A DNA stretch of 64,000 nt from Chryseobacterium sp. (GTDB lineage: Bacteria; Bacteroidota; Bacteroidia; Flavobacteriales; Weeksellaceae). The notes below the pieces were generated by a model, which worked only from the letters and a program-made list of their open reading frames with translations, made no database searches and was not told the DNA's origin. The position numbers and the translations under genes were made by a program. Below are positions 1 to 64,000 of this stretch, piece by piece. The stretch lies in contig NZ_JARBTK010000009.1 in NCBI RefSeq assembly GCF_029240215.1, forward strand, positions 1 to 64,000. Direction: 5' to 3'. The first letter of the stretch is position 1. Every line of letters starts with the position of its first letter.

Positions 1-394
1 TATTGTATGAGACTTTTTTTTGGTATCAACTTAATTGACAATATAATTTAATAGATTGAAGATGTAGGATAGACCTATAAATAAACTATCAGAAAAAAGT
101 TACTGAAGAAAGATTATCACAGAAATGTAAAGCCTTTAAGAATTGAATATTTGTTAATAACTGGTAGTTAGAAGAAACTGAAAGAAGAAAGTGTAAAAGC
201 GCCAATGAAATAAAATGTGTTTAATAAAAAAATAAGAACCAGAAAATATAGTATTTAAACCAGATCTCTGACTAACAAAGCGTATACAGTTTACCTTCCC
301 ATATTTTTTTAAACAGATTAAAAGATTCACAGCCGAAAAAGACAATCAAGAATGACAGTAATTCTATTAAAAAAATATATTTAACTAATATAAA
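1..394. other. AT-rich stretch without a supportable gene
   Basis: I see no convincing gene, tRNA or strong hairpin here. The only open frame, about 63 codons on the minus strand, is Phe/Ile/Leu-rich as expected from translating AT-rich DNA and matches no family I know. A gene truncated by the window edge cannot be excluded but nothing supports it. Confidence 0.5.
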
Positions 395-865
395 TTATGA
401 AGCTGTGGAAACTCTTCTTTTCTCTTCAAGTAAATCAAAATGAAATTTTATGTTGGCAATATTTTTCCAAGTTGCATATTTAAATAAGAAGAAACCGATA
501 AGCATTCCTAATGTATTCAAAAATATGTCATCAACATCAGCAACTCCTCTTCCTGTCATGTACTGTATTGATTCAATTATACTTATTGCGATTAGAAAAA
601 ATAGCGTGATTGGAATAAAGCCATTGAATTTCCTGATGCACAATCCCAACCAACCGAACGGACTAAATAAGAATATATTACCAAATATATTCACAACAAA
701 AGCCTGATTATCTATATTCTGATCGTTAAAAAAATGCTGTATTGTAATAAATGGCTGATGTTGAATGTATGAGATTTCAGAAGGTTCTCTTCCAGAAGCG
801 TAGAACATCATATATAATAAAACAACTGCATATAGGACAATAAATACTGCAAAATATCTTTTCAT
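395..865 (-). CDS. VanZ-like family membrane protein
   Basis: This 156-residue inner-membrane protein has hydrophobic segments near residues 5-23, 56-78, 83-98 and 115-130. The stretch NIFGNIFLFSPFG (59-71), the ESIQ at 98-101 and GRGVADVDDIFLNTLG (105-120) are the VanZ-family signature, including the conserved acidic pair before the last membrane helix. VanZ of enterococci contributes to teicoplanin resistance, but most homologues have no known role and no van genes are present here. The start is an ATG. The gene stands alone, and the C-terminal tail after residue 135 is charged and probably cytoplasmic. The family call is firm; the function is unknown. Confidence 0.85.
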   Translation of the reverse strand: MKRYFAVFIVLYAVVLLYMMFYASGREPSEISYIQHQPFITIQHFFNDQNIDNQAFVVNIFGNIFLFSPFGWLGLCIRKFNGFIPITLFFLIAISIIESIQYMTGRGVADVDDIFLNTLGMLIGFFLFKYATWKNIANIKFHFDLLEEKRRVSTAS

Positions 866-1006
866 AGGTTTCCTTTTGGGATTAGTAATTAAAAAGAGGT
901 TGAAGTGCTTATTAGTTTTTAGTATAATCTAATAACAAAAATCTTACCCTATTAGTATGGTGTTTAGAGACTTTATAATTCTTTAGGACTATTTAACATA
1001 ATATAA

Positions 1007-1032
1007 AAGCCCCACTTAAAAAAGTGAGGCTT
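1007..1032 (-). terminator. Rho-independent terminator of the carboxylase gene
   Basis: An 11-bp stem (1007-1017 with 1022-1032, one G-U pair on the minus-strand RNA) has a 4-nt loop and is followed on the minus strand by a T-rich tract. It lies 24 bp beyond the carboxylase stop codon. Confidence 0.8.
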
Positions 1033-1055
1033 GTTTTTATAAATTTGTTTATTTA

Positions 1056-2684
1056 TCACACCTGAATAACTCCAAGATTAAATTTTTCTGTAATTGGAGA
1101 GTGATCTGCAGCTTCAATTCCCATAGAAATCCATTTTCTGGTATCTATTGGGTTGATGATCGCATCGGTCCATAATCTTGATGCAGCATAAGTAGCTTCT
1201 GTCTGCTTTTGATATTTTTTTGAGATCGAGTCTAAAATTTCTTTATGGGCTTCCTCAGTAATTTCTTTTCCTTGTTTTTTTAGCGTTGATTCCTGAATCT
1301 GAGCTAAAACTTTAGCAGCCTGTGAGCCTCCCATTACCGCAAGGTCTGCCCACGGCCAAGCAACAATCAATCGTGGATCGTAAGCTTTTCCGCACATTGC
1401 ATAATTTCCCGCACCGTAAGAATTTCCTGTGATAATAGTAAACTTAGGTACAACAGAATTTGCAACTGCATTAACCATTTTTGCTCCGTCTTTGATGATT
1501 CCTCCGTGTTCTGATTTTGAGCCAACCATAAAACCTGTTACGTCTTGTAAGAAGACCAGAGGAATTTTTCTCTGATTACAATTAGCAATAAATCTTGTTG
1601 CTTTATCTGCAGAGTCCGAATAAATTACGCCACCAAACTGCATTTCACCTTTACCGCTTTTCACAAGTTTTCGTTGATTGGCAACAATTCCTACAGACCA
1701 GCCGTCAACTCTCGCTGTGGCACAGATTATGCTTTTTCCGTAATCAGCTTTATATTCTTCAAATTCAGAATTATCGACGATACATTTTATAATTTCTAAC
1801 GTATCATACTGATCAGCACGAGAAACCGGCATGATTCCGAAAATATTATCTATTTTTTCTTTCGGTGGGAAGCTTTCAATTCTGTCGAAGCCAGCTTTTT
1901 CGTAGCTTCCGATAGATTTCATGATGTTTTTTATTCTGTTCAAAGCATCCTGGTCATCTTTAGCTTTATAATCTGTTACTCCGGAAATCGAACAGTGAGT
2001 TGTTGCACCACCCAAAGTTTCATTATCAATACTTTCACCGATGGCAGCTTTCACCAGATAGCTTCCTGCAAGAAAGATAGAACCTGTTTTATCAACGATC
2101 ATCGCTTCATCGCTCATGATTGGCAGGTAGGCTCCTCCTGCCACGCAACTCCCCATTACGGCAGAAATCTGGATGATTCCCATTGCACTCATTTTAGCAT
2201 TATTTCTAAAAATTCTTCCAAAATGTTCTTTGTCCGGGAAAATTTCGTCCTGCATCGGAAGATAAACTCCTGCTGAGTCAACAAGATAAATAATTGGAAG
2301 TTTATTTTCCATTGCAATTTCCTGAGCTCTCAGGTTTTTCTTCCCTGTTATCGGAAACCACGCACCTGCTTTCACAGAAGCGTCATTGGCAACAACCAGA
2401 CATTGTTTTCCTGAAACATAGCCCATTACTACTACAACTCCGCCACTTGGACATCCGCCGTGCTCTTCATACATTTCGTAACCTGCAAAAGCGCCAATTT
2501 CTATGGAATCTGAATCTTTGTCGAGAAGATAATCTATTCTTTCTCTCGCCGTCATTTTTCCTTCATCGCGAAGCTTTTGAAGTCTTTTTTCTCCACCGCC
2601 TTTTTTTATTTCAGAAAGTAAACGATTTATTTCAGATAATTTTAATTTGTTTTGATCTTCTCGTTTGTTGAATTCAATATCCAT
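1056..2684 (-). CDS. acyl-CoA carboxylase carboxyltransferase (beta) subunit, methylcrotonyl-CoA type
   Basis: This 542-residue protein matches the usual length of biotin-dependent carboxyltransferase beta subunits. These transfer carboxyl from carboxybiotin to an acyl-CoA, classically 3-methylcrotonyl-CoA in leucine breakdown. Crotonase-fold features are visible: MTARERIDYLLD (44-55), the oxyanion-hole segment VAGGAYLP (181-188), and in the C-terminal half FLQDVTGFMVG, GNSYGAGNYAMCG and AVMGGSQAA. The last three resemble MCC-beta more than propionyl-CoA carboxylase beta. No biotin carboxylase or biotin-carrier subunit is within the window, so the partner must be elsewhere. The substrate is inferred from motif similarity only. 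The ATG start follows a short leader, and a terminator sits just past the stop. Confidence 0.88.
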   Translation of the reverse strand: MDIEFNKREDQNKLKLSEINRLLSEIKKGGGEKRLQKLRDEGKMTARERIDYLLDKDSDSIEIGAFAGYEMYEEHGGCPSGGVVVVMGYVSGKQCLVVANDASVKAGAWFPITGKKNLRAQEIAMENKLPIIYLVDSAGVYLPMQDEIFPDKEHFGRIFRNNAKMSAMGIIQISAVMGSCVAGGAYLPIMSDEAMIVDKTGSIFLAGSYLVKAAIGESIDNETLGGATTHCSISGVTDYKAKDDQDALNRIKNIMKSIGSYEKAGFDRIESFPPKEKIDNIFGIMPVSRADQYDTLEIIKCIVDNSEFEEYKADYGKSIICATARVDGWSVGIVANQRKLVKSGKGEMQFGGVIYSDSADKATRFIANCNQRKIPLVFLQDVTGFMVGSKSEHGGIIKDGAKMVNAVANSVVPKFTIITGNSYGAGNYAMCGKAYDPRLIVAWPWADLAVMGGSQAAKVLAQIQESTLKKQGKEITEEAHKEILDSISKKYQKQTEATYAASRLWTDAIINPIDTRKWISMGIEAADHSPITEKFNLGVIQV

Positions 2685-2832
2685 GAAATTTCTATTTTAA
2701 TGTGCCTAAGATACTACTTTTATAAAAAATAATATATTACAAATTTTTATGATTCAACGCATTGAAAATCATAAAATTATGAAATATTTAACACAGTTAA
2801 GTTTTTTTATGTTTGTTTTTTTTATAATTTTA

Positions 2833-2945
2833 CATAAGAGGAAAGGAGCTGATTACTCCGTTATAAATCCTCTGTTCCTAGTTTATTTTTTTAATAGTTT
2901 ATTATTTGAAGGCCCTGAAAGTTGCATAGACTTTCAGGGTTTTTT
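2833..2945 (+). ncRNA. candidate small structured RNA with its own terminator
   Basis: Between the divergent carboxylase gene and the next plus-strand gene lies a stretch that folds in two parts. The first is a hairpin with an outer stem AGAGGA/TCCTCT (2837-2842 with 2868-2873) enclosing GGAG/CTCC (2845-2848 with 2856-2859). The second is a perfect 10-bp terminator stem with a T-run. No plus-strand gene lies upstream for this terminator to serve. An AT-rich box resembling a -7 element (TAATTTTA, 2825-2832) precedes it, but it is not a clean consensus. Identity is unknown; the open frame crossing it looks non-coding. Confidence 0.45.
2913..2945 (+). terminator. Rho-independent terminator without an upstream gene
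   Basis: A perfect 10-bp stem, CCCTGAAAGT at 2913-2922 paired with 2930-2939, has a 7-nt loop and six T residues on the plus strand. The nearest upstream gene runs the other way, so this implies an unannotated plus-strand transcript. Confidence 0.85.
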
Positions 2946-3018
2946 GATTGCTGATTTGAAGCGGTTTAAAATTCAAAGTTTAGAATATAAAATAATGACA
3001 TTTGTAAAAACGTATTTG

Positions 3019-3026
3019 TAAATTTG
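3019..3026 (+). promoter_or_regulatory. Bacteroidota -7 promoter box
   Basis: TAAATTTG matches the Bacteroidota housekeeping -7 consensus TAnnTTTG and lies 31 bp before the start of the secreted protein at 3058. Confidence 0.55.
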
Positions 3027-3057
3027 CAGGCCGGTAAAACCGTAAACTAAATTTAGT

Positions 3058-3663
3058 ATGAAATATTATCTTCTCTTTATTTTTCTAATCATAGCAAATT
3101 TTTCATTTTCACAAAATGTTCTTAAAGTCACAAACACTTACGGAAGTGAAAACGAAGAGATTCAAAATTTGTTAGACTTTGAGAATATTTATATTGAACA
3201 ACTCAATTTTGAAAGCGAAAAATTAAAGGGGAAATATTATGTTATAAACTTGGAAGAATTTAGCAATGGAAAACTTGTGAAAACTTCAACATTATTTGAT
3301 GGTTCAGAATCCGATTATTTTAAAATAGACTCAGAAAAAGAAATAGTGAAATTTTTCTTCAAATTAAGTGATAGAAAATTGAAAACTTATATAAGAGGAC
3401 AAAAGTTTGGGAGCAAAAAATCATATTTCAACTTAAGCAGTGATTCTGATCAATATGCGCTTAAAGATTTTTTTGGAAATAAGAAGGAACTTAAAATAGA
3501 TTTAACCAAGGAAAATGCAATATTTGCGATTATTACGCCAACAATTCATAAAGATGGTTCAGGTTCTTACTGCGAGGTTGCTCAATCTGAGGTTATGCCT
3601 CAGAAACTTGGTGAGCATTTTAGAATTCCGCATTACTTTTTGATTACCATTAAATTTAAGTAA
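3058..3663 (+). CDS. hypothetical secreted protein
   Basis: This 201-residue protein begins with a clear signal peptide (MKYYLLFIFLIIANFSFSQ, cleavage likely after residue 18 or 19), so it should reach the periplasm or beyond. The mature part is charged, rich in Lys, Glu and Phe, contains a single Cys near the C terminus (SYCEVAQ) and looks like a mixed alpha/beta domain. I recognise no family and no catalytic motif. It starts with ATG and opens a co-directional run with the EamA transporter and the PorV-type gene, with 42 bp to the next start. Confidence 0.7.
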   Translation: MKYYLLFIFLIIANFSFSQNVLKVTNTYGSENEEIQNLLDFENIYIEQLNFESEKLKGKYYVINLEEFSNGKLVKTSTLFDGSESDYFKIDSEKEIVKFFFKLSDRKLKTYIRGQKFGSKKSYFNLSSDSDQYALKDFFGNKKELKIDLTKENAIFAIITPTIHKDGSGSYCEVAQSEVMPQKLGEHFRIPHYFLITIKFK

Positions 3664-3705
3664 AAGCACAAATAATAAATTTTTAAAGTTTTAATTAATA
3701 TTAAA

Positions 3706-4584
3706 ATGCAAAAACTAGCACTTTTCAGATTGCACCTGATTGTTTTTTTGTGGGGATTTACTGCAATTTTGGGTAAACTTATTACCGCAAACGCACACAT
3801 TTTGGTTTTTTACCGAATGTTGTTTGCTGCGATATTTCTTTTTGTGTTCATCAGAGTTTTTAAAAAGGAAAGTATTAAAGTTTCCAAAAAGCTTTTTTTA
3901 CAGCTTTCTGCCATAGGATTTTTCATGGCGTTACATTGGTTATGCTTTTTTTATTCTATTAAAGTTTCGAATGTTTCAATTGCTTTGAGCTGCCTTTCTT
4001 TGTCTACATTGTTTGCAGCCATTTTAGAACCTCTCGTTTTTAAAAGGAAAGTAGATGTTTCAGAAGTGGTCATGGGAGTTGTGATTGTTGCATGTATTCT
4101 TCTTATTTTTAAAACAGAGTTTCAGTATAAAGAAGGTATTTTCTTTGGTATTCTTTGTGCAGTTTTTGGGACTATCTTTTCTGTTTTCAACGGAAAACTA
4201 TTTGGTAAAACCAGTCCAGGAAATATTATTTTTTACGAAATCTTCAGTGGTTGGCTTATTTTGGCTGTATTTTATTTATTATCTGGTCAAATATTTTCAA
4301 TGAATGAAATAAATTACCGAGATTTGGCGTTAATATGCTTGTTGGCAAGTGTTTTCACTGCGTTTCCAATGCTTGAATCGGTAAAGTTGATGAAATATAT
4401 TTCGCCTTTTACACTAATTTTAACAGTAAATTTAGAACCAGTCTACGGAATTATACTAGCTTTTTTTATCTTTGGAGAATCAGAACATATGAGTCAGGTA
4501 TTTTATGTGGCATCATTGGTTATGATTTTGGCAATTGTAGCAAATGCTCTGATAAAAACTAGGAAACAAAAAACAATTAACTAA
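3706..4584 (+). CDS. EamA/DMT-superfamily transporter
   Basis: This 292-residue protein has about ten hydrophobic helices arranged as two homologous EamA repeats (roughly residues 7-136 and 147-285). The first opens with LHLIVFLWGFTAILGKLI, the second with GIFFGILCAVFGTIFSVFNGKLFG. Length and topology are typical of drug/metabolite exporters, which usually move amino acids or small metabolites across the inner membrane. The substrate cannot be read from the sequence. The basic C terminus (KTRKQK) is probably cytoplasmic. Only 12 bp separate its stop from the PorV-family gene, so the two are probably co-transcribed. Confidence 0.88.
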   Translation: MQKLALFRLHLIVFLWGFTAILGKLITANAHILVFYRMLFAAIFLFVFIRVFKKESIKVSKKLFLQLSAIGFFMALHWLCFFYSIKVSNVSIALSCLSLSTLFAAILEPLVFKRKVDVSEVVMGVVIVACILLIFKTEFQYKEGIFFGILCAVFGTIFSVFNGKLFGKTSPGNIIFYEIFSGWLILAVFYLLSGQIFSMNEINYRDLALICLLASVFTAFPMLESVKLMKYISPFTLILTVNLEPVYGIILAFFIFGESEHMSQVFYVASLVMILAIVANALIKTRKQKTIN

Positions 4585-4596
4585 GCATCAATTTGC

Positions 4597-5679
4597 ATGA
4601 TGAAAAAATATCTTTTATTATTATTTTCCCTCTTATTCGGGTTTTCTCAATCACAGATTATCAGAAAATATTCCAATGAATTTTTAAATATTGGAGCCGG
4701 GGCAAGAGGTTTGGCTATGGGTGGAGCTGTGATCTCCAATCAGGACGATGTTTACTCGCCAATGTGGAATCCGGCTGGTCTGAACGGAATTAAAAAAGAC
4801 TGGCAAGGAGCAGCAATGCACGCAGAATATTTTGAATCTATTGCAAAGTACGATTATCTTGCCTACGCAAAAGTTTTGGAAGAAGGCGTTTTCGGAGTTT
4901 CAATTGTAAGACTGGGCGTTGATAATATTTTGAATACCACTCAGTTGATCGATACGGAAGGAAATATTGATTACGATAAAATTACAAAATTCTCACAGTC
5001 AGATTATGCGGGAATTATTTCTTACGCATTCAGTCCAGGGGGAAATCCAAAGCTGGATGTCGGTATTAACGCTAAAATTGTTTACAGAAATGTAGGGAAA
5101 TTTGCAAGTGGTTATGGTTTTGGTTTTGATGTTGGTGCAATTTATAAAGCAGATAACGGCTGGAAATTCGGGGGAATACTCCGTGATGCAACAACTACAG
5201 TGAATTTCTGGAGTATTAATCAAAACGAATTGTCGGCAGTGGTCAACGGTGAAGAATTCAACCCTGCACCAACCGATAAAATGGAACTGACGATGCCGAA
5301 GTTGAATGCGGGTGCAAGTAAATTATTTGAAATCAACAGTAGTTTATATGTTTTACCCGAAGCGGGAATTAATGTGGATTTTGCTAAAACAGCAGCTCTT
5401 CTCTCCACAGATTTTGCCAGTATTACTCCATATGCAGGTGCTGAATTGGGTTATCAGAAAATGATTTTTGTGAGATTAGGAGTCAATAGATTCCAGTCGA
5501 TTACTGATATTGAAGATTTAAGCAGAAAAGTTTCCTTCCAGCCGAGCGCAGGTTTAGGAATCAGATACAGAGGTCTGACTCTTGATTATGCAATCAGTAA
5601 CTCAGGAATCGGCGGATCAAATTTCTTCTCAAATTTTTTCTCTCTGAAACTGGATATGGGTGAATTTAGGAATGATTAA
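4597..5679 (+). CDS. PorV/PorQ-family outer membrane protein (PorV2-like)
   Basis: The 360-residue protein has a signal peptide (residues 1-19) and the family opening FLNIGAGARGLAMGGA (28-43) followed by SPMWNPAGL (53-61), the hallmark of FadL-like beta-barrels related to T9SS protein PorV. The remainder alternates polar and hydrophobic residues as expected of barrel strands. True PorV is a shuttle of the type IX secretion system; this shorter relative is usually called PorV2 and its exact role is less clear. It lies between a transporter and a secreted unknown, 12 and 30 bp away. The family is secure, T9SS participation is inferred. Confidence 0.85.
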   Translation: MMKKYLLLLFSLLFGFSQSQIIRKYSNEFLNIGAGARGLAMGGAVISNQDDVYSPMWNPAGLNGIKKDWQGAAMHAEYFESIAKYDYLAYAKVLEEGVFGVSIVRLGVDNILNTTQLIDTEGNIDYDKITKFSQSDYAGIISYAFSPGGNPKLDVGINAKIVYRNVGKFASGYGFGFDVGAIYKADNGWKFGGILRDATTTVNFWSINQNELSAVVNGEEFNPAPTDKMELTMPKLNAGASKLFEINSSLYVLPEAGINVDFAKTAALLSTDFASITPYAGAELGYQKMIFVRLGVNRFQSITDIEDLSRKVSFQPSAGLGIRYRGLTLDYAISNSGIGGSNFFSNFFSLKLDMGEFRND

Positions 5680-5709
5680 AAAATTAAGATTATTTTAAAA
5701 TTAATTACA

Positions 5710-6465
5710 ATGAAGAAACTTTCAACAATAATAGCAGCTCTTTGCATTACGTTTTCGTATGCGCAAAAGGTTTCCGATTATCAATATATTGCACTTCCAG
5801 AGAAATTTAGCGGATTTAAAAACGATCAATACAAAATGGATGTATTGCTTTCTAAAACATTGAAACAAAAACAGTATGTAGTTGTTTCAGGAAACAGAAG
5901 TCAATGGACGGCGGAAGCCAATTCAAATCCATGCAGCGTTTTGAATGCAGATGTAATCAACGACAGTGGTTTTTTGAGAAATAAGGTTGTTTTGGAATTT
6001 AAAGATTGCAACGGTAAAGTAATTGCAAGCCAAAAAGCGAGCACTTCGATTAAAGAATTTGAGGAAGGTTTTCAGGATGCTTTAAGACAGGCGTTGGTAA
6101 CGGTTCCGGTTTCAAGTCCGAAAGAAATTCAGATGCAAGTGGCTGGTCAGGAAGCACAATCTTCAGAACCTGTAAGAGAAGCTCCACGTCAAAATGTAGA
6201 TAATTCTTCAAATCAATCGGGAAAATATACGAATGGAAAAGTAAGTTTGCAAAAAGTTCAGATTGACGATAGTCAGTTTATTTTGGTTGAAAGTAATAGT
6301 TCTGTACCATTTGCAACTTTTAAATCGACAAGTAAAAAAGATACCTTCAAAGTAAAATTAAATTCAGGAGAATCAACCATCGGATATTATGAAAACGGAA
6401 ACATCGTGATTGAGATGCCAAAAGGCAATGATGATTATTCAAAAGAAGTTTTCATTTTAAAATAA
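5710..6465 (+). CDS. hypothetical secreted protein downstream of the PorV-type gene
   Basis: This 251-residue protein carries a signal peptide (MKKLSTIIAALCITFSYAQ, cut after about residue 18). Residues 20-135 form one probable domain with two Cys that could pair (CSVLN near 77 and DCNGK near 100). A Gln/Ser/Asn-rich linker (about 140-175) leads to a second small domain ending in many Lys/Glu. I recognise no family. It is 30 bp behind the PorV-type gene and closes that run of genes, ahead of a hairpin terminator shared with the convergent fasciclin gene. Confidence 0.7.
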   Translation: MKKLSTIIAALCITFSYAQKVSDYQYIALPEKFSGFKNDQYKMDVLLSKTLKQKQYVVVSGNRSQWTAEANSNPCSVLNADVINDSGFLRNKVVLEFKDCNGKVIASQKASTSIKEFEEGFQDALRQALVTVPVSSPKEIQMQVAGQEAQSSEPVREAPRQNVDNSSNQSGKYTNGKVSLQKVQIDDSQFILVESNSSVPFATFKSTSKKDTFKVKLNSGESTIGYYENGNIVIEMPKGNDDYSKEVFILK

Positions 6466-6471
6466 ATAAAA

Positions 6472-6500
6472 AAGCCTTATCTGTCATCCAGATAAGGCTT
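6472..6500 (-). terminator. terminator between convergent genes
   Basis: A perfect 12-bp stem (6472-6483 with 6489-6500) has a 5-nt loop. The T-rich tail is on the minus strand, serving the fasciclin gene; the hairpin may also end plus-strand transcripts from the PorV-type run. Confidence 0.85.
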
Positions 6501-6528
6501 CCTTAAAATAAACCATAAAAAACTAAAA

Positions 6529-7098
6529 CTATGGTAATAGAACAGTATCTATTACATGTATAACACCATTTGACTGATTGACATCAGCGATTGTCACTTT
6601 TGCTTTGCTACCTTTTGCGTCAGTTACATACAAATCGTTTCCTTTTGTCCAAAAAGTAAGCTGTTCTCCTTCTACTGTCTTCATCATTGCTTTTCCATTT
6701 CCTGCTTTTACTGCTGCCCAAACTTGCTTAGCACTGTATTTACCAGGAAGAACGTGATACGTTAAAATCTTTGTAAGCATTTCTTTATTTTCAGGCTTTA
6801 CCAAATTTTCAACTGTTCCTGCAGGTAATTTTGCGAAAGCTGCATCCGTTGGAGCAAATACTGTAAAAGGTCCTTTGCTTTGTAAAGTTTCCACCAAACC
6901 TGCTGCTTTTACTGCTGCAACCAATGTTGTATGATCTTTAGAATTTACTGCATTTTCTACAATATTTTTAGAAGGATACATTGGTGCTCCACCAACCATT
7001 ACCGTCTTTTCTTTCATTTTCTGAGCAGCTGCATTTCCACTTAATGCAAATGATAAAGCGACCATTCCTAAAACTGCAAATTTTGATCTTGTGTACAT
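6529..7098 (-). CDS. fasciclin (FAS1) domain protein, secreted
   Basis: This 189-residue protein has a signal peptide (residues 1-25, ending SGNAAAQ) and one FAS1 domain from about residue 50 to the end. The conserved boxes are visible: [14 protein letters not shown] (H1), [12 protein letters not shown], and [17 protein letters not shown] (H2). FAS1 proteins are exported adhesion or surface proteins. Next to it are a secreted MsrB and a divergent ECF sigma/anti-sigma pair, which resembles the mycobacterial SigK-RskA locus where the sigma factor drives fasciclin genes. The upstream region has a CGTAAAT box that could be an ECF promoter. Family call firm, regulation inferred. Confidence 0.9.
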
Positions 7099-7155
7099 TT
7101 TTTTGATTTTTTAAATTATTATTATTTGATTTTTCTAAATTTTGTTCTTGCTTTT

Positions 7156-7184
7156 ATTTACGACAGTAACATGATTTCAGTTTT
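7156..7184 (-). promoter_or_regulatory. possible ECF-sigma promoter of the fasciclin gene
   Basis: On the minus strand AAAAC (7180-7184) is followed after 17 nt by CGTAAAT (7156-7162), resembling the AAC/CGT layout of ECF promoters. The msrB upstream region carries a related pair (AAATC, 17 nt, CGTATAT). The motif is short and AT-rich, so chance is possible. Confidence 0.3.
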
Positions 7185-7233
7185 ACGTTTTTCAAATATT
7201 TATTTTATTTAATTGAAAATCAATGTATTAAAT

Positions 7234-7758
7234 TTATTTCTTTTTCTTTTGATTAGGAACAAACTCTAAAGAAACCGAATTCATACAGAATCTTTTTCCT
7301 GTAGGTTTTGGTCCGTCATCAAAAATATGTCCCAAATGAGAATCACATCTTCCGCAAAGCACTTCGGTACGCTCCATATTGTGAGAGTTATCCTTTTTAT
7401 ATTTTACACCATCTTTTCTCAAGGGTTCATAAAAAGAAGGCCATCCACAAGTTGTAGCAAATTTTGATGTTGACAGAAATAACGCATTACCGCAAACTGC
7501 ACAGTAATAAGTTCCCTTTATATCAAATTCATAATATTTCCCTGTAAAGGCCATTTCGGTGGCTCCTTCTCTTGCAACTTGATAGAGTTCTGGTTTCAGA
7601 ATTTTCTTCCATTCTGCATTGCTTACTTTTAAGGGAGCTGTGTTTGTTTTGGAGTAATAAGGATTTTTCGCCTTAAAATTTTCTGACTGTGCTGAAATAT
7701 TTCCGAAAATCAAAATCAGGAAAAACGCGGAAAATATTTTCGTAATCGTATTTTTCAT
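7234..7758 (-). CDS. msrB: peptide-methionine (R)-S-oxide reductase, exported
   Basis: This enzyme reduces the R epimer of methionine sulfoxide in oxidised proteins. The 174-residue protein has a signal peptide (residues 1-23, ending ISAQ), so it acts in the periplasm. The MsrB fold is complete: zinc-binding CAVC (C86, C89) and CGRC (C135, C138), CGWPSF (104-109), DSHLGHIFDDGP (139-150), and the catalytic cysteine C158 in RFCMNSVSL. C104 is a possible resolving cysteine. It shares a short divergent region with the ECF sigma factor gene, suggesting joint control in envelope oxidative stress. The Lys-rich C terminus (KKKK) is slightly unusual. Confidence 0.95.
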   Translation of the reverse strand: MKNTITKIFSAFFLILIFGNISAQSENFKAKNPYYSKTNTAPLKVSNAEWKKILKPELYQVAREGATEMAFTGKYYEFDIKGTYYCAVCGNALFLSTSKFATTCGWPSFYEPLRKDGVKYKKDNSHNMERTEVLCGRCDSHLGHIFDDGPKPTGKRFCMNSVSLEFVPNQKKKK

Positions 7759-7794
7759 TTTTAATTAAATTTTATAATGATTGTTTATGAATAT

Positions 7795-7823
7795 ATATAC
7801 GAGATAAATTTTTTGAAAGATTT
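7795..7823 (-). promoter_or_regulatory. possible ECF-sigma promoter of msrB
   Basis: On the minus strand AAATC (7819-7823), 17 nt and CGTATAT (7795-7801) mirror the spacing seen upstream of the fasciclin gene. This is a weak signal in AT-rich DNA. Confidence 0.25.
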
Positions 7824-7852
7824 TTTCTGTTGTTCATTTTATTTTATTAGAT

Positions 7853-8419
7853 TTGATATGTAAAATATTCAATATTAAAACAAACTATTCGGAAGACGAA
7901 CTTATTGCTTTGCTCAGACAAAAGAGCGAATCAGGTTTCCACCACTTATATGACCATTATTCAGGGGCATTATATGGGGTGATTCTTCGGATCGTACAGT
8001 CAAAAGAATATACTGAAGAAATTATTCAGGATGTTTTTATGAAAATCTGGAATTCTATTCACCAGTATGATGCTGCAAAAGGAAGATTTTACACTTGGAT
8101 GATCAATATTGCCAGAAACACAGCAATCGATTATTTAAAATCAAAAAGTTTTCAGAACGAATTAAAAAACCAATCATTACCTGATTTCGTATATAACAAT
8201 GCGGAACTTTCAACCACCAATAATTCAGATTTTATTGGATTTAATAACGTGCTTGAAACTTTAGAATCTGATAAGCAGGAGCTCATAGATCTTGCTTATT
8301 ATCAGGGCTATACGCAGAGTGAGATATCAGAAAAACTGAACATGCCTTTGGGTACTGTAAAAACGAAAATGCGAAATGCATTGATGAAATTAAAAGATTT
8401 ATTAAAAGATTATCAATAA
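7853..8419 (+). CDS. ECF RNA polymerase sigma factor (SigK-like context)
   Basis: This sigma-70-family factor of the ECF type has 188 residues and only regions 2 and 4. Region 2 is seen in YTEEIIQDVFMKIW and YDAAKGRFYTWMINIARN (about 53-88), and region 4 in YQGYTQSEISEKLNMPLGTVKTKMRNAL (about 149-176), the helix-turn-helix for the -35 box. No in-frame ATG precedes the conserved core; the plausible start is TTG at 7853, since the ATG at 7858 is out of frame. The anti-sigma gene begins 2 bp after its stop, so they are translationally coupled. It probably controls the divergent msrB and fasciclin genes, which is inferred. Confidence 0.92.
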   Translation: MICKIFNIKTNYSEDELIALLRQKSESGFHHLYDHYSGALYGVILRIVQSKEYTEEIIQDVFMKIWNSIHQYDAAKGRFYTWMINIARNTAIDYLKSKSFQNELKNQSLPDFVYNNAELSTTNNSDFIGFNNVLETLESDKQELIDLAYYQGYTQSEISEKLNMPLGTVKTKMRNALMKLKDLLKDYQ

Positions 8420-8421
8420 AA

Positions 8422-9252
8422 TTGAATAGTAAAGAGTACATATCATCCGGAATTCTAGAATCATACATTCTAGGTCATGCTTCTCCCGAGGAAGCAGGTA
8501 TTCTGGAGTGTGTAATGAAGAATAATGCTGAAGTAAGAGAAGCTTTTGAGGAAGCACAAAAAACTTTTGAGATGCTTGCTACTGCGCAGGCTGTGACCCC
8601 ACCCAACGATTTGAAATCTAAAATCTGGGATAAAATTCAACAACAGGAAAAAGTTGAATCAGATATTGAAAAACCGGTTATACCTATACAAACCAGTGTT
8701 CAACAAAGCGAAATAACAACTACAGCTCAGGATATTAAAACTGAGAAAAACGGCAGTTGGAAAAACTTTGCAATTGCTGCTTCTTTACTGTTTTTAGTAA
8801 GTATAGGTGCTAATCTGTATTGGATGAACAGCCAGGCTGAGATCAATGAGAAAATGGTAAAACTGGAAAGTGAGGCTCAATCTAAAAATGTTGCAATGCA
8901 GAATATGCAGCAGAAATTAGATATTGTTGCTAATCCCGATATGAAAAAAATTGTCTTAGCCGGCGTTGACAAACATCCGCAATCTAAAGCAACGGTTCTA
9001 TGGGATACCAGCTCTAAAGATGTTTATCTGAATGTAAACAGTCTTCCGAAGGCACCCGAAGGAATGCAGTATCAATTATGGGCAATTGCAGACGGAAAAC
9101 CTGTAAGCGCAGGAATGTATTCTGAAGATAAGGACGGAAGAATTGCATTATCAAATATTCCAGATGCGCAGGCATTTGCTATCACACTTGAGAAAAAAGG
9201 AGGAAGTGAAGTTCCGACTATGGAAAATATGTACGTAATGGGAGGAGTTTAA
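8422..9252 (+). CDS. RskA-type membrane anti-sigma factor
   Basis: The 276-residue protein has a cytoplasmic N-terminal part (1-110) that would hold the sigma factor, one transmembrane helix (114-134, NFAIAASLLFLVSIGANLYW) and a periplasmic RskA domain (about 165-276) with LPKAPEGMQYQLWAIADGKPVSAG. A coiled-coil-like stretch lies between helix and domain. RskA proteins release their sigma factor after intramembrane proteolysis. The start is TTG at 8422, 2 bp after the sigma stop codon. Its partner is clearly the adjacent ECF sigma factor; the inducing signal is unknown, and MsrB next door makes oxidation a reasonable guess. Confidence 0.9.
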   Translation: MNSKEYISSGILESYILGHASPEEAGILECVMKNNAEVREAFEEAQKTFEMLATAQAVTPPNDLKSKIWDKIQQQEKVESDIEKPVIPIQTSVQQSEITTTAQDIKTEKNGSWKNFAIAASLLFLVSIGANLYWMNSQAEINEKMVKLESEAQSKNVAMQNMQQKLDIVANPDMKKIVLAGVDKHPQSKATVLWDTSSKDVYLNVNSLPKAPEGMQYQLWAIADGKPVSAGMYSEDKDGRIALSNIPDAQAFAITLEKKGGSEVPTMENMYVMGGV

Positions 9253-9276
9253 AATTTTAATAAAATATATTGTATA

Positions 9277-9309
9277 AAAAATCAGCTTAATAAAATTGAG
9301 CTGATTTTT
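9277..9309. terminator. bidirectional terminator between anti-sigma gene and uvrC
   Basis: AAAAATCAGCT (9277-9287) pairs with 9299-9309, and the stem extends inward with a G-U pair. T-runs occur on both strands, so it can serve the anti-sigma gene and the convergent uvrC. Confidence 0.8.
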
Positions 9310-9322
9310 GTTTTTAGCGAAC

Positions 9323-11116
9323 TTATATATTATTAAAAAAATCAAAGACTATCTTCCCCTTGCTTTTTCCTAAGATTTCCTCTAAAGTTTCCAGATTGGC
9401 TTCTTTTATTCTTTTTACTGATTTTAATTTAGATAAAAGCATTTCAATAGTTCTGTCGCCTACGCCGGGAATTTCCTCAAGCTCAGATTTTATGGTTGAA
9501 TTGGTTCGTCTGGTTCTGTGATGTTTTACCCCAAAACGGTGCGCTTCGTCACGTACTCGCTGTAGAACTTTCAATGTTTCAGATTTTTTATCGAGATACA
9601 AAGGAATAGGGTCTTCCGGAAAGAAAATTTCCTCAAGTCGTTTGGCGATACCGACAATTGTAATTTTTCCATACAGTCCGAGCAATTTTAAACTTTTAAT
9701 GGCTGATGAAAGCTGTCCTTTTCCACCATCAATTAAAATCAGTTGTGGCAGAGCTTCACCTTCATCGAGCATTCTTTTGTAGCGGCGGAAAATCACTTCC
9801 TCCATGGTTTTAAAATCATCAGGACCTGTAACGGTTTTTGGATGAAAAATTCTGTAATCTGCCTTGCTCGGTTTTCCGTCTTTAAATACAACACATGCCG
9901 AAACCGGATTGGTTCCCTGAATATTTGAGTTGTCAAATCCTTCAATATGACGCGGTTCAACAGGCATTCTCAAGAGTTTCTGCATTTCTGCCATGATTCT
10001 GTTTGAATGTCTTTCAGGATCTACAATTTGTACCTGTTTCAACTTTTCTATTCTGTATTCTTTGGCATTTTTCTCAGAAAGTTCTACAATTCGTTTTTTG
10101 TCACCCATTTTAGGAACAATCAGTTTCACATTCGGGATTTCCAAAGTTAAATGAAAAGGTATAAGTACTTCTTTGGAATTCGATTCAAACTTCTGACGAA
10201 TTTCAATTAAAGCTTCTTCCAAAATATCTTCATCGCTTTCTTCAATGATTTTTTTTATTTCAGTAGTGAAACTTTGGATGATATTTCCGTTTCTGATTTT
10301 AAAATAATTAACGTAAGCTGCTGTTTCATCACTTGTCATTCCAAAAACATCGACATCATCAATGTTTGGATTGACAACAGTATGTTTTACCTGATAATCT
10401 TCCAATATATCGAGTCTTTCCTTGATAATCTGTGCATTTTCATACTGAAGATTTTCTGCATATTTCATCATTTGGTTGATCAGATATTTTTTTGCAGTCT
10501 GGAAATCCCCCTTGATGATTCCGCGTATTGCATCAATTTTCTCATCGTATTCTTCTTTGCTTTCCAAACCTTCACATGGTCCTTCGCAATTTTTTATGTG
10601 AAATTCAAGACAGACTTTATATTTCCCATCATTAATTTTATTCGGAGATAGATTGAGATTACAGGTTCTGAGCTTATAAATATGTTTGATCGTATCTAAA
10701 AGAATCTTTGCAGGGCGTACTTTCGCATAAGGTCCGTAATATTCTGATCCGTCTTTAATCTTCGTTCTCGTTAGAAAAATTCGTGGAAAATCTTCATTTT
10801 TAATGCAAATCCAGGGATAAGTTTTGTCATCTTTCAACATGACATTATAAAATGGCTGATGTTCTTTGATTAAATTATTTTCCAATAAAAGCGCATCATA
10901 TTCGCTGTTGACAATGGTAGTTTCCAGTCGATGAATCTTTCCGACCATTATTTTTATTCTGGAACCTAAAAGATTTTTATTAAAGTAAGAGAGAACTCTT
11001 TTTTTCAAATGTTTAGCCTTTCCTACGTACAATAAATTTCCGTTTTTATCGTAATAACGATAAACTCCGGGCTCTGATGGTAAAGTTTTAAGCTGTAATT
11101 CTAAAGAAGGATTCAT
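9323..11116 (-). CDS. uvrC: excinuclease ABC subunit C
   Basis: UvrC makes the two incisions beside DNA damage in nucleotide excision repair, working with UvrA and UvrB. The 597-residue protein has all expected parts: an N-terminal GIY-YIG nuclease domain (PGVYRYYDKNGNLLYVGKAKHLKKRV, about 16-41), a Cys cluster with YKVCLEFHIKNCEGPC, a UvrB-binding UVR motif near residue 205-240, the RNase H-like nuclease domain (GFDNSNIQGTNPVSACVVF and LILIDGGKGQLSSA), and C-terminal helix-hairpin-helix motifs (LEEIPGVGDRTIEMLLSK). Length is standard. The ATG start is well placed. Neither uvrA nor uvrB is in the window. Confidence 0.97.
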   Translation of the reverse strand: MNPSLELQLKTLPSEPGVYRYYDKNGNLLYVGKAKHLKKRVLSYFNKNLLGSRIKIMVGKIHRLETTIVNSEYDALLLENNLIKEHQPFYNVMLKDDKTYPWICIKNEDFPRIFLTRTKIKDGSEYYGPYAKVRPAKILLDTIKHIYKLRTCNLNLSPNKINDGKYKVCLEFHIKNCEGPCEGLESKEEYDEKIDAIRGIIKGDFQTAKKYLINQMMKYAENLQYENAQIIKERLDILEDYQVKHTVVNPNIDDVDVFGMTSDETAAYVNYFKIRNGNIIQSFTTEIKKIIEESDEDILEEALIEIRQKFESNSKEVLIPFHLTLEIPNVKLIVPKMGDKKRIVELSEKNAKEYRIEKLKQVQIVDPERHSNRIMAEMQKLLRMPVEPRHIEGFDNSNIQGTNPVSACVVFKDGKPSKADYRIFHPKTVTGPDDFKTMEEVIFRRYKRMLDEGEALPQLILIDGGKGQLSSAIKSLKLLGLYGKITIVGIAKRLEEIFFPEDPIPLYLDKKSETLKVLQRVRDEAHRFGVKHHRTRRTNSTIKSELEEIPGVGDRTIEMLLSKLKSVKRIKEANLETLEEILGKSKGKIVFDFFNNI

Positions 11117-11160
11117 AAAACAAAATTACGGAATCCTGATGTGATTTAAAAGCATAAAAA

Positions 11161-11184
11161 AAGCTGCAGAAAATTCTGCAGCTT
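11161..11184 (-). terminator. Rho-independent terminator
   Basis: AAGCTGCAGAA (11161-11171) pairs perfectly with 11174-11184 across a 2-nt loop (effectively 4 nt). The T-run is on the minus strand and serves the secreted protein gene ending at 11203. Confidence 0.85.
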
Positions 11185-11202
11185 CAGATTTTAAAAATAA
11201 TT

Positions 11203-11964
11203 TTATCCTTTTGTCATCTCGGTATATTCATTAACCAAAAAGCTGAAATAATCCCATTCTACAGACTTCTTAGGGTATTTTTTCATAAATTCTGCGTTAT
11301 CGCCAAATAAGAAATCATAGTTGTCTTCAAAATCATCTTTGTGTAGCCACATTACTTTGTCACCTTTTTTCACATAGTAAGATTTGATAACTCCGCCACC
11401 CAATTGAGGTCCGCCAAATGAAACGCCACCGGTTTCTTTAGCTCTAGGATCATGATAAACTGAGATCAATTCGCTGAATTCTGGATTGATCAACTGCATC
11501 AAAAACTCTTTATCATCCTTTTTATTTTTAAGAGAAACAGTCTGGTTGACAAAATGAATATGCTCGTTAGTAGTATTTTTATTAAGTTTTTTTGTCCCGA
11601 AATTTCTGATATTGCCCATATACTTTCGAACTTTTAAAGCTTTTTCAAAATTGCTTGGGAAAATGTACATTTCACCAACATTTTCAGCGGCGAATTTCAT
11701 TTGTTTTTTTGTTGCGCTGTCCTTAATTGCAATCTCGTAAATCTGTCCTTTTTTCGTTTCGATGTCACTGCAGAAACCTTTATGGGTAGTTCCGTCCTTT
11801 AAGATAATTGTAGAAATCTTTTTCGTAGAAGGGCCCGAGAAACCCTCATTGAAAAGATAAGTTTCCATTTTTTTGATGTTTTCTTTAGAGTACTTCACTT
11901 TGTCTTGAGCGAACGAGAATGCACTGGTAAGAGATAGTGCCAGTAATAAAGCTTTAATTTTCAT
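11203..11964 (-). CDS. hypothetical secreted protein
   Basis: This 253-residue protein begins with a signal peptide (MKIKALLLALSLTSAFSFAQ). The mature part is Lys-rich. It contains a segment with KISTIILKDGTTHKGFC (about 49-65) that looks like a small beta-barrel strand pair, a Gly-rich loop GGVSFGGPQLGGGV (about 180-193) and an acidic/aromatic C terminus. No family or active site is recognised. It is a single gene with its own terminator, divergent from hutH. A general periplasmic or surface role is all that can be said. Confidence 0.72.
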   Translation of the reverse strand: MKIKALLLALSLTSAFSFAQDKVKYSKENIKKMETYLFNEGFSGPSTKKISTIILKDGTTHKGFCSDIETKKGQIYEIAIKDSATKKQMKFAAENVGEMYIFPSNFEKALKVRKYMGNIRNFGTKKLNKNTTNEHIHFVNQTVSLKNKKDDKEFLMQLINPEFSELISVYHDPRAKETGGVSFGGPQLGGGVIKSYYVKKGDKVMWLHKDDFEDNYDFLFGDNAEFMKKYPKKSVEWDYFSFLVNEYTEMTKG

Positions 11965-12091
11965 ACATTTAGTTTTAATGTTAGGGCGTAAAAATAATAA
12001 ATAATTTGATTGGTTTTAAAAATAAATTACAACATTTGTTTTGCATTTTCATTTCGCCTCAAAATGTGTATTTTTAAGCAAATTTTTTGAA

Positions 12092-13579
12092 ATGATATAC
12101 GGAGTAGATGTTTTGAGTTTCCATGATGTTCTGGAAATCTGTAAAACCCCTGATAAAGCTAAATTAAATAAGACTGCGAAAGCGCAGATCCTAAAATCTC
12201 AGGATAATGTAAAGAAAATTGTAGAGTCTGATCGTTGTGTTTATGGGATCAATACAGGATTCGGACCACTTTGTGATACAAAAATTTCTGCTGACGAAAC
12301 TGCGCAGCTTCAGTATAATTTAATTATTTCTCACGCAGTTGGCGTTGGAAAACCGATTGATAAAGAATTTTCGAAAATCATGATGATTACGAAGGTTCAT
12401 GCGTTGTCAAAAGGTTTTTCGGGAGTTTCTCTTGAGGTAATTGAAAGATTAATTCTGATGCTTGAAAAAGACATCATTCCTGTAGTTCCGGAACAGGGCT
12501 CTGTGGGAGCTTCAGGAGATTTGGCACCTTTGTCACATTTGGTTTTGCCACTTTTAGGTTTAGGTCAGGTTTGGGTTGGAAACGAAATTTTTGAAACTGC
12601 AGAAATTCTTGAAAAGCATCAGCTTGAACCTTTGGTTTTAGGTCCAAAAGAAGGTTTGGGATTGATCAACGGAACACAATTTATTTTGGCTCATGCGATA
12701 AAAGGTCTTGAGAAATTTGAATATTTATTAGATTTGGCAGACATGACGGCAGCGATGAGTCTTGAAGCATATAGAGGTTCAGCAAGTCCGTTCAAAAAAG
12801 AGCTTCACGACATCAGACCTTTTGAAGGAAGCAAAAAAGTGGCGGCAAGAATGCTTAAATTTTTGAAAAATTCCGACAATTTAAAATCTCACGAATATTG
12901 CGACAGAGTACAGGATCCTTATTCGATGAGATGTGTTCCGCAGGTTCACGGTGCAAGTAGAAATGCTTTTGAGCATTTAAAATTAATGGCAGAAACGGAA
13001 TTAAATTCTGTAACCGATAACCCGATTGTTTTGAGCGCTGAAGAATCTATTTCAGGAGGGAATTTCCACGGACAATTGATGGCAATGCCTTTAGATTATG
13101 CAACATTGGCGGCGGCTGAATTGGGAAATATTTCAGACAGAAGAAGTTATTTGTTATTGGAAGGAAAATACGGATTACCAAGATTGTTAACAGAAAGTTC
13201 AGGTTTGAATTCTGGATTTATGATTCCTCAATATACTTCTGCGGCTTTGGTGACAGAGAATAAAACACTTTGTTTCCCGGCTTCCGCAGATTCTATCCCA
13301 ACGAGTTTGGGTCAAGAAGATCACGTTTCGATGGGGAGTATTTCAGGGAGAAAATTCAATCAGGTTTTAGGAAATTTAGTAAATATTTTGGCGGTTGAAT
13401 TGATGTTTGCTGCTCAAGGTTTAGAATTCAGAAGACCTGCGAAATGTTCAAAAATTATTGAAGAAAACTTCGCAATTCTTCGTTCAAAAGTTGATAAACT
13501 GGAAGATGACAGATTGATCGGAAAAGATATTTTAGCGATTGCTGAATTAATTAATGAGAGACAATTTGTAGTGAATTAA
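12092..13579 (+). CDS. hutH: histidine ammonia-lyase (aromatic amino acid lyase family)
   Basis: The enzyme removes ammonia from histidine to give urocanate, the first step of histidine breakdown. The MIO cofactor tripeptide Ala140-Ser141-Gly142 lies in GSVGASGDLAPLSH, the same position as in characterised lyases. YGINTGFGPL and LQYNLIISHAVGVGKP are also typical; the SH in the latter fits histidine lyases, although tyrosine lyases of flavobacteria are close relatives. I place the start at ATG 12092 (495 residues), because the reading frame upstream has only a TTG and adds unrelated residues. No other hut genes are nearby, so the histidine assignment rests on motifs. Confidence 0.88.
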   Translation: MIYGVDVLSFHDVLEICKTPDKAKLNKTAKAQILKSQDNVKKIVESDRCVYGINTGFGPLCDTKISADETAQLQYNLIISHAVGVGKPIDKEFSKIMMITKVHALSKGFSGVSLEVIERLILMLEKDIIPVVPEQGSVGASGDLAPLSHLVLPLLGLGQVWVGNEIFETAEILEKHQLEPLVLGPKEGLGLINGTQFILAHAIKGLEKFEYLLDLADMTAAMSLEAYRGSASPFKKELHDIRPFEGSKKVAARMLKFLKNSDNLKSHEYCDRVQDPYSMRCVPQVHGASRNAFEHLKLMAETELNSVTDNPIVLSAEESISGGNFHGQLMAMPLDYATLAAAELGNISDRRSYLLLEGKYGLPRLLTESSGLNSGFMIPQYTSAALVTENKTLCFPASADSIPTSLGQEDHVSMGSISGRKFNQVLGNLVNILAVELMFAAQGLEFRRPAKCSKIIEENFAILRSKVDKLEDDRLIGKDILAIAELINERQFVVN

Positions 13580-13627
13580 TCAGGTCAATTTTTATTTAAA
13601 TTGTAGAGATCATAAGTAACTAAGGTC

Positions 13628-13650
13628 TTTGTCATTCTGTAGGAATCTCG
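13628..13650 (+). repeat. half copy of the dispersed palindromic element
   Basis: TTTGTCATTCTGTAGGAATC and the following TC match the left arm of the palindrome seen whole at 40153-40217. The right arm is absent. It lies 48 bp 3' of hutH. Confidence 0.7.
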
Positions 13651-13690
13651 ATAAAGCTGTAATTTTAAAATATTTAGGAGAAATATATAG

Positions 13691-13717
13691 AAAGCTTCCA
13701 ATTTGGAAGCTTTTTTT
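13691..13717 (+). terminator. Rho-independent terminator after hutH
   Basis: AAAGCTTCC (13691-13699) pairs with 13705-13713 around AATTT, ending in a seven-T run. It is about 110 bp beyond hutH, past the half palindrome. Confidence 0.85.
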
Positions 13718-13827
13718 AATATAAAATAATGAGAATTCTATGTTCGTAATATTAAATTTCAAACATCAAATGTCTGTAATTCAGTAGAAAGTGTTAATTT
13801 GGTAAAACCAAACAAAAATATTCTACT

Positions 13828-15330
13828 ATGAAAAAATGTGTATTCCTATTACTCACGGTTTTCGCTTTGAGTTCATGTAATAATGATGATCTCCAAACCT
13901 CATCAGTCGAAAATGAAATCGTACAGACCGATCCGCTTACTGCAAGACAAATCAATGAAAAAATCAACGAAATAACCAAAACCAAAGGCAGATTTTCCTG
14001 GAACGAATCTTCATCCCATTTTTTATGGAGTGGAATTGTTCAGGGAAACAAAGTTGCTTCCATTGGTTTCGGAAATTCTAAAGATGATTTCGACAGAAGC
14101 AAATCTGCTGATTCAGAATCAATGCAGAATGAAATTTTAGATGTCATTGCACAATATGAAGGAAAGAAAGACAGAATTTTACTCGCCTCAGATGAAAACC
14201 TGAATCAAATAGATGTGTATATTGAAAAGCAGGAAACCGTGATTGCTCTTCGTCGTTTAAAAACCATTCGTTATTTTGAACCTGCAGATTACCATTATTT
14301 TGAAAATGAAAATAAAATTAACGGTGTTGCAAAATCAAGCGGAAGTTCATCCGGGTGCGGATTTGAATCAACAGCTTTAAGCGCATCAGATTATACAACG
14401 GTAACACCAAACGCAAAAGCATCATGGTCTTTTTACAAACATAATATTACCAACGCATGGAGTTACAGTACAGGAGCAGGAATTACGATTGGTTTGATTG
14501 ATTCCGGAGTTTCAGCAAATCAGAGTTTGTTGGGAAGTAGTTTTAATAACGGTTTATCTTCTGGAAGATCAATTAGTAAAAATGGAGTTTATGTAGATTC
14601 TGTTTGGCCGTGGAGCTCAGGTTTTGACGGTTCAGATGACAAATGCGGTCATGGAACAAGTATGGCTTCTGCGATGGCAGCTCCGAGAAATAATCAGGGA
14701 CAACCTGTTGGAGTTGCTTATAATGCCAATTTAGTGACTTACAGAGCGGCTTCCAATGTTGTTTTAGATGGTTATCACGAACAGGAAGGGGTTAAACTGG
14801 CTTTTACAGCATTGGCAAATAATACTTCGGTAAAGATCATCTCCATGTCGATGGGACATATTTTTTCTGTAGGGAAGATTGAAGACGGGGTGAAATACGC
14901 GTATTCAAAAGGCAAATTGATTTTCTGTGCAGGAGGAACTTCCACAAGCTTTACCACTTTCGTCGGAGTGATTTTCCCGGCTTGGATGCCTGAAACACAG
15001 GCAATCACAGGTGTGAAAGAAAATACATCCAACCAAAAATGTGATGTCTGTCATTCTGGAGCTGAAATTGATTTTACGTATCAGATGGAACGTGCCTCAG
15101 GAAATAATATTCCGGTTTTAAGTTATTATAATGCACAAACTGATTATGTAGGTGGTTCTTCCGTTGCAACAGCTTCTACTGCGGGAATTGCAGCTTTGGT
15201 ATGGTCAAAAAATCCTTCATGGACGAGAGAGCAGGTTTTAACCAAAATGAGACAGTCATCAACATATTATCCGACGCCAAATTCAGATTTTGGATATGGA
15301 AATATCAATGTTTTACAGGCTGTACAGTAA
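13828..15330 (+). CDS. S8-family (subtilisin-like) serine peptidase, lipoprotein
   Basis: The 500-residue protein has a lipoprotein signal (LSSC with Cys17) followed by NND, a Bacteroidota surface-export-like acidic context. An N-terminal prodomain-like region runs to about 195. The catalytic domain has Asp225 (GLIDSGVS), His275 (CGHGTSMASA) and Ser445 (VGGSSVATAS), the complete subtilisin triad. Two Cys (C405, C408 in CDVCHS) could form a disulfide or bind metal. There is no C-terminal type IX secretion domain. It likely degrades extracellular protein. The gene is monocistronic with a terminator beyond it. Confidence 0.92.
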   Translation: MKKCVFLLLTVFALSSCNNDDLQTSSVENEIVQTDPLTARQINEKINEITKTKGRFSWNESSSHFLWSGIVQGNKVASIGFGNSKDDFDRSKSADSESMQNEILDVIAQYEGKKDRILLASDENLNQIDVYIEKQETVIALRRLKTIRYFEPADYHYFENENKINGVAKSSGSSSGCGFESTALSASDYTTVTPNAKASWSFYKHNITNAWSYSTGAGITIGLIDSGVSANQSLLGSSFNNGLSSGRSISKNGVYVDSVWPWSSGFDGSDDKCGHGTSMASAMAAPRNNQGQPVGVAYNANLVTYRAASNVVLDGYHEQEGVKLAFTALANNTSVKIISMSMGHIFSVGKIEDGVKYAYSKGKLIFCAGGTSTSFTTFVGVIFPAWMPETQAITGVKENTSNQKCDVCHSGAEIDFTYQMERASGNNIPVLSYYNAQTDYVGGSSVATASTAGIAALVWSKNPSWTREQVLTKMRQSSTYYPTPNSDFGYGNINVLQAVQ

Positions 15331-15348
15331 ATAAATTATATTAATTTC

Positions 15349-15405
15349 AATGCTCCCGACTGATAATTAAAAGAATGTTTTGATTGTTAGTCGGGAGCAT
15401 TTTTT
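15349..15405 (+). terminator. terminator after the S8 peptidase gene
   Basis: A 13-bp stem (15349-15361 with 15389-15401) encloses a 27-nt loop and leads into a T-run. The long loop is unusual for a simple terminator but the pairing is perfect. Confidence 0.75.
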
Positions 15406-15473
15406 GTTCAGTAAACCAATGTCTATGTACGAAATTTTATATTTTTATCTTAATTTGCTTTAAAAATAAAAAA

Positions 15474-15914
15474 ATGATAGTCAAAAGAGTCGATTCCACA
15501 GATAAGGATTTCCAAAAACTGGTACAATTTTTAGATGCAGATTTAGCGATCCGTGACGGTGACGAACACGATTTTTACCATCAATTCAATAAAATTGATA
15601 TGCTTAAACATTGTATTGTTGCTTATCTGGATGATGTTCCTGTTACTTGTGGAGCTATAAAACCATTTAATGAAGAAAGTGTAGAAGTAAAAAGAATGTA
15701 TACTGATCCTCAAAAGAGAAAAATGGGTTTAGCTTCAGAAACTTTAAATCAATTGGAGATTTGGGCAAAAGAACTCGGATATAAAAAATGTGTTTTAGAA
15801 ACGGGAATAAAACAACCCGAAGCAATTGCATTGTATGAAAAATCTGGTTATCAGAGAATTCCAAATTATGGGCAATATATTGGGATAGAAAATAGTGTTT
15901 GCTTCGAAAAATAA
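15474..15914 (+). CDS. GNAT family N-acetyltransferase
   Basis: This 146-residue enzyme transfers acetyl from acetyl-CoA to an unknown amine. The acetyl-CoA loop is seen in VKRMYTDPQKRKMGLASETLNQLE, with the GNAT R/Q-x-x-G-x-A pattern, and the C-terminal motif GYKKCVLETG...AIALYEKSGYQRI is typical. I start it at ATG 15474 because upstream in-frame codons would add 30 residues of low-complexity Phe/Cys sequence overlapping the terminator region. It is single and precedes a convergent gene. The substrate cannot be predicted. Confidence 0.88.
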   Translation: MIVKRVDSTDKDFQKLVQFLDADLAIRDGDEHDFYHQFNKIDMLKHCIVAYLDDVPVTCGAIKPFNEESVEVKRMYTDPQKRKMGLASETLNQLEIWAKELGYKKCVLETGIKQPEAIALYEKSGYQRIPNYGQYIGIENSVCFEK

Positions 15915-15919
15915 ATCAA

Positions 15920-17089
15920 TTAATCTCCCAGTTTATAATCCAGCGGTAATAATTTCTCAATTTTATCTTTTGCAAACTCTCCCTGATTGGTCAGCTGACC
16001 GGGATTGGAAGTGTTTCCATCAGAATAAATTTCAAAAGTATCTTGTTCAGGATGAAGAAATGAAGTCTGCATAATTGGCATAATACCTTTCACAAACTGA
16101 TCTTTTTTTAGTTCATAATACAATTTTTTAAAATTGATCTGCATCATGTGATCATAATCCAAAAACAATTTTCCATCAGTCTTTTTAGTGTAATCAGATT
16201 CCGGAATCTGAATTTTGGTAACAGCGATTTTGTAAGGTGACTCATTGCGTTTTCTGTTTCCGATATCTAAAATATCTTCAGGAACATTCAGCGTTTTTTT
16301 TGATTTTAATGTTTTTGCAAAATCTTTTAGTCGCTGCAATTCTTCTTCAGTAGGATATTTTGAATTGGGAAATTTGGTGATCTGATTCACAATGAAACCT
16401 TCATCTGCAACCTTATTTTCATAAACGCTCCTGAAAAAATGAACCTGACTTCCGTCGTAAGCATTCATTCTGTTGAGCTTTACTTTATTGGTACTTTTCG
16501 TTTCTCTAAAAAAGCTGGTTCCCATAAATCGGGTCGTGTTGTTTTCAAAATCAGCAATATATTCCACAAGATTATAATCGATGGTATAACCAAGATTTTT
16601 ATTTTCAATAATCAATATTTGCGGAGCTTTCACCTTGAGAATTTTATTTTCTTTATCAAATGAAAACTTCAGAGAACGTTGATTTTTTATGCGCACATTT
16701 TCCTTATCATTTCCGATAAAAGAATCCAGAAAAAAATGAATGTAATTTTTGTAAGCCGCTTCTGTATAAGGAATAATTCTTACTTCCTCAATTTCTTTAG
16801 CTTTAATTAAAACAACTTTCAGCTTTTTATTTAAAACTTGCGAAACAGAGATTGTGAATGTCTCGTAATCGTCTTTCTGGAAAACCAGACTGTTGTTATT
16901 TGCTGAAGGAAGATTTAAGGTGAAACTTCCGTCTGCTGCGGAAACCGTTCCTGTTTTCGTTCCATCCAGATAGACATTCACATTGGAGATAGGTTTCTCA
17001 ATGTCATTCACTACCGTTCCTTTGATGGTCTGAGCAATTACGAGATAAAACGGTAAAATTATAACTAAAAGTAATATCAATTTTTTCAT
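15920..17089 (-). CDS. secreted protein with carboxypeptidase-like regulatory (CarbopepD_reg) domain
   Basis: The 389-residue protein starts at ATG 17089 (the codon three earlier is only TTG). It has a signal peptide (MKKLILLLVIILPFYLVIAQ) and then a beta-sandwich of about 75 residues beginning TIKGTVVNDIEKPISNVNVYLDGTKTGT, the CarboxypepD_reg-like domain common at the N terminus of TonB-dependent receptors. The remaining 290 residues have no plug or barrel and no motif that I can name. So this is not a receptor, and the role is unknown; it is probably periplasmic or at the outer membrane. Five bp separate it from the convergent GNAT stop. Confidence 0.75.
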   Translation of the reverse strand: MKKLILLLVIILPFYLVIAQTIKGTVVNDIEKPISNVNVYLDGTKTGTVSAADGSFTLNLPSANNNSLVFQKDDYETFTISVSQVLNKKLKVVLIKAKEIEEVRIIPYTEAAYKNYIHFFLDSFIGNDKENVRIKNQRSLKFSFDKENKILKVKAPQILIIENKNLGYTIDYNLVEYIADFENNTTRFMGTSFFRETKSTNKVKLNRMNAYDGSQVHFFRSVYENKVADEGFIVNQITKFPNSKYPTEEELQRLKDFAKTLKSKKTLNVPEDILDIGNRKRNESPYKIAVTKIQIPESDYTKKTDGKLFLDYDHMMQINFKKLYYELKKDQFVKGIMPIMQTSFLHPEQDTFEIYSDGNTSNPGQLTNQGEFAKDKIEKLLPLDYKLGD

Positions 17090-17147
17090 GGTAAACAATA
17101 TTACTAAATTTATAGTGATAAAAAAAGGCTATCACAAAAATTTTATT

Positions 17148-17984
17148 TTACCCAATCCTTACACTCGTCATGCTCAGACTTCCGCCAATTAATTCATCAT
17201 TAAACAAAGCAAGATCCTCAGATTTATCTTTCAAAGCCAAACTATACACCAACGGTAGATAATGATCAGGACTCGGAACTGCATATTGCAGAAAAGCGCC
17301 TTGTTTATGATAATCAATAATATTCTGAAAATTTCCGTCCAAAAGCCAATTGTTTGTTTTTTCTCTTGCTTCGATTGCCCAATCCCAACCGGCTCCAACA
17401 GTATTGATGTTTCGCCAGTCGATTAATCTTAAATTATGAATGATGTTTCCGCTTCCGATAATCAGAATTCCTTTTTCACGAAGTTTATTGAGCCTTTTAG
17501 CTAAATCAAAATGATATTGCGGCGGTTTTGTATAATCGATACTCAACTGAATCACAGGAATGTCAGCTTCAGGATACATGTGCTTGATAACCGACCATGC
17601 ACCGTGATCCAAACCCCAGTTGTGATTTTCCTCCACTAAAATTGGCTTCAAAAGTTCGGCAGTTTCTTTTGCCAGTTCAGGATTTCCGGGAGCAGGATAT
17701 TGTACATCAAATAAAGCCTGTGGAAAACCTCCAAAATCATGAATGGTTTTTGGCATATCCATCGCAGTGACAAAAGTTCCTGCGGTAAACCAGTGCGCTG
17801 AAATACACAAAATGGCATTCGGTTTCGGGATTTCCTTCGCTACATTTCTGAAACCCTGTACAAACTGATTTTCTTCAATAGCATTCATCGGCGAACCATG
17901 TCCCAGAAAAAGAACAGGCATCTTCTGAGTGTTCTTAAAATTGTCGCTGATGTTTTGTAGATCGTTGAGATTCATAATATCCAT
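17148..17984 (-). CDS. ygiD: 4,5-DOPA-extradiol-dioxygenase-like protein (YgiD family)
   Basis: The protein belongs to the LigB/YgiD extradiol ring-cleavage family. Visible motifs are VLFLGHGSPMNAI with the metal-binding His, ISAHWFTAG, NWGLDHGAWSVIKHMYP and GSGNIIHNLR. E. coli YgiD opens the catechol ring of DOPA; the physiological substrate here is unknown. I choose ATG 17984 (278 residues) because a longer version from GTG 18020 would begin inside the upstream hairpin terminator; ATG 17975 is also possible. It follows the YceI gene in the same direction but a terminator separates them. Confidence 0.88.
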   Translation of the reverse strand: MDIMNLNDLQNISDNFKNTQKMPVLFLGHGSPMNAIEENQFVQGFRNVAKEIPKPNAILCISAHWFTAGTFVTAMDMPKTIHDFGGFPQALFDVQYPAPGNPELAKETAELLKPILVEENHNWGLDHGAWSVIKHMYPEADIPVIQLSIDYTKPPQYHFDLAKRLNKLREKGILIIGSGNIIHNLRLIDWRNINTVGAGWDWAIEAREKTNNWLLDGNFQNIIDYHKQGAFLQYAVPSPDHYLPLVYSLALKDKSEDLALFNDELIGGSLSMTSVRIG

Positions 17985-17994
17985 CTTAAAATAA

Positions 17995-18028
17995 AAGATC
18001 CAGTGATTATAGTAAACCACCGGATCTT
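17995..18028 (-). terminator. terminator between the yceI-type gene and ygiD
   Basis: An 11-bp stem with one G-U pair (17995-18005 with 18018-18028) is followed on the minus strand by a T-rich tract that reaches close to the ygiD start. Confidence 0.75.
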
Positions 18029-18049
18029 CAGAAAACTATATTTAATTTA

Positions 18050-18562
18050 CTATGCTTGCTTTACAAACTGTAGTTCACCAGCAATTTTCACATCTTCGCT
18101 TACCATTACTCCTCCTGCTTCAAGAGCTGCATTCCAGTTTAACCCGAAGTCTTTTCTATTGATTTTTCCTTCAAAAGAAAAACCTGCTTTTGTATTTCCC
18201 CAAGGATCTACATTGATCCCTCCGAAATCTACATCTAAAGTTACCGGCTTAGTAATACCGTTTACTGTAAGATTTCCTGTAATAGAATCGTTCAAGGCAT
18301 CAGATTCGAAAGTGATTGTAGGATTTGCTTCTGCGTTGAAGAATTCTGCTGATTTCAAGTGAGCATCTCTGTCTGCATTATGCGTAGAGATAGAAGATAC
18401 CTGAATCGTTGCTGTAGTTTTTGCATTTTTAAAGGTATCGTCATCAGCATCGATTTCAGCAGTGAAATTGGTGAAATTTCCTTTGATGTTAGAAATCATC
18501 ATGTGTTTTACTTTAAAAGTAATTTCACTGTGCGTTGGGTCTAAATTCCATTTTGTAGCCAT
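18050..18562 (-). CDS. YceI family protein
   Basis: This 170-residue protein is a YceI-type lipocalin-like barrel that binds isoprenoid lipids. The sequence opens KWNLDPTHSEITFKVKHMMISNIKGNF, ends FVKQA, and has the family's DADDDTF and LTVNGITKPVTLDVDF segments. There is no signal peptide, so unlike E. coli YceI it should stay in the cytoplasm, as many Flavobacteria homologues do. The start ATG immediately precedes the conserved first strand, leaving no room for a signal. Its ligand and role are unknown. Confidence 0.92.
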   Translation of the reverse strand: MATKWNLDPTHSEITFKVKHMMISNIKGNFTNFTAEIDADDDTFKNAKTTATIQVSSISTHNADRDAHLKSAEFFNAEANPTITFESDALNDSITGNLTVNGITKPVTLDVDFGGINVDPWGNTKAGFSFEGKINRKDFGLNWNAALEAGGVMVSEDVKIAGELQFVKQA

Positions 18563-18696
18563 TGTATTTATTTTTTATTGTTATTGTATGATGCAAATGT
18601 ATAACAAGAACGATATCCGATTCATTGATTTAGGATAAGAAATGAGTTTTCTAGCATATTATTATGAAGCCGCAGAAAATGAAAATCAAAAGTTTT

Positions 18697-18864
18697 ACCG
18701 GAAACCTTCTTGCATCCTTGTAGAATGTTTTCCCTGTTACCGGAAAGTCTGTAGCACCCTTGCAGTGAACTTTCCGGAAAGCAGGAAAGCTTGTCGCACC
18801 CCTGCAACAGGTTTTCCGGAAGCCCGGAAAGTATGTTGCACCAGTGAAAGGCTTTTCGATGATA
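18697..18864. repeat. 42-bp tandem repeat, four imperfect units
   Basis: Units begin at 18697, 18739, 18781 and 18823, exactly 42 bp apart. The shared core reads roughly CCGGAAAG, a T/G-rich spacer, GCACCCTTGCA and then TTTTCCGG. Units differ at many positions, so the array is old. It is GC-richer than the surrounding DNA. It is not a CRISPR because there are no spacers. Confidence 0.85.
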
Positions 18865-18980
18865 ATCAAATTTTCTCAAGAAATATAATAAGTTATGACT
18901 TGATAAACTCTCTCTAATTTACTCAATTCAAATAAATTCATCTTTTATTTAACATTTTTTAACGGACGGGTTTTATTTCT

Positions 18981-18988
18981 TACTTTTG
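18981..18988 (+). promoter_or_regulatory. Bacteroidota -7 promoter box of the S9 peptidase gene
   Basis: TACTTTTG matches TAnnTTTG and lies 20 bp before the ATG at 19009. Confidence 0.6.
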
Positions 18989-19008
18989 ACAGATTCAATT
19001 TTTATGCA

Positions 19009-21150
19009 ATGAAATTATATAAATTTTCTTTATTGATGGTGGTTTTGGGCGGATCTGTATTTGCACAGACCCAAAAATTTACCATGGCAGAAGCTGTAAA
19101 CGGACTGCGAAGTAATCTTGCAGTGAAAAACATCTCGCAGTTTTCGTGGTCAGACGACGGCAAATCTTATATTCAGGCTGTGAAAGGAGGGTATTTGGTG
19201 ACAGATTTGAAAACCAACAAACAAGATACTTTGGTTTCTCTGACGCAGCTCAACAAAAATTTTGCAGACAAAAAGCTGAAAGCGGTTCCACCAATTAAAT
19301 TTACCAATACTTCAAACGGTTATTTCAGTGCAAATAATCAGATGTATTGGGTAGAAAAATCAGGAAACGACTGGAAGGTAAAACGTTCATCTGCAATGGA
19401 TGAGAATGTTTCAAACATGAAGATGTTTGCTGATAACCAAACTTTTGCTTACACTGTAAAGAACAATTTATTCATCGGCAAAAACGGAAAAGCAATTGCG
19501 GTAACCAATGATTCTGATGAAAATATTCTCAACGGAGCATCCAACGTTCACAGAAACGAATTTGGAATTGATACAGGAATTTTCCCTGCCCCGAATTCTG
19601 AAAGTGTAGCCTTCTACAGGATGGATCAGAAAATGGTTGCAGATTATCCTATCATCGACTGGTCTGTAACTCCGGCGGTGAATACCAACATCAAATATCC
19701 AATGGCAGGAAAAACTTCGCACGAAGTTACGTTGGGTGTTTATAATATTAAAAATGAATCAACTACTTTCTTAAAAGTTCAAGGCGAAAAGGATCAGTAT
19801 TTAACGGCAATTACGTGGAGTCCGGATTCTAAATATATTTTTGTAGGTGTCTTAAACAGAGGTCAGAATCATTTAAAAATGAATCAATACGACGCTGCTA
19901 CAGGAAATTTGGTGAAAACTTTATTTGAAGAAACCGACAGTAAATATGTTGAACCACAACATCCGTTATTATTTTTCCCGAATTCTAATACAGATTTTAT
20001 CTGGCAAAGTCAGAGAACAGGATATAATCATTTGTTCCACTACAGTTTGGAGAAAGGATTGATTGCTCAGATCACAAAAGGAGATTGGTTGGTGACGGAT
20101 ATTTTAGGATTTAATGAAAAGAAAAAAGAAATTTACTACGTTTCTACTCAGGAAGGTCCGACAGAAAGACATTTATACAGAATTAACTGGACAACATTCA
20201 AAACTCAAAAATTGGATAATGCAGAAGGTATGCATTCGGGAGTTTTGAGCAAAGACGGAAATTACCTGTATGATATTTATACCAATTCAAATACACCGAG
20301 AATTGCCAATATCATCAATACCAATTCTCTGAAATCAACAAATCTTCTGACTGCAGAAAATCCACTGAAAAATTATCAGCGACCGGAAATTAAAAACATC
20401 AACTTAAAAGCAGACGACGGAACTTTACTGTACGGAAAGATCATTCTACCGACCAATTTTGATCCGAATAAAAAATATCCGGCAATTGTTTACCTATACA
20501 ACGGACCGCACTTGCAATTGGTTACGAATAGCTTCCCTGCTTCCGGAAATCTTTGGTACGAATACATGGCACAAAACGGATACATCATTTTCACGATGGA
20601 CGGAAGAGGTTCTTCTAATCGAGGAATGAAATTCGAACAGGCTGTTTTCAGAAACTTAGGAACTACCGAAATGAACGACCAGATTCAGGGAGTAAAGTAT
20701 CTGCAATCTCTTCCATATGTAGATTCCGAAAGAATGGGAATCCATGGATGGAGCTTCGGAGGATTTATGACGACAAGTTTCATGCTTCGTCATCCTGAAG
20801 TTTTCAAAGTGGGAGTTGCAGGGGGACCTGTAATCGACTGGAGTATGTACGAGATCATGTATGGTGAAAGATATATGGATACTCCGCAGGAAAACCCTCA
20901 AGGATATGCAGCTTCAAATCTTTTGGATAAAGTTCAAAACCTGAAAGGAAAGCTATTAATGATTCACGGAGCGCAGGATGATGTTGTGGTTTGGCAACAT
21001 TCGATGAAATTTATAAAATCTGCGGTTGACAACGGAGTACAGTTAGACTACTTTGTTTATCCGGGGCATCCGCACAACGTGATCGGAAAAGACAGAGTAC
21101 ATCTGATGCAGAAAGTGACTGATTATTTTGATCAGTATTTAAAGAGATAA
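19009..21150 (+). CDS. S9 family peptidase, dipeptidyl-peptidase IV type
   Basis: This 713-residue secreted peptidase (signal peptide ending SVFAQ at residue 20) removes dipeptides or tripeptides from peptide N termini, usually after Pro or Ala. The N-terminal half is the DPP4 beta-propeller, including HRNEFGIDTGIFPAPNSESVAFYRMD, where the Glu would hold the substrate amino group. The C-terminal alpha/beta hydrolase has nucleophile Ser582 (GWSFGGF), Asp657 (GAQDDVVVW) and a His in PGHPHNV (687 or 689). The gene is alone between a promoter box and a good terminator. It probably supports growth on peptides. Confidence 0.93.
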   Translation: MKLYKFSLLMVVLGGSVFAQTQKFTMAEAVNGLRSNLAVKNISQFSWSDDGKSYIQAVKGGYLVTDLKTNKQDTLVSLTQLNKNFADKKLKAVPPIKFTNTSNGYFSANNQMYWVEKSGNDWKVKRSSAMDENVSNMKMFADNQTFAYTVKNNLFIGKNGKAIAVTNDSDENILNGASNVHRNEFGIDTGIFPAPNSESVAFYRMDQKMVADYPIIDWSVTPAVNTNIKYPMAGKTSHEVTLGVYNIKNESTTFLKVQGEKDQYLTAITWSPDSKYIFVGVLNRGQNHLKMNQYDAATGNLVKTLFEETDSKYVEPQHPLLFFPNSNTDFIWQSQRTGYNHLFHYSLEKGLIAQITKGDWLVTDILGFNEKKKEIYYVSTQEGPTERHLYRINWTTFKTQKLDNAEGMHSGVLSKDGNYLYDIYTNSNTPRIANIINTNSLKSTNLLTAENPLKNYQRPEIKNINLKADDGTLLYGKIILPTNFDPNKKYPAIVYLYNGPHLQLVTNSFPASGNLWYEYMAQNGYIIFTMDGRGSSNRGMKFEQAVFRNLGTTEMNDQIQGVKYLQSLPYVDSERMGIHGWSFGGFMTTSFMLRHPEVFKVGVAGGPVIDWSMYEIMYGERYMDTPQENPQGYAASNLLDKVQNLKGKLLMIHGAQDDVVVWQHSMKFIKSAVDNGVQLDYFVYPGHPHNVIGKDRVHLMQKVTDYFDQYLKR

Positions 21151-21155
21151 TATTT

Positions 21156-21184
21156 AAATCCAACCGATGAGGTTGGATTTTTTT
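21156..21184 (+). terminator. terminator of the S9 peptidase gene
   Basis: AAATCCAACC (21156-21165) pairs perfectly with 21171-21180 around GATGA and runs into T residues. Confidence 0.9.
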
Positions 21185-21211
21185 GTTTTTAGAATCTCAA
21201 TTTCCATAAGG

Positions 21212-21276
21212 TTTGTCAATCCGTAGGAATCTCAATAACGTATTTAAAACTAACATAGATTCTGTAGAGTAATAGA
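21212..21276. repeat. degenerate copy of the dispersed palindromic element
   Basis: The left arm TTTGTCAATCCGTAGGAATC is nearly complete; the right arm (TAGATTCTGTAGAGTAATAG) has decayed. It lies directly 3' of the S9 peptidase terminator. Confidence 0.75.
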
Positions 21277-21322
21277 CGAAACGGTTATTTTTTTAAGAAT
21301 TAATTTCATATAATTATTTTTA

Positions 21323-21494
21323 ATTTAACCATTAAAATTTAAAATGATTCGATAGTTCAACAAGTTCCTAATGTAGATTAGCATAATATGCTAGTACTAA
21401 CTGTTTTGACGCTCGCTTCGCTCGCGCCATTTAATTATCTTTAAAAACTAGTTCTTAATATTCTAACCTTTTCATTAAAATCTTAATGGCTAAA
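21323..21494. repeat. long inverted-repeat element of the ACCATTAA type
   Basis: The left arm 21323-21346 (TTTAACCATTAAAATTTAAA and 4 more) and the right arm 21472-21494 are imperfect inverted copies about 125 bp apart. The same arm motif forms a perfect hairpin at 54010-54069. Confidence 0.55.
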
Positions 21495-21664
21495 ATGATT
21501 TGTTAGTTCTTGCTTATTTTTTTATTTAAAACTCTAAAAATGTGATGCTTCTTTGTCTTATTTTAACATAAAATCCAATTTTGGATATTGAAAAGTTAAT
21601 AAAACCGCCTTAAAAACGTTTTTAATTTAATATTTTTTCATTATATTTACTGAAAACAGGTTTT

Positions 21665-22186
21665 ATGAAGAAAACGCTGGTAGTTTTTGCGCATCCTTAT
21701 CTGGAACACTCAAACTCAAATGTAGAATTGATTAACTTCTACGTCAGGCATCAGCATTTTACTTTACGCGACCTTTACGAAGAATATCCGGATTTTCACA
21801 TTGCTGCTTTTCGTGAACGAAAACGCTTAAAAAATTACGATCGTTTTATTTTTCAGTTTCCTATTATCTGGTTCGGAATGCCACCTTTGTTAAGGCTTTG
21901 GATTGACGAAGTTTTTGACAGAAGCTGGCTCGAAGAAGGAGTAGAAAATCCTCTGGAAGGAAAAGAAATTTACATCGTAGTAACGACCGGCGGAAAAGAA
22001 AGATCTTTCAGCAAAGAAGGAACTTATCAATACACGATTGACGAGTTAATCAGCGGACTGATTGTCTCGTTAAAAGTTTTTAAAGCCAATATCAAAGACA
22101 TGATTATCGTTTATGAAGCCAACAAACTTTCAAAAAAAGAAATTATTTTACATAAACAAAAATTTGCAAAACTGTTAGATCAATAA
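21665..22186 (+). CDS. KefF-like NAD(P)H-dependent oxidoreductase
   Basis: This 173-residue flavodoxin-fold protein resembles KefF/MdaB-type quinone reductases: VFAHPYLEHSNSN at the N terminus binds FMN phosphate, FPIIWFGMPPLLRLWIDEVF is the family signature, and VVTTGGKERSF follows. KefF both reduces quinones and activates the potassium efflux protein KefC. The stop codon is directly followed by the ATG of a KefC-like antiporter with no gap, a strong sign that the two form one unit. Whether glutathione adducts regulate the pair here is not visible. Confidence 0.85.
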   Translation: MKKTLVVFAHPYLEHSNSNVELINFYVRHQHFTLRDLYEEYPDFHIAAFRERKRLKNYDRFIFQFPIIWFGMPPLLRLWIDEVFDRSWLEEGVENPLEGKEIYIVVTTGGKERSFSKEGTYQYTIDELISGLIVSLKVFKANIKDMIIVYEANKLSKKEIILHKQKFAKLLDQ

Positions 22187-24073
22187 ATGGAATCAACTTT
22201 AGCCATGAATACTCTACTCTTTCTGGGCGTTGCCATCATCATGGTTCCGTTGGCGAGAAAATTGGGTTTAAGTTCAGTCATTGGTTATATTTTAGGAGGA
22301 ATTATTATCGGTCCTTATGTTCTGAAACTGACAGGAAAAGATGTTGACGACATTATGCACGCCAGCGAATTCGGAGTCATTATGCTTCTGTTTTTGGTCG
22401 GTTTAGAATTGGAACCCAGAAAGTTCTGGGAAATGCGGAAGAAAATTCTTGGTCTCGGAATGACTCAAATGGTCTTAACGATTTCATTACTATTCTTAAT
22501 ATTCATTTCAGTTGGATGGAAAACTGATAAAGCATTTGCCATTGCGATGTGTTTTGCGCTTTCATCAACAGCGATTGTTCTTCAGACTTTACAGGAAAAA
22601 AATAGCTTTAAAACGATCTCTGGTGAAGCATCATTCTCCACTCTTTTGTTTCAGGATATTGCAGTGATTCCGATTTTGGCGGTCTTGCCATTGCTTGCCC
22701 ATTCCAAAGCAAAGCACAATGAAAATGAAGTTCAGGTTTTAATTCAAAAACTTCCCGAATGGTTGCAAGCCGGAACCGTAATCATGGGTGTTGTGATATT
22801 AATTCTATTGGGAAGGTATGTTTTCGTTCCTTTTTTAAGATATGTTTCAAAAGCCGGTATGACTGAATTACTGACCGCTTCTTCGCTATTTCTGGTTATC
22901 GGAGTTTCAGAACTGATGGTTTCAATCGGGCTTTCTCCTGCATTGGGAGCCTTTCTGGCAGGTGTCATGTTGGCAAACAGTGAGTTTAGACATGAGTTGG
23001 AAGCACAAATCGATCCTTTCAAAGGATTACTTTTAGCGGTATTTTTTGTCAGTGTAGGTTCTACAATGAATTTTAATGTAATCGCAGAAGATCCTTTATT
23101 CATATTCTCAACTGTTTTTGCAGTTTTGATTGTGAAATTTACTGTTCTTTTTGCCATCGGTAAATTTTTCAAAATGGATAATCCTCAAAGCTTATTCTAC
23201 GCATTTGCGCTTTCGCAGGTTGGGGAATTTGCTTTTGTGCTGATCAATTATGGTTCAGATCTTTATCTTTTTGGAGAAGAATTAAATGCGCAAATGATGG
23301 CTGTTACAGCGATTACTATGTGCATCACTCCATTTTTATTAATTATTAATGATAAACTGATCACCCCAAAATTTCTTCGTGGTATTCCCGAGGAACAAAG
23401 TGATTTTAATATTCTCGAAAACAATATCACTCAAAAGAAAATTATCATTGTGGGTTTTGGTCATTTTGGAAGCACCGTAGGACGTTTATTAAAAGCAAAT
23501 AAAATTAAAGCTACTGTTCTTGACAGAGATTCTGACCGTGTTAAATTATTACGTGGTTATGGTTTTAAAGTCTATTACGGAGATGCTACAAGACTCCCTG
23601 TTTTGAGAGCGGCCGGAATTGAAGATGCTGAAATTCTGATACTATGTCTCGATAATTCCGGAGATAATAAATTTATTGCAGAATTGGTAAGCGAGCATTA
23701 TCCTGATGTAAAAATATTCGTAAGAGCAAAAAACAGGATTGACGCTTATTCTTATTTAAACAACGGAATCGACAATATTTACCGTGAAACTTTGGGAACT
23801 GCAGTAGATATGGCAGTTGATGTTCTCCACGAAACCGGAATGCGCAAATATGCCGCAAGACGTCTCGGACAAAGATTTATGGCAATTGATAAGGCTTCCA
23901 TCAGAAAATTGGCGAAAGCTGACAATGATGATGAAATCCGTCTGTTTACCACAAAAGAACTCCTCCAGAGAGAGGAGGAGTTATTGGCTTATGATAATCT
24001 CAATTTTGATGGTAAAAACTGGGAAGGTTCTTCATCATCTGCCGAGGAGGACGATGATGAGAATAAAGATTAA
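22187..24073 (+). CDS. CPA2-family monovalent cation:proton antiporter (KefB/KefC-like)
   Basis: The 628-residue protein has about 12 membrane helices (residues 5-385), including GYILGGIIIGPYVL, FLVGLELEPRKFW and SPALGAFLAGVMLANSEFRHELE. A linker then leads to a TrkA-N/RCK Rossmann domain beginning near residue 422 (GFGHFGSTVGRLLKANKI, then DRDSDRV). The tail is acidic (SSSAEEDDDENKD). Such proteins export K+ for H+ when electrophiles are sensed. The adjacent KefF-like gene supports a KefFC-type system. The start ATG is at the very next base after the kefF-like stop. Ion specificity is inferred. Confidence 0.9.
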   Translation: MESTLAMNTLLFLGVAIIMVPLARKLGLSSVIGYILGGIIIGPYVLKLTGKDVDDIMHASEFGVIMLLFLVGLELEPRKFWEMRKKILGLGMTQMVLTISLLFLIFISVGWKTDKAFAIAMCFALSSTAIVLQTLQEKNSFKTISGEASFSTLLFQDIAVIPILAVLPLLAHSKAKHNENEVQVLIQKLPEWLQAGTVIMGVVILILLGRYVFVPFLRYVSKAGMTELLTASSLFLVIGVSELMVSIGLSPALGAFLAGVMLANSEFRHELEAQIDPFKGLLLAVFFVSVGSTMNFNVIAEDPLFIFSTVFAVLIVKFTVLFAIGKFFKMDNPQSLFYAFALSQVGEFAFVLINYGSDLYLFGEELNAQMMAVTAITMCITPFLLIINDKLITPKFLRGIPEEQSDFNILENNITQKKIIIVGFGHFGSTVGRLLKANKIKATVLDRDSDRVKLLRGYGFKVYYGDATRLPVLRAAGIEDAEILILCLDNSGDNKFIAELVSEHYPDVKIFVRAKNRIDAYSYLNNGIDNIYRETLGTAVDMAVDVLHETGMRKYAARRLGQRFMAIDKASIRKLAKADNDDEIRLFTTKELLQREEELLAYDNLNFDGKNWEGSSSSAEEDDDENKD

Positions 24074-24075
24074 TT

Positions 24076-24876
24076 TTATTGAATATTTACACTTCCGCCG
24101 CTGCTTTCTTCTTTTTTCACGGTAGTTACGTTTCCTTTTTTATATACATTCACACTCCCTCCTGAAGAAGCTTCTGCATCAATCGTAGAACTTGCGCTCA
24201 CTTCTAAGCTTGCACCGCTGGATGCTTCCGCTCTAAGATTTTCTACAATGACATTTTTCCCACTCATACTGCTTCCTGACGATGAGCTTATCTCTGCATT
24301 TTTAGATTTACCGGAAATTGAAATACTTGCTGCCGAAGATGCGTCAACATCCAGATCTACAGCCCAGATTTTGCCGTCAAAACTACTGCTGCTGTCAGCA
24401 GAAATTTCAAGATCATTTGCTTCAAGATTGCCTGTGATGCTTGCAGCGCTTGAAGCCTCAACATCGGTTTTTTCTTGGGTAAATTTATCTTTTACATTGA
24501 TACTTGCTGCAGAATTGGCAATCAGTTTCACAAAATCTTTAGCATAAATTTTCGCAGTCACATTATTCGTATTCATTACACGAAATCCTGTTTTGTAATG
24601 AATATGAATTTTTCCGTTTCTCCTTTCTACCAAAACCTCATCTATAATATTAGCCGGTGCAGAGATAACTACTTTTTCTACATCAGATTTGATAATTTCA
24701 GCTTCAATTGCCTGAGAAACTTCAATTTCGTCAAAATCTCCGCTGAATTCTTTTTGTTTTAAAGGTCCGTGATCTTTATTGGTGACATCAGGAAGCCATT
24801 TTGATTTTTCAGATTTTTCGTTGCATGCAGAAAGAACAATCAGTCCGGAAAAAAGTAAAATTGTAGGATATTTCAT
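24076..24876 (-). CDS. GIN-domain (DUF2807) putative auto-transporter adhesin head lipoprotein
   Basis: This 266-residue lipoprotein has a lipobox LSAC (Cys17). From about residue 40 it consists of beta-helix-like repeats rich in Ser/Ala (SSAASI, SSSSFDGK, SSAASISISG, SSSGSSMSG, SSGASLEV), the pattern of the GIN/DUF2807 domain. It is expected at the cell envelope. The role in Bacteroidota is unknown, though the domain is often described as adhesin-like. The stop lies 2 bp from the convergent antiporter stop, with no terminator hairpin visible. Confidence 0.85.
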   Translation of the reverse strand: MKYPTILLFSGLIVLSACNEKSEKSKWLPDVTNKDHGPLKQKEFSGDFDEIEVSQAIEAEIIKSDVEKVVISAPANIIDEVLVERRNGKIHIHYKTGFRVMNTNNVTAKIYAKDFVKLIANSAASINVKDKFTQEKTDVEASSAASITGNLEANDLEISADSSSSFDGKIWAVDLDVDASSAASISISGKSKNAEISSSSGSSMSGKNVIVENLRAEASSGASLEVSASSTIDAEASSGGSVNVYKKGNVTTVKKEESSGGSVNIQ

Positions 24877-25107
24877 GGTTGGTTTTAATGAATTTTGTTT
24901 GTATTAATAATAACAACTAAAATATAAAAAATATTACATAGTTATTTACAGATTTTTTGATCTTTTTTGATTCCTAGATTTCAATTTAAATAAATCAGCA
25001 AAATCAGACTAATTTTAATAATTATAACGATCAATATTTGGGAATACAAGTCGCAATAAATTTATCAATTACTTTTAATATCTTTAGACTTTAATAATAA
25101 TTCATCT

Positions 25108-27249
25108 ATGAAAAACATTTCATCAGCATTATTAATTTCTGCTTTAGCATTCAATTACTCATGTACCACAATGAAAACAAACGACATAAGACAGGAAATT
25201 CCTGTTCCGGATTCTTCACTTTCGTCGAATCCTTTCATGAAAAAAAGTAAACTTCAGTACGAAGCTCCGGAATTTGATAAAATTAAAGACGAACATTTCA
25301 AACCTGCTTTTGAATTTGGCTTAAAACAGCACGATGCTGAAATCCTTAAAATTGCCAACAATTCCGAAGCAGCAACTTTTGAAAATACAATCGTGGCTTT
25401 AGAGAAAAGCGGTGAAATTTTGAAAAGAGCCGTAACGATATTCTCAAACCTGACAAGTGCAAATACAAACCCTACTTTACAGGCTTTAGATGAAGAATTT
25501 GCACCAATTTTTGCAGCACATTCTGACAAAATGTATTTGAATGAAAATTTATATAATAGAATAAAAGCGATTTCAGAAAACGGCTTAGATTCTGAAAGTA
25601 AAAGACTTCTTCAGTTTTATAAACAGAATTTTGAGATTGCCGGTTCCAATCTTTCTGCTGCTGATAAAGAAAAACTAAAGCAGTACAATCAGGAAATGGC
25701 CTCGCTTTCTACTCAATATTCAAATAAATTATTGGAGGCGAGAAAAGAAGGCGGAATAATCATCGACGATGTAAAAGAATTAGACGGACTTTCTGCTGAC
25801 GAAATTGCGGCAGCTGCAGCCGACGCTAAAACTGCAGGAAAAGAAGGAAAATATCTTTTAGCTCTTCAGAATACTACACAACAACCCGTTTTACAAAACC
25901 TTACGAACAGAGCAACCCGCGAAAAAGTTTTCAAAGCTTCATGGATGAGAGCCGAAAAAGGCGGAAACAGTGACACCAGAGAAACGATTGAAAAACTGGC
26001 AAATTTAAGACTGAAAAAAGCTCAGATTTTAGGCAAAAAAAGCTTCGCAGAATGGAAACTGCAGGATCAGATGGCAAAAACCCCTGATGCAGCGGTAAAA
26101 TTGATGAATCAATTGGCAACTCCTGCCGTAGAAACTGCAAAACGCGAAGCAAAAGACATTCAGGATTTGATCGATCAGCAAAAAGGTGGTTTTAAATTAG
26201 AACCGTGGGACTGGAATTTTTACGCAGAACAGGTAAGAAAAGCGAAATTTGATTTAGATGAAAACCAAATCAAGCCTTATTTTGAAATCACAACCGTTCT
26301 GGAAAAAGGAGTTTTCTTCGCAGCTGAAAAATTTTACGGACTGACCTTTAAAAAAAGAACCGATCTTCCTGTTTATCATCCCGATGTCGTAACCTACGAA
26401 GTTTTCGATCACGATGGAAAATCTTTAGCAATCTATTATCTTGATTTCTATACAAGAGATTCTAAAAACGGCGGCGCATGGATGAGCAATTTCGTAGAAC
26501 AGTCTTATCTTTTAGGAACAAAACCTGTCATTGTGAACTGTTACAATTATCAAAAACCGGCTCCGGGGAAACCTTCATTGATCAGTTATGATGATGTGAC
26601 TACGATTTTCCATGAGTTTGGTCACTCTATCCATGGAATGTTTGCCAGTCAGAAATATCCTTCCCTTTCAGGAACCAATGTTCCGAGAGATTTTGTAGAA
26701 TTTCCTTCGCAAATTAATGAACATTGGGCTTTAGATCCTGTTGTTCTTAAAAATTATGCGATTCATTACGAAACAAAACAGCCAATTCCGCAGGCTTTGG
26801 TTGATAAGATTAAAAATGCTGCGACTTTTAATCAAGGTTATATGACTACTGAATTGGTTTCTGCGGCTGCTTTGGATATGGATTGGCATTCTGTGACGAA
26901 CGAAGGACAATTGCTTCCGGTTTTAGATTTTGAAAAACAATCTTTAAATAATCATGGATTTACTTTATCAACCGTTCCGCCAAGATACCATACTCCATAT
27001 TTCGCACACATTTGGGGCGGAGGTTATTCGGCGGGATATTACGCGTATTTATGGTCTGAAACTTTAGACAGCGATGCCTGGGAATGGATTTCAAAAAATG
27101 GCGGATTGACCAGAAAAAATGGTGACCGTTTCAGAAAATTCATTCTCTCTGTTGGTAATTCTGTTGATTTGAATCAGGCATTCAGAGATTTCACAGGACA
27201 TGATCCTGATATTAAACCTTTATTGAGAAACAGAGGTTTTATTAAATAA
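25108..27249 (+). CDS. dcp: M3 family metallopeptidase (peptidyl-dipeptidase Dcp type)
   Basis: This 713-residue zinc peptidase removes C-terminal dipeptides from short peptides. The zinc site is HEFGH (His502, Glu503, His506) in FHEFGHSIHGMF, and the third ligand should be in the following FPSQINEHW stretch. The N terminus has a signal and a Cys at 19 (NYSC), an imperfect lipobox, so lipoprotein status is uncertain but export is likely. Length and the closing GHDPDIKPLLRNRG motif fit Dcp rather than oligopeptidase F. It is a single gene, and a terminator follows. Confidence 0.92.
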   Translation: MKNISSALLISALAFNYSCTTMKTNDIRQEIPVPDSSLSSNPFMKKSKLQYEAPEFDKIKDEHFKPAFEFGLKQHDAEILKIANNSEAATFENTIVALEKSGEILKRAVTIFSNLTSANTNPTLQALDEEFAPIFAAHSDKMYLNENLYNRIKAISENGLDSESKRLLQFYKQNFEIAGSNLSAADKEKLKQYNQEMASLSTQYSNKLLEARKEGGIIIDDVKELDGLSADEIAAAAADAKTAGKEGKYLLALQNTTQQPVLQNLTNRATREKVFKASWMRAEKGGNSDTRETIEKLANLRLKKAQILGKKSFAEWKLQDQMAKTPDAAVKLMNQLATPAVETAKREAKDIQDLIDQQKGGFKLEPWDWNFYAEQVRKAKFDLDENQIKPYFEITTVLEKGVFFAAEKFYGLTFKKRTDLPVYHPDVVTYEVFDHDGKSLAIYYLDFYTRDSKNGGAWMSNFVEQSYLLGTKPVIVNCYNYQKPAPGKPSLISYDDVTTIFHEFGHSIHGMFASQKYPSLSGTNVPRDFVEFPSQINEHWALDPVVLKNYAIHYETKQPIPQALVDKIKNAATFNQGYMTTELVSAAALDMDWHSVTNEGQLLPVLDFEKQSLNNHGFTLSTVPPRYHTPYFAHIWGGGYSAGYYAYLWSETLDSDAWEWISKNGGLTRKNGDRFRKFILSVGNSVDLNQAFRDFTGHDPDIKPLLRNRGFIK

Positions 27250-27254
27250 ATTTT

Positions 27255-27284
27255 AAAAGCATTCATTGATTTGGATGCTTTTTT
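27255..27284 (+). terminator. terminator of the M3 peptidase gene
   Basis: AAAAGCATTC (27255-27264) pairs with 27273-27282 (one G-U pair) and ends in a T-run, 6 bp past the stop. Confidence 0.75.
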
Positions 27285-27445
27285 ATTTAAACACAAATGA
27301 TAAAATGACACGATTTTAGGCTAATACAGATTTGGAGAATAAGCAGATATCCCTTTCCATTTAATCAGCGTTATCTGTAAAATCAGCGAGAGATCTAGCT
27401 TTGTGATATTCGTGCAAAAATATTCGTGTAAATTTGTGTTTAAAT
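27285..27445. repeat. 161-bp inverted-repeat element with ACACAAAT ends
   Basis: ATTTAAACACAAAT (27285-27298) is exactly repeated inverted at 27432-27445, and further partial pairing (ACACGA on the left, TCGTGT on the right) lies inside. It begins at the M3 terminator and ends just before the ychJ-type gene. The right end contains TAAATTTG (27429-27436), a match to the -7 box. Confidence 0.6.
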
Positions 27446-27458
27446 AAAATCTAAAGAA

Positions 27459-27836
27459 ATGAACTGCCCCTGCTGCTCCGGAAAATCCTATGAAGAATGT
27501 TGCAAACCTTATCACACAGGAGAAAAATATGCTCCGAACGCAGAAGCTTTGATGCGATCCAGATTTTCTGCATTTGCTATTCCCAACGGAGAATATTTAA
27601 TGGAAACCACGCTTCCCGGAAAAAGAAAGCTTCACCATAAAGAAGATTTGCAGGAATGGGGAGAAATTAATCAATGGACAAAACTGGAAATAGTAAAAAC
27701 GCCTGCTTTAAATCAGGTAGAATTTAAAGCTTATTATACGGATGAAAACGGCAAATCACAGATTCATCATGAGTTTTCAATCTTCCAGAAAATGCACGAA
27801 CGATGGTACTACGTTTCCGGAGAATTTTTAGATTAA
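27459..27836 (+). CDS. YchJ family protein
   Basis: This 125-residue protein opens with the SEC-C-like Cys cluster CPCCSGKSYEECC (C3, C5, C6, C14, C15), which binds zinc in related domains, followed by the YchJ signature ALMRSRFSAFAIPNGEYLMET. The rest is an NTF2-like fold (WTKLEIVKT and HEFSIFQKMHERWYYVSGEF). No biochemical role is known. Its only clear promoter box is inside the repeat element directly upstream. It starts at ATG 27459 and is separated from the next, convergent gene by a hairpin. Confidence 0.9.
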   Translation: MNCPCCSGKSYEECCKPYHTGEKYAPNAEALMRSRFSAFAIPNGEYLMETTLPGKRKLHHKEDLQEWGEINQWTKLEIVKTPALNQVEFKAYYTDENGKSQIHHEFSIFQKMHERWYYVSGEFLD

Positions 27837-27860
27837 CTAAATACCTCATTCATTGACTTC

Positions 27861-27890
27861 AAAAAAAATGTCCGATTTTCATCGGACATT
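27861..27890 (-). terminator. terminator of the FKBP gene
   Basis: AATGTCCGAT (27867-27876) pairs perfectly with 27881-27890 around TTTC. The T-run (27861-27866 on the complementary strand) faces the minus strand. Confidence 0.85.
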
Positions 27891-27907
27891 CATATAGTTT
27901 ATAATGC

Positions 27908-28408
27908 TTAGTGAGCTTCGTCTCCGTCAACTCCATGAGCGTGACCGTGAGCCAACTCTTCTTCAGTCGCAGGACGTGTATTTAAAATTTCAACCTGAAA
28001 ATCCAAAACTTTCCCAGCCATTGGATGGTTAAGGTCTGCTATTACAACTTCAGGGGTAACTTCTACCACAAATGCCTGGAAATTATTTCCCTGATCATCA
28101 GATAATGGTAAAATAGCTCCTACCGGTGGAATTCCAGCTTCACCAAACATATCGATTGGCAATTGGGCAATAGCATCTTCCTGCTTTTCACCGTACGCTT
28201 CTTCCGGCTGAATTACAAAAGCAGCTTTATCACCAGCTGTCAAACCTAAGATATTTTGTTCAAATTTAGGAATCATCATTCCAACTCCATATAAAAATGT
28301 AAGCGGATTTTCTGCAGTCGTTTCTTCAACAAGAACTTTACTTCCATCCTCTTCAATAGTGTGAAGTATGTAGCTCACCGCTACAACGTGATTGTGATCA
28401 ATTGTCAT
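27908..28408 (-). CDS. FKBP-type peptidyl-prolyl isomerase, SlyD-like
   Basis: This cis-trans prolyl isomerase has an inserted chaperone flap. The sequence shows the FKBP halves (VVAVSYILHTIEEDG, ENPLTFLYGVGMMIPKFEQNILGLTAGDKAAF) around the flap region with EAYGEKQEDAIAQLP, followed by VIADLNHPMAGKVLDFQVEI. The C-terminal tail HGHAHGVDGDEAH is short and His-rich, suggesting metal binding as in SlyD. I start it at ATG 28408 (166 residues); an upstream GTG would add ten Lys-rich residues. It is cytoplasmic because no signal is present. Confidence 0.92.
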   Translation of the reverse strand: MTIDHNHVVAVSYILHTIEEDGSKVLVEETTAENPLTFLYGVGMMIPKFEQNILGLTAGDKAAFVIQPEEAYGEKQEDAIAQLPIDMFGEAGIPPVGAILPLSDDQGNNFQAFVVEVTPEVVIADLNHPMAGKVLDFQVEILNTRPATEEELAHGHAHGVDGDEAH

Positions 28409-28520
28409 AATTTTTCTTTTTTTCGTGAGATTTTTCACGATTAACGGCGCAAATATACTGCTTTTGAAATCATTGAATGCCGAAAACGTATTAAAAGAAG
28501 ATTATTAAACATCCAATATA

Positions 28521-28769
28521 CTATCCTTTTTTTGCTTCTTCTTTCTTTTTCTGTCTCAGAACGTAGAGATACAAACTCTCTACTTTTGCTCTTGCCCAAT
28601 CAGTTTTTCGTAAAAACTTCAGTGAGGAATTGATACTAGGATTGTCTGTAAAACATTTGATATTGATCTGTTTTCCCAATTCCTCAAAGCCCTGATAATA
28701 TTCTACCAGTTCCTCAAGAATGGCATCAAGTCTTTTTCCGTGGAGTGGGTCTTTTGATTTTTCTTCCAT
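28521..28769 (-). CDS. VF530 family DNA-binding protein
   Basis: This 82-residue protein has the VF530 (DUF2132) pattern: DPLHGKRLDAILEELVEYYQGFEELGKQI, then CFTDNPSINSSLKFLRKTDWARAKVESLYL, and a basic tail. The family folds as a small helical protein related to the double-stranded DNA-binding fold and is thought to bind DNA. Its physiological role is unknown. It is a single short gene upstream of the SlyD-like gene on the same strand with 112 bp between them, so co-transcription is possible. Confidence 0.85.
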   Translation of the reverse strand: MEEKSKDPLHGKRLDAILEELVEYYQGFEELGKQINIKCFTDNPSINSSLKFLRKTDWARAKVESLYLYVLRQKKKEEAKKG

Positions 28770-28836
28770 AACGCAGTAAAATTAAAATATTTTATCCGAC
28801 TTAACGACTAAAATTGTTTAGACTCTTAATCTTTAG

Positions 28837-28844
28837 TATTTTTG
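28837..28844 (+). promoter_or_regulatory. Bacteroidota -7 promoter box
   Basis: TATTTTTG matches TAnnTTTG and lies 44 bp before the small lysine-rich protein gene. Confidence 0.5.
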
Positions 28845-28888
28845 ATGAAGATATTCTTATCAATAAAAATCACTCATTACAAAAAGAT

Positions 28889-29038
28889 ATGAGCAAAAAC
28901 AACGAAGCGAACAGAAAAAAGAATAAAAATAAAATCGATCAGAAAAAACGTAAAATTCAAACTGCGGAAGCAGAAAGAAAAGCACGTTTAAAGCAAATTC
29001 GGGAAGATTTTAAAGCAAAAGAAGCCAATGATAGTTAA
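28889..29038 (+). CDS. small lysine-rich hypothetical protein
   Basis: This 49-residue protein, starting at ATG 28889, consists almost entirely of Lys, Arg, Glu, Ala and Asn and should be one long amphipathic helix. I prefer the ATG to an upstream TTG, because the additional 25 residues would be non-helical and cover the promoter. The combination of promoter box, ATG and even codon use makes it a believable gene. Function is unknown; nucleic-acid or ribosome association is a guess from its charge. Confidence 0.55.
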   Translation: MSKNNEANRKKNKNKIDQKKRKIQTAEAERKARLKQIREDFKAKEANDS

Positions 29039-29061
29039 TCATATTCTTTGAAACAAAAAAC

Positions 29062-29180
29062 TGCATTTAGTTACAAACAGCTTGCTTTACTTAAATGTCA
29101 TTTGCATTTGATTACAAACAGGGTTGTTTTAAACAAGAGTAATTTGCAGTTGATTACAAACATTGTTGTTTGAAGAAATT
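29062..29180. repeat. 41-42-bp tandem repeat, three units
   Basis: Units begin at 29062, 29103 and 29145, each starting TGCA(T/G)TTGATTACAAACA and continuing with a T/G-rich part. The sequence is unrelated to the 18697 array but the period is nearly the same. It occupies the gap between two convergent genes. Confidence 0.8.
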
Positions 29181-29195
29181 AAAAATTCAGGAAAA

Positions 29196-30044
29196 CTATT
29201 CTGACTTTTCCTTCAATTTTTCTGCCTTTCCTTTTTGAATGTTCTCTGCCATATTTTTAAAATTCTCACTTTTCATAATGATAAGATTATGATTAGGATT
29301 CCAAATACTAGTAAATTTTTTAGAGACCGTAATATAGCTTTCCCAATTTGTAAATTTCTGATAAAGCATCAAGGTACAAATATCTGTCGGCGTCATGGTC
29401 TGCCAATTTTCAATCACATGAGAATGCACTCCACTTACGGTTTTTCCAACTTTATCATCATTGATATTTTGGGCAATCATACTGTTATGAAGTCTTTCAA
29501 CATTTTTTACTTCATTTTTATTATTAAAAGTAATCAAATAATCATTTCCAAAAATAATCACGTTATCTACAGAAGGTCCGGTCAAAACATAGACTTTCTT
29601 TACTTTGTTCCTGATAATGGGAACAATATTAAAATTAGTGTTCTTATATGATTTGAAGATCGTATCATTTTTTATCCTCGCTAAAGCATTTTGTCTGATT
29701 GTAAAATACTCAATTTCTAGAGATGTAAAATCTCTTTCCTTCATATCTAGTTTTGCATCTTTCGGATTATAGTTTGTGGGAAAAGCAATGGTTGCCAAAA
29801 CTTTATTCTCCTTCGAAAAGAAGATACATTTGGGAACAGATTCATCAATGTAGGAGAAATATCCACTTACATTTTCCATTTTAGCATAATTTTCTCTGAA
29901 GATATCCGTACCGTACCAACTTGCCATCTCGCTTCGGTACAAGGCAATTCCTTCTTCATTAATTTCTTTTGAAATTTTTTCGAGATTTTGAGCATTAAAA
30001 AATGTAACAAACAAAACAAGAAACAGAGTGAAAATACATTTCAT
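29196..30044 (-). CDS. hypothetical secreted protein
   Basis: The protein starts at ATG 30044 (282 residues; a TTG further upstream adds 6). A signal peptide (MKCIFTLFLVLFVTFFNAQ) is clear. The mature part contains FFSKENKVLATIAFPTNYNP and HSHVIENWQTMTPTDICTLMLYQKFTNWESYITVSKKFTSIWNP, an aromatic-rich stretch that may be an alpha/beta domain. I do not recognise a family. It stands divergent from sbcD, and its C terminus is highly charged (KGKAEKLKEKSE). Confidence 0.7.
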   Translation of the reverse strand: MKCIFTLFLVLFVTFFNAQNLEKISKEINEEGIALYRSEMASWYGTDIFRENYAKMENVSGYFSYIDESVPKCIFFSKENKVLATIAFPTNYNPKDAKLDMKERDFTSLEIEYFTIRQNALARIKNDTIFKSYKNTNFNIVPIIRNKVKKVYVLTGPSVDNVIIFGNDYLITFNNKNEVKNVERLHNSMIAQNINDDKVGKTVSGVHSHVIENWQTMTPTDICTLMLYQKFTNWESYITVSKKFTSIWNPNHNLIIMKSENFKNMAENIQKGKAEKLKEKSE

Positions 30045-30115
30045 AAGATTAGTTTTTTTCAAAAGTAGGAAATAACATTTTCTTTCAGAAATTTCACATT
30101 AGGTTTTTAGTTTCT

Positions 30116-30123
30116 TAAATTTG
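30116..30123 (+). promoter_or_regulatory. Bacteroidota -7 promoter box of sbcDC
   Basis: TAAATTTG lies only 4 bp before the sbcD ATG, so the transcript should be leaderless or nearly so. Confidence 0.55.
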
Positions 30124-30127
30124 AAAT

Positions 30128-31333
30128 ATGAAAATTCTGCACACCGCCGATTGGCATTTGGGTAAGCGACTTGACCGTTTTTCACGCTTGGAAGAACAAG
30201 TGTTGGTTTTAAACGAAATTGTTGAAATTGCCGATGAACAAAACGTTGATCTGGTTTTGATTGCCGGAGATTTATTTGACAATTTTAATCCGAGTGTTGA
30301 GGCGACAGAACTTTTTTACAAAACATTAAAACGTCTATCATTAAACGGAAAACGTCCTGTCATTGCCATTTCAGGAAATCACGATTCACCTAATCTGATC
30401 GATGCACCAGATCCGTTGGCTAGAGAATGCGGTATTATATTAATCGGTCATCCAAAAGCGAATATTGCTCCTTTTGCACTTGAACATTTTAAGATTTCAA
30501 ATTCTATTCATGGTTTTGTTGAATTAGAATTAAAAAGTCAAAATTTCCCTATTAGAATTTTACACACACCTTATGCAAATGAAATTCGTTTAAAAGAATA
30601 TTTCGGAGAGAACAAAGAAGAAGAACTCAACAAAGTTTTAGCAGAAAATTGGGCAGCAATCGCCAATGAATTCTGTGATGAAAACGGAGTCAATATTTTA
30701 ATGGCACATTTATATATCAACAAAAAAGGAGCGCCGATTCTTGAAGAACCCGAAGGCGAAAAACCGATCAAAATTGGTAACGCAGACCTTATTTATTCTG
30801 ATATTATTCCTTCGCAGATTCAATATACTGCTTTGGGACATTTACACGGTTTTCAGAATATCGGAACTCTGGAAAAACCTGTTGTTTATTCGTCTTCGCC
30901 ACTTTGCTATAGTTTCAGCGAAGCCGGACAGACAAAATATGTTTCTATCATTGAAGCTAAACCCAATAAAGAAGTTTCATTTGAGAAATTGGCTTTAAAA
31001 AACGGAAAAAAACTGGTGAGAAAAACTTTTGATTCAGTGGAAAAAACTGTTGAATGGTTAACTGAAAATCCAAATACTTTGGTCGAGCTCACTTTAGAAA
31101 GCGAAACATTTTTAAAAGCCGAAGAAAGAAAACAGATTTACCAATCTCACGACGGAATTGTGCATCTGATTCCAAAGATTAAAAGTCAGGAATTTAATGA
31201 AAATCAATTGCAGGAGATTAATCTCAATCAGGATATTCAGTTTTTGTTTAAAGATTATTTTAAATCTAAAAACGGTGGTCAGGAAGCCAATGAAGAACTC
31301 ATCAATTTGTTTAACGAATTTTTAAACCCTTAA
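30128..31333 (+). CDS. sbcD: exonuclease subunit SbcD
   Basis: SbcD is the Mre11-type nuclease of the SbcCD complex, which cuts DNA hairpins and processes protein-blocked ends. The 401-residue protein has all metallophosphoesterase motifs: ADWHLGKR (Asp8, His10), AGDLFDNF, SGNHDS, MAHLYI and LGHLHGFQ. The C-terminal region (about 290-401) is the usual capping and SbcC-binding part. Six bp separate its stop from sbcC. The dispersed palindromes in this genome are the sort of DNA that SbcCD attacks. Confidence 0.96.
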   Translation: MKILHTADWHLGKRLDRFSRLEEQVLVLNEIVEIADEQNVDLVLIAGDLFDNFNPSVEATELFYKTLKRLSLNGKRPVIAISGNHDSPNLIDAPDPLARECGIILIGHPKANIAPFALEHFKISNSIHGFVELELKSQNFPIRILHTPYANEIRLKEYFGENKEEELNKVLAENWAAIANEFCDENGVNILMAHLYINKKGAPILEEPEGEKPIKIGNADLIYSDIIPSQIQYTALGHLHGFQNIGTLEKPVVYSSSPLCYSFSEAGQTKYVSIIEAKPNKEVSFEKLALKNGKKLVRKTFDSVEKTVEWLTENPNTLVELTLESETFLKAEERKQIYQSHDGIVHLIPKIKSQEFNENQLQEINLNQDIQFLFKDYFKSKNGGQEANEELINLFNEFLNP

Positions 31334-31339
31334 ATTAAA

Positions 31340-34300
31340 ATGATTCCAATTCAATTAACCATCGAGGGTTTATATTCTTATCAGGAACGTCAGACGATCG
31401 ATTTTAAAAATCTGACGGAAGCCGGATTATTTGGAATTTTCGGGTCTGTCGGTTCGGGAAAATCATCAATTTTGGAGGCGATTTCGTTCGCTCTTTACGG
31501 CGAAACAGAACGTTTGAATATGCGCGACAAAAGAGCATATAATATGATGAATCTGAAATCAAATTCTTCTTATATCCAGTTTGATTTCATCAATCATGAA
31601 AACAAAATCTTCCGTGCAACGCGTGATTTTAAAAGAAATTCTAAAAAATTTGATGATGTAAAGCCTTCTTCAGTTACTTTTTACGAAAAAATAAATGACA
31701 AATGGATTCCTTTGGATCATTCAGATTCAGAAAAAATCATTGGTCTCAGTTATGCGAATTTCAAGCGCACGATCATCATTCCACAAGGTCAGTTCAAAGA
31801 ATTTCTTGAGCTTGGAGCGACTGAAAGAACGAATATGATGAAAGAAATTTTTAATCTTCAGCGATTTGATCTTCAGAATAATGTTTCGGTTTTAAATGCC
31901 AAAAACAGATCAGAACTTGATCAGTTGGAAGGTCAGCTGAAAGGTTTTGAAGAAGTGAACGAAGAACAGATTTCTGCCCAAAAAGGAACTTTACAGCTTG
32001 AAAATCAAAAACTGGAAATGATACAGATTCAGTTTAAACAAATTGGAGAAAAATATCAGCAACTCAAAAATTTAAAGGAAGATTTTGAACTTTTAAAGAA
32101 GAAAAAAGAAGATTTCGAAAAACTTTCCGTTGAAAAAACTGAAATTGACATTTTAGAAAGAAAAATTGAATTATTTGATCAGGTTTTCCGTACTTTTAAT
32201 CCTTTAATTACTGAGAAAAATAAGCTCCAAACAGAAATTGAATCTCATCAAAAAGCCAGAGAAAATCAGACTAAAATTTTATTGGAAACGGAGACTCAAT
32301 TTAAATCTTTAACGGAAAAACTTTCAGCAATTTTACCAAAATTTCAAGCTTTGGATCAATCAAAAGTTCAGCAAGATGATTTGAATTTGATATTACAAAT
32401 GCTAAATTTTTCTGATGAAATTGAAATTCTGAAAGACAGAACCAAAAAAGGTTCGGAAAAAGTACAGGAAGTTGAAGCCAATAATAAGCTGATTGAAAAA
32501 AAGCTTACCGAGCTTGCAAAAGAAACAGAAGTTTTAAAGCCTAAAAAATTAGATGCAACTTTAATAATTAATGTCGGAAATTGGTTTTTAGAAAAGAAAA
32601 ATCTGACGGAATCTTTTCAAAAACAAACCGAAAAAACGAATCAAAAGAAGACTGAAATTGAAAAAATTTCAACCGTATTAAAACCTTTTGAAATCAATAC
32701 TGAAAGTTTTAAAAATGATTTTAAAACTCAAATCGATGCTTTAGAAATTCAGAAAAAAGAGCTTTCGGAAAAGCAAAAACATCTGGAAATCCAGCAAAAG
32801 TTGTCGCATTTTGCAAGTGAATTGCATGACGGAGAATCTTGTCCGCTTTGTGGATCGCTGGAACATCCGAATATTTTAGAATTTGATGATGTGAATTTTG
32901 AACTGAATGAATTGCAAAAACAAATTGAAAATCTTGAAAATCAAAAACAGGAAATTCAGAAAAAATCTTTAGAAATTGAGAAAATTTTCGAACGGAAAAA
33001 CATTTTTGAAGAGCAATTGAAATCTGAAGAAGAAATTTTAAAGCAAATTCAGATCAACATTCAAAATCATGTACAAAATTTTATCTGGAAAGAATTTAAT
33101 GCTGAAAACGAAGCCGAATTTGAACAAAAACGTCTGCAATCTTTTGAAATAGAAAAACAGATTGAGCAAATCAGTCAAAATATTTCCCAAGAACGAAAAA
33201 ATCTTGAAAAAGAGCGTGAAACTCTTGATCATTACAACAAAGCTTTGGAAAAATTCAGATTAGATGAAGCGAAAAAAGCCGAACAAATCAAAACCAATGA
33301 ATCAAATCTGAAAATTCTGGATTGGAAAGATTATCAGGAAAAGGCGATTATTGAAGTTGAAGAAAGCTTTCAAAAACTCGCACAGTCAAATCTTGAAACC
33401 GAGCAGAATTATCAGAATTTAATTAAAAAAGAAAAAGAACTTTCACCAAAACTTGCCGAACAAAAAACAATTGTCAGTCAACTCGAAAAAAGAATTTCAG
33501 AACTTGAAAAAGAAATTTCCGACAATGAAAATGTTATCAAACAATCTTTATCAGAACAAAATTTCACAGATTTGGTTGAGGTTCAAACTATTTTATCAGA
33601 AGAAATAAACGTTTATGAAGCGAGAAATAAAATCCAAAAATTCAGGATAGATTTTGAAACTCTGAAAAACGGAATTTCTGAACTTGAAACAAAACTCAAA
33701 GATTTTTCATTTGATGAAGAACATTTTTCAGCAGTTGAAAATCAGTTTAAAACAATAGAAAATGATGTGAAAATTGCAAACGATTCTGTCGTGAAAATCA
33801 CTTCTGAAATTGAAAGACTGGAAAAAGAATTTAAGAAAAAAGAAAATCTTTTAATAAAATTATCCAAACTTCAGAAACGTGCAGACAATCTGAAAATAAT
33901 GACCAATCTCTTTAAAGGGGCAGGCTTTGTACAGTATGTTTCGTCAATTTATCTTCGTCAATTGTGTGATCACGCAAACATCCGCTTCCACAGAATGACG
34001 AGAAATCAACTGAGTCTGCAGCTGAATGAAAACAATGATTTTGAAATCGTAGATTACCTCAACGAAGGACGAAGCCGAAGCGTAAAAACATTGTCCGGGG
34101 GACAGGCTTTTCAGGTTTCTCTGAGTCTGGCTTTGGCTTTAGCGGAAAGTGTTCAGGCGAATGCAAAATCTGAAAAAAACTTCTTTTTTATTGATGAAGG
34201 TTTCGGAACTCAGGATCTGGAATCAGTGAACGTCGTTTTTGAAACTTTAATGAGCCTTCAGAAAGAAAACAGAATTGTAGGAATTATTTCGCACGTTGAA

Positions 34301-34378
34301 GAACTGAAAGAGAAAATTCCTGTTTCCCTGAATATCATAAAAGAGGAAGAAAGAGGAAGTTTGATAGAGATCGTTTGA
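31340..34378 (+). CDS. sbcC: exonuclease subunit SbcC (SMC-like ATPase)
   Basis: SbcC is the Rad50-type partner of SbcD. The 1012-residue protein has Walker A GSVGSGKS (35-42), two long Lys/Glu-rich coiled-coil arms (about 180-480 and 530-860), the zinc hook CPLC (Cys501, Cys504) at their tip, the ABC signature LSGGQ (918-922) and Walker B FFFIDEG (Asp952, Glu953). Length is typical. The hook dimerises complexes and the ATPase opens the nuclease. The gene is co-transcribed with sbcD. Coding sequence is strongly A-rich because of Lys and Glu codons. Confidence 0.96.
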   Translation: MIPIQLTIEGLYSYQERQTIDFKNLTEAGLFGIFGSVGSGKSSILEAISFALYGETERLNMRDKRAYNMMNLKSNSSYIQFDFINHENKIFRATRDFKRNSKKFDDVKPSSVTFYEKINDKWIPLDHSDSEKIIGLSYANFKRTIIIPQGQFKEFLELGATERTNMMKEIFNLQRFDLQNNVSVLNAKNRSELDQLEGQLKGFEEVNEEQISAQKGTLQLENQKLEMIQIQFKQIGEKYQQLKNLKEDFELLKKKKEDFEKLSVEKTEIDILERKIELFDQVFRTFNPLITEKNKLQTEIESHQKARENQTKILLETETQFKSLTEKLSAILPKFQALDQSKVQQDDLNLILQMLNFSDEIEILKDRTKKGSEKVQEVEANNKLIEKKLTELAKETEVLKPKKLDATLIINVGNWFLEKKNLTESFQKQTEKTNQKKTEIEKISTVLKPFEINTESFKNDFKTQIDALEIQKKELSEKQKHLEIQQKLSHFASELHDGESCPLCGSLEHPNILEFDDVNFELNELQKQIENLENQKQEIQKKSLEIEKIFERKNIFEEQLKSEEEILKQIQINIQNHVQNFIWKEFNAENEAEFEQKRLQSFEIEKQIEQISQNISQERKNLEKERETLDHYNKALEKFRLDEAKKAEQIKTNESNLKILDWKDYQEKAIIEVEESFQKLAQSNLETEQNYQNLIKKEKELSPKLAEQKTIVSQLEKRISELEKEISDNENVIKQSLSEQNFTDLVEVQTILSEEINVYEARNKIQKFRIDFETLKNGISELETKLKDFSFDEEHFSAVENQFKTIENDVKIANDSVVKITSEIERLEKEFKKKENLLIKLSKLQKRADNLKIMTNLFKGAGFVQYVSSIYLRQLCDHANIRFHRMTRNQLSLQLNENNDFEIVDYLNEGRSRSVKTLSGGQAFQVSLSLALALAESVQANAKSEKNFFFIDEGFGTQDLESVNVVFETLMSLQKENRIVGIISHVEELKEKIPVSLNIIKEEERGSLIEIV

Positions 34379-34385
34379 TAAAAAA

Positions 34386-34403
34386 TGCCCCTAAAAAGGG
34401 GCA
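34386..34403 (-). terminator. terminator of the lipocalin-like gene
   Basis: TGCCCCT (34386-34392) pairs with 34397-34403 around AAAA; the T-run is on the minus strand. It lies 8 bp after the sbcC stop. Confidence 0.8.
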
Positions 34404-34416
34404 CAAATTTAAAAGA

Positions 34417-34851
34417 TTATCTGTAAAAATACATCACCATTTTATCATTTACACCATCACCATTTTCGTCATTCTCATCAGCAACAATCTGAAGCTCATT
34501 TTGATTAAGCTGTAGAACGTCGGTTGTTGTACCATCAATCAAAATTTTCTTTGTTGCAGGATCATAATTGTAGCTTTCGGAAAAATTTCCGTCTTCTCCG
34601 CAGGTTCCGTCAGATTTTGTGTAAAATATTTTTGAATTTAAAATTCCGTTGGAGGTAAATTCGTAAGTGTTTTTTTTGTCGCAGTCATCGGGTAATTCTG
34701 TACTCAAAACAGCATTGTTTGTTCCACTGTAGATTACCGTTTTACTCTCTTTCCAGATTCCTACAATAGATATTTGATCTTCTGTTGCATCATCATTTGA
34801 GCAGGACATTAGTGCGAAAACGCCCAATGACATCATTAATAATTTTTTCAT
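34417..34851 (-). CDS. lipocalin-like lipoprotein
   Basis: This 144-residue lipoprotein has a lipobox LMSC (Cys17) followed by SNDDATED, then SIVGIWKESKTVIY, the start of the Bacteroidota lipocalin-like beta-barrel, and two Cys (in DDCDKK and GTCGEDG) that may pair. The C-terminal part is acidic with a possible calcium loop (DENDENGDGVND). Ligand and role are unknown. It is a single gene, convergent with sbcC. Confidence 0.8.
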   Translation of the reverse strand: MKKLLMMSLGVFALMSCSNDDATEDQISIVGIWKESKTVIYSGTNNAVLSTELPDDCDKKNTYEFTSNGILNSKIFYTKSDGTCGEDGNFSESYNYDPATKKILIDGTTTDVLQLNQNELQIVADENDENGDGVNDKMVMYFYR

Positions 34852-34936
34852 ATTTGAATTTTTTAACGATGCAAATTTAATTTTTTTTTCTTTCTGTAGA
34901 AAAAAAATAGTATAATGTAGAAAAAAATCTACAAAT

Positions 34937-35956
34937 TTAATTCAATAAGGTTTTTACTTGCTCTCCAAATAATTCGATAGACTTCATCATCACATCATGA
35001 GCCGGATCACCAACATCCATGTGACCGATAAATCTTGTAATCCCGAAAATTTCTTTCATGTAATTGATTTTATCGGCTACTTCATTTACATTTCCGATAA
35101 ATAATGCGCCGTCTTTTCCTCTCCCTCCCTCATACTGCATTTTTGTGTACGGAGCCCATCCTCTTGATGATCCGATTCTGTCCATCTGAGATTTGTAATT
35201 ATAAAAATATCCGTCAACAACTTCTTTTTCATCGCTTACAAAAGTATGAGAATGAATGGCAATCTGCATTTCAGATTCGTCATGCCCTGCTTTAAGGTAT
35301 TCCTGCTTATAAAATTCAATTAAATTTTTAAACTGGATCGGCATTCCGCCGATGATCGCAACCACTAAAGGCATTCCCAATTTTGCAGCACTCAAAACCG
35401 ACTGCGGAGTTCCGCCGACAGCTCTCCAAATAGGAAGTTTACCATTATTTTTTGCTCTCGGATAAACGGTTTGATTCTGCATCGGTGCACGCAGTTTCCC
35501 TGACCAAGAAACGTTTTCTTCGGAATTTATTTTTAATAATAATTCTAATTTTTCGTCAAATAGTTGTTCATAATCATTCAGAGAATAGCCATACAACGGA
35601 AATGATTCGATGAAACTGCCACGTCCAACGAAAACTTCAGCTCTTCCATCTGAGATAAGATCTAAAGTTGCAAAATCTTCATAGACTTTCACAGGCTCAG
35701 ACGAACTTAGAACTGTTACTCCACTCGCCAGTTTTATATTTTTTGTGATACTTGCTGCTGCAGCCAAAACGATTTCGGGTGAAGAAACCGCATAATCGGG
35801 ACGGTGATGTTCTCCCATTGCGAAGACATCAATTCCCACCTCATCCATCAGTTTTACCTGCTCAAGAATTTCACGGATTTTTATTCCAGCATCTTTATAT
35901 TTTCCGGTTGTCTGGTCAAAAGCCAGATCGCCAAACATTCCTATTCCTAATTCCAT
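34937..35956 (-). CDS. LLM class flavin-dependent oxidoreductase
   Basis: This 339-residue protein belongs to the bacterial-luciferase-like monooxygenases, which use reduced flavin. The sequence has VGIDVFAMGEHHRPDYAVSSPEIVLAAAASITKNIKLASGVTVLSSSEPVKVYEDFATLDLISDGRAEVFVGRGSF, the standard N-terminal core, and a later GGTPQSVLSAAKLGMPLVVAIIGG. Length fits. The substrate is unknown; the family includes alkane and sulfonate monooxygenases. The long leader upstream has no obvious promoter match. Confidence 0.9.
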   Translation of the reverse strand: MELGIGMFGDLAFDQTTGKYKDAGIKIREILEQVKLMDEVGIDVFAMGEHHRPDYAVSSPEIVLAAAASITKNIKLASGVTVLSSSEPVKVYEDFATLDLISDGRAEVFVGRGSFIESFPLYGYSLNDYEQLFDEKLELLLKINSEENVSWSGKLRAPMQNQTVYPRAKNNGKLPIWRAVGGTPQSVLSAAKLGMPLVVAIIGGMPIQFKNLIEFYKQEYLKAGHDESEMQIAIHSHTFVSDEKEVVDGYFYNYKSQMDRIGSSRGWAPYTKMQYEGGRGKDGALFIGNVNEVADKINYMKEIFGITRFIGHMDVGDPAHDVMMKSIELFGEQVKTLLN

Positions 35957-36280
35957 ATTGTTGATTTTTATAAGACAAAATTAGTATAATGATTGTTTAA
36001 AAACATTGATGAATGATAAGAAAGAAATGATGTTCTAATAAGAAAAAATTAACACATACTTTACCATTCCGTTAAATCTCAACAACGTATTAAAACTAAA
36101 TTTAGATTCCTACGGAATGACAAGCGTTGTAGTAATTTATGCTGAATTAAAATAATGAAGATATGGGATTAAATAAAATTCTAATAACCAATACAATAAA
36201 AAATAAAGATAGAAACATTCCTAACAATTGGTTTGGTGATGATTATTGTTGTTTTTTTTCATTCATTATTTAATTAATTT
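35957..36280. other. 324-bp intergenic region with one palindromic element
   Basis: The only structure is the dispersed palindrome at 36061-36123. The rest is AT-rich with no gene, RNA gene or clear terminator for the TPM operon. Confidence 0.6.
36061..36123. repeat. copy of the dispersed palindromic element
   Basis: The right arm AGATTCCTACGGAATGACAA is intact; the left arm (TTACCATTCCGTTAAATCTC) has a short deletion. It is 3' of the TPM operon and 5' of the luciferase-like gene. Confidence 0.8.
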
Positions 36281-37078
36281 TTACCATCCACCCGAAGCAC
36301 CACCGCCGCCAAAACTTCCGCCACCGCCGAAGCCGCCAAAACCGCCACCGCTGCCTCCTGAACTTCCGCCTCCAAATCCGCCACCAAAACTTCCAGGGAA
36401 AGGGAAGAATCCACCGGGATAATTTCTGCGTCCTCTTCGGCTGAGAATCATGTCGCCATCATCGTCACCACCACCTCTGTTTCTAAAAAGAACAATAAGA
36501 ATAAAAAAAATGACGAATCCGATGATGATTAATTTAGAAATACTGATATTTCCAGATTTTTTCTGATTGGCTAAAGGTTTAAATTTACCCTGAACCGCTT
36601 CCATGATTGCAGTTGTTCCACCGTTGATTCCTTCATACCATTTTCCCTGTTTGAATTTTGGAGTAACAATATAATCGAGAATCTGTCCGGCAACTGAGGC
36701 AGTTAAATATTGTTCGACAGCCCGCCCTTGCTGAATTGACATCGTTCTGTCTTCGGTTGCAATGAGAAAAACGACTCCGTTGTCAACATCTTTTTGTCCT
36801 ATTCCCCATTTTTCACCAAACATTGTTGCAAGATAATTGATGTCTTCGCCTTTTGTGGAGGGAATAATGATGACTTCAATTTCCGTTGAGGTAGAATCTG
36901 CAAATTTGATGAGCTTGTTGTTGAGTTCATTTTTTTCCTGATTTGTAAGAAGGTTTCCTTCATCATATACAGGATATAAAACCGCTGGTTTTTCAGGAAT
37001 AGTATATTGTGCTGATACGAAAGAGCATAAGCAGATAAGGAAAAATGAAAACAGTATTTTAAGAGAATGTAATCTCAT
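36281..37078 (-). CDS. TPM domain protein, membrane-anchored (YgcG-like)
   Basis: This 265-residue protein has a signal peptide (residues 1-23, ending VSAQ), a TPM domain (about 28-180) with VYDEGNLLTNQEKNELNNKL and IEVIIIPST, one membrane helix (about 180-198, LIIIGFVIFFILIVLF) and a cytoplasmic tail that is almost all Gly/Ser/Phe (GGGFGGGSSGG). This layout is that of YgcG-type proteins. It overlaps the preceding TPM gene by 20 bp in an operon with lemA. The TPM fold is associated with envelope and photosystem maintenance in other organisms; the role here is unknown. Confidence 0.88.
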   Translation of the reverse strand: MRLHSLKILFSFFLICLCSFVSAQYTIPEKPAVLYPVYDEGNLLTNQEKNELNNKLIKFADSTSTEIEVIIIPSTKGEDINYLATMFGEKWGIGQKDVDNGVVFLIATEDRTMSIQQGRAVEQYLTASVAGQILDYIVTPKFKQGKWYEGINGGTTAIMEAVQGKFKPLANQKKSGNISISKLIIIGFVIFFILIVLFRNRGGGDDDGDMILSRRGRRNYPGGFFPFPGSFGGGFGGGSSGGSGGGFGGFGGGGSFGGGGASGGW

Positions 37079-37487
37079 TGGGAAGTTCGTTGTGGTTTTC
37101 TCCCGTTACAGGAAAATATTTTTTGAGTTCGAGGCCGGTTTCTAGAATAGCACTTTTTAAAGCTTTATAATGATTGCCTTTTGCGAATTCTGAAGTGATA
37201 AAATCGTGCAGGTGATCCCAATATGACTGATGCACTTTTGCATGAATCCCTGTGTCGCCGATAATGGTAAGATACTTCTGTTCAAAATTAACATGAAAAA
37301 GAACCGCATTTTTTTCGGCAGTTTTGTCCTTACAAAGTTTGTTGAATACTTTGAAAGCAGTCTCTGCATTATTACTATCAGTAGTAGAATCAATATGTAC
37401 CCGGATCTCTCCGGTAGAATGATTTTCTGCCGACTGAATAGCTTCCACGAGGGAAGCTATTTGTTGATCTGTAAGAAACTTACTCAT
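37059..37487 (-). CDS. TPM domain protein (soluble)
   Basis: The 142-residue protein has no signal peptide and consists of one TPM domain: FLTDQQIASLVEAIQSAENHSTGEIRVHID and FHVNFEQKYLTIIGDTGIHAKVHQSYWDHLHDF. I start it at ATG 37487; extending upstream would run through the lemA stop and add 59 unrelated residues. The start lies 1 bp after the lemA stop and its end overlaps the next TPM gene by 20 bp, so it is translated together with both. Confidence 0.9.
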   Translation of the reverse strand: MSKFLTDQQIASLVEAIQSAENHSTGEIRVHIDSTTDSNNAETAFKVFNKLCKDKTAEKNAVLFHVNFEQKYLTIIGDTGIHAKVHQSYWDHLHDFITSEFAKGNHYKALKSAILETGLELKKYFPVTGENHNELPNEITFS

Positions 37488-37488
37488 C

Positions 37489-38097
37489 TTATTCTGTGAA
37501 AACTTCCGGTGCTTTTTCTGCTCCTGCGGCTGCCTTGAAGTATGGTTTTTCTTTAAAGTTGGTGAAATTCGCCAAAATATTATTCGGGAATGTCTTGATT
37601 GAAGTATTATAATCTTGCGCAGCTCCGTTGTAATAAACAGTTTCTGTTCTGATGCTGTTTTCAATTGCGGTATATTCTCTCTGGAAATTGATATATTGCT
37701 GATCTGCTTTCAGATTAGGATAAGATTCTACAACTGCCATCAATCGGCTTAATGCTCCTGATAATTCTCCTTGTGCTGCCTGGAATTTAGCTAAATCAGC
37801 TTCGGTCATATTCGTAGGATCGATATTGATTGATGTGGCTTTTGAACGTGCTTCCACAACTTTGGTCAAAGTTTCCTGCTCAAATTTAGAATAAGATTTT
37901 ACCGTTCTTTCGAGGTTAGGAATCAGGTTGGCTCGCTTTTGATAAACAGTTTCTACGTTTGACCATTTTGTATTTACATTCTGTTCTTTAGTGACAAAAT
38001 TGTTGTAGCCACTTTTTCCCCAGAAGAATAATACCGCAACGATAATTAAAAGAGCAATACCGATAGTTCCGGCGCTCAGGCAACCTTTGTTTTTCAT
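37489..38097 (-). CDS. lemA: LemA family protein
   Basis: The 202-residue protein has an N-terminal membrane helix (about 11-28, TIGIALLIIVAVLFFWG) and the LemA coiled helical domain: YNNFVTKEQNVNTKWSNVETVYQKRANLIPNLERTVKSY, then AQGELSGALSRLMAVVESYPNLKADQQYINFQREYTAIENSI. LemA proteins are anchored with the N terminus outside and are found near TPM genes; function is not known. It is the first gene of lemA-TPM-TPM, with only 1 bp before the next start. Confidence 0.93.
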   Translation of the reverse strand: MKNKGCLSAGTIGIALLIIVAVLFFWGKSGYNNFVTKEQNVNTKWSNVETVYQKRANLIPNLERTVKSYSKFEQETLTKVVEARSKATSINIDPTNMTEADLAKFQAAQGELSGALSRLMAVVESYPNLKADQQYINFQREYTAIENSIRTETVYYNGAAQDYNTSIKTFPNNILANFTNFKEKPYFKAAAGAEKAPEVFTE

Positions 38098-38216
38098 ATG
38101 TGAGTTTTTAATTGTTTATTTTAATAGTTATTTGATTTATCTTTGAAAGAGTTTCGTTTGATTGTTTAATTTCTTTTTAAATTTTTTTGTGCTACCCAAA
38201 TATACAAATTATGTGC

Positions 38217-38224
38217 TAATTTTG
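38217..38224 (+). promoter_or_regulatory. Bacteroidota -7 promoter box of folA
   Basis: TAATTTTG matches TAnnTTTG and is 15 bp before the folA ATG. Confidence 0.55.
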
Positions 38225-38239
38225 CAGAAAATTAATTGA

Positions 38240-38734
38240 ATGACAACAATAGTGGTCGCGATGGGCGAGAAAAACGAAATTGGTGCTGATAACCAATTGC
38301 TTTGGCATCTTCCAAAAGATTTAAAACATTTTAAAGACCTTACATCGGGACATCCGATCATTATGGGAAGAAAAACTTATGAAAGTATAGGAAAACCTCT
38401 TCCAAACCGTACCAATATTGTGGTTTCAAGAAAAAAAGACTGGTTTGAAGAAGGTGTTTTGATTGTTGGAAGCATCAAAGAAGCCGTGAAGTTTGCAAAA
38501 AAAATTAACGAAAATATATTCATCATCGGCGGCGGAAATATCTATGAACAGACAATGGAAATCGCTGACAAACTTGAGGTTACCCTTGTGAAAGCTCAAT
38601 TGGATGCCGATACATATTTTCCGAAAATCAGCACAAAGTTCTGGTCAAAAACAAGTGAGATATGTCATGAGAAGGACGAAAAAAACCAATATGATTTCTG
38701 TTTTCAGACCTATGAAAAAATAAAGACAGAATAG
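38240..38734 (+). CDS. folA: dihydrofolate reductase
   Basis: The enzyme reduces dihydrofolate with NADPH to supply tetrahydrofolate, and is the trimethoprim target. The 164-residue protein has VVAMGEKNEIGADNQLLWHLPKDLKHFK, with the active-site Asp-equivalent region around residue 27, then GHPIIMGRKTYESIGKPLPNRTNIVVSR and FIIGGGNIYEQTM, the NADPH site. Nothing about it appears resistant or truncated. The gene is alone, with thymidylate synthase not in the window. Confidence 0.96.
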   Translation: MTTIVVAMGEKNEIGADNQLLWHLPKDLKHFKDLTSGHPIIMGRKTYESIGKPLPNRTNIVVSRKKDWFEEGVLIVGSIKEAVKFAKKINENIFIIGGGNIYEQTMEIADKLEVTLVKAQLDADTYFPKISTKFWSKTSEICHEKDEKNQYDFCFQTYEKIKTE

Positions 38735-38745
38735 TTGTGATAATT

Positions 38746-38779
38746 CTGGCTTCTAACATCTAGCTTCTAACATCTAAAT
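38746..38779. repeat. short direct repeat (CTTCTAACATCTA)
   Basis: GCTTCTAACATCTA occurs twice in succession about 15 bp apart; a related TCTAACTTCTAATATCTA run is at 40761-40785 before ddl. These look like short intergenic repeats of this genome. Confidence 0.5.
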
Positions 38780-38783
38780 TCTT

Positions 38784-38791
38784 TATCTTTG
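38784..38791 (+). promoter_or_regulatory. Bacteroidota -7 promoter box
   Basis: TATCTTTG matches TAnnTTTG and is 18 bp before the membrane protein at 38810. Confidence 0.6.
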
Positions 38792-38809
38792 CACTTCTAA
38801 ATTTTAATA

Positions 38810-39376
38810 ATGAATAAATACATAAAAATCGCAGTAGCAGCACTCCTTATTCTCGGAGGGCTTTATATGATGATTTTCACAAGAAACTTAGGGTGGGGAA
38901 TTGTTATTTTTCTCTTATCTGCTTTACCCATTTTTCTGTTCTTTAAAAACGAAAATATCCTTTTGGCATTTTGGCAATTGAGAAAACAGGATATGGTAAA
39001 AGCTTCAAAATTTTTGAATAACATTACCGATTATAAATCTCAGCTTCATAAAAACCAATACGGTTATTATTATTATCTGCAAGGTTTGGTTTTGGCTCAG
39101 GATCATCCGACGAAAGTTGAGCCGTTAATGAAAAAAGCTTTGGAGTATGGTTTGAATATGAAGCACGACAGAGCAATGGCTACTTTAAATCTTGCTGCAG
39201 GAGCAATCTCAAAAGGAAGAAGGCAGGAAGGGCAAAGATTATTGGAAGAAGCTAAAAGATTAGACACTGCGGGAATGATGACCGATCAGATCAAAATGAT
39301 GAAAGATCAGCTGAAAATGCCAACAATGCAGAAGCATATGCATAATCCTCATATGAGACAGAGAGGGAAATTTTAA
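38810..39376 (+). CDS. membrane protein with TPR-like soluble domain
   Basis: This 188-residue protein has two N-terminal membrane helices (about 5-22 and 27-46), after which residues 55-175 look like helical repeats: YYLQGLVLAQDHPTKVEPLMKKALEYGLNMKHDRAMATLNLAAGAISKGRRQEGQRLLEEAKRL has the Ala/Gly/Tyr spacing of TPRs. The C terminus is Met/His-rich (PTMQKHMHNPHMRQRG), which could bind metal. It may belong to the DUF2892-containing membrane proteins of Chryseobacterium, but I cannot confirm it. Function is unknown. Confidence 0.7.
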   Translation: MNKYIKIAVAALLILGGLYMMIFTRNLGWGIVIFLLSALPIFLFFKNENILLAFWQLRKQDMVKASKFLNNITDYKSQLHKNQYGYYYYLQGLVLAQDHPTKVEPLMKKALEYGLNMKHDRAMATLNLAAGAISKGRRQEGQRLLEEAKRLDTAGMMTDQIKMMKDQLKMPTMQKHMHNPHMRQRGKF

Positions 39377-39400
39377 TCATATCAGATTTATATAAAAATA

Positions 39401-39431
39401 AAAATGCACCAAACAAATTGGTGCATTTTTT
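39401..39431. terminator. bidirectional terminator
   Basis: A perfect 12-bp stem (39401-39412 with 39418-39429), 5-nt loop, with T-rich tails in both directions. It serves the membrane protein gene and the convergent TRIC gene. Confidence 0.9.
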
Positions 39432-39447
39432 ATTTTGAAAATTAAGG

Positions 39448-40080
39448 TTACATTTCAGAATTACTTTCATAACCATAAAATTTCGGGATCTGCCAATGAT
39501 ATTTTACCGCTAAAGTTCGTACACTTACAATCATTAAAATCGTAAAAATTTGTATAAAAGTATAAGAAAGATTGGTGAAATGAGTAAGTAATAAAAATGT
39601 TGAGCCGCCAATAATACAAGCACTTGCGTAAATTTCTTTCCTAAAAATCAACGGGATTCTGTTCAGTAAAATATCCCGGATAATTCCGCCAAAACATCCG
39701 GTTATGGTTCCTAATCCAATGCAGATTAAAGGATGAATGTCTAGATGTAAACCTTTCTGAACGCCAATAATGGTAAATAATCCTAATCCAAAGCTGTCAA
39801 AAATAAATAAGGTGACTTTAAAATTTTTCTCAATTGATTTAAAGACCATAGAAAAAATACTTGTCGCCAGGATCAAACCACACATCAAAAGATCATGCAT
39901 CCAGAAAACCGGAATATCTAAAAGTAAATCTCTCACTGTACCGCCGCCAACTGAGGTAATGAAGGCAATAATCAAAACACCGAACGGATCAAGTCGCTTT
40001 TGCATCGCAGCAAAACTCCCTGACATCGAAAATGATATCGTTCCGAGAATTTCTATGATAAAATTGAACTGTTCGTGCAT
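39448..40080 (-). CDS. TRIC (trimeric intracellular cation) channel family protein
   Basis: This 210-residue membrane protein has seven hydrophobic helices and the duplicated UPF0126/TRIC motif: GGGTVRDLLLD in the first half and GGIIRDILLNRIP in the second. Prokaryotic TRIC proteins form homotrimeric K+-selective channels. Its physiological role in bacteria is unclear. Downstream on the same strand nothing is closely linked. The start ATG is followed by HEQFNFIIEILGTISFSMSGSFAAMQK, the expected first helix. Confidence 0.92.
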   Translation of the reverse strand: MHEQFNFIIEILGTISFSMSGSFAAMQKRLDPFGVLIIAFITSVGGGTVRDLLLDIPVFWMHDLLMCGLILATSIFSMVFKSIEKNFKVTLFIFDSFGLGLFTIIGVQKGLHLDIHPLICIGLGTITGCFGGIIRDILLNRIPLIFRKEIYASACIIGGSTFLLLTHFTNLSYTFIQIFTILMIVSVRTLAVKYHWQIPKFYGYESNSEM

Positions 40081-40152
40081 TACTTTGTAGAAAGTGAATT
40101 ACTTTCAATATTTGTGGTGAATTAGTCGAAAAAATTAAAATATAGTGTTTAA

Positions 40153-40217
40153 TTTGTCATTCCGTAGGAATCTCGGCAAATCTAATAAATTAGCTTAGAT
40201 TCCTACGGAATGACAAA
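40153..40217. repeat. best copy of the dispersed palindromic element
   Basis: The arms 40153-40173 and 40197-40217 are perfect 21-bp inverted copies (core GTCATTCCGTAGGAATC) around a 23-bp centre. It lies 3' of coaD. Other copies or remnants are at 13628, 21212, 36061, 51789 and 58706. Confidence 0.92.
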
Positions 40218-40245
40218 CCAAGAATAATATATTCAATTATTATAT

Positions 40246-40713
40246 TTACTTTTTTTCTACTCTTACTGCATCCGGAACCAATAATTCATATTCTCCGCCG
40301 TGGTTGATGATTTCTCTCACAATACTGCTGCTGATGAATGATTTTCCTGATGAGGTTAGTAAGAAAACAGTTTCCAGTTTTTTGTGGGCCAAAGTACGGT
40401 TGGTATGAGCAATTGCTTTTTCAAATTCAAAATCGGCGGGGTTTCTCAAGCCTCTAAGAATGAATTGAGCATTTTTTTCAAAGCAATAATCAACAGTCAG
40501 ACCTTCAAAATAATCTACTTCAACATTTGGGAATTCTGCGACTGAATTTTGTATGAATTCCATTCTTTTTTCGAGCGGAAACATATATTTTTTCTGAGAA
40601 TTCTGTCCGATCGCTATAATCACTTTGTCAAAAAGTGCCGCAGCTCTCTCAATAATATCGTAATGTCCTAATGTAATAGGATCAAAAGACCCCGGAAAAA
40701 CGGCAATTTTCAT
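40246..40713 (-). CDS. coaD: pantetheine-phosphate adenylyltransferase
   Basis: CoaD adds AMP to 4'-phosphopantetheine, the fourth step of coenzyme A synthesis. The 155-residue protein has FPGSFDPITLGHYDIIERA with the nucleotidyltransferase HxGH-like site, RGLRNPADFEFE and SGKSFISSSIVREI, all diagnostic. The length is standard. It follows ddl on the same strand with 68 bp between them; a palindromic element lies beyond its stop. Other coa genes are not in the window. Confidence 0.96.
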   Translation of the reverse strand: MKIAVFPGSFDPITLGHYDIIERAAALFDKVIIAIGQNSQKKYMFPLEKRMEFIQNSVAEFPNVEVDYFEGLTVDYCFEKNAQFILRGLRNPADFEFEKAIAHTNRTLAHKKLETVFLLTSSGKSFISSSIVREIINHGGEYELLVPDAVRVEKK

Positions 40714-40781
40714 GCGTAATTAATTATAAGTTATGAGTTAGAAATGATGAGTTATTTACTCTAATATCTAACTTCTAATAT

Positions 40782-41771
40782 CTAGTTTTTCTTTTGTAAA
40801 GCTTTTTCAACTTCATTTCCGCAAAGATCTTTGATTGAAATTCCGTAGATTTTTGCCTGTTGAGGAAGAATACTTGCAGGTGAAAATCCGGGATTGGTAT
40901 TCATTTCCAACATATACGGAACTCCATTCATCAAAATAAATTCACTTCTCGAAAAGCCGCTCATTCCTAAAGAATCATAGGCCCTTTTTGCTATTTCTTC
41001 CACTTTCTTTGTGGTTTCTGCGTCAATTCTTGCAGGAGTAATTTCTTCTGAAGCACCTTCATATTTGGCTTCATAATCGAAAAATTCATTTTTAGGAACA
41101 ATCTCTGTAATTCCCAAAACAATGGTCTCACCTTTAAAATCTATGACACCTACAGAAACTTCCATCCCGTCGAGGAAGCTTTCAATTAAAATTTCATCAT
41201 CTTCTTTAAAAGCAATTTCTGTTGCAGCAATCAGCTCAGACTGATTTTTTACTTTAGAAATTCCCAATGATGAACCAGATTGATTAGGCTTTACGAAAAC
41301 AGGGAGACCTAAACTTTCGATGATTTCATCAACATTAATATCTTCACCTTTTCTTAAATAAACACTTTTCGCTGAAGGAATTCCATATTTTGACAAAACT
41401 GCTAAAGTGTCTTTTTTGTTAAACGTCAAAGCACTTTGATAAAAATCACATCCTGTATAAGCTTGTCCGATTGCATCCCAATAAGCCTGCAAAATACCGT
41501 TTTCGCCGGGAGTTCCGTGGATGATATTGAAGCAAACGTCAAATTTTAAAGTCTCATTTGTTTTGAAATTAACTGAAAAATCTCCTTTATTAATGGAAAG
41601 CTTGTTTTCATTTTCATCTAAAAAATACCATTCATTTTTTAGAATGACTACTTTATATACATTATATTGATCTCTGTCTAAAGAATCGTAGATCAACTGT
41701 CCGCTTTTCAGGGAAACTTTATATTCGTCAGAATAGCCTCCCATCACTACAGCAACGTGTTTTTTGCTCAT
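40782..41771 (-). CDS. ddl: D-alanine--D-alanine ligase
   Basis: Ddl joins two D-alanines for the peptidoglycan stem peptide, using ATP. The 329-residue protein has the ATP-grasp core: VVMGGYSDEYKVSLKSG at the N terminus, GTPGENGILQAYWD, VFVKPNQSGSSLGISKV (ATP-binding Lys), IVPKNEFFDYEAKYEGASEEITPA and the metal site EMNTNPGFSPASILPQ. The active-site omega loop with Tyr is present. It precedes coaD and is divergent from the PASTA gene, an arrangement kept in Flavobacteria. Confidence 0.96.
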   Translation of the reverse strand: MSKKHVAVVMGGYSDEYKVSLKSGQLIYDSLDRDQYNVYKVVILKNEWYFLDENENKLSINKGDFSVNFKTNETLKFDVCFNIIHGTPGENGILQAYWDAIGQAYTGCDFYQSALTFNKKDTLAVLSKYGIPSAKSVYLRKGEDINVDEIIESLGLPVFVKPNQSGSSLGISKVKNQSELIAATEIAFKEDDEILIESFLDGMEVSVGVIDFKGETIVLGITEIVPKNEFFDYEAKYEGASEEITPARIDAETTKKVEEIAKRAYDSLGMSGFSRSEFILMNGVPYMLEMNTNPGFSPASILPQQAKIYGISIKDLCGNEVEKALQKKN

Positions 41772-41891
41772 ATCCGTTTAATCATTTAAGGCAAATTTAA
41801 TGAAATTATATCACGCACGAATTGAATTTTAGAAAATTTGGAGCCAAATGCTAATTCTGTTAAATAAAAAGTGCAATCAAAAATTATTAGT

Positions 41892-41899
41892 TATATTTG
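41892..41899 (+). promoter_or_regulatory. Bacteroidota -7 promoter box of the PASTA gene
   Basis: TATATTTG matches TAnnTTTG and lies 26 bp before the ATG at 41926. Confidence 0.55.
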
Positions 41900-41925
41900 C
41901 CGTTATAATTCAAGTATTTTAAAGT

Positions 41926-42981
41926 ATGCTTAAATCACTTTTCAATTGGAAAGTTTTAGTTAATTTACTAGTAGCGGTCGCTGTTTTCGTGGGATTGGTA
42001 TGGCTTACATTTCGTTGGCTGGAATACCATACAAACCACGGACAAGAGATTCCTGTTCCTAATGTTGTTAATAAATCTGTACACGATGCTGTCAAAATAT
42101 TAGAAGACACCGGTCTCGACTATGAAGTAGACAGTGCAACCTATAACCCTAAATACAGACCTTTTCAGGTTCTTCAGGTATATCCTGCACCGGGTTCGCG
42201 CGTGAAAGACGGCAGAGCCATTACTTTAAAAGTAAACCCAAGAAGCTGGGCTCCTGTTGCCGTACCAGATGTTATCAATAAATATTCGGGTCTTGCATTC
42301 CAGAGATTAGATCAGGTCGGTCTTAAAGTTGGAGACACTATTTTTGAGCCGAGCATTCAGAAAGATGCGGTTCTGAGGATTTTATTTAAAGGAAATTCTC
42401 TAAAACCCGGAACAAAAATCCCGAGATTTTCGGTTATTGATGTTGTGGTAGGTTCCGGACCGATGAGAAATATCTCAATACCTAATGTGGTAGGTTTAAC
42501 AGTAAAAGAAGCGAAAGCACTTATTTCAAGAAATCTGTTTGAAGTAGGAATCGTGGATCATGAAGACGGTGGTAAAGATGAATCAGATATCGTTTATTAT
42601 CAGGATCCGGCTGCTGGTGATGTAAGAGATCAGGGAATGCAGATTGATCTTTGGGCAAGTAAGAAAACTCCGGCTGAGCTTCGGGACAAGATAGATCAGT
42701 TAAATTCTACTTACAGAATGAAAATTGATACGACATTGCCTCCGATCAGGTATGAAGAAGTTCCTAATTTTCAGGATGAACCGGTAAATAATGTTCCGCC
42801 TCCTGCAGTAACTCCGAAACCAGTAAGTCCAAAACCTTCAACAACGACAACGTCTAAGCCTGTAAGTACAACAAAAACTACAGACACGAAGCCAAAAACT
42901 TCTGGTGGCAATCCAGACAACTCAGCTAAGCCGACAACGCCTGCTGCTGAAAAACCAAAAGGTAAGAAAGTTATCATTTAA
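41926..42981 (+). CDS. PASTA domain membrane protein
   Basis: The 351-residue protein has one N-terminal membrane helix (about 12-30) and three PASTA domains in the periplasm (about 43-108, 111-180 and 185-250: VPNVVNKSVHDAVKILEDTGL, VPDVINKYSGLAFQRLDQVGL, IPNVVGLTVKEAKALISRNLF). A long Pro/Thr/Lys linker ends with KKVII. PASTA domains bind muropeptides in Gram-positive kinases and penicillin-binding proteins. Here there is no kinase or transpeptidase domain. Divergent ddl and the downstream RluD-type gene make a conserved neighbourhood. A cell wall sensing role is inferred. Confidence 0.88.
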   Translation: MLKSLFNWKVLVNLLVAVAVFVGLVWLTFRWLEYHTNHGQEIPVPNVVNKSVHDAVKILEDTGLDYEVDSATYNPKYRPFQVLQVYPAPGSRVKDGRAITLKVNPRSWAPVAVPDVINKYSGLAFQRLDQVGLKVGDTIFEPSIQKDAVLRILFKGNSLKPGTKIPRFSVIDVVVGSGPMRNISIPNVVGLTVKEAKALISRNLFEVGIVDHEDGGKDESDIVYYQDPAAGDVRDQGMQIDLWASKKTPAELRDKIDQLNSTYRMKIDTTLPPIRYEEVPNFQDEPVNNVPPPAVTPKPVSPKPSTTTTSKPVSTTKTTDTKPKTSGGNPDNSAKPTTPAAEKPKGKKVII

Positions 42982-43004
42982 AAGATGACTTCATAATAAA
43001 ATTC

Positions 43005-43035
43005 AGGCTTCAACTTTAAAATGTTGAAGCCTTTT
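43005..43035 (+). terminator. hairpin between the PASTA gene and the RluD-type gene
   Basis: AGGCTTCAAC (43005-43014) pairs perfectly with 43023-43032. Only four T residues follow, so this may be a leaky terminator allowing read-through into the next gene. Confidence 0.65.
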
Positions 43036-43052
43036 ACGTAAAAAAGAATAGA

Positions 43053-44117
43053 ATGACAGAAGATAACGAAGAGTTTTTAGACGAAGAATTGCTGGATCCG
43101 AATAATGTAGATATTGATGAGGAAAATAAGGGCCTGTATGAACATGTGAATATCACAGTTGATGGTAAACAGGAACCTTTAAGAATAGATAAGTTTCTTT
43201 TGAATTTCCGTCAGAATTCTTCAAGAAATAAAATTTCGCAAACCTGCAGAGCCGGAAACGTTGTTGTCAACGGAACTCCTGTAAAGCAAAACTATCGTGT
43301 GAAACCGGGAGATCAGATTTCTTTATTGCTTGCTCATCCGCCAAGACTGAATGTGATTATTCCGCAGGATATCCCTATCAATATTGTATATGAAGATGAT
43401 GATTTGGTGGTTGTCGATAAAGAGCCGGGAATGGTTGTACATCCCGGATTCGGAAACTGGGACGGAACTTTAGTCAATGCTTTGGCTTTTCATTTTGATC
43501 AGAAAGGAGAAAAGTCAGATTTGGACAGAGTAGGACTTGTTCACCGAATTGACAAAGATACCTCGGGACTTTTAGTTATTGCTAAAAACGAATATGCTTT
43601 AAGCTTTCTTGCTAAACAGTTTTTTGAAAGAAAAACCAAAAGATTGTACTGGGCTTTTGTATGGGGGAATGTGAAAGAAGATACAGGCACGATTACAGGA
43701 CACATAGGAAGACATCCTAAGAACAGGATGCAGATGTATACTTATGTTGACGGAAGCCAAGGGAAGCATGCCGTAACACATTATAAAGTTTTAGAAAGAT
43801 TTAAATACATGACCTGGGTAGAATGTAAATTGGAAACGGGAAGAACGCACCAAATTAGAGCCCACTTCAAACATATTGGTCATACTTTATTTAATGATGA
43901 ACGATATGAAGGAAATATCGCCCTTCGTGGAGTTAATCTACCTAAATATAAGCAATTTGTAAAAAATGTTTTCGATATTTTGCCAAGACATGCACTTCAT
44001 GCCCATACTCTCGGATTTATACACCCCACAACCAAAAAGGAATTGTATTTTGAGAGCCCAATGCCCCAAGATATGACGGATGCCGTAAAAAAATGGAGAA
44101 ATTATTTAGAAAACTAA
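43053..44117 (+). CDS. rluD: RluA/RluD family 23S rRNA pseudouridine synthase
   Basis: The 354-residue enzyme converts uridine to pseudouridine in RNA. An N-terminal S4 domain (about 27-90: LRIDKFLLNFRQNSSRNKISQTCRAGNVVVNG) is followed by the catalytic domain with VHRIDKDTSGLLVIAKN, in which the Asp is the nucleophile, then GRTHQIRAHFKHIGHTL and LHAHTLGFIHP. Length and S4 domain point to RluD, which modifies helix 69 of 23S rRNA, but RluC-type targets cannot be excluded. It follows the PASTA gene. Confidence 0.9.
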   Translation: MTEDNEEFLDEELLDPNNVDIDEENKGLYEHVNITVDGKQEPLRIDKFLLNFRQNSSRNKISQTCRAGNVVVNGTPVKQNYRVKPGDQISLLLAHPPRLNVIIPQDIPINIVYEDDDLVVVDKEPGMVVHPGFGNWDGTLVNALAFHFDQKGEKSDLDRVGLVHRIDKDTSGLLVIAKNEYALSFLAKQFFERKTKRLYWAFVWGNVKEDTGTITGHIGRHPKNRMQMYTYVDGSQGKHAVTHYKVLERFKYMTWVECKLETGRTHQIRAHFKHIGHTLFNDERYEGNIALRGVNLPKYKQFVKNVFDILPRHALHAHTLGFIHPTTKKELYFESPMPQDMTDAVKKWRNYLEN

Positions 44118-44137
44118 AAATATATTGAGAATTTTTT

Positions 44138-44145
44138 TATATTTG
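44138..44145 (+). promoter_or_regulatory. Bacteroidota -7 promoter box of the PorP/SprF gene
   Basis: TATATTTG matches TAnnTTTG and lies 23 bp before the ATG at 44169. Confidence 0.55.
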
Positions 44146-44168
44146 TTGAATTGAAATCAAGATTTGTT

Positions 44169-45119
44169 ATGAGAAAACTATATGCTATCGTATGTTTAGC
44201 TCTTTTGTCTAATGCGTACAAAGCACAAGAATCATTACCATACTATCAGCAATATCTATTAGATGGTGAGTTCCTGTTCAACCCTGCACAATATGGTAAA
44301 ACGGACTATGTACAGCTTAATCTAAACTATCAACAACAATTTTCAAAATTTAGCGAATCTCCAAACGTACAGTCTGTGGGAATCAACGCTAATATTTTTG
44401 ACAGAGTGGGAGCGGGTATTTCCGTTTTTAGAGATAGCAACGGTCCTATATCAGCAGGAGGTATTACAGCGGGAGCTTCTTACTTTATCCCATTAAGCAG
44501 TGAAGGGGATAGAAAAGATCAGTTTTCTTTTGGTACTAGTGTTAATTTTTATAATATGAATTTTGATTATTCTAAAATTAATACAGAAGACGGTTACGAT
44601 CCATTATTACAAGGAAACGAAAGTAATATTTTTATGGCGTATGCAAACTTCGGTTTAGCTGCTACATATAAAGGGTTATTCGGAGGTGTTTCAGTGAATG
44701 ACATTGCATTAAGCAACGACGAATCTATCGTAAACAATTACGAACCATCACCAATCAAATTCTTCTTAAACTTAGGATACGACTGGAAGATTGCAGACAA
44801 TATTGCCATTACTCCTTCAGCTTTGATCAACTTAAATACCAATTCTACAAGAATGATGGATTTAAACTTGATGGCTACATTCTCAAACGACATCAACGCA
44901 TTCTCTTTCGGAGTTAGCTACAGAGGTGTTCAAAACAGATTTGATAACCAACAGTTGAGTATTTCACCAATCGTAAAAGTAAGATTCAACAAATTTATGG
45001 TGGGTGCTACTTACAACCTTGGAATGTCTGACATTCAGGAGTATGGTGGAAACAGCTTCATGATCGGTTTAGGTTACAACTTTGATAACTTTATTAATCA
45101 TAGAGGATTTAGATATTAA
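44169..45119 (+). CDS. PorP/SprF family type IX secretion membrane protein
   Basis: The 316-residue protein starts at ATG 44169 (a TTG six codons upstream is less likely). It has a signal peptide (MRKLYAIVCLALLSNAYKAQ) and the PorP/SprF opening ESLPYYQQYLLDGEFLFNPAQYG, after which the sequence alternates as a beta-barrel and ends GLGYNFDNFINHRGFRY. SprF partners the gliding adhesin SprB; PorP relatives are outer-membrane parts of the type IX system. Without sprB or gld genes nearby its client is unknown. A terminator follows directly. Confidence 0.9.
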   Translation: MRKLYAIVCLALLSNAYKAQESLPYYQQYLLDGEFLFNPAQYGKTDYVQLNLNYQQQFSKFSESPNVQSVGINANIFDRVGAGISVFRDSNGPISAGGITAGASYFIPLSSEGDRKDQFSFGTSVNFYNMNFDYSKINTEDGYDPLLQGNESNIFMAYANFGLAATYKGLFGGVSVNDIALSNDESIVNNYEPSPIKFFLNLGYDWKIADNIAITPSALINLNTNSTRMMDLNLMATFSNDINAFSFGVSYRGVQNRFDNQQLSISPIVKVRFNKFMVGATYNLGMSDIQEYGGNSFMIGLGYNFDNFINHRGFRY

Positions 45120-45135
45120 TCTGATTTAATTTAAA

Positions 45136-45143
45136 TAAATTTG
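45136..45143 (+). promoter_or_regulatory. Bacteroidota -7 promoter box of hemW
   Basis: TAAATTTG matches TAnnTTTG and immediately precedes the terminator stem of the PorP/SprF gene; the hemW ATG is 28 bp further on. Confidence 0.5.
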
Positions 45144-45171
45144 AGCTCTGAATTTTTTCAGAGCTTTTTTT
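45144..45171 (+). terminator. terminator abutting the hemW start codon
   Basis: AGCTCTGAA (45144-45152) pairs with 45157-45165 around TTTT, followed by a seven-T run that ends at the base before the hemW ATG. Confidence 0.85.
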
Positions 45172-46296
45172 ATGATCTACATTCACATTCCTTTTTGCAA
45201 GCAGAAGTGCAGCTATTGCAATTTTCATTTTTCAACGTCTTTGAATTTTAAGGATGAAATGATTGCTGCGATGAAAAAAGAGATTTTTCTCCGTAAGGAT
45301 GAGCTTCAAAATAAGAGTTTGCAATCCCTTTACTTCGGTGGTGGAACACCTTCTATTCTTTCCGGAGACGAAATCAAGTCTTTGATTGATGAAGTTTTAA
45401 AATATTTTAGTTTTAATTCTGATATTGAAATTACTTTAGAAGCAAATCCGGATGATTTGGATAAGAATTTTTTAAAGCAACTATCAAATTCTCCTATTAA
45501 TCGATTATCAATCGGGACGCAAAGTTTTTTTGATGAAGATTTGAGGTTGATGAATCGTGCACATAATGCTTCCGATGCGGAAGGTTCTATCAAAAGAGCG
45601 CAGGATTTTGGCTTTGAAAATTTAAGTATTGACTTAATTTACGGTTCGCCAACTTCCAATTTAGAAATATGGAAGCAAAATTTAAACAAAACTATCGCGC
45701 TTGAAGTTCCTCATATCTCGTCTTACGCATTGACGATTGAGCCAAAAACCGCTTTGGAAAAATGGATTGCCAACGGAAAAGTCTCAAACCCGAAAGAGGA
45801 AGAACAAAACAGAGAGTTTTATTACATGATTGATTTTCTGAAAGATCATAATTTTGAGCATTATGAAATCTCGAATTTTGCTAAAAAAGGCTTTCATTCA
45901 AGACATAATTCTGCATATTGGGAGTACAACGAATATCTGGGAATCGGTCCTTCCGCCCATTCTTATAACGGGTTTGATACAAGAAGCTGGAATGTTGCCA
46001 ATAATCAGCAATATATTAAAAAATTAAATTCAAATATTTTAGCGAAAGAGACCGAAATTCTTTCACAAAAAGATCAGTTTAATGAAATGATCATGATCGG
46101 ATTGAGGACAACTTGGGGTGTTGATCTTGAAAGTTTGAAAAATAAATTTAAAGAAGAAATTTTAGATCAATTTTACAAAGAAATTCAGCAAAAATTAGCT
46201 GAAGGAATTTTAATCAAAGAAAATAATCACCTCAAAATTCCTGAAAAACATTGGTTTATGGCAGATGGAATTGCTTCAGATTTGTTTCAGGTTTAA
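45172..46296 (+). CDS. hemW: HemW-type radical SAM protein
   Basis: This 374-residue radical SAM protein was formerly called oxygen-independent coproporphyrinogen oxidase-like and is now known to act as a heme chaperone. The [4Fe-4S] motif CKQKCSYC lies at residues 9-16 directly after MIYIHIPF, which fixes the start: no upstream in-frame codon could extend it usefully. GGGTPSIL, ANPDDL, LSIGTQSF and LIYGSPTSN follow. HemW lacks the extra Cys of true HemN. The start abuts a terminator T-run, so hemW probably relies on the promoter box overlapping that hairpin. Confidence 0.92.
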   Translation: MIYIHIPFCKQKCSYCNFHFSTSLNFKDEMIAAMKKEIFLRKDELQNKSLQSLYFGGGTPSILSGDEIKSLIDEVLKYFSFNSDIEITLEANPDDLDKNFLKQLSNSPINRLSIGTQSFFDEDLRLMNRAHNASDAEGSIKRAQDFGFENLSIDLIYGSPTSNLEIWKQNLNKTIALEVPHISSYALTIEPKTALEKWIANGKVSNPKEEEQNREFYYMIDFLKDHNFEHYEISNFAKKGFHSRHNSAYWEYNEYLGIGPSAHSYNGFDTRSWNVANNQQYIKKLNSNILAKETEILSQKDQFNEMIMIGLRTTWGVDLESLKNKFKEEILDQFYKEIQQKLAEGILIKENNHLKIPEKHWFMADGIASDLFQV

Positions 46297-46334
46297 AGTC
46301 ATTAATGTATATTTGAAATTAAATATAATAACCA

Positions 46335-47933
46335 ATGAAGAAAAGTTTATTACTGTTTTTAGTATTTCTTGGAGTTTTACATTATTCTCAAAAACCCATA
46401 TTTGTCAAGGCAAAAGTTAATGCTGTAAATGTTTACAGAAGTTCAGCGGAGCTTCAAAATTCTGCAAATTTTTCTATCCCTTCCGGAGCTTCGGAAGTTA
46501 TTATTACAAATATTTCTGAGGAAATTTTCGAAAAGTCGTTGCAGGTAAGTGTTAACAATAAAAATGTAAGCATTCTATCAGTTCAATTTACGGATAATTA
46601 TACGTCTGATTATGATATGGATAATACAAATCCACGTATCAAAAAAGTTAGTGACAGCATTACACTGCTGGAAGATATTGTTTATAAAGCAAGTATGGAG
46701 CTTGAAGCTAACAACAAAACGCTTGAGCTTTTAGATAAAAATCAGACTGTTCTAGTTGGAAGCAATACTTCTAGTGTGGCTCAACTGATGCAGCTCGCAG
46801 ATTATTATAAGACCAAAAGATTAGAAATCAGTACAGCAATATCTCAAATCAACAAAAAGAACACTGACCTTCAAAAAAAATTAAACCGATTGAGAAGCAG
46901 CCTGAAAATTAATTCTGAAATGGAAGAAGCATCTTCTGACGGAGTTTTAATTTTAAAAGTAATGAGCTCTGCTGCTGCAAATGTGAAAGCAGATATTAGT
47001 TATTTAGCAGAAAATGCATCTTGGGAACCTTTTTATGAAGTAAGAGGAAATAAACTTTCTGAGCCTTTGGATGTTCTGTTTAAAGCAAAAGTCAGACAAG
47101 ATACAGGTCTCGATTGGAAGGGGGTGAAACTTTCTTTAATCAATGGAAGATCGAGCAGAAATAGTACTGCACCGGTTTTAAATCCATGGTTTTTACAATC
47201 GTATAAGCAGCAAAACGAATCTGTCGTAAATTCAGGAAGATATATTTCCGATACAATAAGTAGAGAAAAAAATATTGAAGAAGTAGTTGTTGTGGGAGCG
47301 AGTTTCAGGTCTATTGAAAATCAGTTTAATATCAGCTTTGATGTTGATGTACCTTATGATATTCTCTCTAATGATCAGGAGAATTTTATTAATTTGAAAC
47401 AGGAAAAAATCCCCGCAGTTTATAAGTATTTTGTTGCGCCAAAATATAATAAAGATGCCTTCTTAATTGCTAAAATTAAAGATTTTAATAAATATAATCT
47501 AATTTCGGCTTCGGCAAACATTGTTTTTGAAAATATGTATATTGGCGAAACAACAATTAAGCCCAATCAGACAACTGATGAATTAAGTATTACGCTTGGG
47601 GATGATAAGAAAATCAGTGTCAGAAAAGAGGTAATTGATGATAAATCTAGTGTGAAAATGTTTTCATCTTATCAGGAAAAGACAATTACATATGATATTG
47701 TCGTAAGGAATAATAAAAAAGAGGCTATTGAGATAGAAATAAAAGATCAGTTTCCACTTAGTAAAGACGAGTCGGTTAAAATAGAATTATTACAAACCTA
47801 TAATGCAGAACAGGACAAAGAAAAAGGATATTTAACTTGGGATGTTAAAATTTCTCCATCAGAGACAAAAAAATTTAGAGTAAGTTATAAAGTAAGATAT
47901 CCGAAAGATTTTTCAATTAGTAATCTTAATTAA
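46335..47933 (+). CDS. MuiA-type protein with DUF4140 and DUF4139 domains
   Basis: The 532-residue protein has a signal peptide (residues 1-18), an N-terminal DUF4140 part beginning FVKAKVNAVNVYRSSAELQNSANFSIPSG, a coiled-coil stretch (about 100-195), and a C-terminal DUF4139 domain with SYLAENASWEPFYEVRG and VKARQDTGLDWKGVKLSLINGR-like sequence. An inner segment IEEVVVVGASF resembles the linker in Bacteroidota members. The E. coli-related name is mucoidy inhibitor, but no mechanism is known. It is exported, probably periplasmic. Confidence 0.85.
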   Translation: MKKSLLLFLVFLGVLHYSQKPIFVKAKVNAVNVYRSSAELQNSANFSIPSGASEVIITNISEEIFEKSLQVSVNNKNVSILSVQFTDNYTSDYDMDNTNPRIKKVSDSITLLEDIVYKASMELEANNKTLELLDKNQTVLVGSNTSSVAQLMQLADYYKTKRLEISTAISQINKKNTDLQKKLNRLRSSLKINSEMEEASSDGVLILKVMSSAAANVKADISYLAENASWEPFYEVRGNKLSEPLDVLFKAKVRQDTGLDWKGVKLSLINGRSSRNSTAPVLNPWFLQSYKQQNESVVNSGRYISDTISREKNIEEVVVVGASFRSIENQFNISFDVDVPYDILSNDQENFINLKQEKIPAVYKYFVAPKYNKDAFLIAKIKDFNKYNLISASANIVFENMYIGETTIKPNQTTDELSITLGDDKKISVRKEVIDDKSSVKMFSSYQEKTITYDIVVRNNKKEAIEIEIKDQFPLSKDESVKIELLQTYNAEQDKEKGYLTWDVKISPSETKKFRVSYKVRYPKDFSISNLN

Positions 47934-47950
47934 TTCTAAATTCTATTCAC

Positions 47951-47958
47951 TATTTTTG
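47951..47958 (+). promoter_or_regulatory. Bacteroidota -7 promoter box of murI
   Basis: TATTTTTG matches TAnnTTTG and lies 17 bp before the murI TTG start. Confidence 0.6.
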
Positions 47959-47975
47959 CATAAAATTTCATTCGT

Positions 47976-48806
47976 TTGAAAACTAAAAAACAGGATTATT
48001 CGCATCTTTCACCAAAGCAGCCTATCGGAATTTTTGATAGCGGAGTGGGAGGTTTAACGGTTGCCAAAGAGATCAAGAGACTTCTTCCCAATGAAGATCT
48101 TATTTATTTTGGAGATACAAAACATCTTCCTTATGGTGAAAAATCTAAAGAAGCGATTATAGGATATTCTACGAAGATTACCAATTTTCTACTTGAGCAA
48201 AACTGCAAAGCGATTGTAATTGCATGTAATACGGCCACAGCAAATGCTTTGAATGAGGTGATGGAAGCTGTCTCAGGAAAAGTTCCGGTAATTGATGTGA
48301 TCAATCCGGTTGCTGAAAAGGTTTCTTACGAGATTCATACCAATGTGGGAGTGATTGCTACGAAAGCAACGGTAAATTCAGGTTTATACAAAAAAAGCAT
48401 TCGTAAGCATAACAAATTTATCAAAGTTGATGAATTGGCGACGCCATTGTTGGTTCCTGCAATTGAAGAGGGTTTTAAAAATCATCCGATCACGCATTCG
48501 ATCATTTATAATTATCTGAGTAATGCTAAATTGAAAAATATCGAAACTTTGATTTTAGGATGTACTCATTATCCGCTTTTGATTGACGAAATCAAACAAT
48601 ATTACGGAAATCGTGTTCGTGTGATAGACTCGCCGAATATTGTTGCAAACCATCTCAATATTATTTTGGATAAATACAATTTATTAAATCAGAATAACCC
48701 GAAACCAACCTATCAGTTTTATCTTTCGGATATCACCAAAAACTTTGAAAAAATTTCAAAAAAGTTCTTCGGAAAAACTATCGACTTAGAATTGAAAGTA
48801 TTATAA
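47976..48806 (+). CDS. murI: glutamate racemase
   Basis: MurI makes D-glutamate for peptidoglycan. The 276-residue protein has IGIFDSGVGGLTVAKEI, IACNTATANAL (catalytic Cys) and LGCTHYPLLIDEI (second catalytic Cys). No in-frame ATG occurs before the conserved core, so the start is TTG at 47976, a short distance after a promoter box. With ddl and the PASTA protein it is one of three cell-wall genes within 8 kb. A terminator shared with the convergent nitroreductase follows. Confidence 0.95.
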   Translation: MKTKKQDYSHLSPKQPIGIFDSGVGGLTVAKEIKRLLPNEDLIYFGDTKHLPYGEKSKEAIIGYSTKITNFLLEQNCKAIVIACNTATANALNEVMEAVSGKVPVIDVINPVAEKVSYEIHTNVGVIATKATVNSGLYKKSIRKHNKFIKVDELATPLLVPAIEEGFKNHPITHSIIYNYLSNAKLKNIETLILGCTHYPLLIDEIKQYYGNRVRVIDSPNIVANHLNIILDKYNLLNQNNPKPTYQFYLSDITKNFEKISKKFFGKTIDLELKVL

Positions 48807-48810
48807 ATAA

Positions 48811-48836
48811 AAAAAGACTCAGAAATGAGTCTTTTT
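48811..48836. terminator. bidirectional terminator after murI
   Basis: AAAAAGACTC (48811-48820) pairs perfectly with 48827-48836 around a 6-nt loop. T-runs exist on both strands, serving murI and the convergent nitroreductase gene. Confidence 0.85.
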
Positions 48837-48841
48837 GTTTC

Positions 48842-49441
48842 TTAAAGTTCTACAATTATTTTGTCTGAAACCAATCTTCTCTTGGGAGTAATTGCCGGCT
48901 GATTACTGTCAGTTTCAGATTTTTTGCCAATCGCTACAGCAAATATTGATTCATATACATCGTTTTGTATAATTTCATCATACTTGTCAGGCATTATTCC
49001 TTCCATCGGAGTACAATCGATTTCCATATCGGCACATGCAGAAAGTAAAACACCGAGAGAAAGATACACCTGATTTCTCATCCAGAATTTTATTTCTAAA
49101 TCTCCTTTTGGTTTGACCATTGAATTGTAATATGCAATCGCGCCTTCTGGTAGATTTTCGTGCATTTGTTTTTCAAAATCTTCTACATTTTTTAATACCT
49201 GAAAGACAATCAAATCACTACATTCAATCACTTTTTCTTTGTTGTGATAAGAAATTTCAGAAAACTTCTCTTTTGTTTGCTGATCGTTTATAAAAACAAA
49301 ATTCCAGGGCTGACTGTTGATCGAAGATGGACTTAAATTTAAGATTGCTTTAAGCTCATCTATCTTTTCCGGATCTACTTTTACCTGAGAATCATACTTT
49401 TTAACCGTATATCTCTTTTGCATTTTTTCTAAAAAACTCAT
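48842..49441 (-). CDS. nitroreductase family protein
   Basis: This 199-residue FMN-dependent oxidoreductase has RYTVKKYDSQVKVDPEKIDELKAILNLSPSSINSQPWNFVFI at the N terminus, the FMN-binding start of NfsB/YdgI-type enzymes, and CADMEIDCTPMEGIMPDKYDE near the C terminus. It should reduce nitro compounds or quinones with NAD(P)H. A HxlR-type regulator is divergent from it with 75 bp between starts, suggesting that the regulator controls it in response to electrophiles. The natural substrate is unknown. Confidence 0.9.
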   Translation of the reverse strand: MSFLEKMQKRYTVKKYDSQVKVDPEKIDELKAILNLSPSSINSQPWNFVFINDQQTKEKFSEISYHNKEKVIECSDLIVFQVLKNVEDFEKQMHENLPEGAIAYYNSMVKPKGDLEIKFWMRNQVYLSLGVLLSACADMEIDCTPMEGIMPDKYDEIIQNDVYESIFAVAIGKKSETDSNQPAITPKRRLVSDKIIVEL

Positions 49442-49512
49442 ACTATCAATTTTATAGTTACAAAACTAATTAAAGTTTAATATCTTTGCAATAACGGATA
49501 AAAATGATAGTA
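49441..49512. promoter_or_regulatory. candidate operator region for the HxlR regulator
   Basis: TACTATCA (49441-49448), next to the nitroreductase start, recurs inverted as TGATAGTA (49505-49512) next to the regulator start, and TAGTTACAAAACTA (49455-49468) is a small dyad between them. TATCTTTG (49481-49488) is the -7 box for the regulator gene. Confidence 0.45.
49481..49488 (+). promoter_or_regulatory. Bacteroidota -7 promoter box of the HxlR gene
   Basis: TATCTTTG matches TAnnTTTG and lies 28 bp before the ATG at 49517. Confidence 0.6.
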
Positions 49513-49516
49513 CAAA

Positions 49517-49864
49517 ATGTTTACAATTGATAATAAATCCTATCCCTGCAGTACGAGTGTAACGATGAAATTTATTGGCGGAAAATGGAAAGCCGTTATT
49601 TTGTTTCACTTAATCGACAGCGCTAAAAGATACAACGAATTGCGAAAACTGATTCCTACGATTACGGAACGAACTTTAAGCCTCCAACTCAAACAATTGG
49701 AAGAAGACGGAGTAATTGACAGAAAAGTTTTCACGGAAAAACCTCCGTTGATGGTAGAATACAGCTTAGCAGAATTTGGAGAAAGCCTGATTCCGGTCGT
49801 AAAAGAAATTGCAAAATGGGGTAGAGAAGCTTCATCTTACTCAAAAAAAATAATCAGGAATTAA
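49517..49864 (+). CDS. HxlR family transcriptional regulator
   Basis: The 115-residue protein is a winged-helix regulator: PCSTSVTMKFIGGKWKAVILFHL is the HxlR signature and RYNELRKLIPTITERTLSLQLKQLEEDGVIDRKVF is the recognition helix and wing. Cys12, in the conserved N-terminal position, is the kind of residue that senses quinones or aldehydes in YodB-type members. It probably regulates the divergent nitroreductase. Its stop codon overlaps the rsmD stop on the other strand. Confidence 0.93.
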   Translation: MFTIDNKSYPCSTSVTMKFIGGKWKAVILFHLIDSAKRYNELRKLIPTITERTLSLQLKQLEEDGVIDRKVFTEKPPLMVEYSLAEFGESLIPVVKEIAKWGREASSYSKKIIRN

Positions 49865-49877
49865 ATTTCCTGATTAT
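49850..49877 (-). terminator. rsmD terminator built into both stop codons
   Basis: ATAATCAGGAA (49850-49860) pairs perfectly with 49867-49877; the loop holds the overlapping stop codons of HxlR and rsmD. A T-run lies on the minus strand inside the HxlR coding end. Confidence 0.75.
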
Positions 49878-50457
49878 CTGTTTCTTCTAAATCTGTTGTT
49901 TCTTCCTGATTCGGTTTAAAAAAACTGAAACTCACATTTCCGTATCTTCTGGTATCAACGAAATTTGGATGATCAAATTTCAACCTGCTTTGATGCTCAA
50001 TCACCAAAATACCATTCGGTTTCAGGTATTTATTATTTAAAACCAACGAAATCAGTTCGTAATATTTTTTCTCTTCCATTTCGAAAGGAGCATCAGAAAA
50101 TACGATTTCGTAGGATTTTTTATTTCTGAATTTTTTCAGCCAGTCAAAAACATCACCACGCTGCACACTTACATTTAAACTAAAACCCAGTTCTGAAGCT
50201 GTAGAATTTAAAAAAGAAGTGTGTTTCGGGTTCATTTCGACCGAAGTAAGATCTTTGCAGCCTCTTGAAGCAAACTCAAAAGTGATTGATCCGATACCCG
50301 CAAAAAGATCAAGAACAGATATCGACTGCATATCGTACGTGTTCTCAAGAATGCTGAATAATGCTTCTTTTGCAAAATCAGTGGTCGGTCTTACATCAAA
50401 ATTTTTCGGAGCTGCTATTTTTTTGGCTTTCCACTTGCCGGCAATTATTCTGTACAT
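49861..50457 (-). CDS. rsmD: 16S rRNA (guanine966-N2)-methyltransferase
   Basis: RsmD methylates G966 of 16S rRNA using SAM. The 198-residue protein has RIIAGKWKAKKI, VRPTTDFAKEALFSILEN and VLDLFAGIGSITFEFASRG (SAM loop), all diagnostic. The catalytic N6/N2-methylase motif, normally (D/N)PPY/F, reads SDAPFE here, with Ala at the first Pro position; this may be a lineage variant or affect activity. It is convergent with the HxlR gene and overlaps it by 4 bp. It is likely co-transcribed with the DUF3822 gene upstream. Confidence 0.92.
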   Translation of the reverse strand: MYRIIAGKWKAKKIAAPKNFDVRPTTDFAKEALFSILENTYDMQSISVLDLFAGIGSITFEFASRGCKDLTSVEMNPKHTSFLNSTASELGFSLNVSVQRGDVFDWLKKFRNKKSYEIVFSDAPFEMEEKKYYELISLVLNNKYLKPNGILVIEHQSRLKFDHPNFVDTRRYGNVSFSFFKPNQEETTDLEETDNQEI

Positions 50458-50528
50458 TTTTTGTTAGTTTTAGATAGTAGGTAAAAGGTAGCAATAGAAA
50501 CTAAATTCTAAAAACTGTATCCTGCAAC

Positions 50529-51245
50529 CTAATTAAGGATGAAATTCTTATTCGGAATGTTATCAAAAACAATTTTTATGTTTTTCACAAACTTCTGAAG
50601 TTCTGAAATAAACGTTTCGTTTTCTGTTGTTTCGCCGTAAACAAAAAAGTTCGTATCGTTGATTCCAAAACCGATTTTGCTTAATGTAAACATCACGAAA
50701 TAAAGAAAGTCTACTTCCGAATTGACATCCAGATTATTGTATAAAATTACTTTCTTGTTATCAATGGCAAAAAACTCACACTGATTATGATAAAGGTTGA
50801 TATGAATTTCCTTTTTGTTCTTATTATAAATAGAATTTAAAAATTTTTCTCCCGAGAAATTGAATCTCACAGGAATCGAAAGGTCTTTAATTTTGCGATA
50901 AAAATCTTTTGGGAAAGTATAATAGAACTGTACATTGAATTTTTTATTTACCGAAAGCATCAATTCTTCATTCTCTTTATCAACAGGTGCATTGAAAGAA
51001 ATGAGATCATATCCTGCATCATGTTCCGCAAAACCTTCAGGCATCAGCGTAAAATGGTTTAAAGCTGATATTACGGAAACTTCATCAAACCTTTGTTTCA
51101 ATAAAACTTCTTCAAGTTTTTGAGCAATAAAATTCTTCGGAGATTCTTCATCAACCAGATAAGATTTCTCTTCCAAAACATTTTTGTTCTTGGTAATCTG
51201 ATAGATGAGTCCGTCTTTCGTGAAAAGTAAATTGAGTACGTTCAT
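50529..51245 (-). CDS. DUF3822 family protein
   Basis: This 238-residue protein fits the DUF3822 family restricted to Bacteroidota: NVLNLLFTKDGLIYQI, then FAEHDAGYDLISFNAP and the C-terminal YNNLDVNSEVDFLYFVMFTLSKIGFG segment. Its fold resembles the actin-like ATPase type and it is usually encoded beside rsmD, as here (71 bp upstream). I recognise it mainly by this context and length. There is no signal peptide, so it is cytoplasmic. Its function is unknown. Confidence 0.8.
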   Translation of the reverse strand: MNVLNLLFTKDGLIYQITKNKNVLEEKSYLVDEESPKNFIAQKLEEVLLKQRFDEVSVISALNHFTLMPEGFAEHDAGYDLISFNAPVDKENEELMLSVNKKFNVQFYYTFPKDFYRKIKDLSIPVRFNFSGEKFLNSIYNKNKKEIHINLYHNQCEFFAIDNKKVILYNNLDVNSEVDFLYFVMFTLSKIGFGINDTNFFVYGETTENETFISELQKFVKNIKIVFDNIPNKNFILN

Positions 51246-51263
51246 ATGACAATTGCTGCAAAT

Positions 51264-51758
51264 TTAGTGAAATTCTACCATTATTGCACCCGATTGGTGA
51301 TGAAGTATTTCTTTGTTGTAAAAATCCAGACCAGTTTGACTTTCAAGTACGTCCCAGACTAATTTCTGAAGTACACCATCGCCGATTCCGTGCACGATTT
51401 CCAGCCTTTTTAAATGATTTTTTCTGCAAAAATTAATGGTCTGAATCAGTTTTTCTTTCTGCATAAACAATCTCTCGAAACTATCGTAGTCATTCGGATT
51501 TTTGACCAAATTATGAAAATGAAGGTCAAGAACCAAGGGATTTTTATCGTGTTTTTTTGAAGTTACTTTTCTGGGTTCTGCCTTTCGTACTACTTTCATA
51601 TTTTCGTAGATAGAAGCATTTTTCGGAACCAGTTTTTCTTTCGGATATTGATAGGTAAAACCATATTCGTCTTTGAAAACCACGATATTTCCATTTACCG
51701 AAGTGATTACTCCGCTTAAATCTTCATCCACTACCGAAACTTTATCGCCTATTTTCAT
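51264..51758 (-). CDS. Smr domain protein
   Basis: The 164-residue protein has a small N-terminal beta domain (MKIGDKVSVVDEDLSGVITS, about 1-48) and a C-terminal Smr domain (about 75-164) with LDLHFHNL and the HGIGDGVLQKLV motif. Smr domains nick or bind DNA or RNA, and in MutS2 proteins they help recombination or ribosome rescue. This is a stand-alone version lacking the MutS part. It lies 18 bp upstream of the DUF3822 gene and may be co-transcribed. Confidence 0.87.
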   Translation of the reverse strand: MKIGDKVSVVDEDLSGVITSVNGNIVVFKDEYGFTYQYPKEKLVPKNASIYENMKVVRKAEPRKVTSKKHDKNPLVLDLHFHNLVKNPNDYDSFERLFMQKEKLIQTINFCRKNHLKRLEIVHGIGDGVLQKLVWDVLESQTGLDFYNKEILHHQSGAIMVEFH

Positions 51759-51788
51759 AATTTTTTCTAAACAAAATATCTACTTAAA

Positions 51789-51859
51789 GTTTTTCTTCCG
51801 CATGAATCTCAATACTAAATTTTTTTAAAAATAAATTTAATTCCTCCGGAATGACAAAT
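51789..51859. repeat. degenerate copy of the dispersed palindromic element
   Basis: The right arm ATTCCTCCGGAATGACAAAT (51840-51859) and left arm (TTTTCTTCCGCATGAATCTC) retain the family outline with several changes. It lies 3' of the phosphoesterase gene. Confidence 0.65.
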
Positions 51860-51883
51860 ATGCCGGAAATTTATTAATTACAA

Positions 51884-52381
51884 TTAAATCTTTGAACCCA
51901 ATTCAATAATTTCTAAATCTTTAATTTCCGTACCATCAATTACAAATCGCATCATCGTTCTCATTTTGTGCCAACCTTGTTTTCCACAAGCTCCCGGATT
52001 TAAGTGTAAAAGATTGTTTTTCTGATCAAACATCGCTTTCAAAATATGAGAATGCCCTGAAATAAATAATTTCGGCGCTTTTTCAGAGATTTCTTTTTGT
52101 GCTAAAGGTGTATATTTTCCGGGATAACCACCGATATGAATCATTAAAACTTCTACATTTTCACAAAAAAAGCGTGTTACCTCGGGAAATTCTGAACGAA
52201 TTTTTGCGCCGTCAATATTTCCGTAAACACCTTTTAAAGGTTTTATTTTTTCAAGTTTTTCTATAATATCAAAACTTCCAAAATCTCCGCAATGCCAAAT
52301 TTCATCAGACTGTTGAGCGTAATCTAAAATTCGGTCATCTATGTAAGAATGAGAATCGGAGAGGAGGAGGATTTTAGTCAT
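51884..52381 (-). CDS. YfcE/MJ0936-type metallophosphoesterase
   Basis: The 165-residue protein is a compact calcineurin-like phosphoesterase with every metal motif: LSDSHSY (Asp8, His10), HCGDFG, GVYGNID (the usual GNHD replaced by GNID, as in the MJ0936 group), MIHIGGYP and SGHSH. Such enzymes hydrolyse phosphodiesters; YfcE is the best-known relative. Its natural substrate is unknown. The gene is divergent from the beta-lactamase-fold hydrolase with 78 bp between starts. Confidence 0.9.
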   Translation of the reverse strand: MTKILLLSDSHSYIDDRILDYAQQSDEIWHCGDFGSFDIIEKLEKIKPLKGVYGNIDGAKIRSEFPEVTRFFCENVEVLMIHIGGYPGKYTPLAQKEISEKAPKLFISGHSHILKAMFDQKNNLLHLNPGACGKQGWHKMRTMMRFVIDGTEIKDLEIIELGSKI

Positions 52382-52436
52382 TGTTCAATGAAAATTTCTT
52401 TTGAAGTGCAAATTTACTCAATAATACCGAATTGAT

Positions 52437-52444
52437 TAACTTTG
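52437..52444 (+). promoter_or_regulatory. Bacteroidota -7 promoter box
   Basis: TAACTTTG matches TAnnTTTG and lies 15 bp before the ATG of the serine hydrolase at 52460. Confidence 0.55.
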
Positions 52445-52459
52445 GAAAAATTTAAAAAA

Positions 52460-54001
52460 ATGAAGCAAAAACTATCCCTATTCTTTGTTCTTGTCTCTTT
52501 TATCGTATTCGCTCAGGTCGAAGAAAAGAAATTAAACGAATTGATCCAAAATGCCTTAAAAACTTTCGATGTTCCGGGAATGTCGGTTGGAGTAATCAAA
52601 GACGGCAAAATTATTTATTCAAAAGGTTTTGGAGTACGTTCTCTGTTGACAAAACAACCAATGGATGATACAACCTTAGTAGGCATTGCTTCCAATTCTA
52701 AAGCATTTACCTGTACAGCTTTAGCGATTTTAGCAGACGAAGGAAAACTGAATTGGGATGACAAAGTTTCAAAATATATTCCTGACTTTCAGATGTATGA
52801 TCCTTATGTTTCTCAAAATGTTACGATAAAAGATTTGGTGACACACAGAGCCGGATTAGGTCTTGGACAGGGCGATTTGATGTTTTTTCCTGAAGGTGGG
52901 AATCTAACCGTCAATGATATTGTTCATAATGTAAGATATTTGAAACCTGAAAATCCTTTCAGAACGACTTTAGATTATAATAATATCATGTTTATCGTTG
53001 CAGGAGAAGTTATTCACAGAGTTTCGGGATTGAATTGGGCAGATTTTATCGAGCAACGAATTATGAAACCCATCGGAATGAATTCAAGTTTTGGAAGTTA
53101 CAACAGAGCAAAAGCGGTTATCAACAAAATTGACGCTCACGCTCCGGTTGACGGAAAAGCAATTGCAGTTCCTCACGACTGGAATGAAACAGGAAATGCT
53201 GCAGGTGGAATCATGAGTAATATCAAAGATATGACGACTTGGGCAGAATTTCTTTTAAACGGCTTTACGACTAAAGACGGAAAGAAATTGGTTTCAGACA
53301 AACAGATTCAGCAACTTTGGAATTTACAAATTACAAGTCCGGTTGCGATGAAAAATCCTTATGATACAGGTTTTTACGGTTATGGTTTGGGTTGGTTTTT
53401 GAGCGATGTGAAAGGTCATAAACAAATTCAGCATACAGGAGGTTTAATTGGAACGGTAACTCAGTTTACTTTGATTCCTGATATGAAATTGGGAATTGTA
53501 GTTTTGACCAATCAACAGTCTGGAGCAGCTTTTAATACAATTACCAATACTGTAAAAGATTCTTACTTGGGAATTGCTGACAGAAACTGGTTAAAAACTT
53601 ACAGCGACAGAATAAGGAAAGCCGATGCAGAATATGAGACGCAGAAAAAAGAAGCGTTTGCCAAATCTGATGCATTTAAAAAAGAGAAAAATCTACAGCC
53701 AAAGCCGGAACAGTTTGTTGGGAAATACAATGATATCTGGTTTGGTGATGTTGACATTATTCAGCGAGGAAATACATACAGAATTTCCTGTCAGAATTCT
53801 CCACGATTAAAAGGCGAATTGCTTCCCTATTCAAACAATTCTTTCATTATCAAATGGGACGACAGAAGCTACGATGCAGATGCTTATATTATTTTCAATT
53901 ATGATGAAAACGGAAAAGCTCAATCTGCAAAAATAAAAGCAATTTCTGATATTACAGATTTTAGTTTTGATTTTGATGATCTGGATTTGAAGAGAAAATA
54001 A
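52460..54001 (+). CDS. class C beta-lactamase-fold serine hydrolase with DUF3471 tail
   Basis: I start it at ATG 52460 (513 residues) rather than the earlier TTG, which overlaps the promoter box. A signal peptide (MKQKLSLFFVLVSFIVFAQ) is followed by a beta-lactamase/D-aminopeptidase-like domain with the active-site SNSK (SxxK), Tyr-Asn-Asn and HTGGLIG motifs. The last 120 residues match the DUF3471-type C-terminal domain, with a KQMPQPKPEQFVGKYNDIWFGDV-like linker. It could be an esterase, peptidase or penicillin-binding protein; sequence alone does not tell whether it hydrolyses beta-lactams. Confidence 0.87.
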   Translation: MKQKLSLFFVLVSFIVFAQVEEKKLNELIQNALKTFDVPGMSVGVIKDGKIIYSKGFGVRSLLTKQPMDDTTLVGIASNSKAFTCTALAILADEGKLNWDDKVSKYIPDFQMYDPYVSQNVTIKDLVTHRAGLGLGQGDLMFFPEGGNLTVNDIVHNVRYLKPENPFRTTLDYNNIMFIVAGEVIHRVSGLNWADFIEQRIMKPIGMNSSFGSYNRAKAVINKIDAHAPVDGKAIAVPHDWNETGNAAGGIMSNIKDMTTWAEFLLNGFTTKDGKKLVSDKQIQQLWNLQITSPVAMKNPYDTGFYGYGLGWFLSDVKGHKQIQHTGGLIGTVTQFTLIPDMKLGIVVLTNQQSGAAFNTITNTVKDSYLGIADRNWLKTYSDRIRKADAEYETQKKEAFAKSDAFKKEKNLQPKPEQFVGKYNDIWFGDVDIIQRGNTYRISCQNSPRLKGELLPYSNNSFIIKWDDRSYDADAYIIFNYDENGKAQSAKIKAISDITDFSFDFDDLDLKRK

Positions 54002-54009
54002 AAAAAATG

Positions 54010-54069
54010 AACCATTAAGATTTAAAATGAAATTAGAGATATTGATCAACTTAATAAATCTTAATGGTT
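54010..54069. repeat. hairpin of the ACCATTAA element
   Basis: AACCATTAAGATTTA (54010-54024) is perfectly inverted at 54055-54069 with a 30-bp loop. The arm motif recurs at 21323-21494 in a larger inverted pair. It lies just 3' of the serine hydrolase gene. Confidence 0.7.
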
Positions 54070-54083
54070 TAATGATCAATAGG

Positions 54084-54107
54084 AACGGACTTCAGTCCGT
54101 TTTTTTT
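54084..54107 (+). terminator. terminator of the serine hydrolase gene
   Basis: AACGGAC (54084-54090) pairs with GTCCGTT (54095-54101) around TTCA, ending in a T-run. Confidence 0.85.
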
Positions 54108-54136
54108 ATTTTTTTCAGCAAAAACTTTGAAAATTA

Positions 54137-54412
54137 TTAATCAGCAAAAAACATTGTTAAAAAGCAGACTAACTGTACACTCAAACTCAAAATATTTATT
54201 GATACAGATTTAAATTTATTTTTAATTAAAATATAAATATTAAAGAGGAAAAAGAAAACCATTCCAAGGATGATCGGAATTGTCAGAATTTCTGCAAATA
54301 CATTTATTAAATTGATCTTTTCCATTTTTGAAGAATAATACACTAAAAATAGAATATATCCCAAACAAAAAATGCTTGCTGTCAAAATGAAAGTATTCAA
54401 TCGGATTTTCAT
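54137..54412 (-). CDS. small hypothetical membrane protein
   Basis: This 91-residue protein from ATG 54412 has three hydrophobic segments (about 7-25, 38-59 and 71-90) and short basic loops. An upstream in-frame extension overlaps sixA in another frame and reads as non-coding, so I use the internal ATG. It starts 11 bp after the sixA stop and is probably in the same transcript. No family is recognised. The reverse-strand hydrolase terminator lies beyond it. Confidence 0.6.
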   Translation of the reverse strand: MKIRLNTFILTASIFCLGYILFLVYYSSKMEKINLINVFAEILTIPIILGMVFFFLFNIYILIKNKFKSVSINILSLSVQLVCFLTMFFAD

Positions 54413-54422
54413 TAGAATAAAA

Positions 54423-54905
54423 TTATAATTGGATCTTATTCGGCTCATAGAAAAATAAAAGTTTTTTATCAGCTCCGTCAAATTGCGACCAAGAATCACA
54501 ACTGATCTCAAAACCAGCAACACCGCACGTAGGAAAATGAAAAATATCTTCCGAAATCGAATTGGCAAAATTTGAAATTCCATTATTGTGTGAGAAAAAA
54601 GCGACTGAATTGACATCATCATTCAAATCATAAATGACCGACTGAAAATTATTTTCAGATGGATTGTATAATTTCTCATTGGTAACATAATTCAGCCTGT
54701 AGGTCTGATTAAAAATTTTGCACGTATTTAAGGCTCTTACCGCCGGACTGGAAACTAAATAGTCAATCGCTACGCTGTTGTTTTTTAAAAATTTAGACAT
54801 TTTCAAAGCATCCTGTAACCCCTTGTCTGCCAATGGTCTGTCAAAGTCTTCCGTTTCTTCCGGCCAGTCACTTTTTGCATGTCTTACTAAGATGAGTTTC
54901 TTCAT
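54423..54905 (-). CDS. sixA: SixA-type histidine phosphatase
   Basis: The 160-residue protein is a small histidine phosphatase-superfamily member opening MKKLILVRHAKSDW, with the catalytic RHA (Arg8, His9), then DFDRPLADKGLQDA and SSPAVRALNTCKIF. The second histidine is expected in FFSHNNGISNF. E. coli SixA removes phosphate from HPt domains, but the target here cannot be inferred. A small membrane protein gene follows on the same strand after 10 bp. Confidence 0.9.
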   Translation of the reverse strand: MKKLILVRHAKSDWPEETEDFDRPLADKGLQDALKMSKFLKNNSVAIDYLVSSPAVRALNTCKIFNQTYRLNYVTNEKLYNPSENNFQSVIYDLNDDVNSVAFFSHNNGISNFANSISEDIFHFPTCGVAGFEISCDSWSQFDGADKKLLFFYEPNKIQL

Positions 54906-55005
54906 AGTTCTGAGTTTGGAATATTAAAATTATAAAAAAAAATCGTTGAATGTCACATCATTTTATAAAAAAATCTGCGTTATGAATAAAATCATTAAAA
55001 TTTCT

Positions 55006-55013
55006 TAAATTTG
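55006..55013 (+). promoter_or_regulatory. Bacteroidota -7 promoter box of ruvX-def
   Basis: TAAATTTG matches TAnnTTTG and ends 7 bp before the ruvX ATG, so the transcript should have almost no leader. Confidence 0.6.
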
Positions 55014-55020
55014 CAGACTT

Positions 55021-55437
55021 ATGGGACAAATCCTTGCGATAGACTACGGAAAGGCTCGTTGTGGCATTGCCGTGACCGATGATATGAGGATTATTGCCAG
55101 CGCACTGCAAACTGTAGAAACAAAGTTTTTGATGGAATTTTTGACAAAATATTTCAGTGAAAACAAAGTAGAAGACATTGTAGTAGGTCTTCCGATTGAT
55201 TTGCGGGGAAACCTTTCTGACGTGGAAACTGATATTTTAAAGTTTATAGAAAGTTTTAAAATTGAATTTCCGGATATTCAGGTTCATCGTTTGGATGAAA
55301 GATTTACGTCAAAAATGGCTTCGTTTTTTATTTCCCAAAGCGGGAAGAGCAAAAAACAGAGACAGGAGAAGGGATTAATAGATAAAGTAAGTGCAACCAT
55401 CATATTGCAGAATTTTTTAGAACAAAGAACAAGATGA
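55021..55437 (+). CDS. ruvX: RuvX/YqgF family Holliday junction resolvase-like protein
   Basis: The 138-residue protein has the RNase H-like YqgF fold: LAIDYGKARCGIAVTD (catalytic Asp7), DIVVGLPIDLRGN and HRLDERFTSKMA (second acidic). Such proteins process the 5' end of pre-16S rRNA in E. coli and may also resolve DNA junctions. Length is standard. It overlaps the def start by four bases (ATGA), so the two are translationally coupled. Confidence 0.92.
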   Translation: MGQILAIDYGKARCGIAVTDDMRIIASALQTVETKFLMEFLTKYFSENKVEDIVVGLPIDLRGNLSDVETDILKFIESFKIEFPDIQVHRLDERFTSKMASFFISQSGKSKKQRQEKGLIDKVSATIILQNFLEQRTR

Positions 55438-56006
55438 TTTTACCAATTAGAGCCTTTGGAGATCCTGTTTTGAGAAAAGTGGGAAAAGATATAGATAAAG
55501 ATTATCCCGGTTTGCAGGAGCTCATAGATAATATGTTTGAAACCATGTACAGCGCCAATGGCATTGGTTTGGCTGCACCACAGATTGGTTTAGACATCCG
55601 TCTGTTTATTGTAGATGTTTCGCCTTTGGCAGAAGATGAAGATTATGAAGATATTGCTGAAGAGCTGAAAGATTTCAAAAAAGTATTCATCAATGCTCAG
55701 ATTCTTGAAGAATCGGGTGAAGAGTGGAAATTTAATGAAGGATGTCTTTCGATTCCTGATGTGAGGGAAGATGTGAAGAGAAAAAGTACGATCGTTATAG
55801 AATATTATGACGAAAATTTTGTGAAGCATACAGAAACTTTTTCCGATATTAGAGCCCGCGTAATTCAGCATGAGTATGACCATATTGAAGGCACGCTGTT
55901 TACCGATCATTTAAGTTCTTTAAAGAAAAAACTGGTAAAAGGTAAATTGGTGAAAATCTCTCAGGGTGATGTATCAATCAACTACAAAATGAGATTTCCG
56001 AAATAA
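55434..56006 (+). CDS. def: peptide deformylase
   Basis: Def removes the formyl group from the first methionine of new proteins. The 190-residue protein has the three metal motifs: GIGLAAPQIG (about 43-52), EGCLSIP with the metal Cys, and QHEYDHIEG with the two metal His and catalytic Glu. The start overlaps the ruvX stop as ATGA. An acidic insert (SPLAEDEDYEDIAEELKDF) lengthens one loop relative to E. coli. It is essential in most bacteria. Confidence 0.96.
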   Translation: MILPIRAFGDPVLRKVGKDIDKDYPGLQELIDNMFETMYSANGIGLAAPQIGLDIRLFIVDVSPLAEDEDYEDIAEELKDFKKVFINAQILEESGEEWKFNEGCLSIPDVREDVKRKSTIVIEYYDENFVKHTETFSDIRARVIQHEYDHIEGTLFTDHLSSLKKKLVKGKLVKISQGDVSINYKMRFPK

Positions 56007-56080
56007 TAAAATAGAAATAAGTAAACAATAAACTGCAGTTTGTCTTGAGCAAATTGCTAAAAATTAAAAAAAATAAGATT

Positions 56081-56644
56081 ATGCTGTTAGAAAAAATAAT
56101 TTCGATTTCTGGTAAACCAGGTCTTTACAAATTAGTTTCGCAATTGAAAAACGGATTTATTATTGAAGACGTTACAACAAAAAAGAAAGTAAGCATCGGT
56201 AACTCAAGTCAGGTGAGTTTGTTGGATAATATTGCAATGTTCACATTCGACAAAGAAGTTCCTTTGTTTGAAGTTTTTGAAAATATTGCTAAAAATTACG
56301 AGTACAAAGAAACAATTTCTCATAAGTCTACTGACGAAGAATTGAGAGAATTTATGGGAGCATCTCTTCCAAATTATGATACAGAAAGGGTTTATTATTC
56401 TGATATTAAAAAATTGGCTCAATGGTATAATATTCTTCACAAAGCGGGATATATTACGCCAGAAAGCTTCGTAAAAGCAGAACCGGAAACTGTAGAGGGA
56501 GAAAGCACGGAAGCAGATATTACAGCTGACAAAGCAGCTCCGAAAAAAGCAGCTCCAAAAGCTGACAAACCTGCAACTCCAAAAGTAAAAGCAAGCTCAG
56601 GAGCAAAAGCAGCTACAAAAAGTACACACAGAAAAATGGGATAA
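56081..56644 (+). CDS. DUF5606 domain protein
   Basis: The 187-residue protein starts at ATG 56081 (an earlier TTG adds 12 Lys-rich residues). Residues 1-135 match the DUF5606 family of Bacteroidota: EKIISISGKPGLYKLVSQLKNGFIIEDVTTKKKVSIGNSSQVSLLDNIAMFT, then LGASLPNYD-like and DIKKLAQWYNIL. The last 50 residues are Ala/Lys/Pro-rich and disordered, reminiscent of nucleic-acid-binding tails. It follows ruvX-def within 75 bp. The function is unknown; a translation or RNA link is suggested only by its neighbours. Confidence 0.82.
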   Translation: MLLEKIISISGKPGLYKLVSQLKNGFIIEDVTTKKKVSIGNSSQVSLLDNIAMFTFDKEVPLFEVFENIAKNYEYKETISHKSTDEELREFMGASLPNYDTERVYYSDIKKLAQWYNILHKAGYITPESFVKAEPETVEGESTEADITADKAAPKKAAPKADKPATPKVKASSGAKAATKSTHRKMG

Positions 56645-56666
56645 TTTATTTTATCTGAATTTATAT

Positions 56667-56696
56667 AAAACCTTGTCAGCGATGATAAGGTTTTTT
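56667..56696 (+). terminator. terminator of ruvX-def-DUF5606
   Basis: A 12-bp stem with one G-U pair (56667-56678 with 56683-56694) and a 4-nt loop runs into a T-run. Confidence 0.85.
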
Positions 56697-56932
56697 GTTT
56701 TTGGGCTAAAAATTTGACTTAGGAAAATGGAGCGTTAAGAAAATTAAAAGTTAATCCGTTAAGAAATTCCCACTGTTTGAAGCGCGACAATACTTTTGAA
56801 CTAAAAAACAAATTTAGAACTCGCGCAAGTTTTGGGAATTTTAGGATTTACTTTTAATTTTTAGCGGAAGTTTCCAAGTCTTGAACTTTTGGTTCTTTTG
56901 TTTTAAGACAAAAGAACTAATAAAGATTTGCT

Positions 56933-56940
56933 TAAATTTG
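56933..56940 (+). promoter_or_regulatory. Bacteroidota -7 promoter box of mazG
   Basis: TAAATTTG matches TAnnTTTG and lies 22 bp before the mazG ATG. Confidence 0.55.
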
Positions 56941-56962
56941 TACTACTTTTTAATTCTCAATT

Positions 56963-57736
56963 ATGAACACCAGACAGGAAAAACTCGAAGCTTTTGGAAG
57001 ACTTTTGGATATTATGGATGACCTTCGTGAAAAATGTCCATGGGATCAAAAACAAACACTTCAGACGTTGCGTCATTTAACGTTGGAAGAAACGTACGAA
57101 CTTTCAGATGCTTTGTTGCGGGAAGATTTAACTGAAATTAAAAAAGAACTAGGAGACGTGCTTCTGCATCTGGTTTTTTATGCTAAAATTGGTTCAGAAA
57201 AAGAAACTTTTGATATTGCCGATGTTATCAATTCATTGAATGAAAAACTGATTTTCCGTCATCCACATATTTATGGAGATGTTGAAGTGAAGGATGAAGA
57301 AGAAGTAAAACAGAATTGGGAGAAATTGAAACTCAAAGAAGGCAATAAATCTATTTTGGGTGGCGTTCCGAAAGGTTTGCCAAGTATGGTGAAAGCTTAC
57401 AGAATTCAGGATAAAGTAAAAGGAATTGGTTTTGAATTCCATGATGCTGAAGATGCATGGAAAAAAGTAGATGAAGAGATTCAGGAATTTCATGATGAAA
57501 CTGAGTTAGATAAAAAAGAACAGGAATTGGGAGACGTATTTTTTTCGTTGATCAACTATGCCCGAATTTCAGGTTTAAATCCTGATTCAGCTTTGGAACG
57601 AACTAATCTGAAATTCATTTCAAGATTCCAAAAAATGGAAAATTTGGCTTTAGAAAGAAATTTAAAATTGGAAGATATGACTTTGGAAGAAATGGACGAA
57701 CTTTGGGATGAAATAAAAATTTTAAATAAAAACTAA
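56963..57736 (+). CDS. mazG: nucleoside triphosphate pyrophosphohydrolase MazG
   Basis: MazG hydrolyses NTPs to NMP and pyrophosphate, removing damaged nucleotides or lowering ppGpp. The 257-residue protein has two MazG domains, as in E. coli. The N-terminal has CPWDQKQTLQTLRHLTLEETYELSDAL and KKELGDVLLHLVFYAKIG with the metal-binding EExxE/ExxD pattern; the C-terminal has KVDEEIQEFHDE and KEQELGDVFFSLINYARISG. It stands alone; no mazEF pair is nearby. Confidence 0.94.
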   Translation: MNTRQEKLEAFGRLLDIMDDLREKCPWDQKQTLQTLRHLTLEETYELSDALLREDLTEIKKELGDVLLHLVFYAKIGSEKETFDIADVINSLNEKLIFRHPHIYGDVEVKDEEEVKQNWEKLKLKEGNKSILGGVPKGLPSMVKAYRIQDKVKGIGFEFHDAEDAWKKVDEEIQEFHDETELDKKEQELGDVFFSLINYARISGLNPDSALERTNLKFISRFQKMENLALERNLKLEDMTLEEMDELWDEIKILNKN

Positions 57737-57818
57737 TGAAATCGCCATGATTTGGAAATCTAATCCCAATGAAGACTCAGCGATAGCATATGACTTTTAA
57801 CAACAATAAAATCTACAT

Positions 57819-58697
57819 ATGAAAATGCATATTCTTACTGCGATTTGTTCACTTATATTTATAGGATGCAATCCGAAAACTGAAAATACTCAAGTAAAAG
57901 AAGATTCTTTGAAAACAGAATTTTCTCTGCCCAAAAAGCTGAAAGAAGTTTCAGGAATTGCACTTTCGCAGGATCAGAAAACGATTTGGGCAATCGAAGA
58001 TGCCGGAAATAAAAATGTAGTTTACGGATTAAACCGACAAGGAGAATTGACTACCGATGTTTTGGTGGAAAACTCCGAAAATAACGATTGGGAAGATATT
58101 ACCAAAGACGCAGCCGGAAATATCTATATCGGAGATTTTGGAAATAATGAAAATGACAGACAGAATCTTTCTATCTTAAAATTAGATTTGAAAACTGATT
58201 CTCAGAAGTCAACAAAGGTTATTCAGACTACGAAATTTCATTACGAAGGGCAGACTGAATTTCCTCCAAAAAAATCAAATTTACTGTACGATTGCGAAGC
58301 ATTTGTTGAAAAAGACGGTAACTTTTATTTGTTCACAAAAAACAGAAGCAAAGGTTTTGATGGAACTTTTTTAGTTTTCCAAATTCCAAATAAAGAAGGT
58401 AATTTTGAAGCGAAATTGGTAGGTAAATTGAAATTGGAAGGCGGTTACACTGATGCTGCAATTACTTCAGCTACCATCAATTCTAAAAATCAGATTGTGC
58501 TTCTAAATCATAAAAATATCAATGTACTTTCCGGATTTACAGCGAATGATTTTAGTTCAGCCAAAGTTCAGAAAATACCTTTAAATCATAATTCGCAAAA
58601 AGAAGCCATTGTTTTTATTGATGATAAAACGTTGTTGATTGCCGATGAAAAGGATAAGAAAACAGGTGGGAATGTTTATCAGTTTTCTTTAAAATAA
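57819..58697 (+). CDS. lipoprotein with propeller-like repeats
   Basis: This 292-residue lipoprotein has a lipobox IGC (Cys17). The sequence shows repeated blades such as EVSGIALSQDQKTIWAIEDAGNKNVVYGL, WEDITKDAAGNIYIGDFGNNENDRQNLSILKLDL and YTDAAITSATINSKNQIVLLNHKNINVLSGF, the pattern of SdiA-regulated/NHL-type beta-propellers. No catalytic residues can be named. It is probably attached to the membrane facing the periplasm. It is convergent with the large phosphoesterase gene and a palindromic element lies between them. Confidence 0.72.
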   Translation: MKMHILTAICSLIFIGCNPKTENTQVKEDSLKTEFSLPKKLKEVSGIALSQDQKTIWAIEDAGNKNVVYGLNRQGELTTDVLVENSENNDWEDITKDAAGNIYIGDFGNNENDRQNLSILKLDLKTDSQKSTKVIQTTKFHYEGQTEFPPKKSNLLYDCEAFVEKDGNFYLFTKNRSKGFDGTFLVFQIPNKEGNFEAKLVGKLKLEGGYTDAAITSATINSKNQIVLLNHKNINVLSGFTANDFSSAKVQKIPLNHNSQKEAIVFIDDKTLLIADEKDKKTGGNVYQFSLK

Positions 58698-58705
58698 ATA
58701 TCAAG

Positions 58706-58772
58706 TTTGTCATTCCGTAGGAGTCTCAATAGCTTATCTAATATGTTGTATAGATTCTTTCAGAATGACAAA
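58706..58772. repeat. copy of the dispersed palindromic element
   Basis: TTTGTCATTCCGTAGGAGTC with the following bases is the left arm, and AGATTCTTTCAGAATGACAA the right arm, with few mismatches. It is between two convergent genes, 3' of both. Confidence 0.85.
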
Positions 58773-58819
58773 CTCTACAAAATTTATTTAAGAAGGTTAA
58801 ATAAAGCAGTCAATGACTG

Positions 58820-61800
58820 TTAAAAACTCAATCCCACACCACCGGAAATCCTTCCGCCATCTTCACCGATAAAATAATCGACTCTCGCAGAGAACGTTTC
58901 CAGAATATTCATCCAGAAACCTGCACCAACTCCTTGATGCCATTTGTCAGACTGTTCACCATCTTTCCAGACTCTTCCCAAATCATAACCGACTAAAATT
59001 CCCATATTGGTCGGAACAATATTGTTTTTTACTCTTCCAAAATCCCATCGGATTTCAGAATTGTTGGCGAAATATGATTTCCCGGCAAATCTTTCATTTC
59101 TGTAGGCACGCATTCCGTTGTTTCCGCCGATGGCTGCAGCCTGATAAAATTCAAAATTGTTATTGTTGATGATCATTGCGTTGCTCGAGTTGGCAAACAC
59201 AAATTTTCCTCTTTTATCGATTCTGTGGAAGACATTTAAGGTTCCATTGAAATTGGCGAAGTTTTGATTGAATTCCGAAATATTCGCCTTCCAACCTGCA
59301 TTTAAAATCAGTTCTAAACCTAAAGTAGGGAAAGCTTTATTATCTAAATTTTTAAAACTAAACGTATAGTTCGCTCCCGCAAATTGTTGTCCGTTGAAAA
59401 CTTCTGGGTTCACATCCGGAGAAACAGCTACAAAACGGTCATCATTAACCTCTACTTTAGCATGTTCAAAATTCAACTGAAACTGATGCTTCAGATTCAG
59501 CCAGCTTGTTTTTGAGATGGAAGGTGCAAATTTAAATTGAGAAATACGCACTCTGTTGTAGTCTCTGTTGTCTTCATCAGCATCATTCAAACTTTCATTA
59601 CCTAAACCAAAGAACGTTCTTGCAAAAAACGGAGTGGTATAAGTTGCATCAATTCCCGCATCCCAACCAGCGATTGCTTTTTTGAAAATTCCTTTGTAAC
59701 CAACATTAAATCCGCCGGTTGCGGTGTAAAAATTAGCGCTTAAACTATGCTTTTGGGTAAAAGGATCACGGATGAAATTATTGACAGTGTAATTAGCAAC
59801 AATTCCTAAAATCACTCCGTCATCAGGATTGAAATTCGCCATTGGATATCCTGCGAAGAAATTGTATTTCGGATGCTTCCAGTTGTAGGTATTAACATCG
59901 TAATCGTCGGTGATATGTTTGGTTGCAGATTTCGCATTGTAGGTGTTTTTTGAAGATTTAAAATCGTAAATTTTCACCTTCCTTCCATTTTCTACATTAT
60001 ATATATCATGATTATAACCACCAATTAATCGGATGTTGATTTTTGATTTTCCTTCTCCTGAAACTTCGTAAATATCATCTTCTTCCAAACCGTAGATCCA
60101 AAGTTCCTTAGTTTTGTCATCTTCGTATTTCTTTTCAAAAACCAATTTTTCACCTTTGTTTTTGTCTAATTGATATTGTTTTACTTCGACAGAATTTCCT
60201 GTCTTAGTAATCACGAATTTATCTTTGTTAACGGTTCCAGTCAATGGAATTTTTTCCTGCAAAACATCAAAGTATTTGGTTGCATAATCTTCCAGTTTGC
60301 CTTTTCTCAGCTTCAGTTTTCTCTGAATGTCTGTAATCGTTTCATCCTGAACTTCTTTAGGTAAATTATCAAAGGCGCGGTCAATATCGTTATCTGATAA
60401 ATGTTCCTGAATGTATTTTGCCTGATTCGTCCAGTCTTCCTGATTTGCGTTTTTTAAGAAGATTAAATCCATAGGATAAGGCTCCATATTCATCCAACGC
60501 ACGCTTTTAATATCATCTTTAAATGTTTTCATGTGACGGATTGCAGGAATATTCATTAAAACTTTAAAAGCTGCACCATCGTAGTTGCTGAAAGCCTGAT
60601 CTCTGTCACGAGGAATCGGTTTATAAATCACTTTGTCACCTATTTTATACTCAGCCCATTTCCATTGATCTTCGTGTCTGTCCCAATCGCCGATCAGCAT
60701 GTCAAAAATTCTTGCTCTGATGTAAAGATCCTGATCTACTGAATATTTACCGTCTTTTCGCATATTTTTCAGAACATCTGAAGTTGAAACAATGTCTGAA
60801 GCATTATCCAATGACTGTAAAGTTTTAGGATCAGAAGAAAAGCGTTCTTCAATCATATACAGTTCGTCGCCGTAGTTTTGATTGTATCTTCCTAATGATT
60901 TTTGTTTCGGAATGTAATACAATTCAGGATTGCTGTGGAAAATCCCAAGTTTATCAATCATATTGTTGACAGCAAATCCTGTAAACGGATGATTGGTTGT
61001 ATAGAAATCCAGTAAAAACCTTTCTGGAAAAGTATTGTTGAGTTCGCTTCCGAAACTGTTTTTCTTAAAAGCCTGTGCATTCAAGAAACGGACTGCACTT
61101 TTCTTGATTCCCCGCATCACAAATTCCTGTCCGTCATTGGTTCTCAAACGAAGACTGTTCGACTGGTTTCCGCCACCTTCTCTGACAGGAGAATATCCGG
61201 GATTCATGTCTGAAAGATTTTTTGTTTTGGCTTCTATCGGAAGTGCATAATATTTTCTGTAATGATTTCCCCAAAGCCAAGTATAGAATTTTCCTGCTTT
61301 AGTCTGTCTTTCGGAATAAATCGTAGATGTTACGGTTGCTGGTAAAGCATCGGGATAATTATTTTGAAACTCTTCTGGTTTTTTAAGGACTGCAATCTGT
61401 GTTAGTTTCTCAAGTTTATTATTTTTGGTCGAAAAATATTCAACATCTGAACTTAAATCTTTTCTGAGATTTAAAACAGCAAATCCACTCCCGCCTGAAG
61501 AGAAGTCCGTTTTTTTAACAATCGTTGCCGGATCTGTTTTAGAACCCGCACCGCTGATGATTTGCTTAATATTTTTGTTTTCGTGATATTGTAGATTGTG
61601 ATCATGACCAGAAACCAAAATCACATTTTCTTTATCCTGAATAATACTTTTGATTCTATTGGCAAATTCTGCATAATGTGCATTGCTAATATCTTCCATA
61701 CTCGCACCGGAAGAGCTTCTCAAAACATTGATCAGACTCGCAACTCCGGGAACAGGAAGTTTTCCCTGAAATGATGAAAGGTGAGATTTAGCCGAATTAA

Positions 61801-62533
61801 AACCTGCATGAACACCCGAGCTGATGACGGGATGATGCAAAGCAACAATGATTCTTTTGTCCTGATTTTTTGTAATTAAATCTTTAAACTCGGCATAAAA
61901 ATCTGCTGTCGTCTTGATTTCGCAGCCTTTATTGATTCCTGGATATTTGTCCCAATTGATAAGAGCCCATTCAGAATCAAGAACAATCAGTTTGATGTCT
62001 TTGGTTAAATTAATATCGTCAATCGGACAAGAATTTTTAGGTAAAAAAGATTTTTTGTCGTTTAAATATGATTTTACAAATTCTTCCTGAGCTTTTAAGC
62101 CTTCCAAACCGTGATACCAATCGTGATTTCCGGGAATAACCAACGTTTTCCCCTTGAAATTTTTGGTTATGGCTAATTGGTTTTCCAGTTTTTGTTTGGC
62201 TAAAGGATAACCTTTGTCACTTTCTTTTGGCATTCCCAGCGGATAAATATTGTCTCCCAAAAACAGAAGCATGGAGTTTTTATCAGCAGAATCCAGTTTA
62301 TTTTTAATGAAATCTAAAGTATGCTGTGCTTGCGGCTCATCTGCATTTCCGGCATCCCCAACAAGGAAAATTTTAAAATCATTTTCAGTTTTTGCATCAG
62401 AATTTTGTATTTCATGCAAGTTTTTTCCTTTTTGTACGTTATAGGTTGCACAAGAAAACAGAAATCCTGAAAGAAGGACAGTTCTCACAATTGCCGAGAA
62501 TATTTTTCGATCAAATTTAAAGGATAAATTCAT
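58820..62533 (-). CDS. 1237-residue lipoprotein: metallophosphatase, kinase-like segment, Omp85-type barrel
   Basis: A lipobox LFSC gives Cys28. Residues 53-360 are a calcineurin-like phosphatase with GDAGN (59-63), GDN (93-95), GNHD (135-138), HHP (233-235) and GHDH (309-312). Residues about 455-655 look kinase-like: a strand with FVMRGIKK (471-478), then FDMLIGDWDRHEDQWKW (610-626) and PRDRDQAF (641-648), arranged like the catalytic loop and metal-binding Asp of HipA, FAM20 and PI4-kinases. From about residue 885 it is a beta-barrel with MRAY (1141-1144) at the Omp85 L6 position and a terminal Phe. Phosphatase and barrel are solid; the kinase reading is inferred. Confidence 0.82.
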   Translation of the reverse strand: MNLSFKFDRKIFSAIVRTVLLSGFLFSCATYNVQKGKNLHEIQNSDAKTENDFKIFLVGDAGNADEPQAQHTLDFIKNKLDSADKNSMLLFLGDNIYPLGMPKESDKGYPLAKQKLENQLAITKNFKGKTLVIPGNHDWYHGLEGLKAQEEFVKSYLNDKKSFLPKNSCPIDDINLTKDIKLIVLDSEWALINWDKYPGINKGCEIKTTADFYAEFKDLITKNQDKRIIVALHHPVISSGVHAGFNSAKSHLSSFQGKLPVPGVASLINVLRSSSGASMEDISNAHYAEFANRIKSIIQDKENVILVSGHDHNLQYHENKNIKQIISGAGSKTDPATIVKKTDFSSGGSGFAVLNLRKDLSSDVEYFSTKNNKLEKLTQIAVLKKPEEFQNNYPDALPATVTSTIYSERQTKAGKFYTWLWGNHYRKYYALPIEAKTKNLSDMNPGYSPVREGGGNQSNSLRLRTNDGQEFVMRGIKKSAVRFLNAQAFKKNSFGSELNNTFPERFLLDFYTTNHPFTGFAVNNMIDKLGIFHSNPELYYIPKQKSLGRYNQNYGDELYMIEERFSSDPKTLQSLDNASDIVSTSDVLKNMRKDGKYSVDQDLYIRARIFDMLIGDWDRHEDQWKWAEYKIGDKVIYKPIPRDRDQAFSNYDGAAFKVLMNIPAIRHMKTFKDDIKSVRWMNMEPYPMDLIFLKNANQEDWTNQAKYIQEHLSDNDIDRAFDNLPKEVQDETITDIQRKLKLRKGKLEDYATKYFDVLQEKIPLTGTVNKDKFVITKTGNSVEVKQYQLDKNKGEKLVFEKKYEDDKTKELWIYGLEEDDIYEVSGEGKSKINIRLIGGYNHDIYNVENGRKVKIYDFKSSKNTYNAKSATKHITDDYDVNTYNWKHPKYNFFAGYPMANFNPDDGVILGIVANYTVNNFIRDPFTQKHSLSANFYTATGGFNVGYKGIFKKAIAGWDAGIDATYTTPFFARTFFGLGNESLNDADEDNRDYNRVRISQFKFAPSISKTSWLNLKHQFQLNFEHAKVEVNDDRFVAVSPDVNPEVFNGQQFAGANYTFSFKNLDNKAFPTLGLELILNAGWKANISEFNQNFANFNGTLNVFHRIDKRGKFVFANSSNAMIINNNNFEFYQAAAIGGNNGMRAYRNERFAGKSYFANNSEIRWDFGRVKNNIVPTNMGILVGYDLGRVWKDGEQSDKWHQGVGAGFWMNILETFSARVDYFIGEDGGRISGGVGLSF

Positions 62534-62559
62534 ACATTTACATTAAGAAAAATTCAGAA

Positions 62560-63732
62560 ATGAACGTTTTAAACAAAGCCAAAGATTATGTTGAAAACTT
62601 ATTCAAAGATAAGTTATCTTCTGTATATTTTTACCATAATTTTATTCATACTACCTACGCTGTCAATAAGGCTGAAGAGATCATCAGTCATTCTGAAGTT
62701 TCTGAGGCAGACAGAGAAAAAGTCTTGCTGGCTCTTTGGTTTCATGATGTGGGTTTTACCGATTGTAATGCAGAAGGTCATGAGAAAAAAGGAGTGGAAA
62801 TTGTTACAGAATTTCTCTTACATGAGAATGCTTCAAAAGAATATATTGATGAGGTTGCAAAATTGATCCTTTCGACAGAAAAATATCATCAGCCACAAAA
62901 CTTTCTTGAGCAAATCATGAAAGATGCAGATTTCAGTCATTTTGCAAGTCCGTTTTACAATGATTCTGCGGAAGCTTTGCGAAAAGAGTGGGAACTGACT
63001 GGCGGAATGTGCTTTTCTAATGATGAATGGAACGTGATGAATGTAGATTTTCTGAAAAACAAGCATAAATATTTTACAGACTACGCTAAAGAAAATTGGG
63101 AGCCGCTAAAAATGAAGAATGTAAAAAAGCTTGAAAAAAAGCTTGACAAAGAAGAAAAACCAAAGAAAGAAAATTCAGATTCTAAAAAAGATAAAGAGCA
63201 AAAATCTGACAGAAGTGTAGATACCCTTTTCAGAGTTACCTTAAATAATCATACAAGATTGAGTGATATTGCTGACAGCAAAGCCAATATTTTGCTTTCG
63301 GTGAATGCGATTATCATTTCGGTTTGTCTTTCTGTTTTGGTTCCGAAATTAGATACTCCGAAAAATGCACATTTGATTATTCCTACATTTTTCCTGTTGA
63401 TATCAAGTGTGATGACGATCATTTTTGCCATTCTTTCTACAAAACCGAATGTGACAAAAACTACATTTACCAATCAGGATATTGAAGACCGGAAAGTGAA
63501 TCTTTTATTCTTTGGGAATTTTCATCAGATGAAGTTTGATCATTACTTGAGTTCGATGCACGATCTCATCAAAGACAGAGATTATATTTACGATTCTATG
63601 GTGAAAGATTTATATTTTTTAGGGAAAGTTCTAGACAGAAAATACAAGCTCCTTTCAGTAACATACCAGATTTTTATGGCAGGAATTATTATTTCTGTAC
63701 TTTCTTTTGCGTATGCTTTTCTTAGTTTGTAG
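62560..63732 (+). CDS. HD phosphohydrolase fused to a Pycsar-type (PycTM) membrane effector domain
   Basis: The 390-residue protein has an N-terminal HD domain (about 5-175) with His30, His62-Asp63 (LWFHDVGFTD) and Asp122/124 (KDADFSHF), the metal-binding set. A Lys/Glu linker (186-217) joins a C-terminal domain (about 219-390): DTLFRVTLNNHTRLSDIADSKANILLSVNAII, membrane helices at about 244-264, 272-293 and 370-389. This matches the Pycsar effector PycTM, which depolarises membranes in response to cyclic CMP/UMP. No cyclase is in the window. It is divergent from the large phosphoesterase by 26 bp and overlaps the next gene by 11 bp at its 3' end. Confidence 0.85.
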   Translation: MNVLNKAKDYVENLFKDKLSSVYFYHNFIHTTYAVNKAEEIISHSEVSEADREKVLLALWFHDVGFTDCNAEGHEKKGVEIVTEFLLHENASKEYIDEVAKLILSTEKYHQPQNFLEQIMKDADFSHFASPFYNDSAEALRKEWELTGGMCFSNDEWNVMNVDFLKNKHKYFTDYAKENWEPLKMKNVKKLEKKLDKEEKPKKENSDSKKDKEQKSDRSVDTLFRVTLNNHTRLSDIADSKANILLSVNAIIISVCLSVLVPKLDTPKNAHLIIPTFFLLISSVMTIIFAILSTKPNVTKTTFTNQDIEDRKVNLLFFGNFHQMKFDHYLSSMHDLIKDRDYIYDSMVKDLYFLGKVLDRKYKLLSVTYQIFMAGIIISVLSFAYAFLSL

Positions 63733-63958
63733 TTTCTAAATCTTTAAAAAAGTCACTTATAGATATTTCTAAAGCATCGGTAATTCTCATAAGGTTGAGA
63801 ACAGAGGTATTGATGATGCCTCTTTCTATTCTTGTAATCTGAGAGATTTCTACATCTACTAAAAAAGCCAGTTCTTTTTGCGTGAGATTTTTTTGCAGAC
63901 GCAATTCTTGGAGTCTTCTTCCAATGTTTTGCAATCTTATAAAATCCAAATCTCTCAC
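63722..63958 (-). CDS. small XRE-family helix-turn-helix regulator
   Basis: The 78-residue protein is little more than one HTH: RLQELRLQKNLTQKELAFLVDVEISQITRIERGIINTSVLNLMRITDALEISISDFF. The start is GTG at 63958, because the frame has no ATG before a stop upstream. A perfect 11-bp inverted repeat (63941-63951 and 63967-63977) is centred on the start codon and may be its operator. It ends inside the last codons of the HD-PycTM gene. Confidence 0.88.
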   Translation of the reverse strand: MRDLDFIRLQNIGRRLQELRLQKNLTQKELAFLVDVEISQITRIERGIINTSVLNLMRITDALEISISDFFKDLETTN

Positions 63959-63977
63959 AAAGTAAAATTTGGATTTT
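63941..63977. promoter_or_regulatory. perfect dyad at the start of the XRE regulator gene
   Basis: AAAATCCAAAT (63941-63951) is exactly inverted at 63967-63977 with a 15-bp spacer that contains the GTG start. Its position fits autoregulation by the encoded HTH protein. Confidence 0.5.
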
Positions 63978-64000
63978 GCAATAAATTAAGAGTAAGCAAA

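Follow-up and report, generated by a model that had tools for sequence, protein, structure and literature searches.

A predicted outer-membrane lipoprotein of Chryseobacterium sp. combines a phosphatase domain, an atypical-kinase-like domain and an Omp85-type barrel in one polypeptide

Results

The window, namely the whole 64,000-nucleotide stretch of Chryseobacterium sp. DNA that was analysed, contains on its minus strand a single open frame with an ATG start (58820..62533), which encodes a predicted lipoprotein of 1237 aa (hereafter, the window protein). As judged from the ORF, Pfam and the sequence, a lipoprotein signal, a purple acid phosphatase (PAP)-like domain, a kinase-like domain, a beta domain and an Omp85 barrel follow one another in this protein. 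The original prediction had placed a phosphatase, a middle segment and a barrel in one ORF. This organization was borne out: the frame is open over 58820..62533, Pfam detected a Metallophos domain above the cut-off at residues 54-251, and the C-terminal part was predicted to adopt a 16-stranded Omp85 fold.

The predicted signal peptide (62450..62533, minus strand) carries the lipobox LFSC with Cys28. Acidic residues at +2 to +6 are the rule for the lipoprotein export signal; the sequence of the window protein has no acidic residue between these positions. Of the 134 fused ORFs, a regex detected a lipobox in 112, of which 100 lack acidic residues at +2 to +6. A hydrophobic N-terminal segment is present in 127/134 fused, 23/29 kinase+barrel, 6/8 kinase+beta and 5/5 kinase-only ORFs (the 29 include the L079 fragment, the frame of which is broken in that assembly). 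The fused-ORF counts are not independent, since named loci that are close relatives of one another contribute 80 of the 134. Since the window protein has both a barrel and a lipobox, it probably sits in the outer membrane.

Residues 50-365 (61439..62386, minus strand) were assigned to a calcineurin-like phosphatase of the purple acid phosphatase/TRAP type from Pfam, motif conservation and a profile search against the PDB, in which human PAP (1war) matched with an E-value of 2e-15. The motifs of the window protein are GD60, GD94xxY97, GNH137, HH233-234 and GHDH (309-312). In the phosphatase alignment of 135 rows, D60 is kept in 127, D94 in 129, Y97 in 124, N136 in 127, H137 in 125, H233 and H234 in 135 each, H310 in 132 and H312 in 128; L171, the phosphatase of which is split across two frames, was left out of these rows by length. 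In L164, a fused relative, the phosphatase is degenerate. TRAP (ACP5) and the window protein have the GDxxY, GNHD, HHP and GHDHNLQY motifs in common. Thus, the metal-binding motif set and the profile match suggest membership of the purple acid phosphatase/TRAP family. TRAP is a secreted stand-alone enzyme, whereas the window phosphatase shares its chain with a kinase-like domain and a barrel.

At the other end of the protein, residues 886-1237 (58823..59878, minus strand) were recognized as an Omp85-type barrel by predicted fold and alignment. By sequence only, the ShlB and Omp85_fam models matched below their cut-offs. The barrel model has 16 long strands and two 3-residue strands in the loop before strand 12, and the fold search returned TamA (Z 27.3), BamA (26.8) and FhaC (24.4). 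The loop between strands 11 and 12 carries the L6-like motif GGNNGMRAYRNERF, in which R1142, R1145 and R1148 are invariant (62/62 rows; MRAYRNERF in the window protein, consensus LRGYRNxRF). We take this arginine motif to be the Omp85 L6 Arg signature. The domain in front of the barrel (residues 766-885; 59879..60238, minus strand) is all-beta with 11 strands in the AF2 model, and its predicted structure lacks the POTRA pattern. The modelled 16-stranded barrel, together with the L6 Arg motif, points to the Omp85 superfamily. The abstract of the PlpD paper requires at least one POTRA domain for this superfamily (PMC11116518); Heinz and Lithgow do not.

Between the phosphatase and the beta domain, residues 405-765 (60239..61321, minus strand) form a kinase-like domain which has no Pfam family; it was delimited from the AF2 model, fold searches and alignment A3. 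The kinase-like segment had originally been placed at residues 440-700. Such a segment is present, although its extent is larger (about 405-765). Pfam, NCBIfam and phmmer on their own gave no identity for this middle domain. The CotH model PF08757 did not match the window protein (E up to 10) or 24 members (E up to 1), in a search where HMMER filters drop most weak matches. The HipA_C model PF07804 gave no match above the cut-off, and 2 of the 24 members matched below it (best E 0.16).

The fold of this domain had been set beforehand as one of two tests that could refute the kinase claim, the other being conservation of the DRH and DRD residues; the claim withstood both. AlphaFold2 modelled residues 400-885 as an atypical-kinase fold (pLDDT 91.3, pTM 0.91). 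In the fold search with this model, the closest solved structure was CotH (Z 15.2 over 248 residues, 4.0 Å, about 10% identity), followed by PI4KII (Z 14.2), CtkA (13.5) and HipA (11.7). Foldseek returned CtkA (E 3.2e-6), HipA (7.8e-4), DrFam20C1 (2.8e-3), the LPS kinase WaaP (4.7e-3) and Golgi casein kinase 4kqb (5.9e-3). Thus, the predicted structure agrees with the CotH/PI4K/HipA class, and residues 405-765 probably have an atypical fold of the protein-kinase-like (PKL) superfamily. When the kinase-domain profile was compared with the PDB, CtkA was the top match (E 0.01), with its GNFDRHNGNW opposite GDWDRHEDQW. In the first such search HDAC6 had led (E 0.19, on a DWD-H stretch); it disappeared with a richer alignment. 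By hhalign, CotH gave a probability of 5.7% (P 0.0067) with the catalytic and metal Asp in register, HipA gave 0.5% (P 0.11) with the catalytic loop at the same place, and four controls gave P 0.26-0.67; these scores are too weak to carry a relationship to CotH or HipA by themselves, and the comparison serves for the register only.

The elements of a kinase active site can be assigned along this domain. From the AF2 model and the alignment, GGGNQ (residues 453-457; 61163..61177, minus strand) is a predicted glycine-rich loop between strands 447-452 and 458-465, in which G453 and G454 are kept in 87/90 and 88/90 rows. Lys478 (61100..61102, minus strand; 90/90) is the candidate beta3 lysine, and Arg474 on the same strand is kept in 87/90. 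Asp509 (61007..61009, minus strand; 86/90) is an acidic residue in a predicted helix, the equivalence of which to alpha-C follows from the order of the elements. By predicted secondary-structure position, a Gly-rich loop, a beta3 Lys and an alpha-C acid are thus probably all present.

The putative catalytic-loop motif GDWDRHEDQWKW (residues 615-626; 60656..60691, minus strand) was assigned by the PDB profile match, the alignment and hhalign. D618 is kept in 86/90 rows, R619 in 90/90 and Q623 in 87/90. By alignment and hhalign, PRDRDQAF (residues 641-648; 60590..60613, minus strand) is the candidate metal-binding (DFG-like) motif, with D643 in 86/90 and D645 in 87/90; D643 lies opposite the Asp of CotH PWDNNEAF. 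A candidate catalytic Asp and a candidate metal-binding Asp are therefore present in register with CotH, and the catalytic loop aligns with that of CtkA. The original prediction had named GDWDRHEDQW and PRDRDQAF as counterparts of the catalytic loop and metal Asp of atypical kinases. This match holds, with weak scores, for the CtkA, CotH and HipA loops; the motifs and their order (615-624, 641-648) were confirmed, but they are 16 residues apart and not 20. The expected conservation of the DRH and DRD residues was also observed.

In alignment A3 (90 rows, 322 columns) the catalytic positions rank with the best-conserved columns, and the core motif (D616-H620, Q623, W624, D643-D645) is kept in 84-90 of the 90 relatives. 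G615 (68/90), R642 (67/90) and F648 (78/90) are less conserved. Position D+5 (residue 623) is Gln in 87 rows, Asn in 2 and Lys in 1; the second metal-binding Asn is absent from this position in the window protein, which has Gln623. Asn at D+5 is not universal among atypical kinases. Twelve of the 90 rows deviate from the ten-residue set that was scored, and the motifs are clearly decayed in a few (L152, L153, L158 and L053). At L055, a degenerate copy (L055:3476) adjoins an intact one, as is expected if intact copies are catalytic. This degenerate copy was removed from A3 ahead of the 90-row counts; L079, L117 and a few near-copies were left out of alignments A2 and A4. An ordered two-motif regex, written after the motifs had been seen, matched 1 of the 68 window ORFs and 16 of 20,000 shuffled versions of this protein; over 2,000 rounds of shuffling all 68 window ORFs, it matched 8 times. 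Chance is thus an unlikely source of the motif pair.

The kinase-like domain was found in 143 of 395 Bacteroidota genomes, where it also occurs without the phosphatase or without the barrel. At 60 diverse loci, the phosphatase is missing from 28 kinase+barrel ORFs; in all five searched genomes with kinase+barrel ORFs, a phosphatase of this family was absent. Separate genes for kinase, phosphatase and barrel lie next to one another on the same strand at L046 and L047, two genomes that belong to a single genus. In the order of G251, 16 of the 98 genomes searched have a match; the match to the kinase was complete, with frame lengths of 530-579 aa, in G251 and G055 alone, and elsewhere the frames are longer or the match is partial. 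That the separate-gene operon is widespread was rejected: among the loci whose neighbours were scanned, the split was seen in one genus and two genomes. Among the best 80 matches listed in a scan of genome contigs, all bear Bacteroidota names, and F. johnsoniae CI04 (L089) carries a relative. A phage origin was also considered and rejected: 18 viral_contigs stretches matched a pattern, and the query has no encoded relative in any of them. BFVD matches were at the level of fold only.

Two kinds of gene recur beside the kinase-like domain gene, HD-PycTM and beta-propeller genes. In the window, the divergent neighbour (62560..63732, plus strand; 390 aa) has an HD domain and PycTM, and the convergent neighbour (57819..58697, plus strand; 292 aa) is an SdiA-regulated protein, to which a phytase-like Pfam model matched below the cut-off. 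Both were identified as recurrent partners by Pfam and synteny.

Discussion

The domain folds, their conservation, the recurrent architectures and the gene partners are established here by computation. On this basis, we lean slightly towards the view that the window protein is a bifunctional kinase-phosphatase of the envelope, held in the outer membrane with periplasmic catalytic domains. The POTRA-less Omp85 barrel and the N-terminal lipid would anchor it, and the catalytic domains would face the periplasm. Residues 405-765 would be an atypical kinase in the CotH/HipA/PI4K class, the catalytic set of which (G-rich loop, K478, D509, D618 and D643) is apparently complete. With a nucleotide as donor, this kinase may phosphorylate a substrate on the inner side of the outer membrane; the substrate could be a protein, a lipid or a glycan, and the barrel perhaps presents it. 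The TRAP-like phosphatase in the same chain may strip such phosphates, so that the two domains would oppose each other on one substrate.

The main rival is a pseudokinase or nucleotide sensor, which would bind a nucleotide, metabolite or glycan and regulate the phosphatase or the barrel without phosphotransfer. The periplasm is generally thought to lack ATP, and for this reason phosphate-adding enzymes are unexpected at the outer membrane. This background, the replacement of Asn by Gln at D+5 in 87/90 rows and the decayed motifs of L152, L153, L158, L053 and L055:3476 favour a sensor. However, K478, D509, D618, D643 and D645 are all present in the window protein, each in 86-90 of the 90 relatives, and few rows are clearly decayed; we consider a pseudokinase somewhat improbable. 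Rather improbable also is an active kinase the substrate of which is not a protein but a lipid of the outer membrane, a lipid A/core sugar or a metabolite outside the cell. The lipid kinase PI4KII ties with CtkA (Z 14.2 vs 13.5), WaaP is among the Foldseek matches and the barrel would put the domain at a lipid surface. Fold alone does not permit a choice of substrate, however, and CtkA, the best match by sequence, is a protein kinase. So is CotH, the best match by fold, according to passages of PMC7821199.

The barrel might instead bring the N-terminal domains to the outside of the cell, where they would act on environmental phosphate compounds. N-terminal catalytic domains on an Omp85 barrel are also the arrangement of PlpD, for which export (type Vd secretion) was first proposed, as stated in the main text of PMC4104836. 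In PlpD, the enzyme domain lies N-terminal to a 16-stranded Omp85 barrel and was later located exclusively in the periplasm, as stated in parts of PMC11116518. By analogy, this precedent counts for a periplasmic topology here, and the acidic export signal is absent from the window protein and most lipobox-bearing fused ORFs. Surface display is thus quite improbable. Very improbable indeed, in our estimation, is a superficial likeness to kinases in what would be an unrelated binding domain: no Pfam kinase family matched above the cut-off, but the Z score is 15 across about 248 residues and conserved residues occupy the G-loop, beta3, catalytic-loop and metal-binding places.

More doubtful than the kinase-phosphatase reading is the wider proposal that a hitherto unrecognized Bacteroidota outer-membrane kinase family, with the phosphatase and the HD-PycTM and beta-propeller genes, makes up a system of reversible envelope phosphorylation which uses a non-cytoplasmic phosphate donor. 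If this proposal is correct, the window protein would be, as far as literature searches show, the first outer-membrane protein with a kinase and a phosphatase in one chain. A widespread anchored kinase-like family, often fused to the opposite enzyme, would make regulation of the diderm outer membrane by reversible phosphorylation testable, including the donor.

Among known systems, CotH (PDB 5jda/5jd9; PF08757) has the closest fold (NWD.../IPWDNNEAF vs DWDRH.../IPRDRDQAF in the window protein), but it has neither phosphatase nor barrel and its Pfam model does not match the window protein. CtkA of Helicobacter pylori and HipA (PDB 3akk, 4pu3) share the fold class; the DRH loop of CtkA aligns with that of the window protein, whereas CtkA has Asn and not Gln at D+5. 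To our knowledge, neither is an outer-membrane protein. For CotH, too, the source of ATP for spore-coat phosphorylation is called unanswered in a passage of PMC7821199.

Among the architectures that lack POTRA, Heinz and Lithgow (2014) listed a 'Metallo' subfamily of Omp85 proteins, with which the window protein shares PF00149 and an Omp85 barrel without POTRA. In the main text of PMC4104836, PF00149 is named a metalloprotease domain and the words kinase and phosphatase do not occur; neither this main text nor the literature searched mentions a kinase-like domain in the 'Metallo' architecture. Our analysis suggests a likely chemical identity for this subfamily catalogued as metalloproteases, and would extend the list of enzymes built on an Omp85 barrel beyond PlpD. 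PlpD-type patatin-Omp85 proteins have a phospholipase and POTRA, whereas the window protein has phosphatase, kinase-like and all-beta domains instead; Pfam found no patatin domain in it and the model no POTRA pattern. TamL and the F. johnsoniae BAM complex were rejected as identities: neither word, kinase nor phosphatase, appears in the available text of the papers on them, and TamL, unlike the window protein, contains POTRA domains. A Riemerella metallophosphoesterase (Niu et al. 2021, cited in PMC10281475) was considered as a published relative; it is described as a T9SS effector in a section of the T9SS review PMC10202324.

The fused protein and conservation of its kinase-like motifs

On the reverse strand, 62533 to 58820 is one unbroken reading frame of 1237 codons. 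Residues 1-28 of the protein end in a lipobox, LFSC, with Cys28. Pfam recognised only one domain, the phosphatase (residues 54-251, E 2.1e-9); a ShlB match at residues 1079-1206 and the NCBIfam match Omp85_fam were below cut-off, and Pfam gave no coverage of residues 366-830. GDWDRHEDQW (residues 615-624) and PRDRDQAF (residues 641-648) lie in this segment. A regular expression for the motif pair, composed only after the motifs had been seen, matched 1 of 68 ORFs in the window and 16 of 20,000 shuffles of the fused protein. Therefore, the pair is unlikely to have arisen by chance.

Relatives of residues 430-770 were found in 111 of the 296 Bacteroidota genomes sampled, and a 24-row profile of the kinase-like segment matched in 143 of 395 genomes sampled from the phylum. 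One copy is present in the genome from which the window comes. We aligned the kinase-like domain in 90 rows and 322 columns, one degenerate row having been excluded beforehand. K478, D611, R619 and G653 (90/90 each) are among the most conserved columns, together with W624 (89/90), E562 and Q623 (87/90 each), D509 (86/90) and G453 and G454 of the G-rich loop (87/90 and 88/90). The original prediction took the two motifs for the catalytic loop and metal Asp of an atypical kinase, and their residues are indeed conserved among homologues: besides R619, D618, D643 and R644 are each present in 86/90 rows and D645 in 87/90. Twelve of the 90 rows deviate from the scored ten-residue set, three at E562 only, two through Asn at 623 only and one at R644 only. 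Two rows (L044:5847 and L045:7748; L-numbers are loci of relatives) carry Ser in place of D618 and Arg in place of H620, and four (L152, L153, L158 and L053) show clear decay. These four and L055:3476-6115 are pseudokinase-like copies with decayed DRH/DRD motifs; the L055 copy is degenerate across all motifs and adjoins, in tandem, the intact L055:6123-8690.

Predicted fold of the kinase-like domain

AlphaFold2, given residues 400-885 and 75 relatives, produced a model with pLDDT 91.3 and pTM 0.91. Foldseek against the PDB returned CtkA (E 3.2e-6), COQ8A (3.7e-4), Rio2 (4.6e-4) and HipA (7.8e-4). Structures from the Foldseek list were then compared by VIA-align, in which entries at most 1 Z apart are tied and a common fold does not prove function: CotH (5jda) scored Z 15.2 over 248 residues at 4.0 Å, PI4KII-alpha 14.2, CtkA 13.5 and HipA 11.7. 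Thus, the segment is predicted to have the kinase-like fold originally proposed. In the model, the GGGNQ loop connects two strands, R474 and K478 are on the following strand, D509 is in a helix, and PRDRDQAF comes after the strand pair that follows the DRH loop. This order of elements is that of a kinase.

The alignment profile searched against the PDB gave CtkA as the top match (E 0.01), with GNFDRHNGNW beneath GDWDRHEDQW. The HMMER alignment has no gaps there, and the Asp of PIFDCG, the metal Asp of CtkA, falls one column ahead of D643. Against CotH (21 rows), hhalign gave P 0.0067 and a probability of 5.7%, and the segments it chose were precisely those of the catalytic and metal residues (NWD over DWD, IPWDNNEAF over IPRDRDQAF). 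Against HipA (24 rows), the DDH loop was aligned to DRH with P 0.11; four control pairs gave P 0.26-0.67. These scores are weak, yet the register suggested by sequence agrees with the predicted fold. A kinase-like fold and a conserved catalytic set of a predicted enzyme are well supported.

Phosphatase and barrel parts

The phosphatase metal motifs are kept in 124-135 of 135 domains, and a 28-row profile matched human purple acid phosphatase (E 2e-15) and TRAP5 (E 2.1e-15). The fused relative L164:4064-7747 has lost several of these motifs and retains the kinase motif set. In L171 (4102-7233 and 7423-7815), the fused gene is seemingly interrupted, because phosphatase matches fall in two frames. 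Only a 475-aa fragment is readable at L079:6170-7597, from a Chryseobacterium assembly, and the gene therefore seems to have a broken frame in this record.

The model of residues 760-1237 (pLDDT 87.8, pTM 0.78) has an 11-strand all-beta domain and then 16 long barrel strands, with an L6-like Arg motif between barrel strands 11 and 12; no POTRA was seen in it. Structural matches were TamA (Z 27.3), BamA (Z 26.8; Foldseek E 2e-12) and FhaC (Z 24.4).

Architectures and phylogeny

The 60 diverse loci, which represent 22 families, contain 24 fused ORFs (phosphatase+kinase+barrel), 28 with kinase+barrel, 8 with kinase+beta and 5 that are kinase-only. Across all collected loci, a simple regular expression, which missed an evident CAT lipobox in several ORFs, found a lipobox in 112/134, 1/29, 5/8 and 0/5 of these classes, respectively. 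A hydrophobic N-terminal segment is present in 127/134, 23/29, 6/8 and 5/5. Therefore, exported or membrane-anchored forms are, as predicted from sequence, the rule among kinase-like ORFs; wrong start calls may lie behind some ORFs without the segment.

In a midpoint-rooted tree of 87 kinase-like domains, all 46 fused proteins fall, with 7 label changes, inside one half of 63 rows (support 100/100), where the remaining rows are kinase+barrel (6), kinase+beta (6) and kinase-only (5). The other half holds 22 of the 28 kinase+barrel rows and the two operon rows. At L046:2838-6793 and L047:5051-9097, from one genus, the kinase-like protein, a TRAP-like phosphatase and an Omp85 barrel are encoded by three adjacent same-strand genes; in L046, Metallophos and Omp85 were above the Pfam cut-off. 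When the L046 phosphatase was searched in the window's genome, the fused protein was the sole match (E 3.2e-4). This phosphatase family was absent from all five kinase+barrel genomes searched. Thus, from this absence, the architectures and the tree, the core common to the two large groups is kinase plus barrel, to which the phosphatase is added as an optional partner.

The kinase-like proteins of L039-L043 stand alone, are about 425 aa long and begin with a hydrophobic helix, a predicted membrane anchor; their genomes additionally carry full-length fused-size frames. Two or three kinase+beta paralogues are clustered without barrels at L045:4126-9151 and L044:5433-8778 (two genomes, one family). 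An MgtE gene lies downstream of the three-gene cluster in L046.

Predicted location and relation to known Omp85 proteins

A position on the N-terminal side of the Omp85 barrel would place the catalytic domains in the periplasm, as would the lipid anchor. Among enzyme-Omp85 fusions with data, PlpD is the nearest, and its enzyme domain is periplasmic (PMC11116518). Because of the anchor, the barrel side and this precedent, we favour a putative periplasmic kinase-phosphatase, which would act on outer-membrane components. The phosphate-donor problem for the predicted kinase is real and not unique, because the ATP source of CotH is likewise called unanswered (PMC7821199).

Heinz and Lithgow (2014; PMC4104836, main text) used PF00149, which they term a metalloprotease domain, to define an Omp85 'Metallo' subfamily. 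Their 'noNterm' subfamily, whose barrels are similar, may include the kinase+barrel forms. 'Kinase' and 'phosphatase' have 0 occurrences in that main text. Thus, the combination of phosphatase and barrel is already known. Our literature search, thin on subscription journals, found no description of the kinase-like domain of the fused protein. In the literature searched, four things appear to be new: this domain, its occurrence where the phosphatase is lacking, the operon of separate genes and the recurrent gene partners.

Neighbouring genes

The HD + PycTM gene (62560-63732, forward strand; Pfam) is divergent to the fused gene, and the SdiA-regulated gene (57819-58697, forward strand; Pfam above cut-off) is convergent with it. 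Among the best 80 loci of the matches listed, relatives of these genes occur in 73/80 and 65/80, respectively; more distant window genes occur in 21/80 (MazG), 17/80 (DUF5606) and 13/80 (deformylase) of the same 80. In 66/79 of these loci, again among the matches listed, no more than 600 bp separate the fused gene from a divergent HD gene. In the 60 diverse loci, where the counts take in HD matches of about 200 aa without PycTM, an HD relative occurs in 26 (16/22 families), and in 14 of these it lies within 1 kb. By class, the counts are 18/24 for fused, 8/26 for kinase+barrel and 0/5 and 0/5 for the others. A propeller gene is present in 13/60 diverse loci. For both HD and propeller genes, the relation to the kinase-like gene is an association only. 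Across L059-L138 and L139-L178, many HD genes, like that of the window, carry a PycTM segment of the Pycsar-effector type; a PycTM protein is in this way associated by gene position with an outer-membrane gene.

A separate CotH gene of about 375 aa lies a few kb from the kinase+barrel gene at L154:8590-9708, L155:2232-3362 and L157:3099-4229 (three genomes, one family); G353, a fourth genome from this family, carries it at a distance of about 6 kb. The frames L054:422-2512 and L057:9661-11727, which we take from their N-terminal sequence to resemble polyphosphate kinase, are close to the kinase+barrel gene in each locus.
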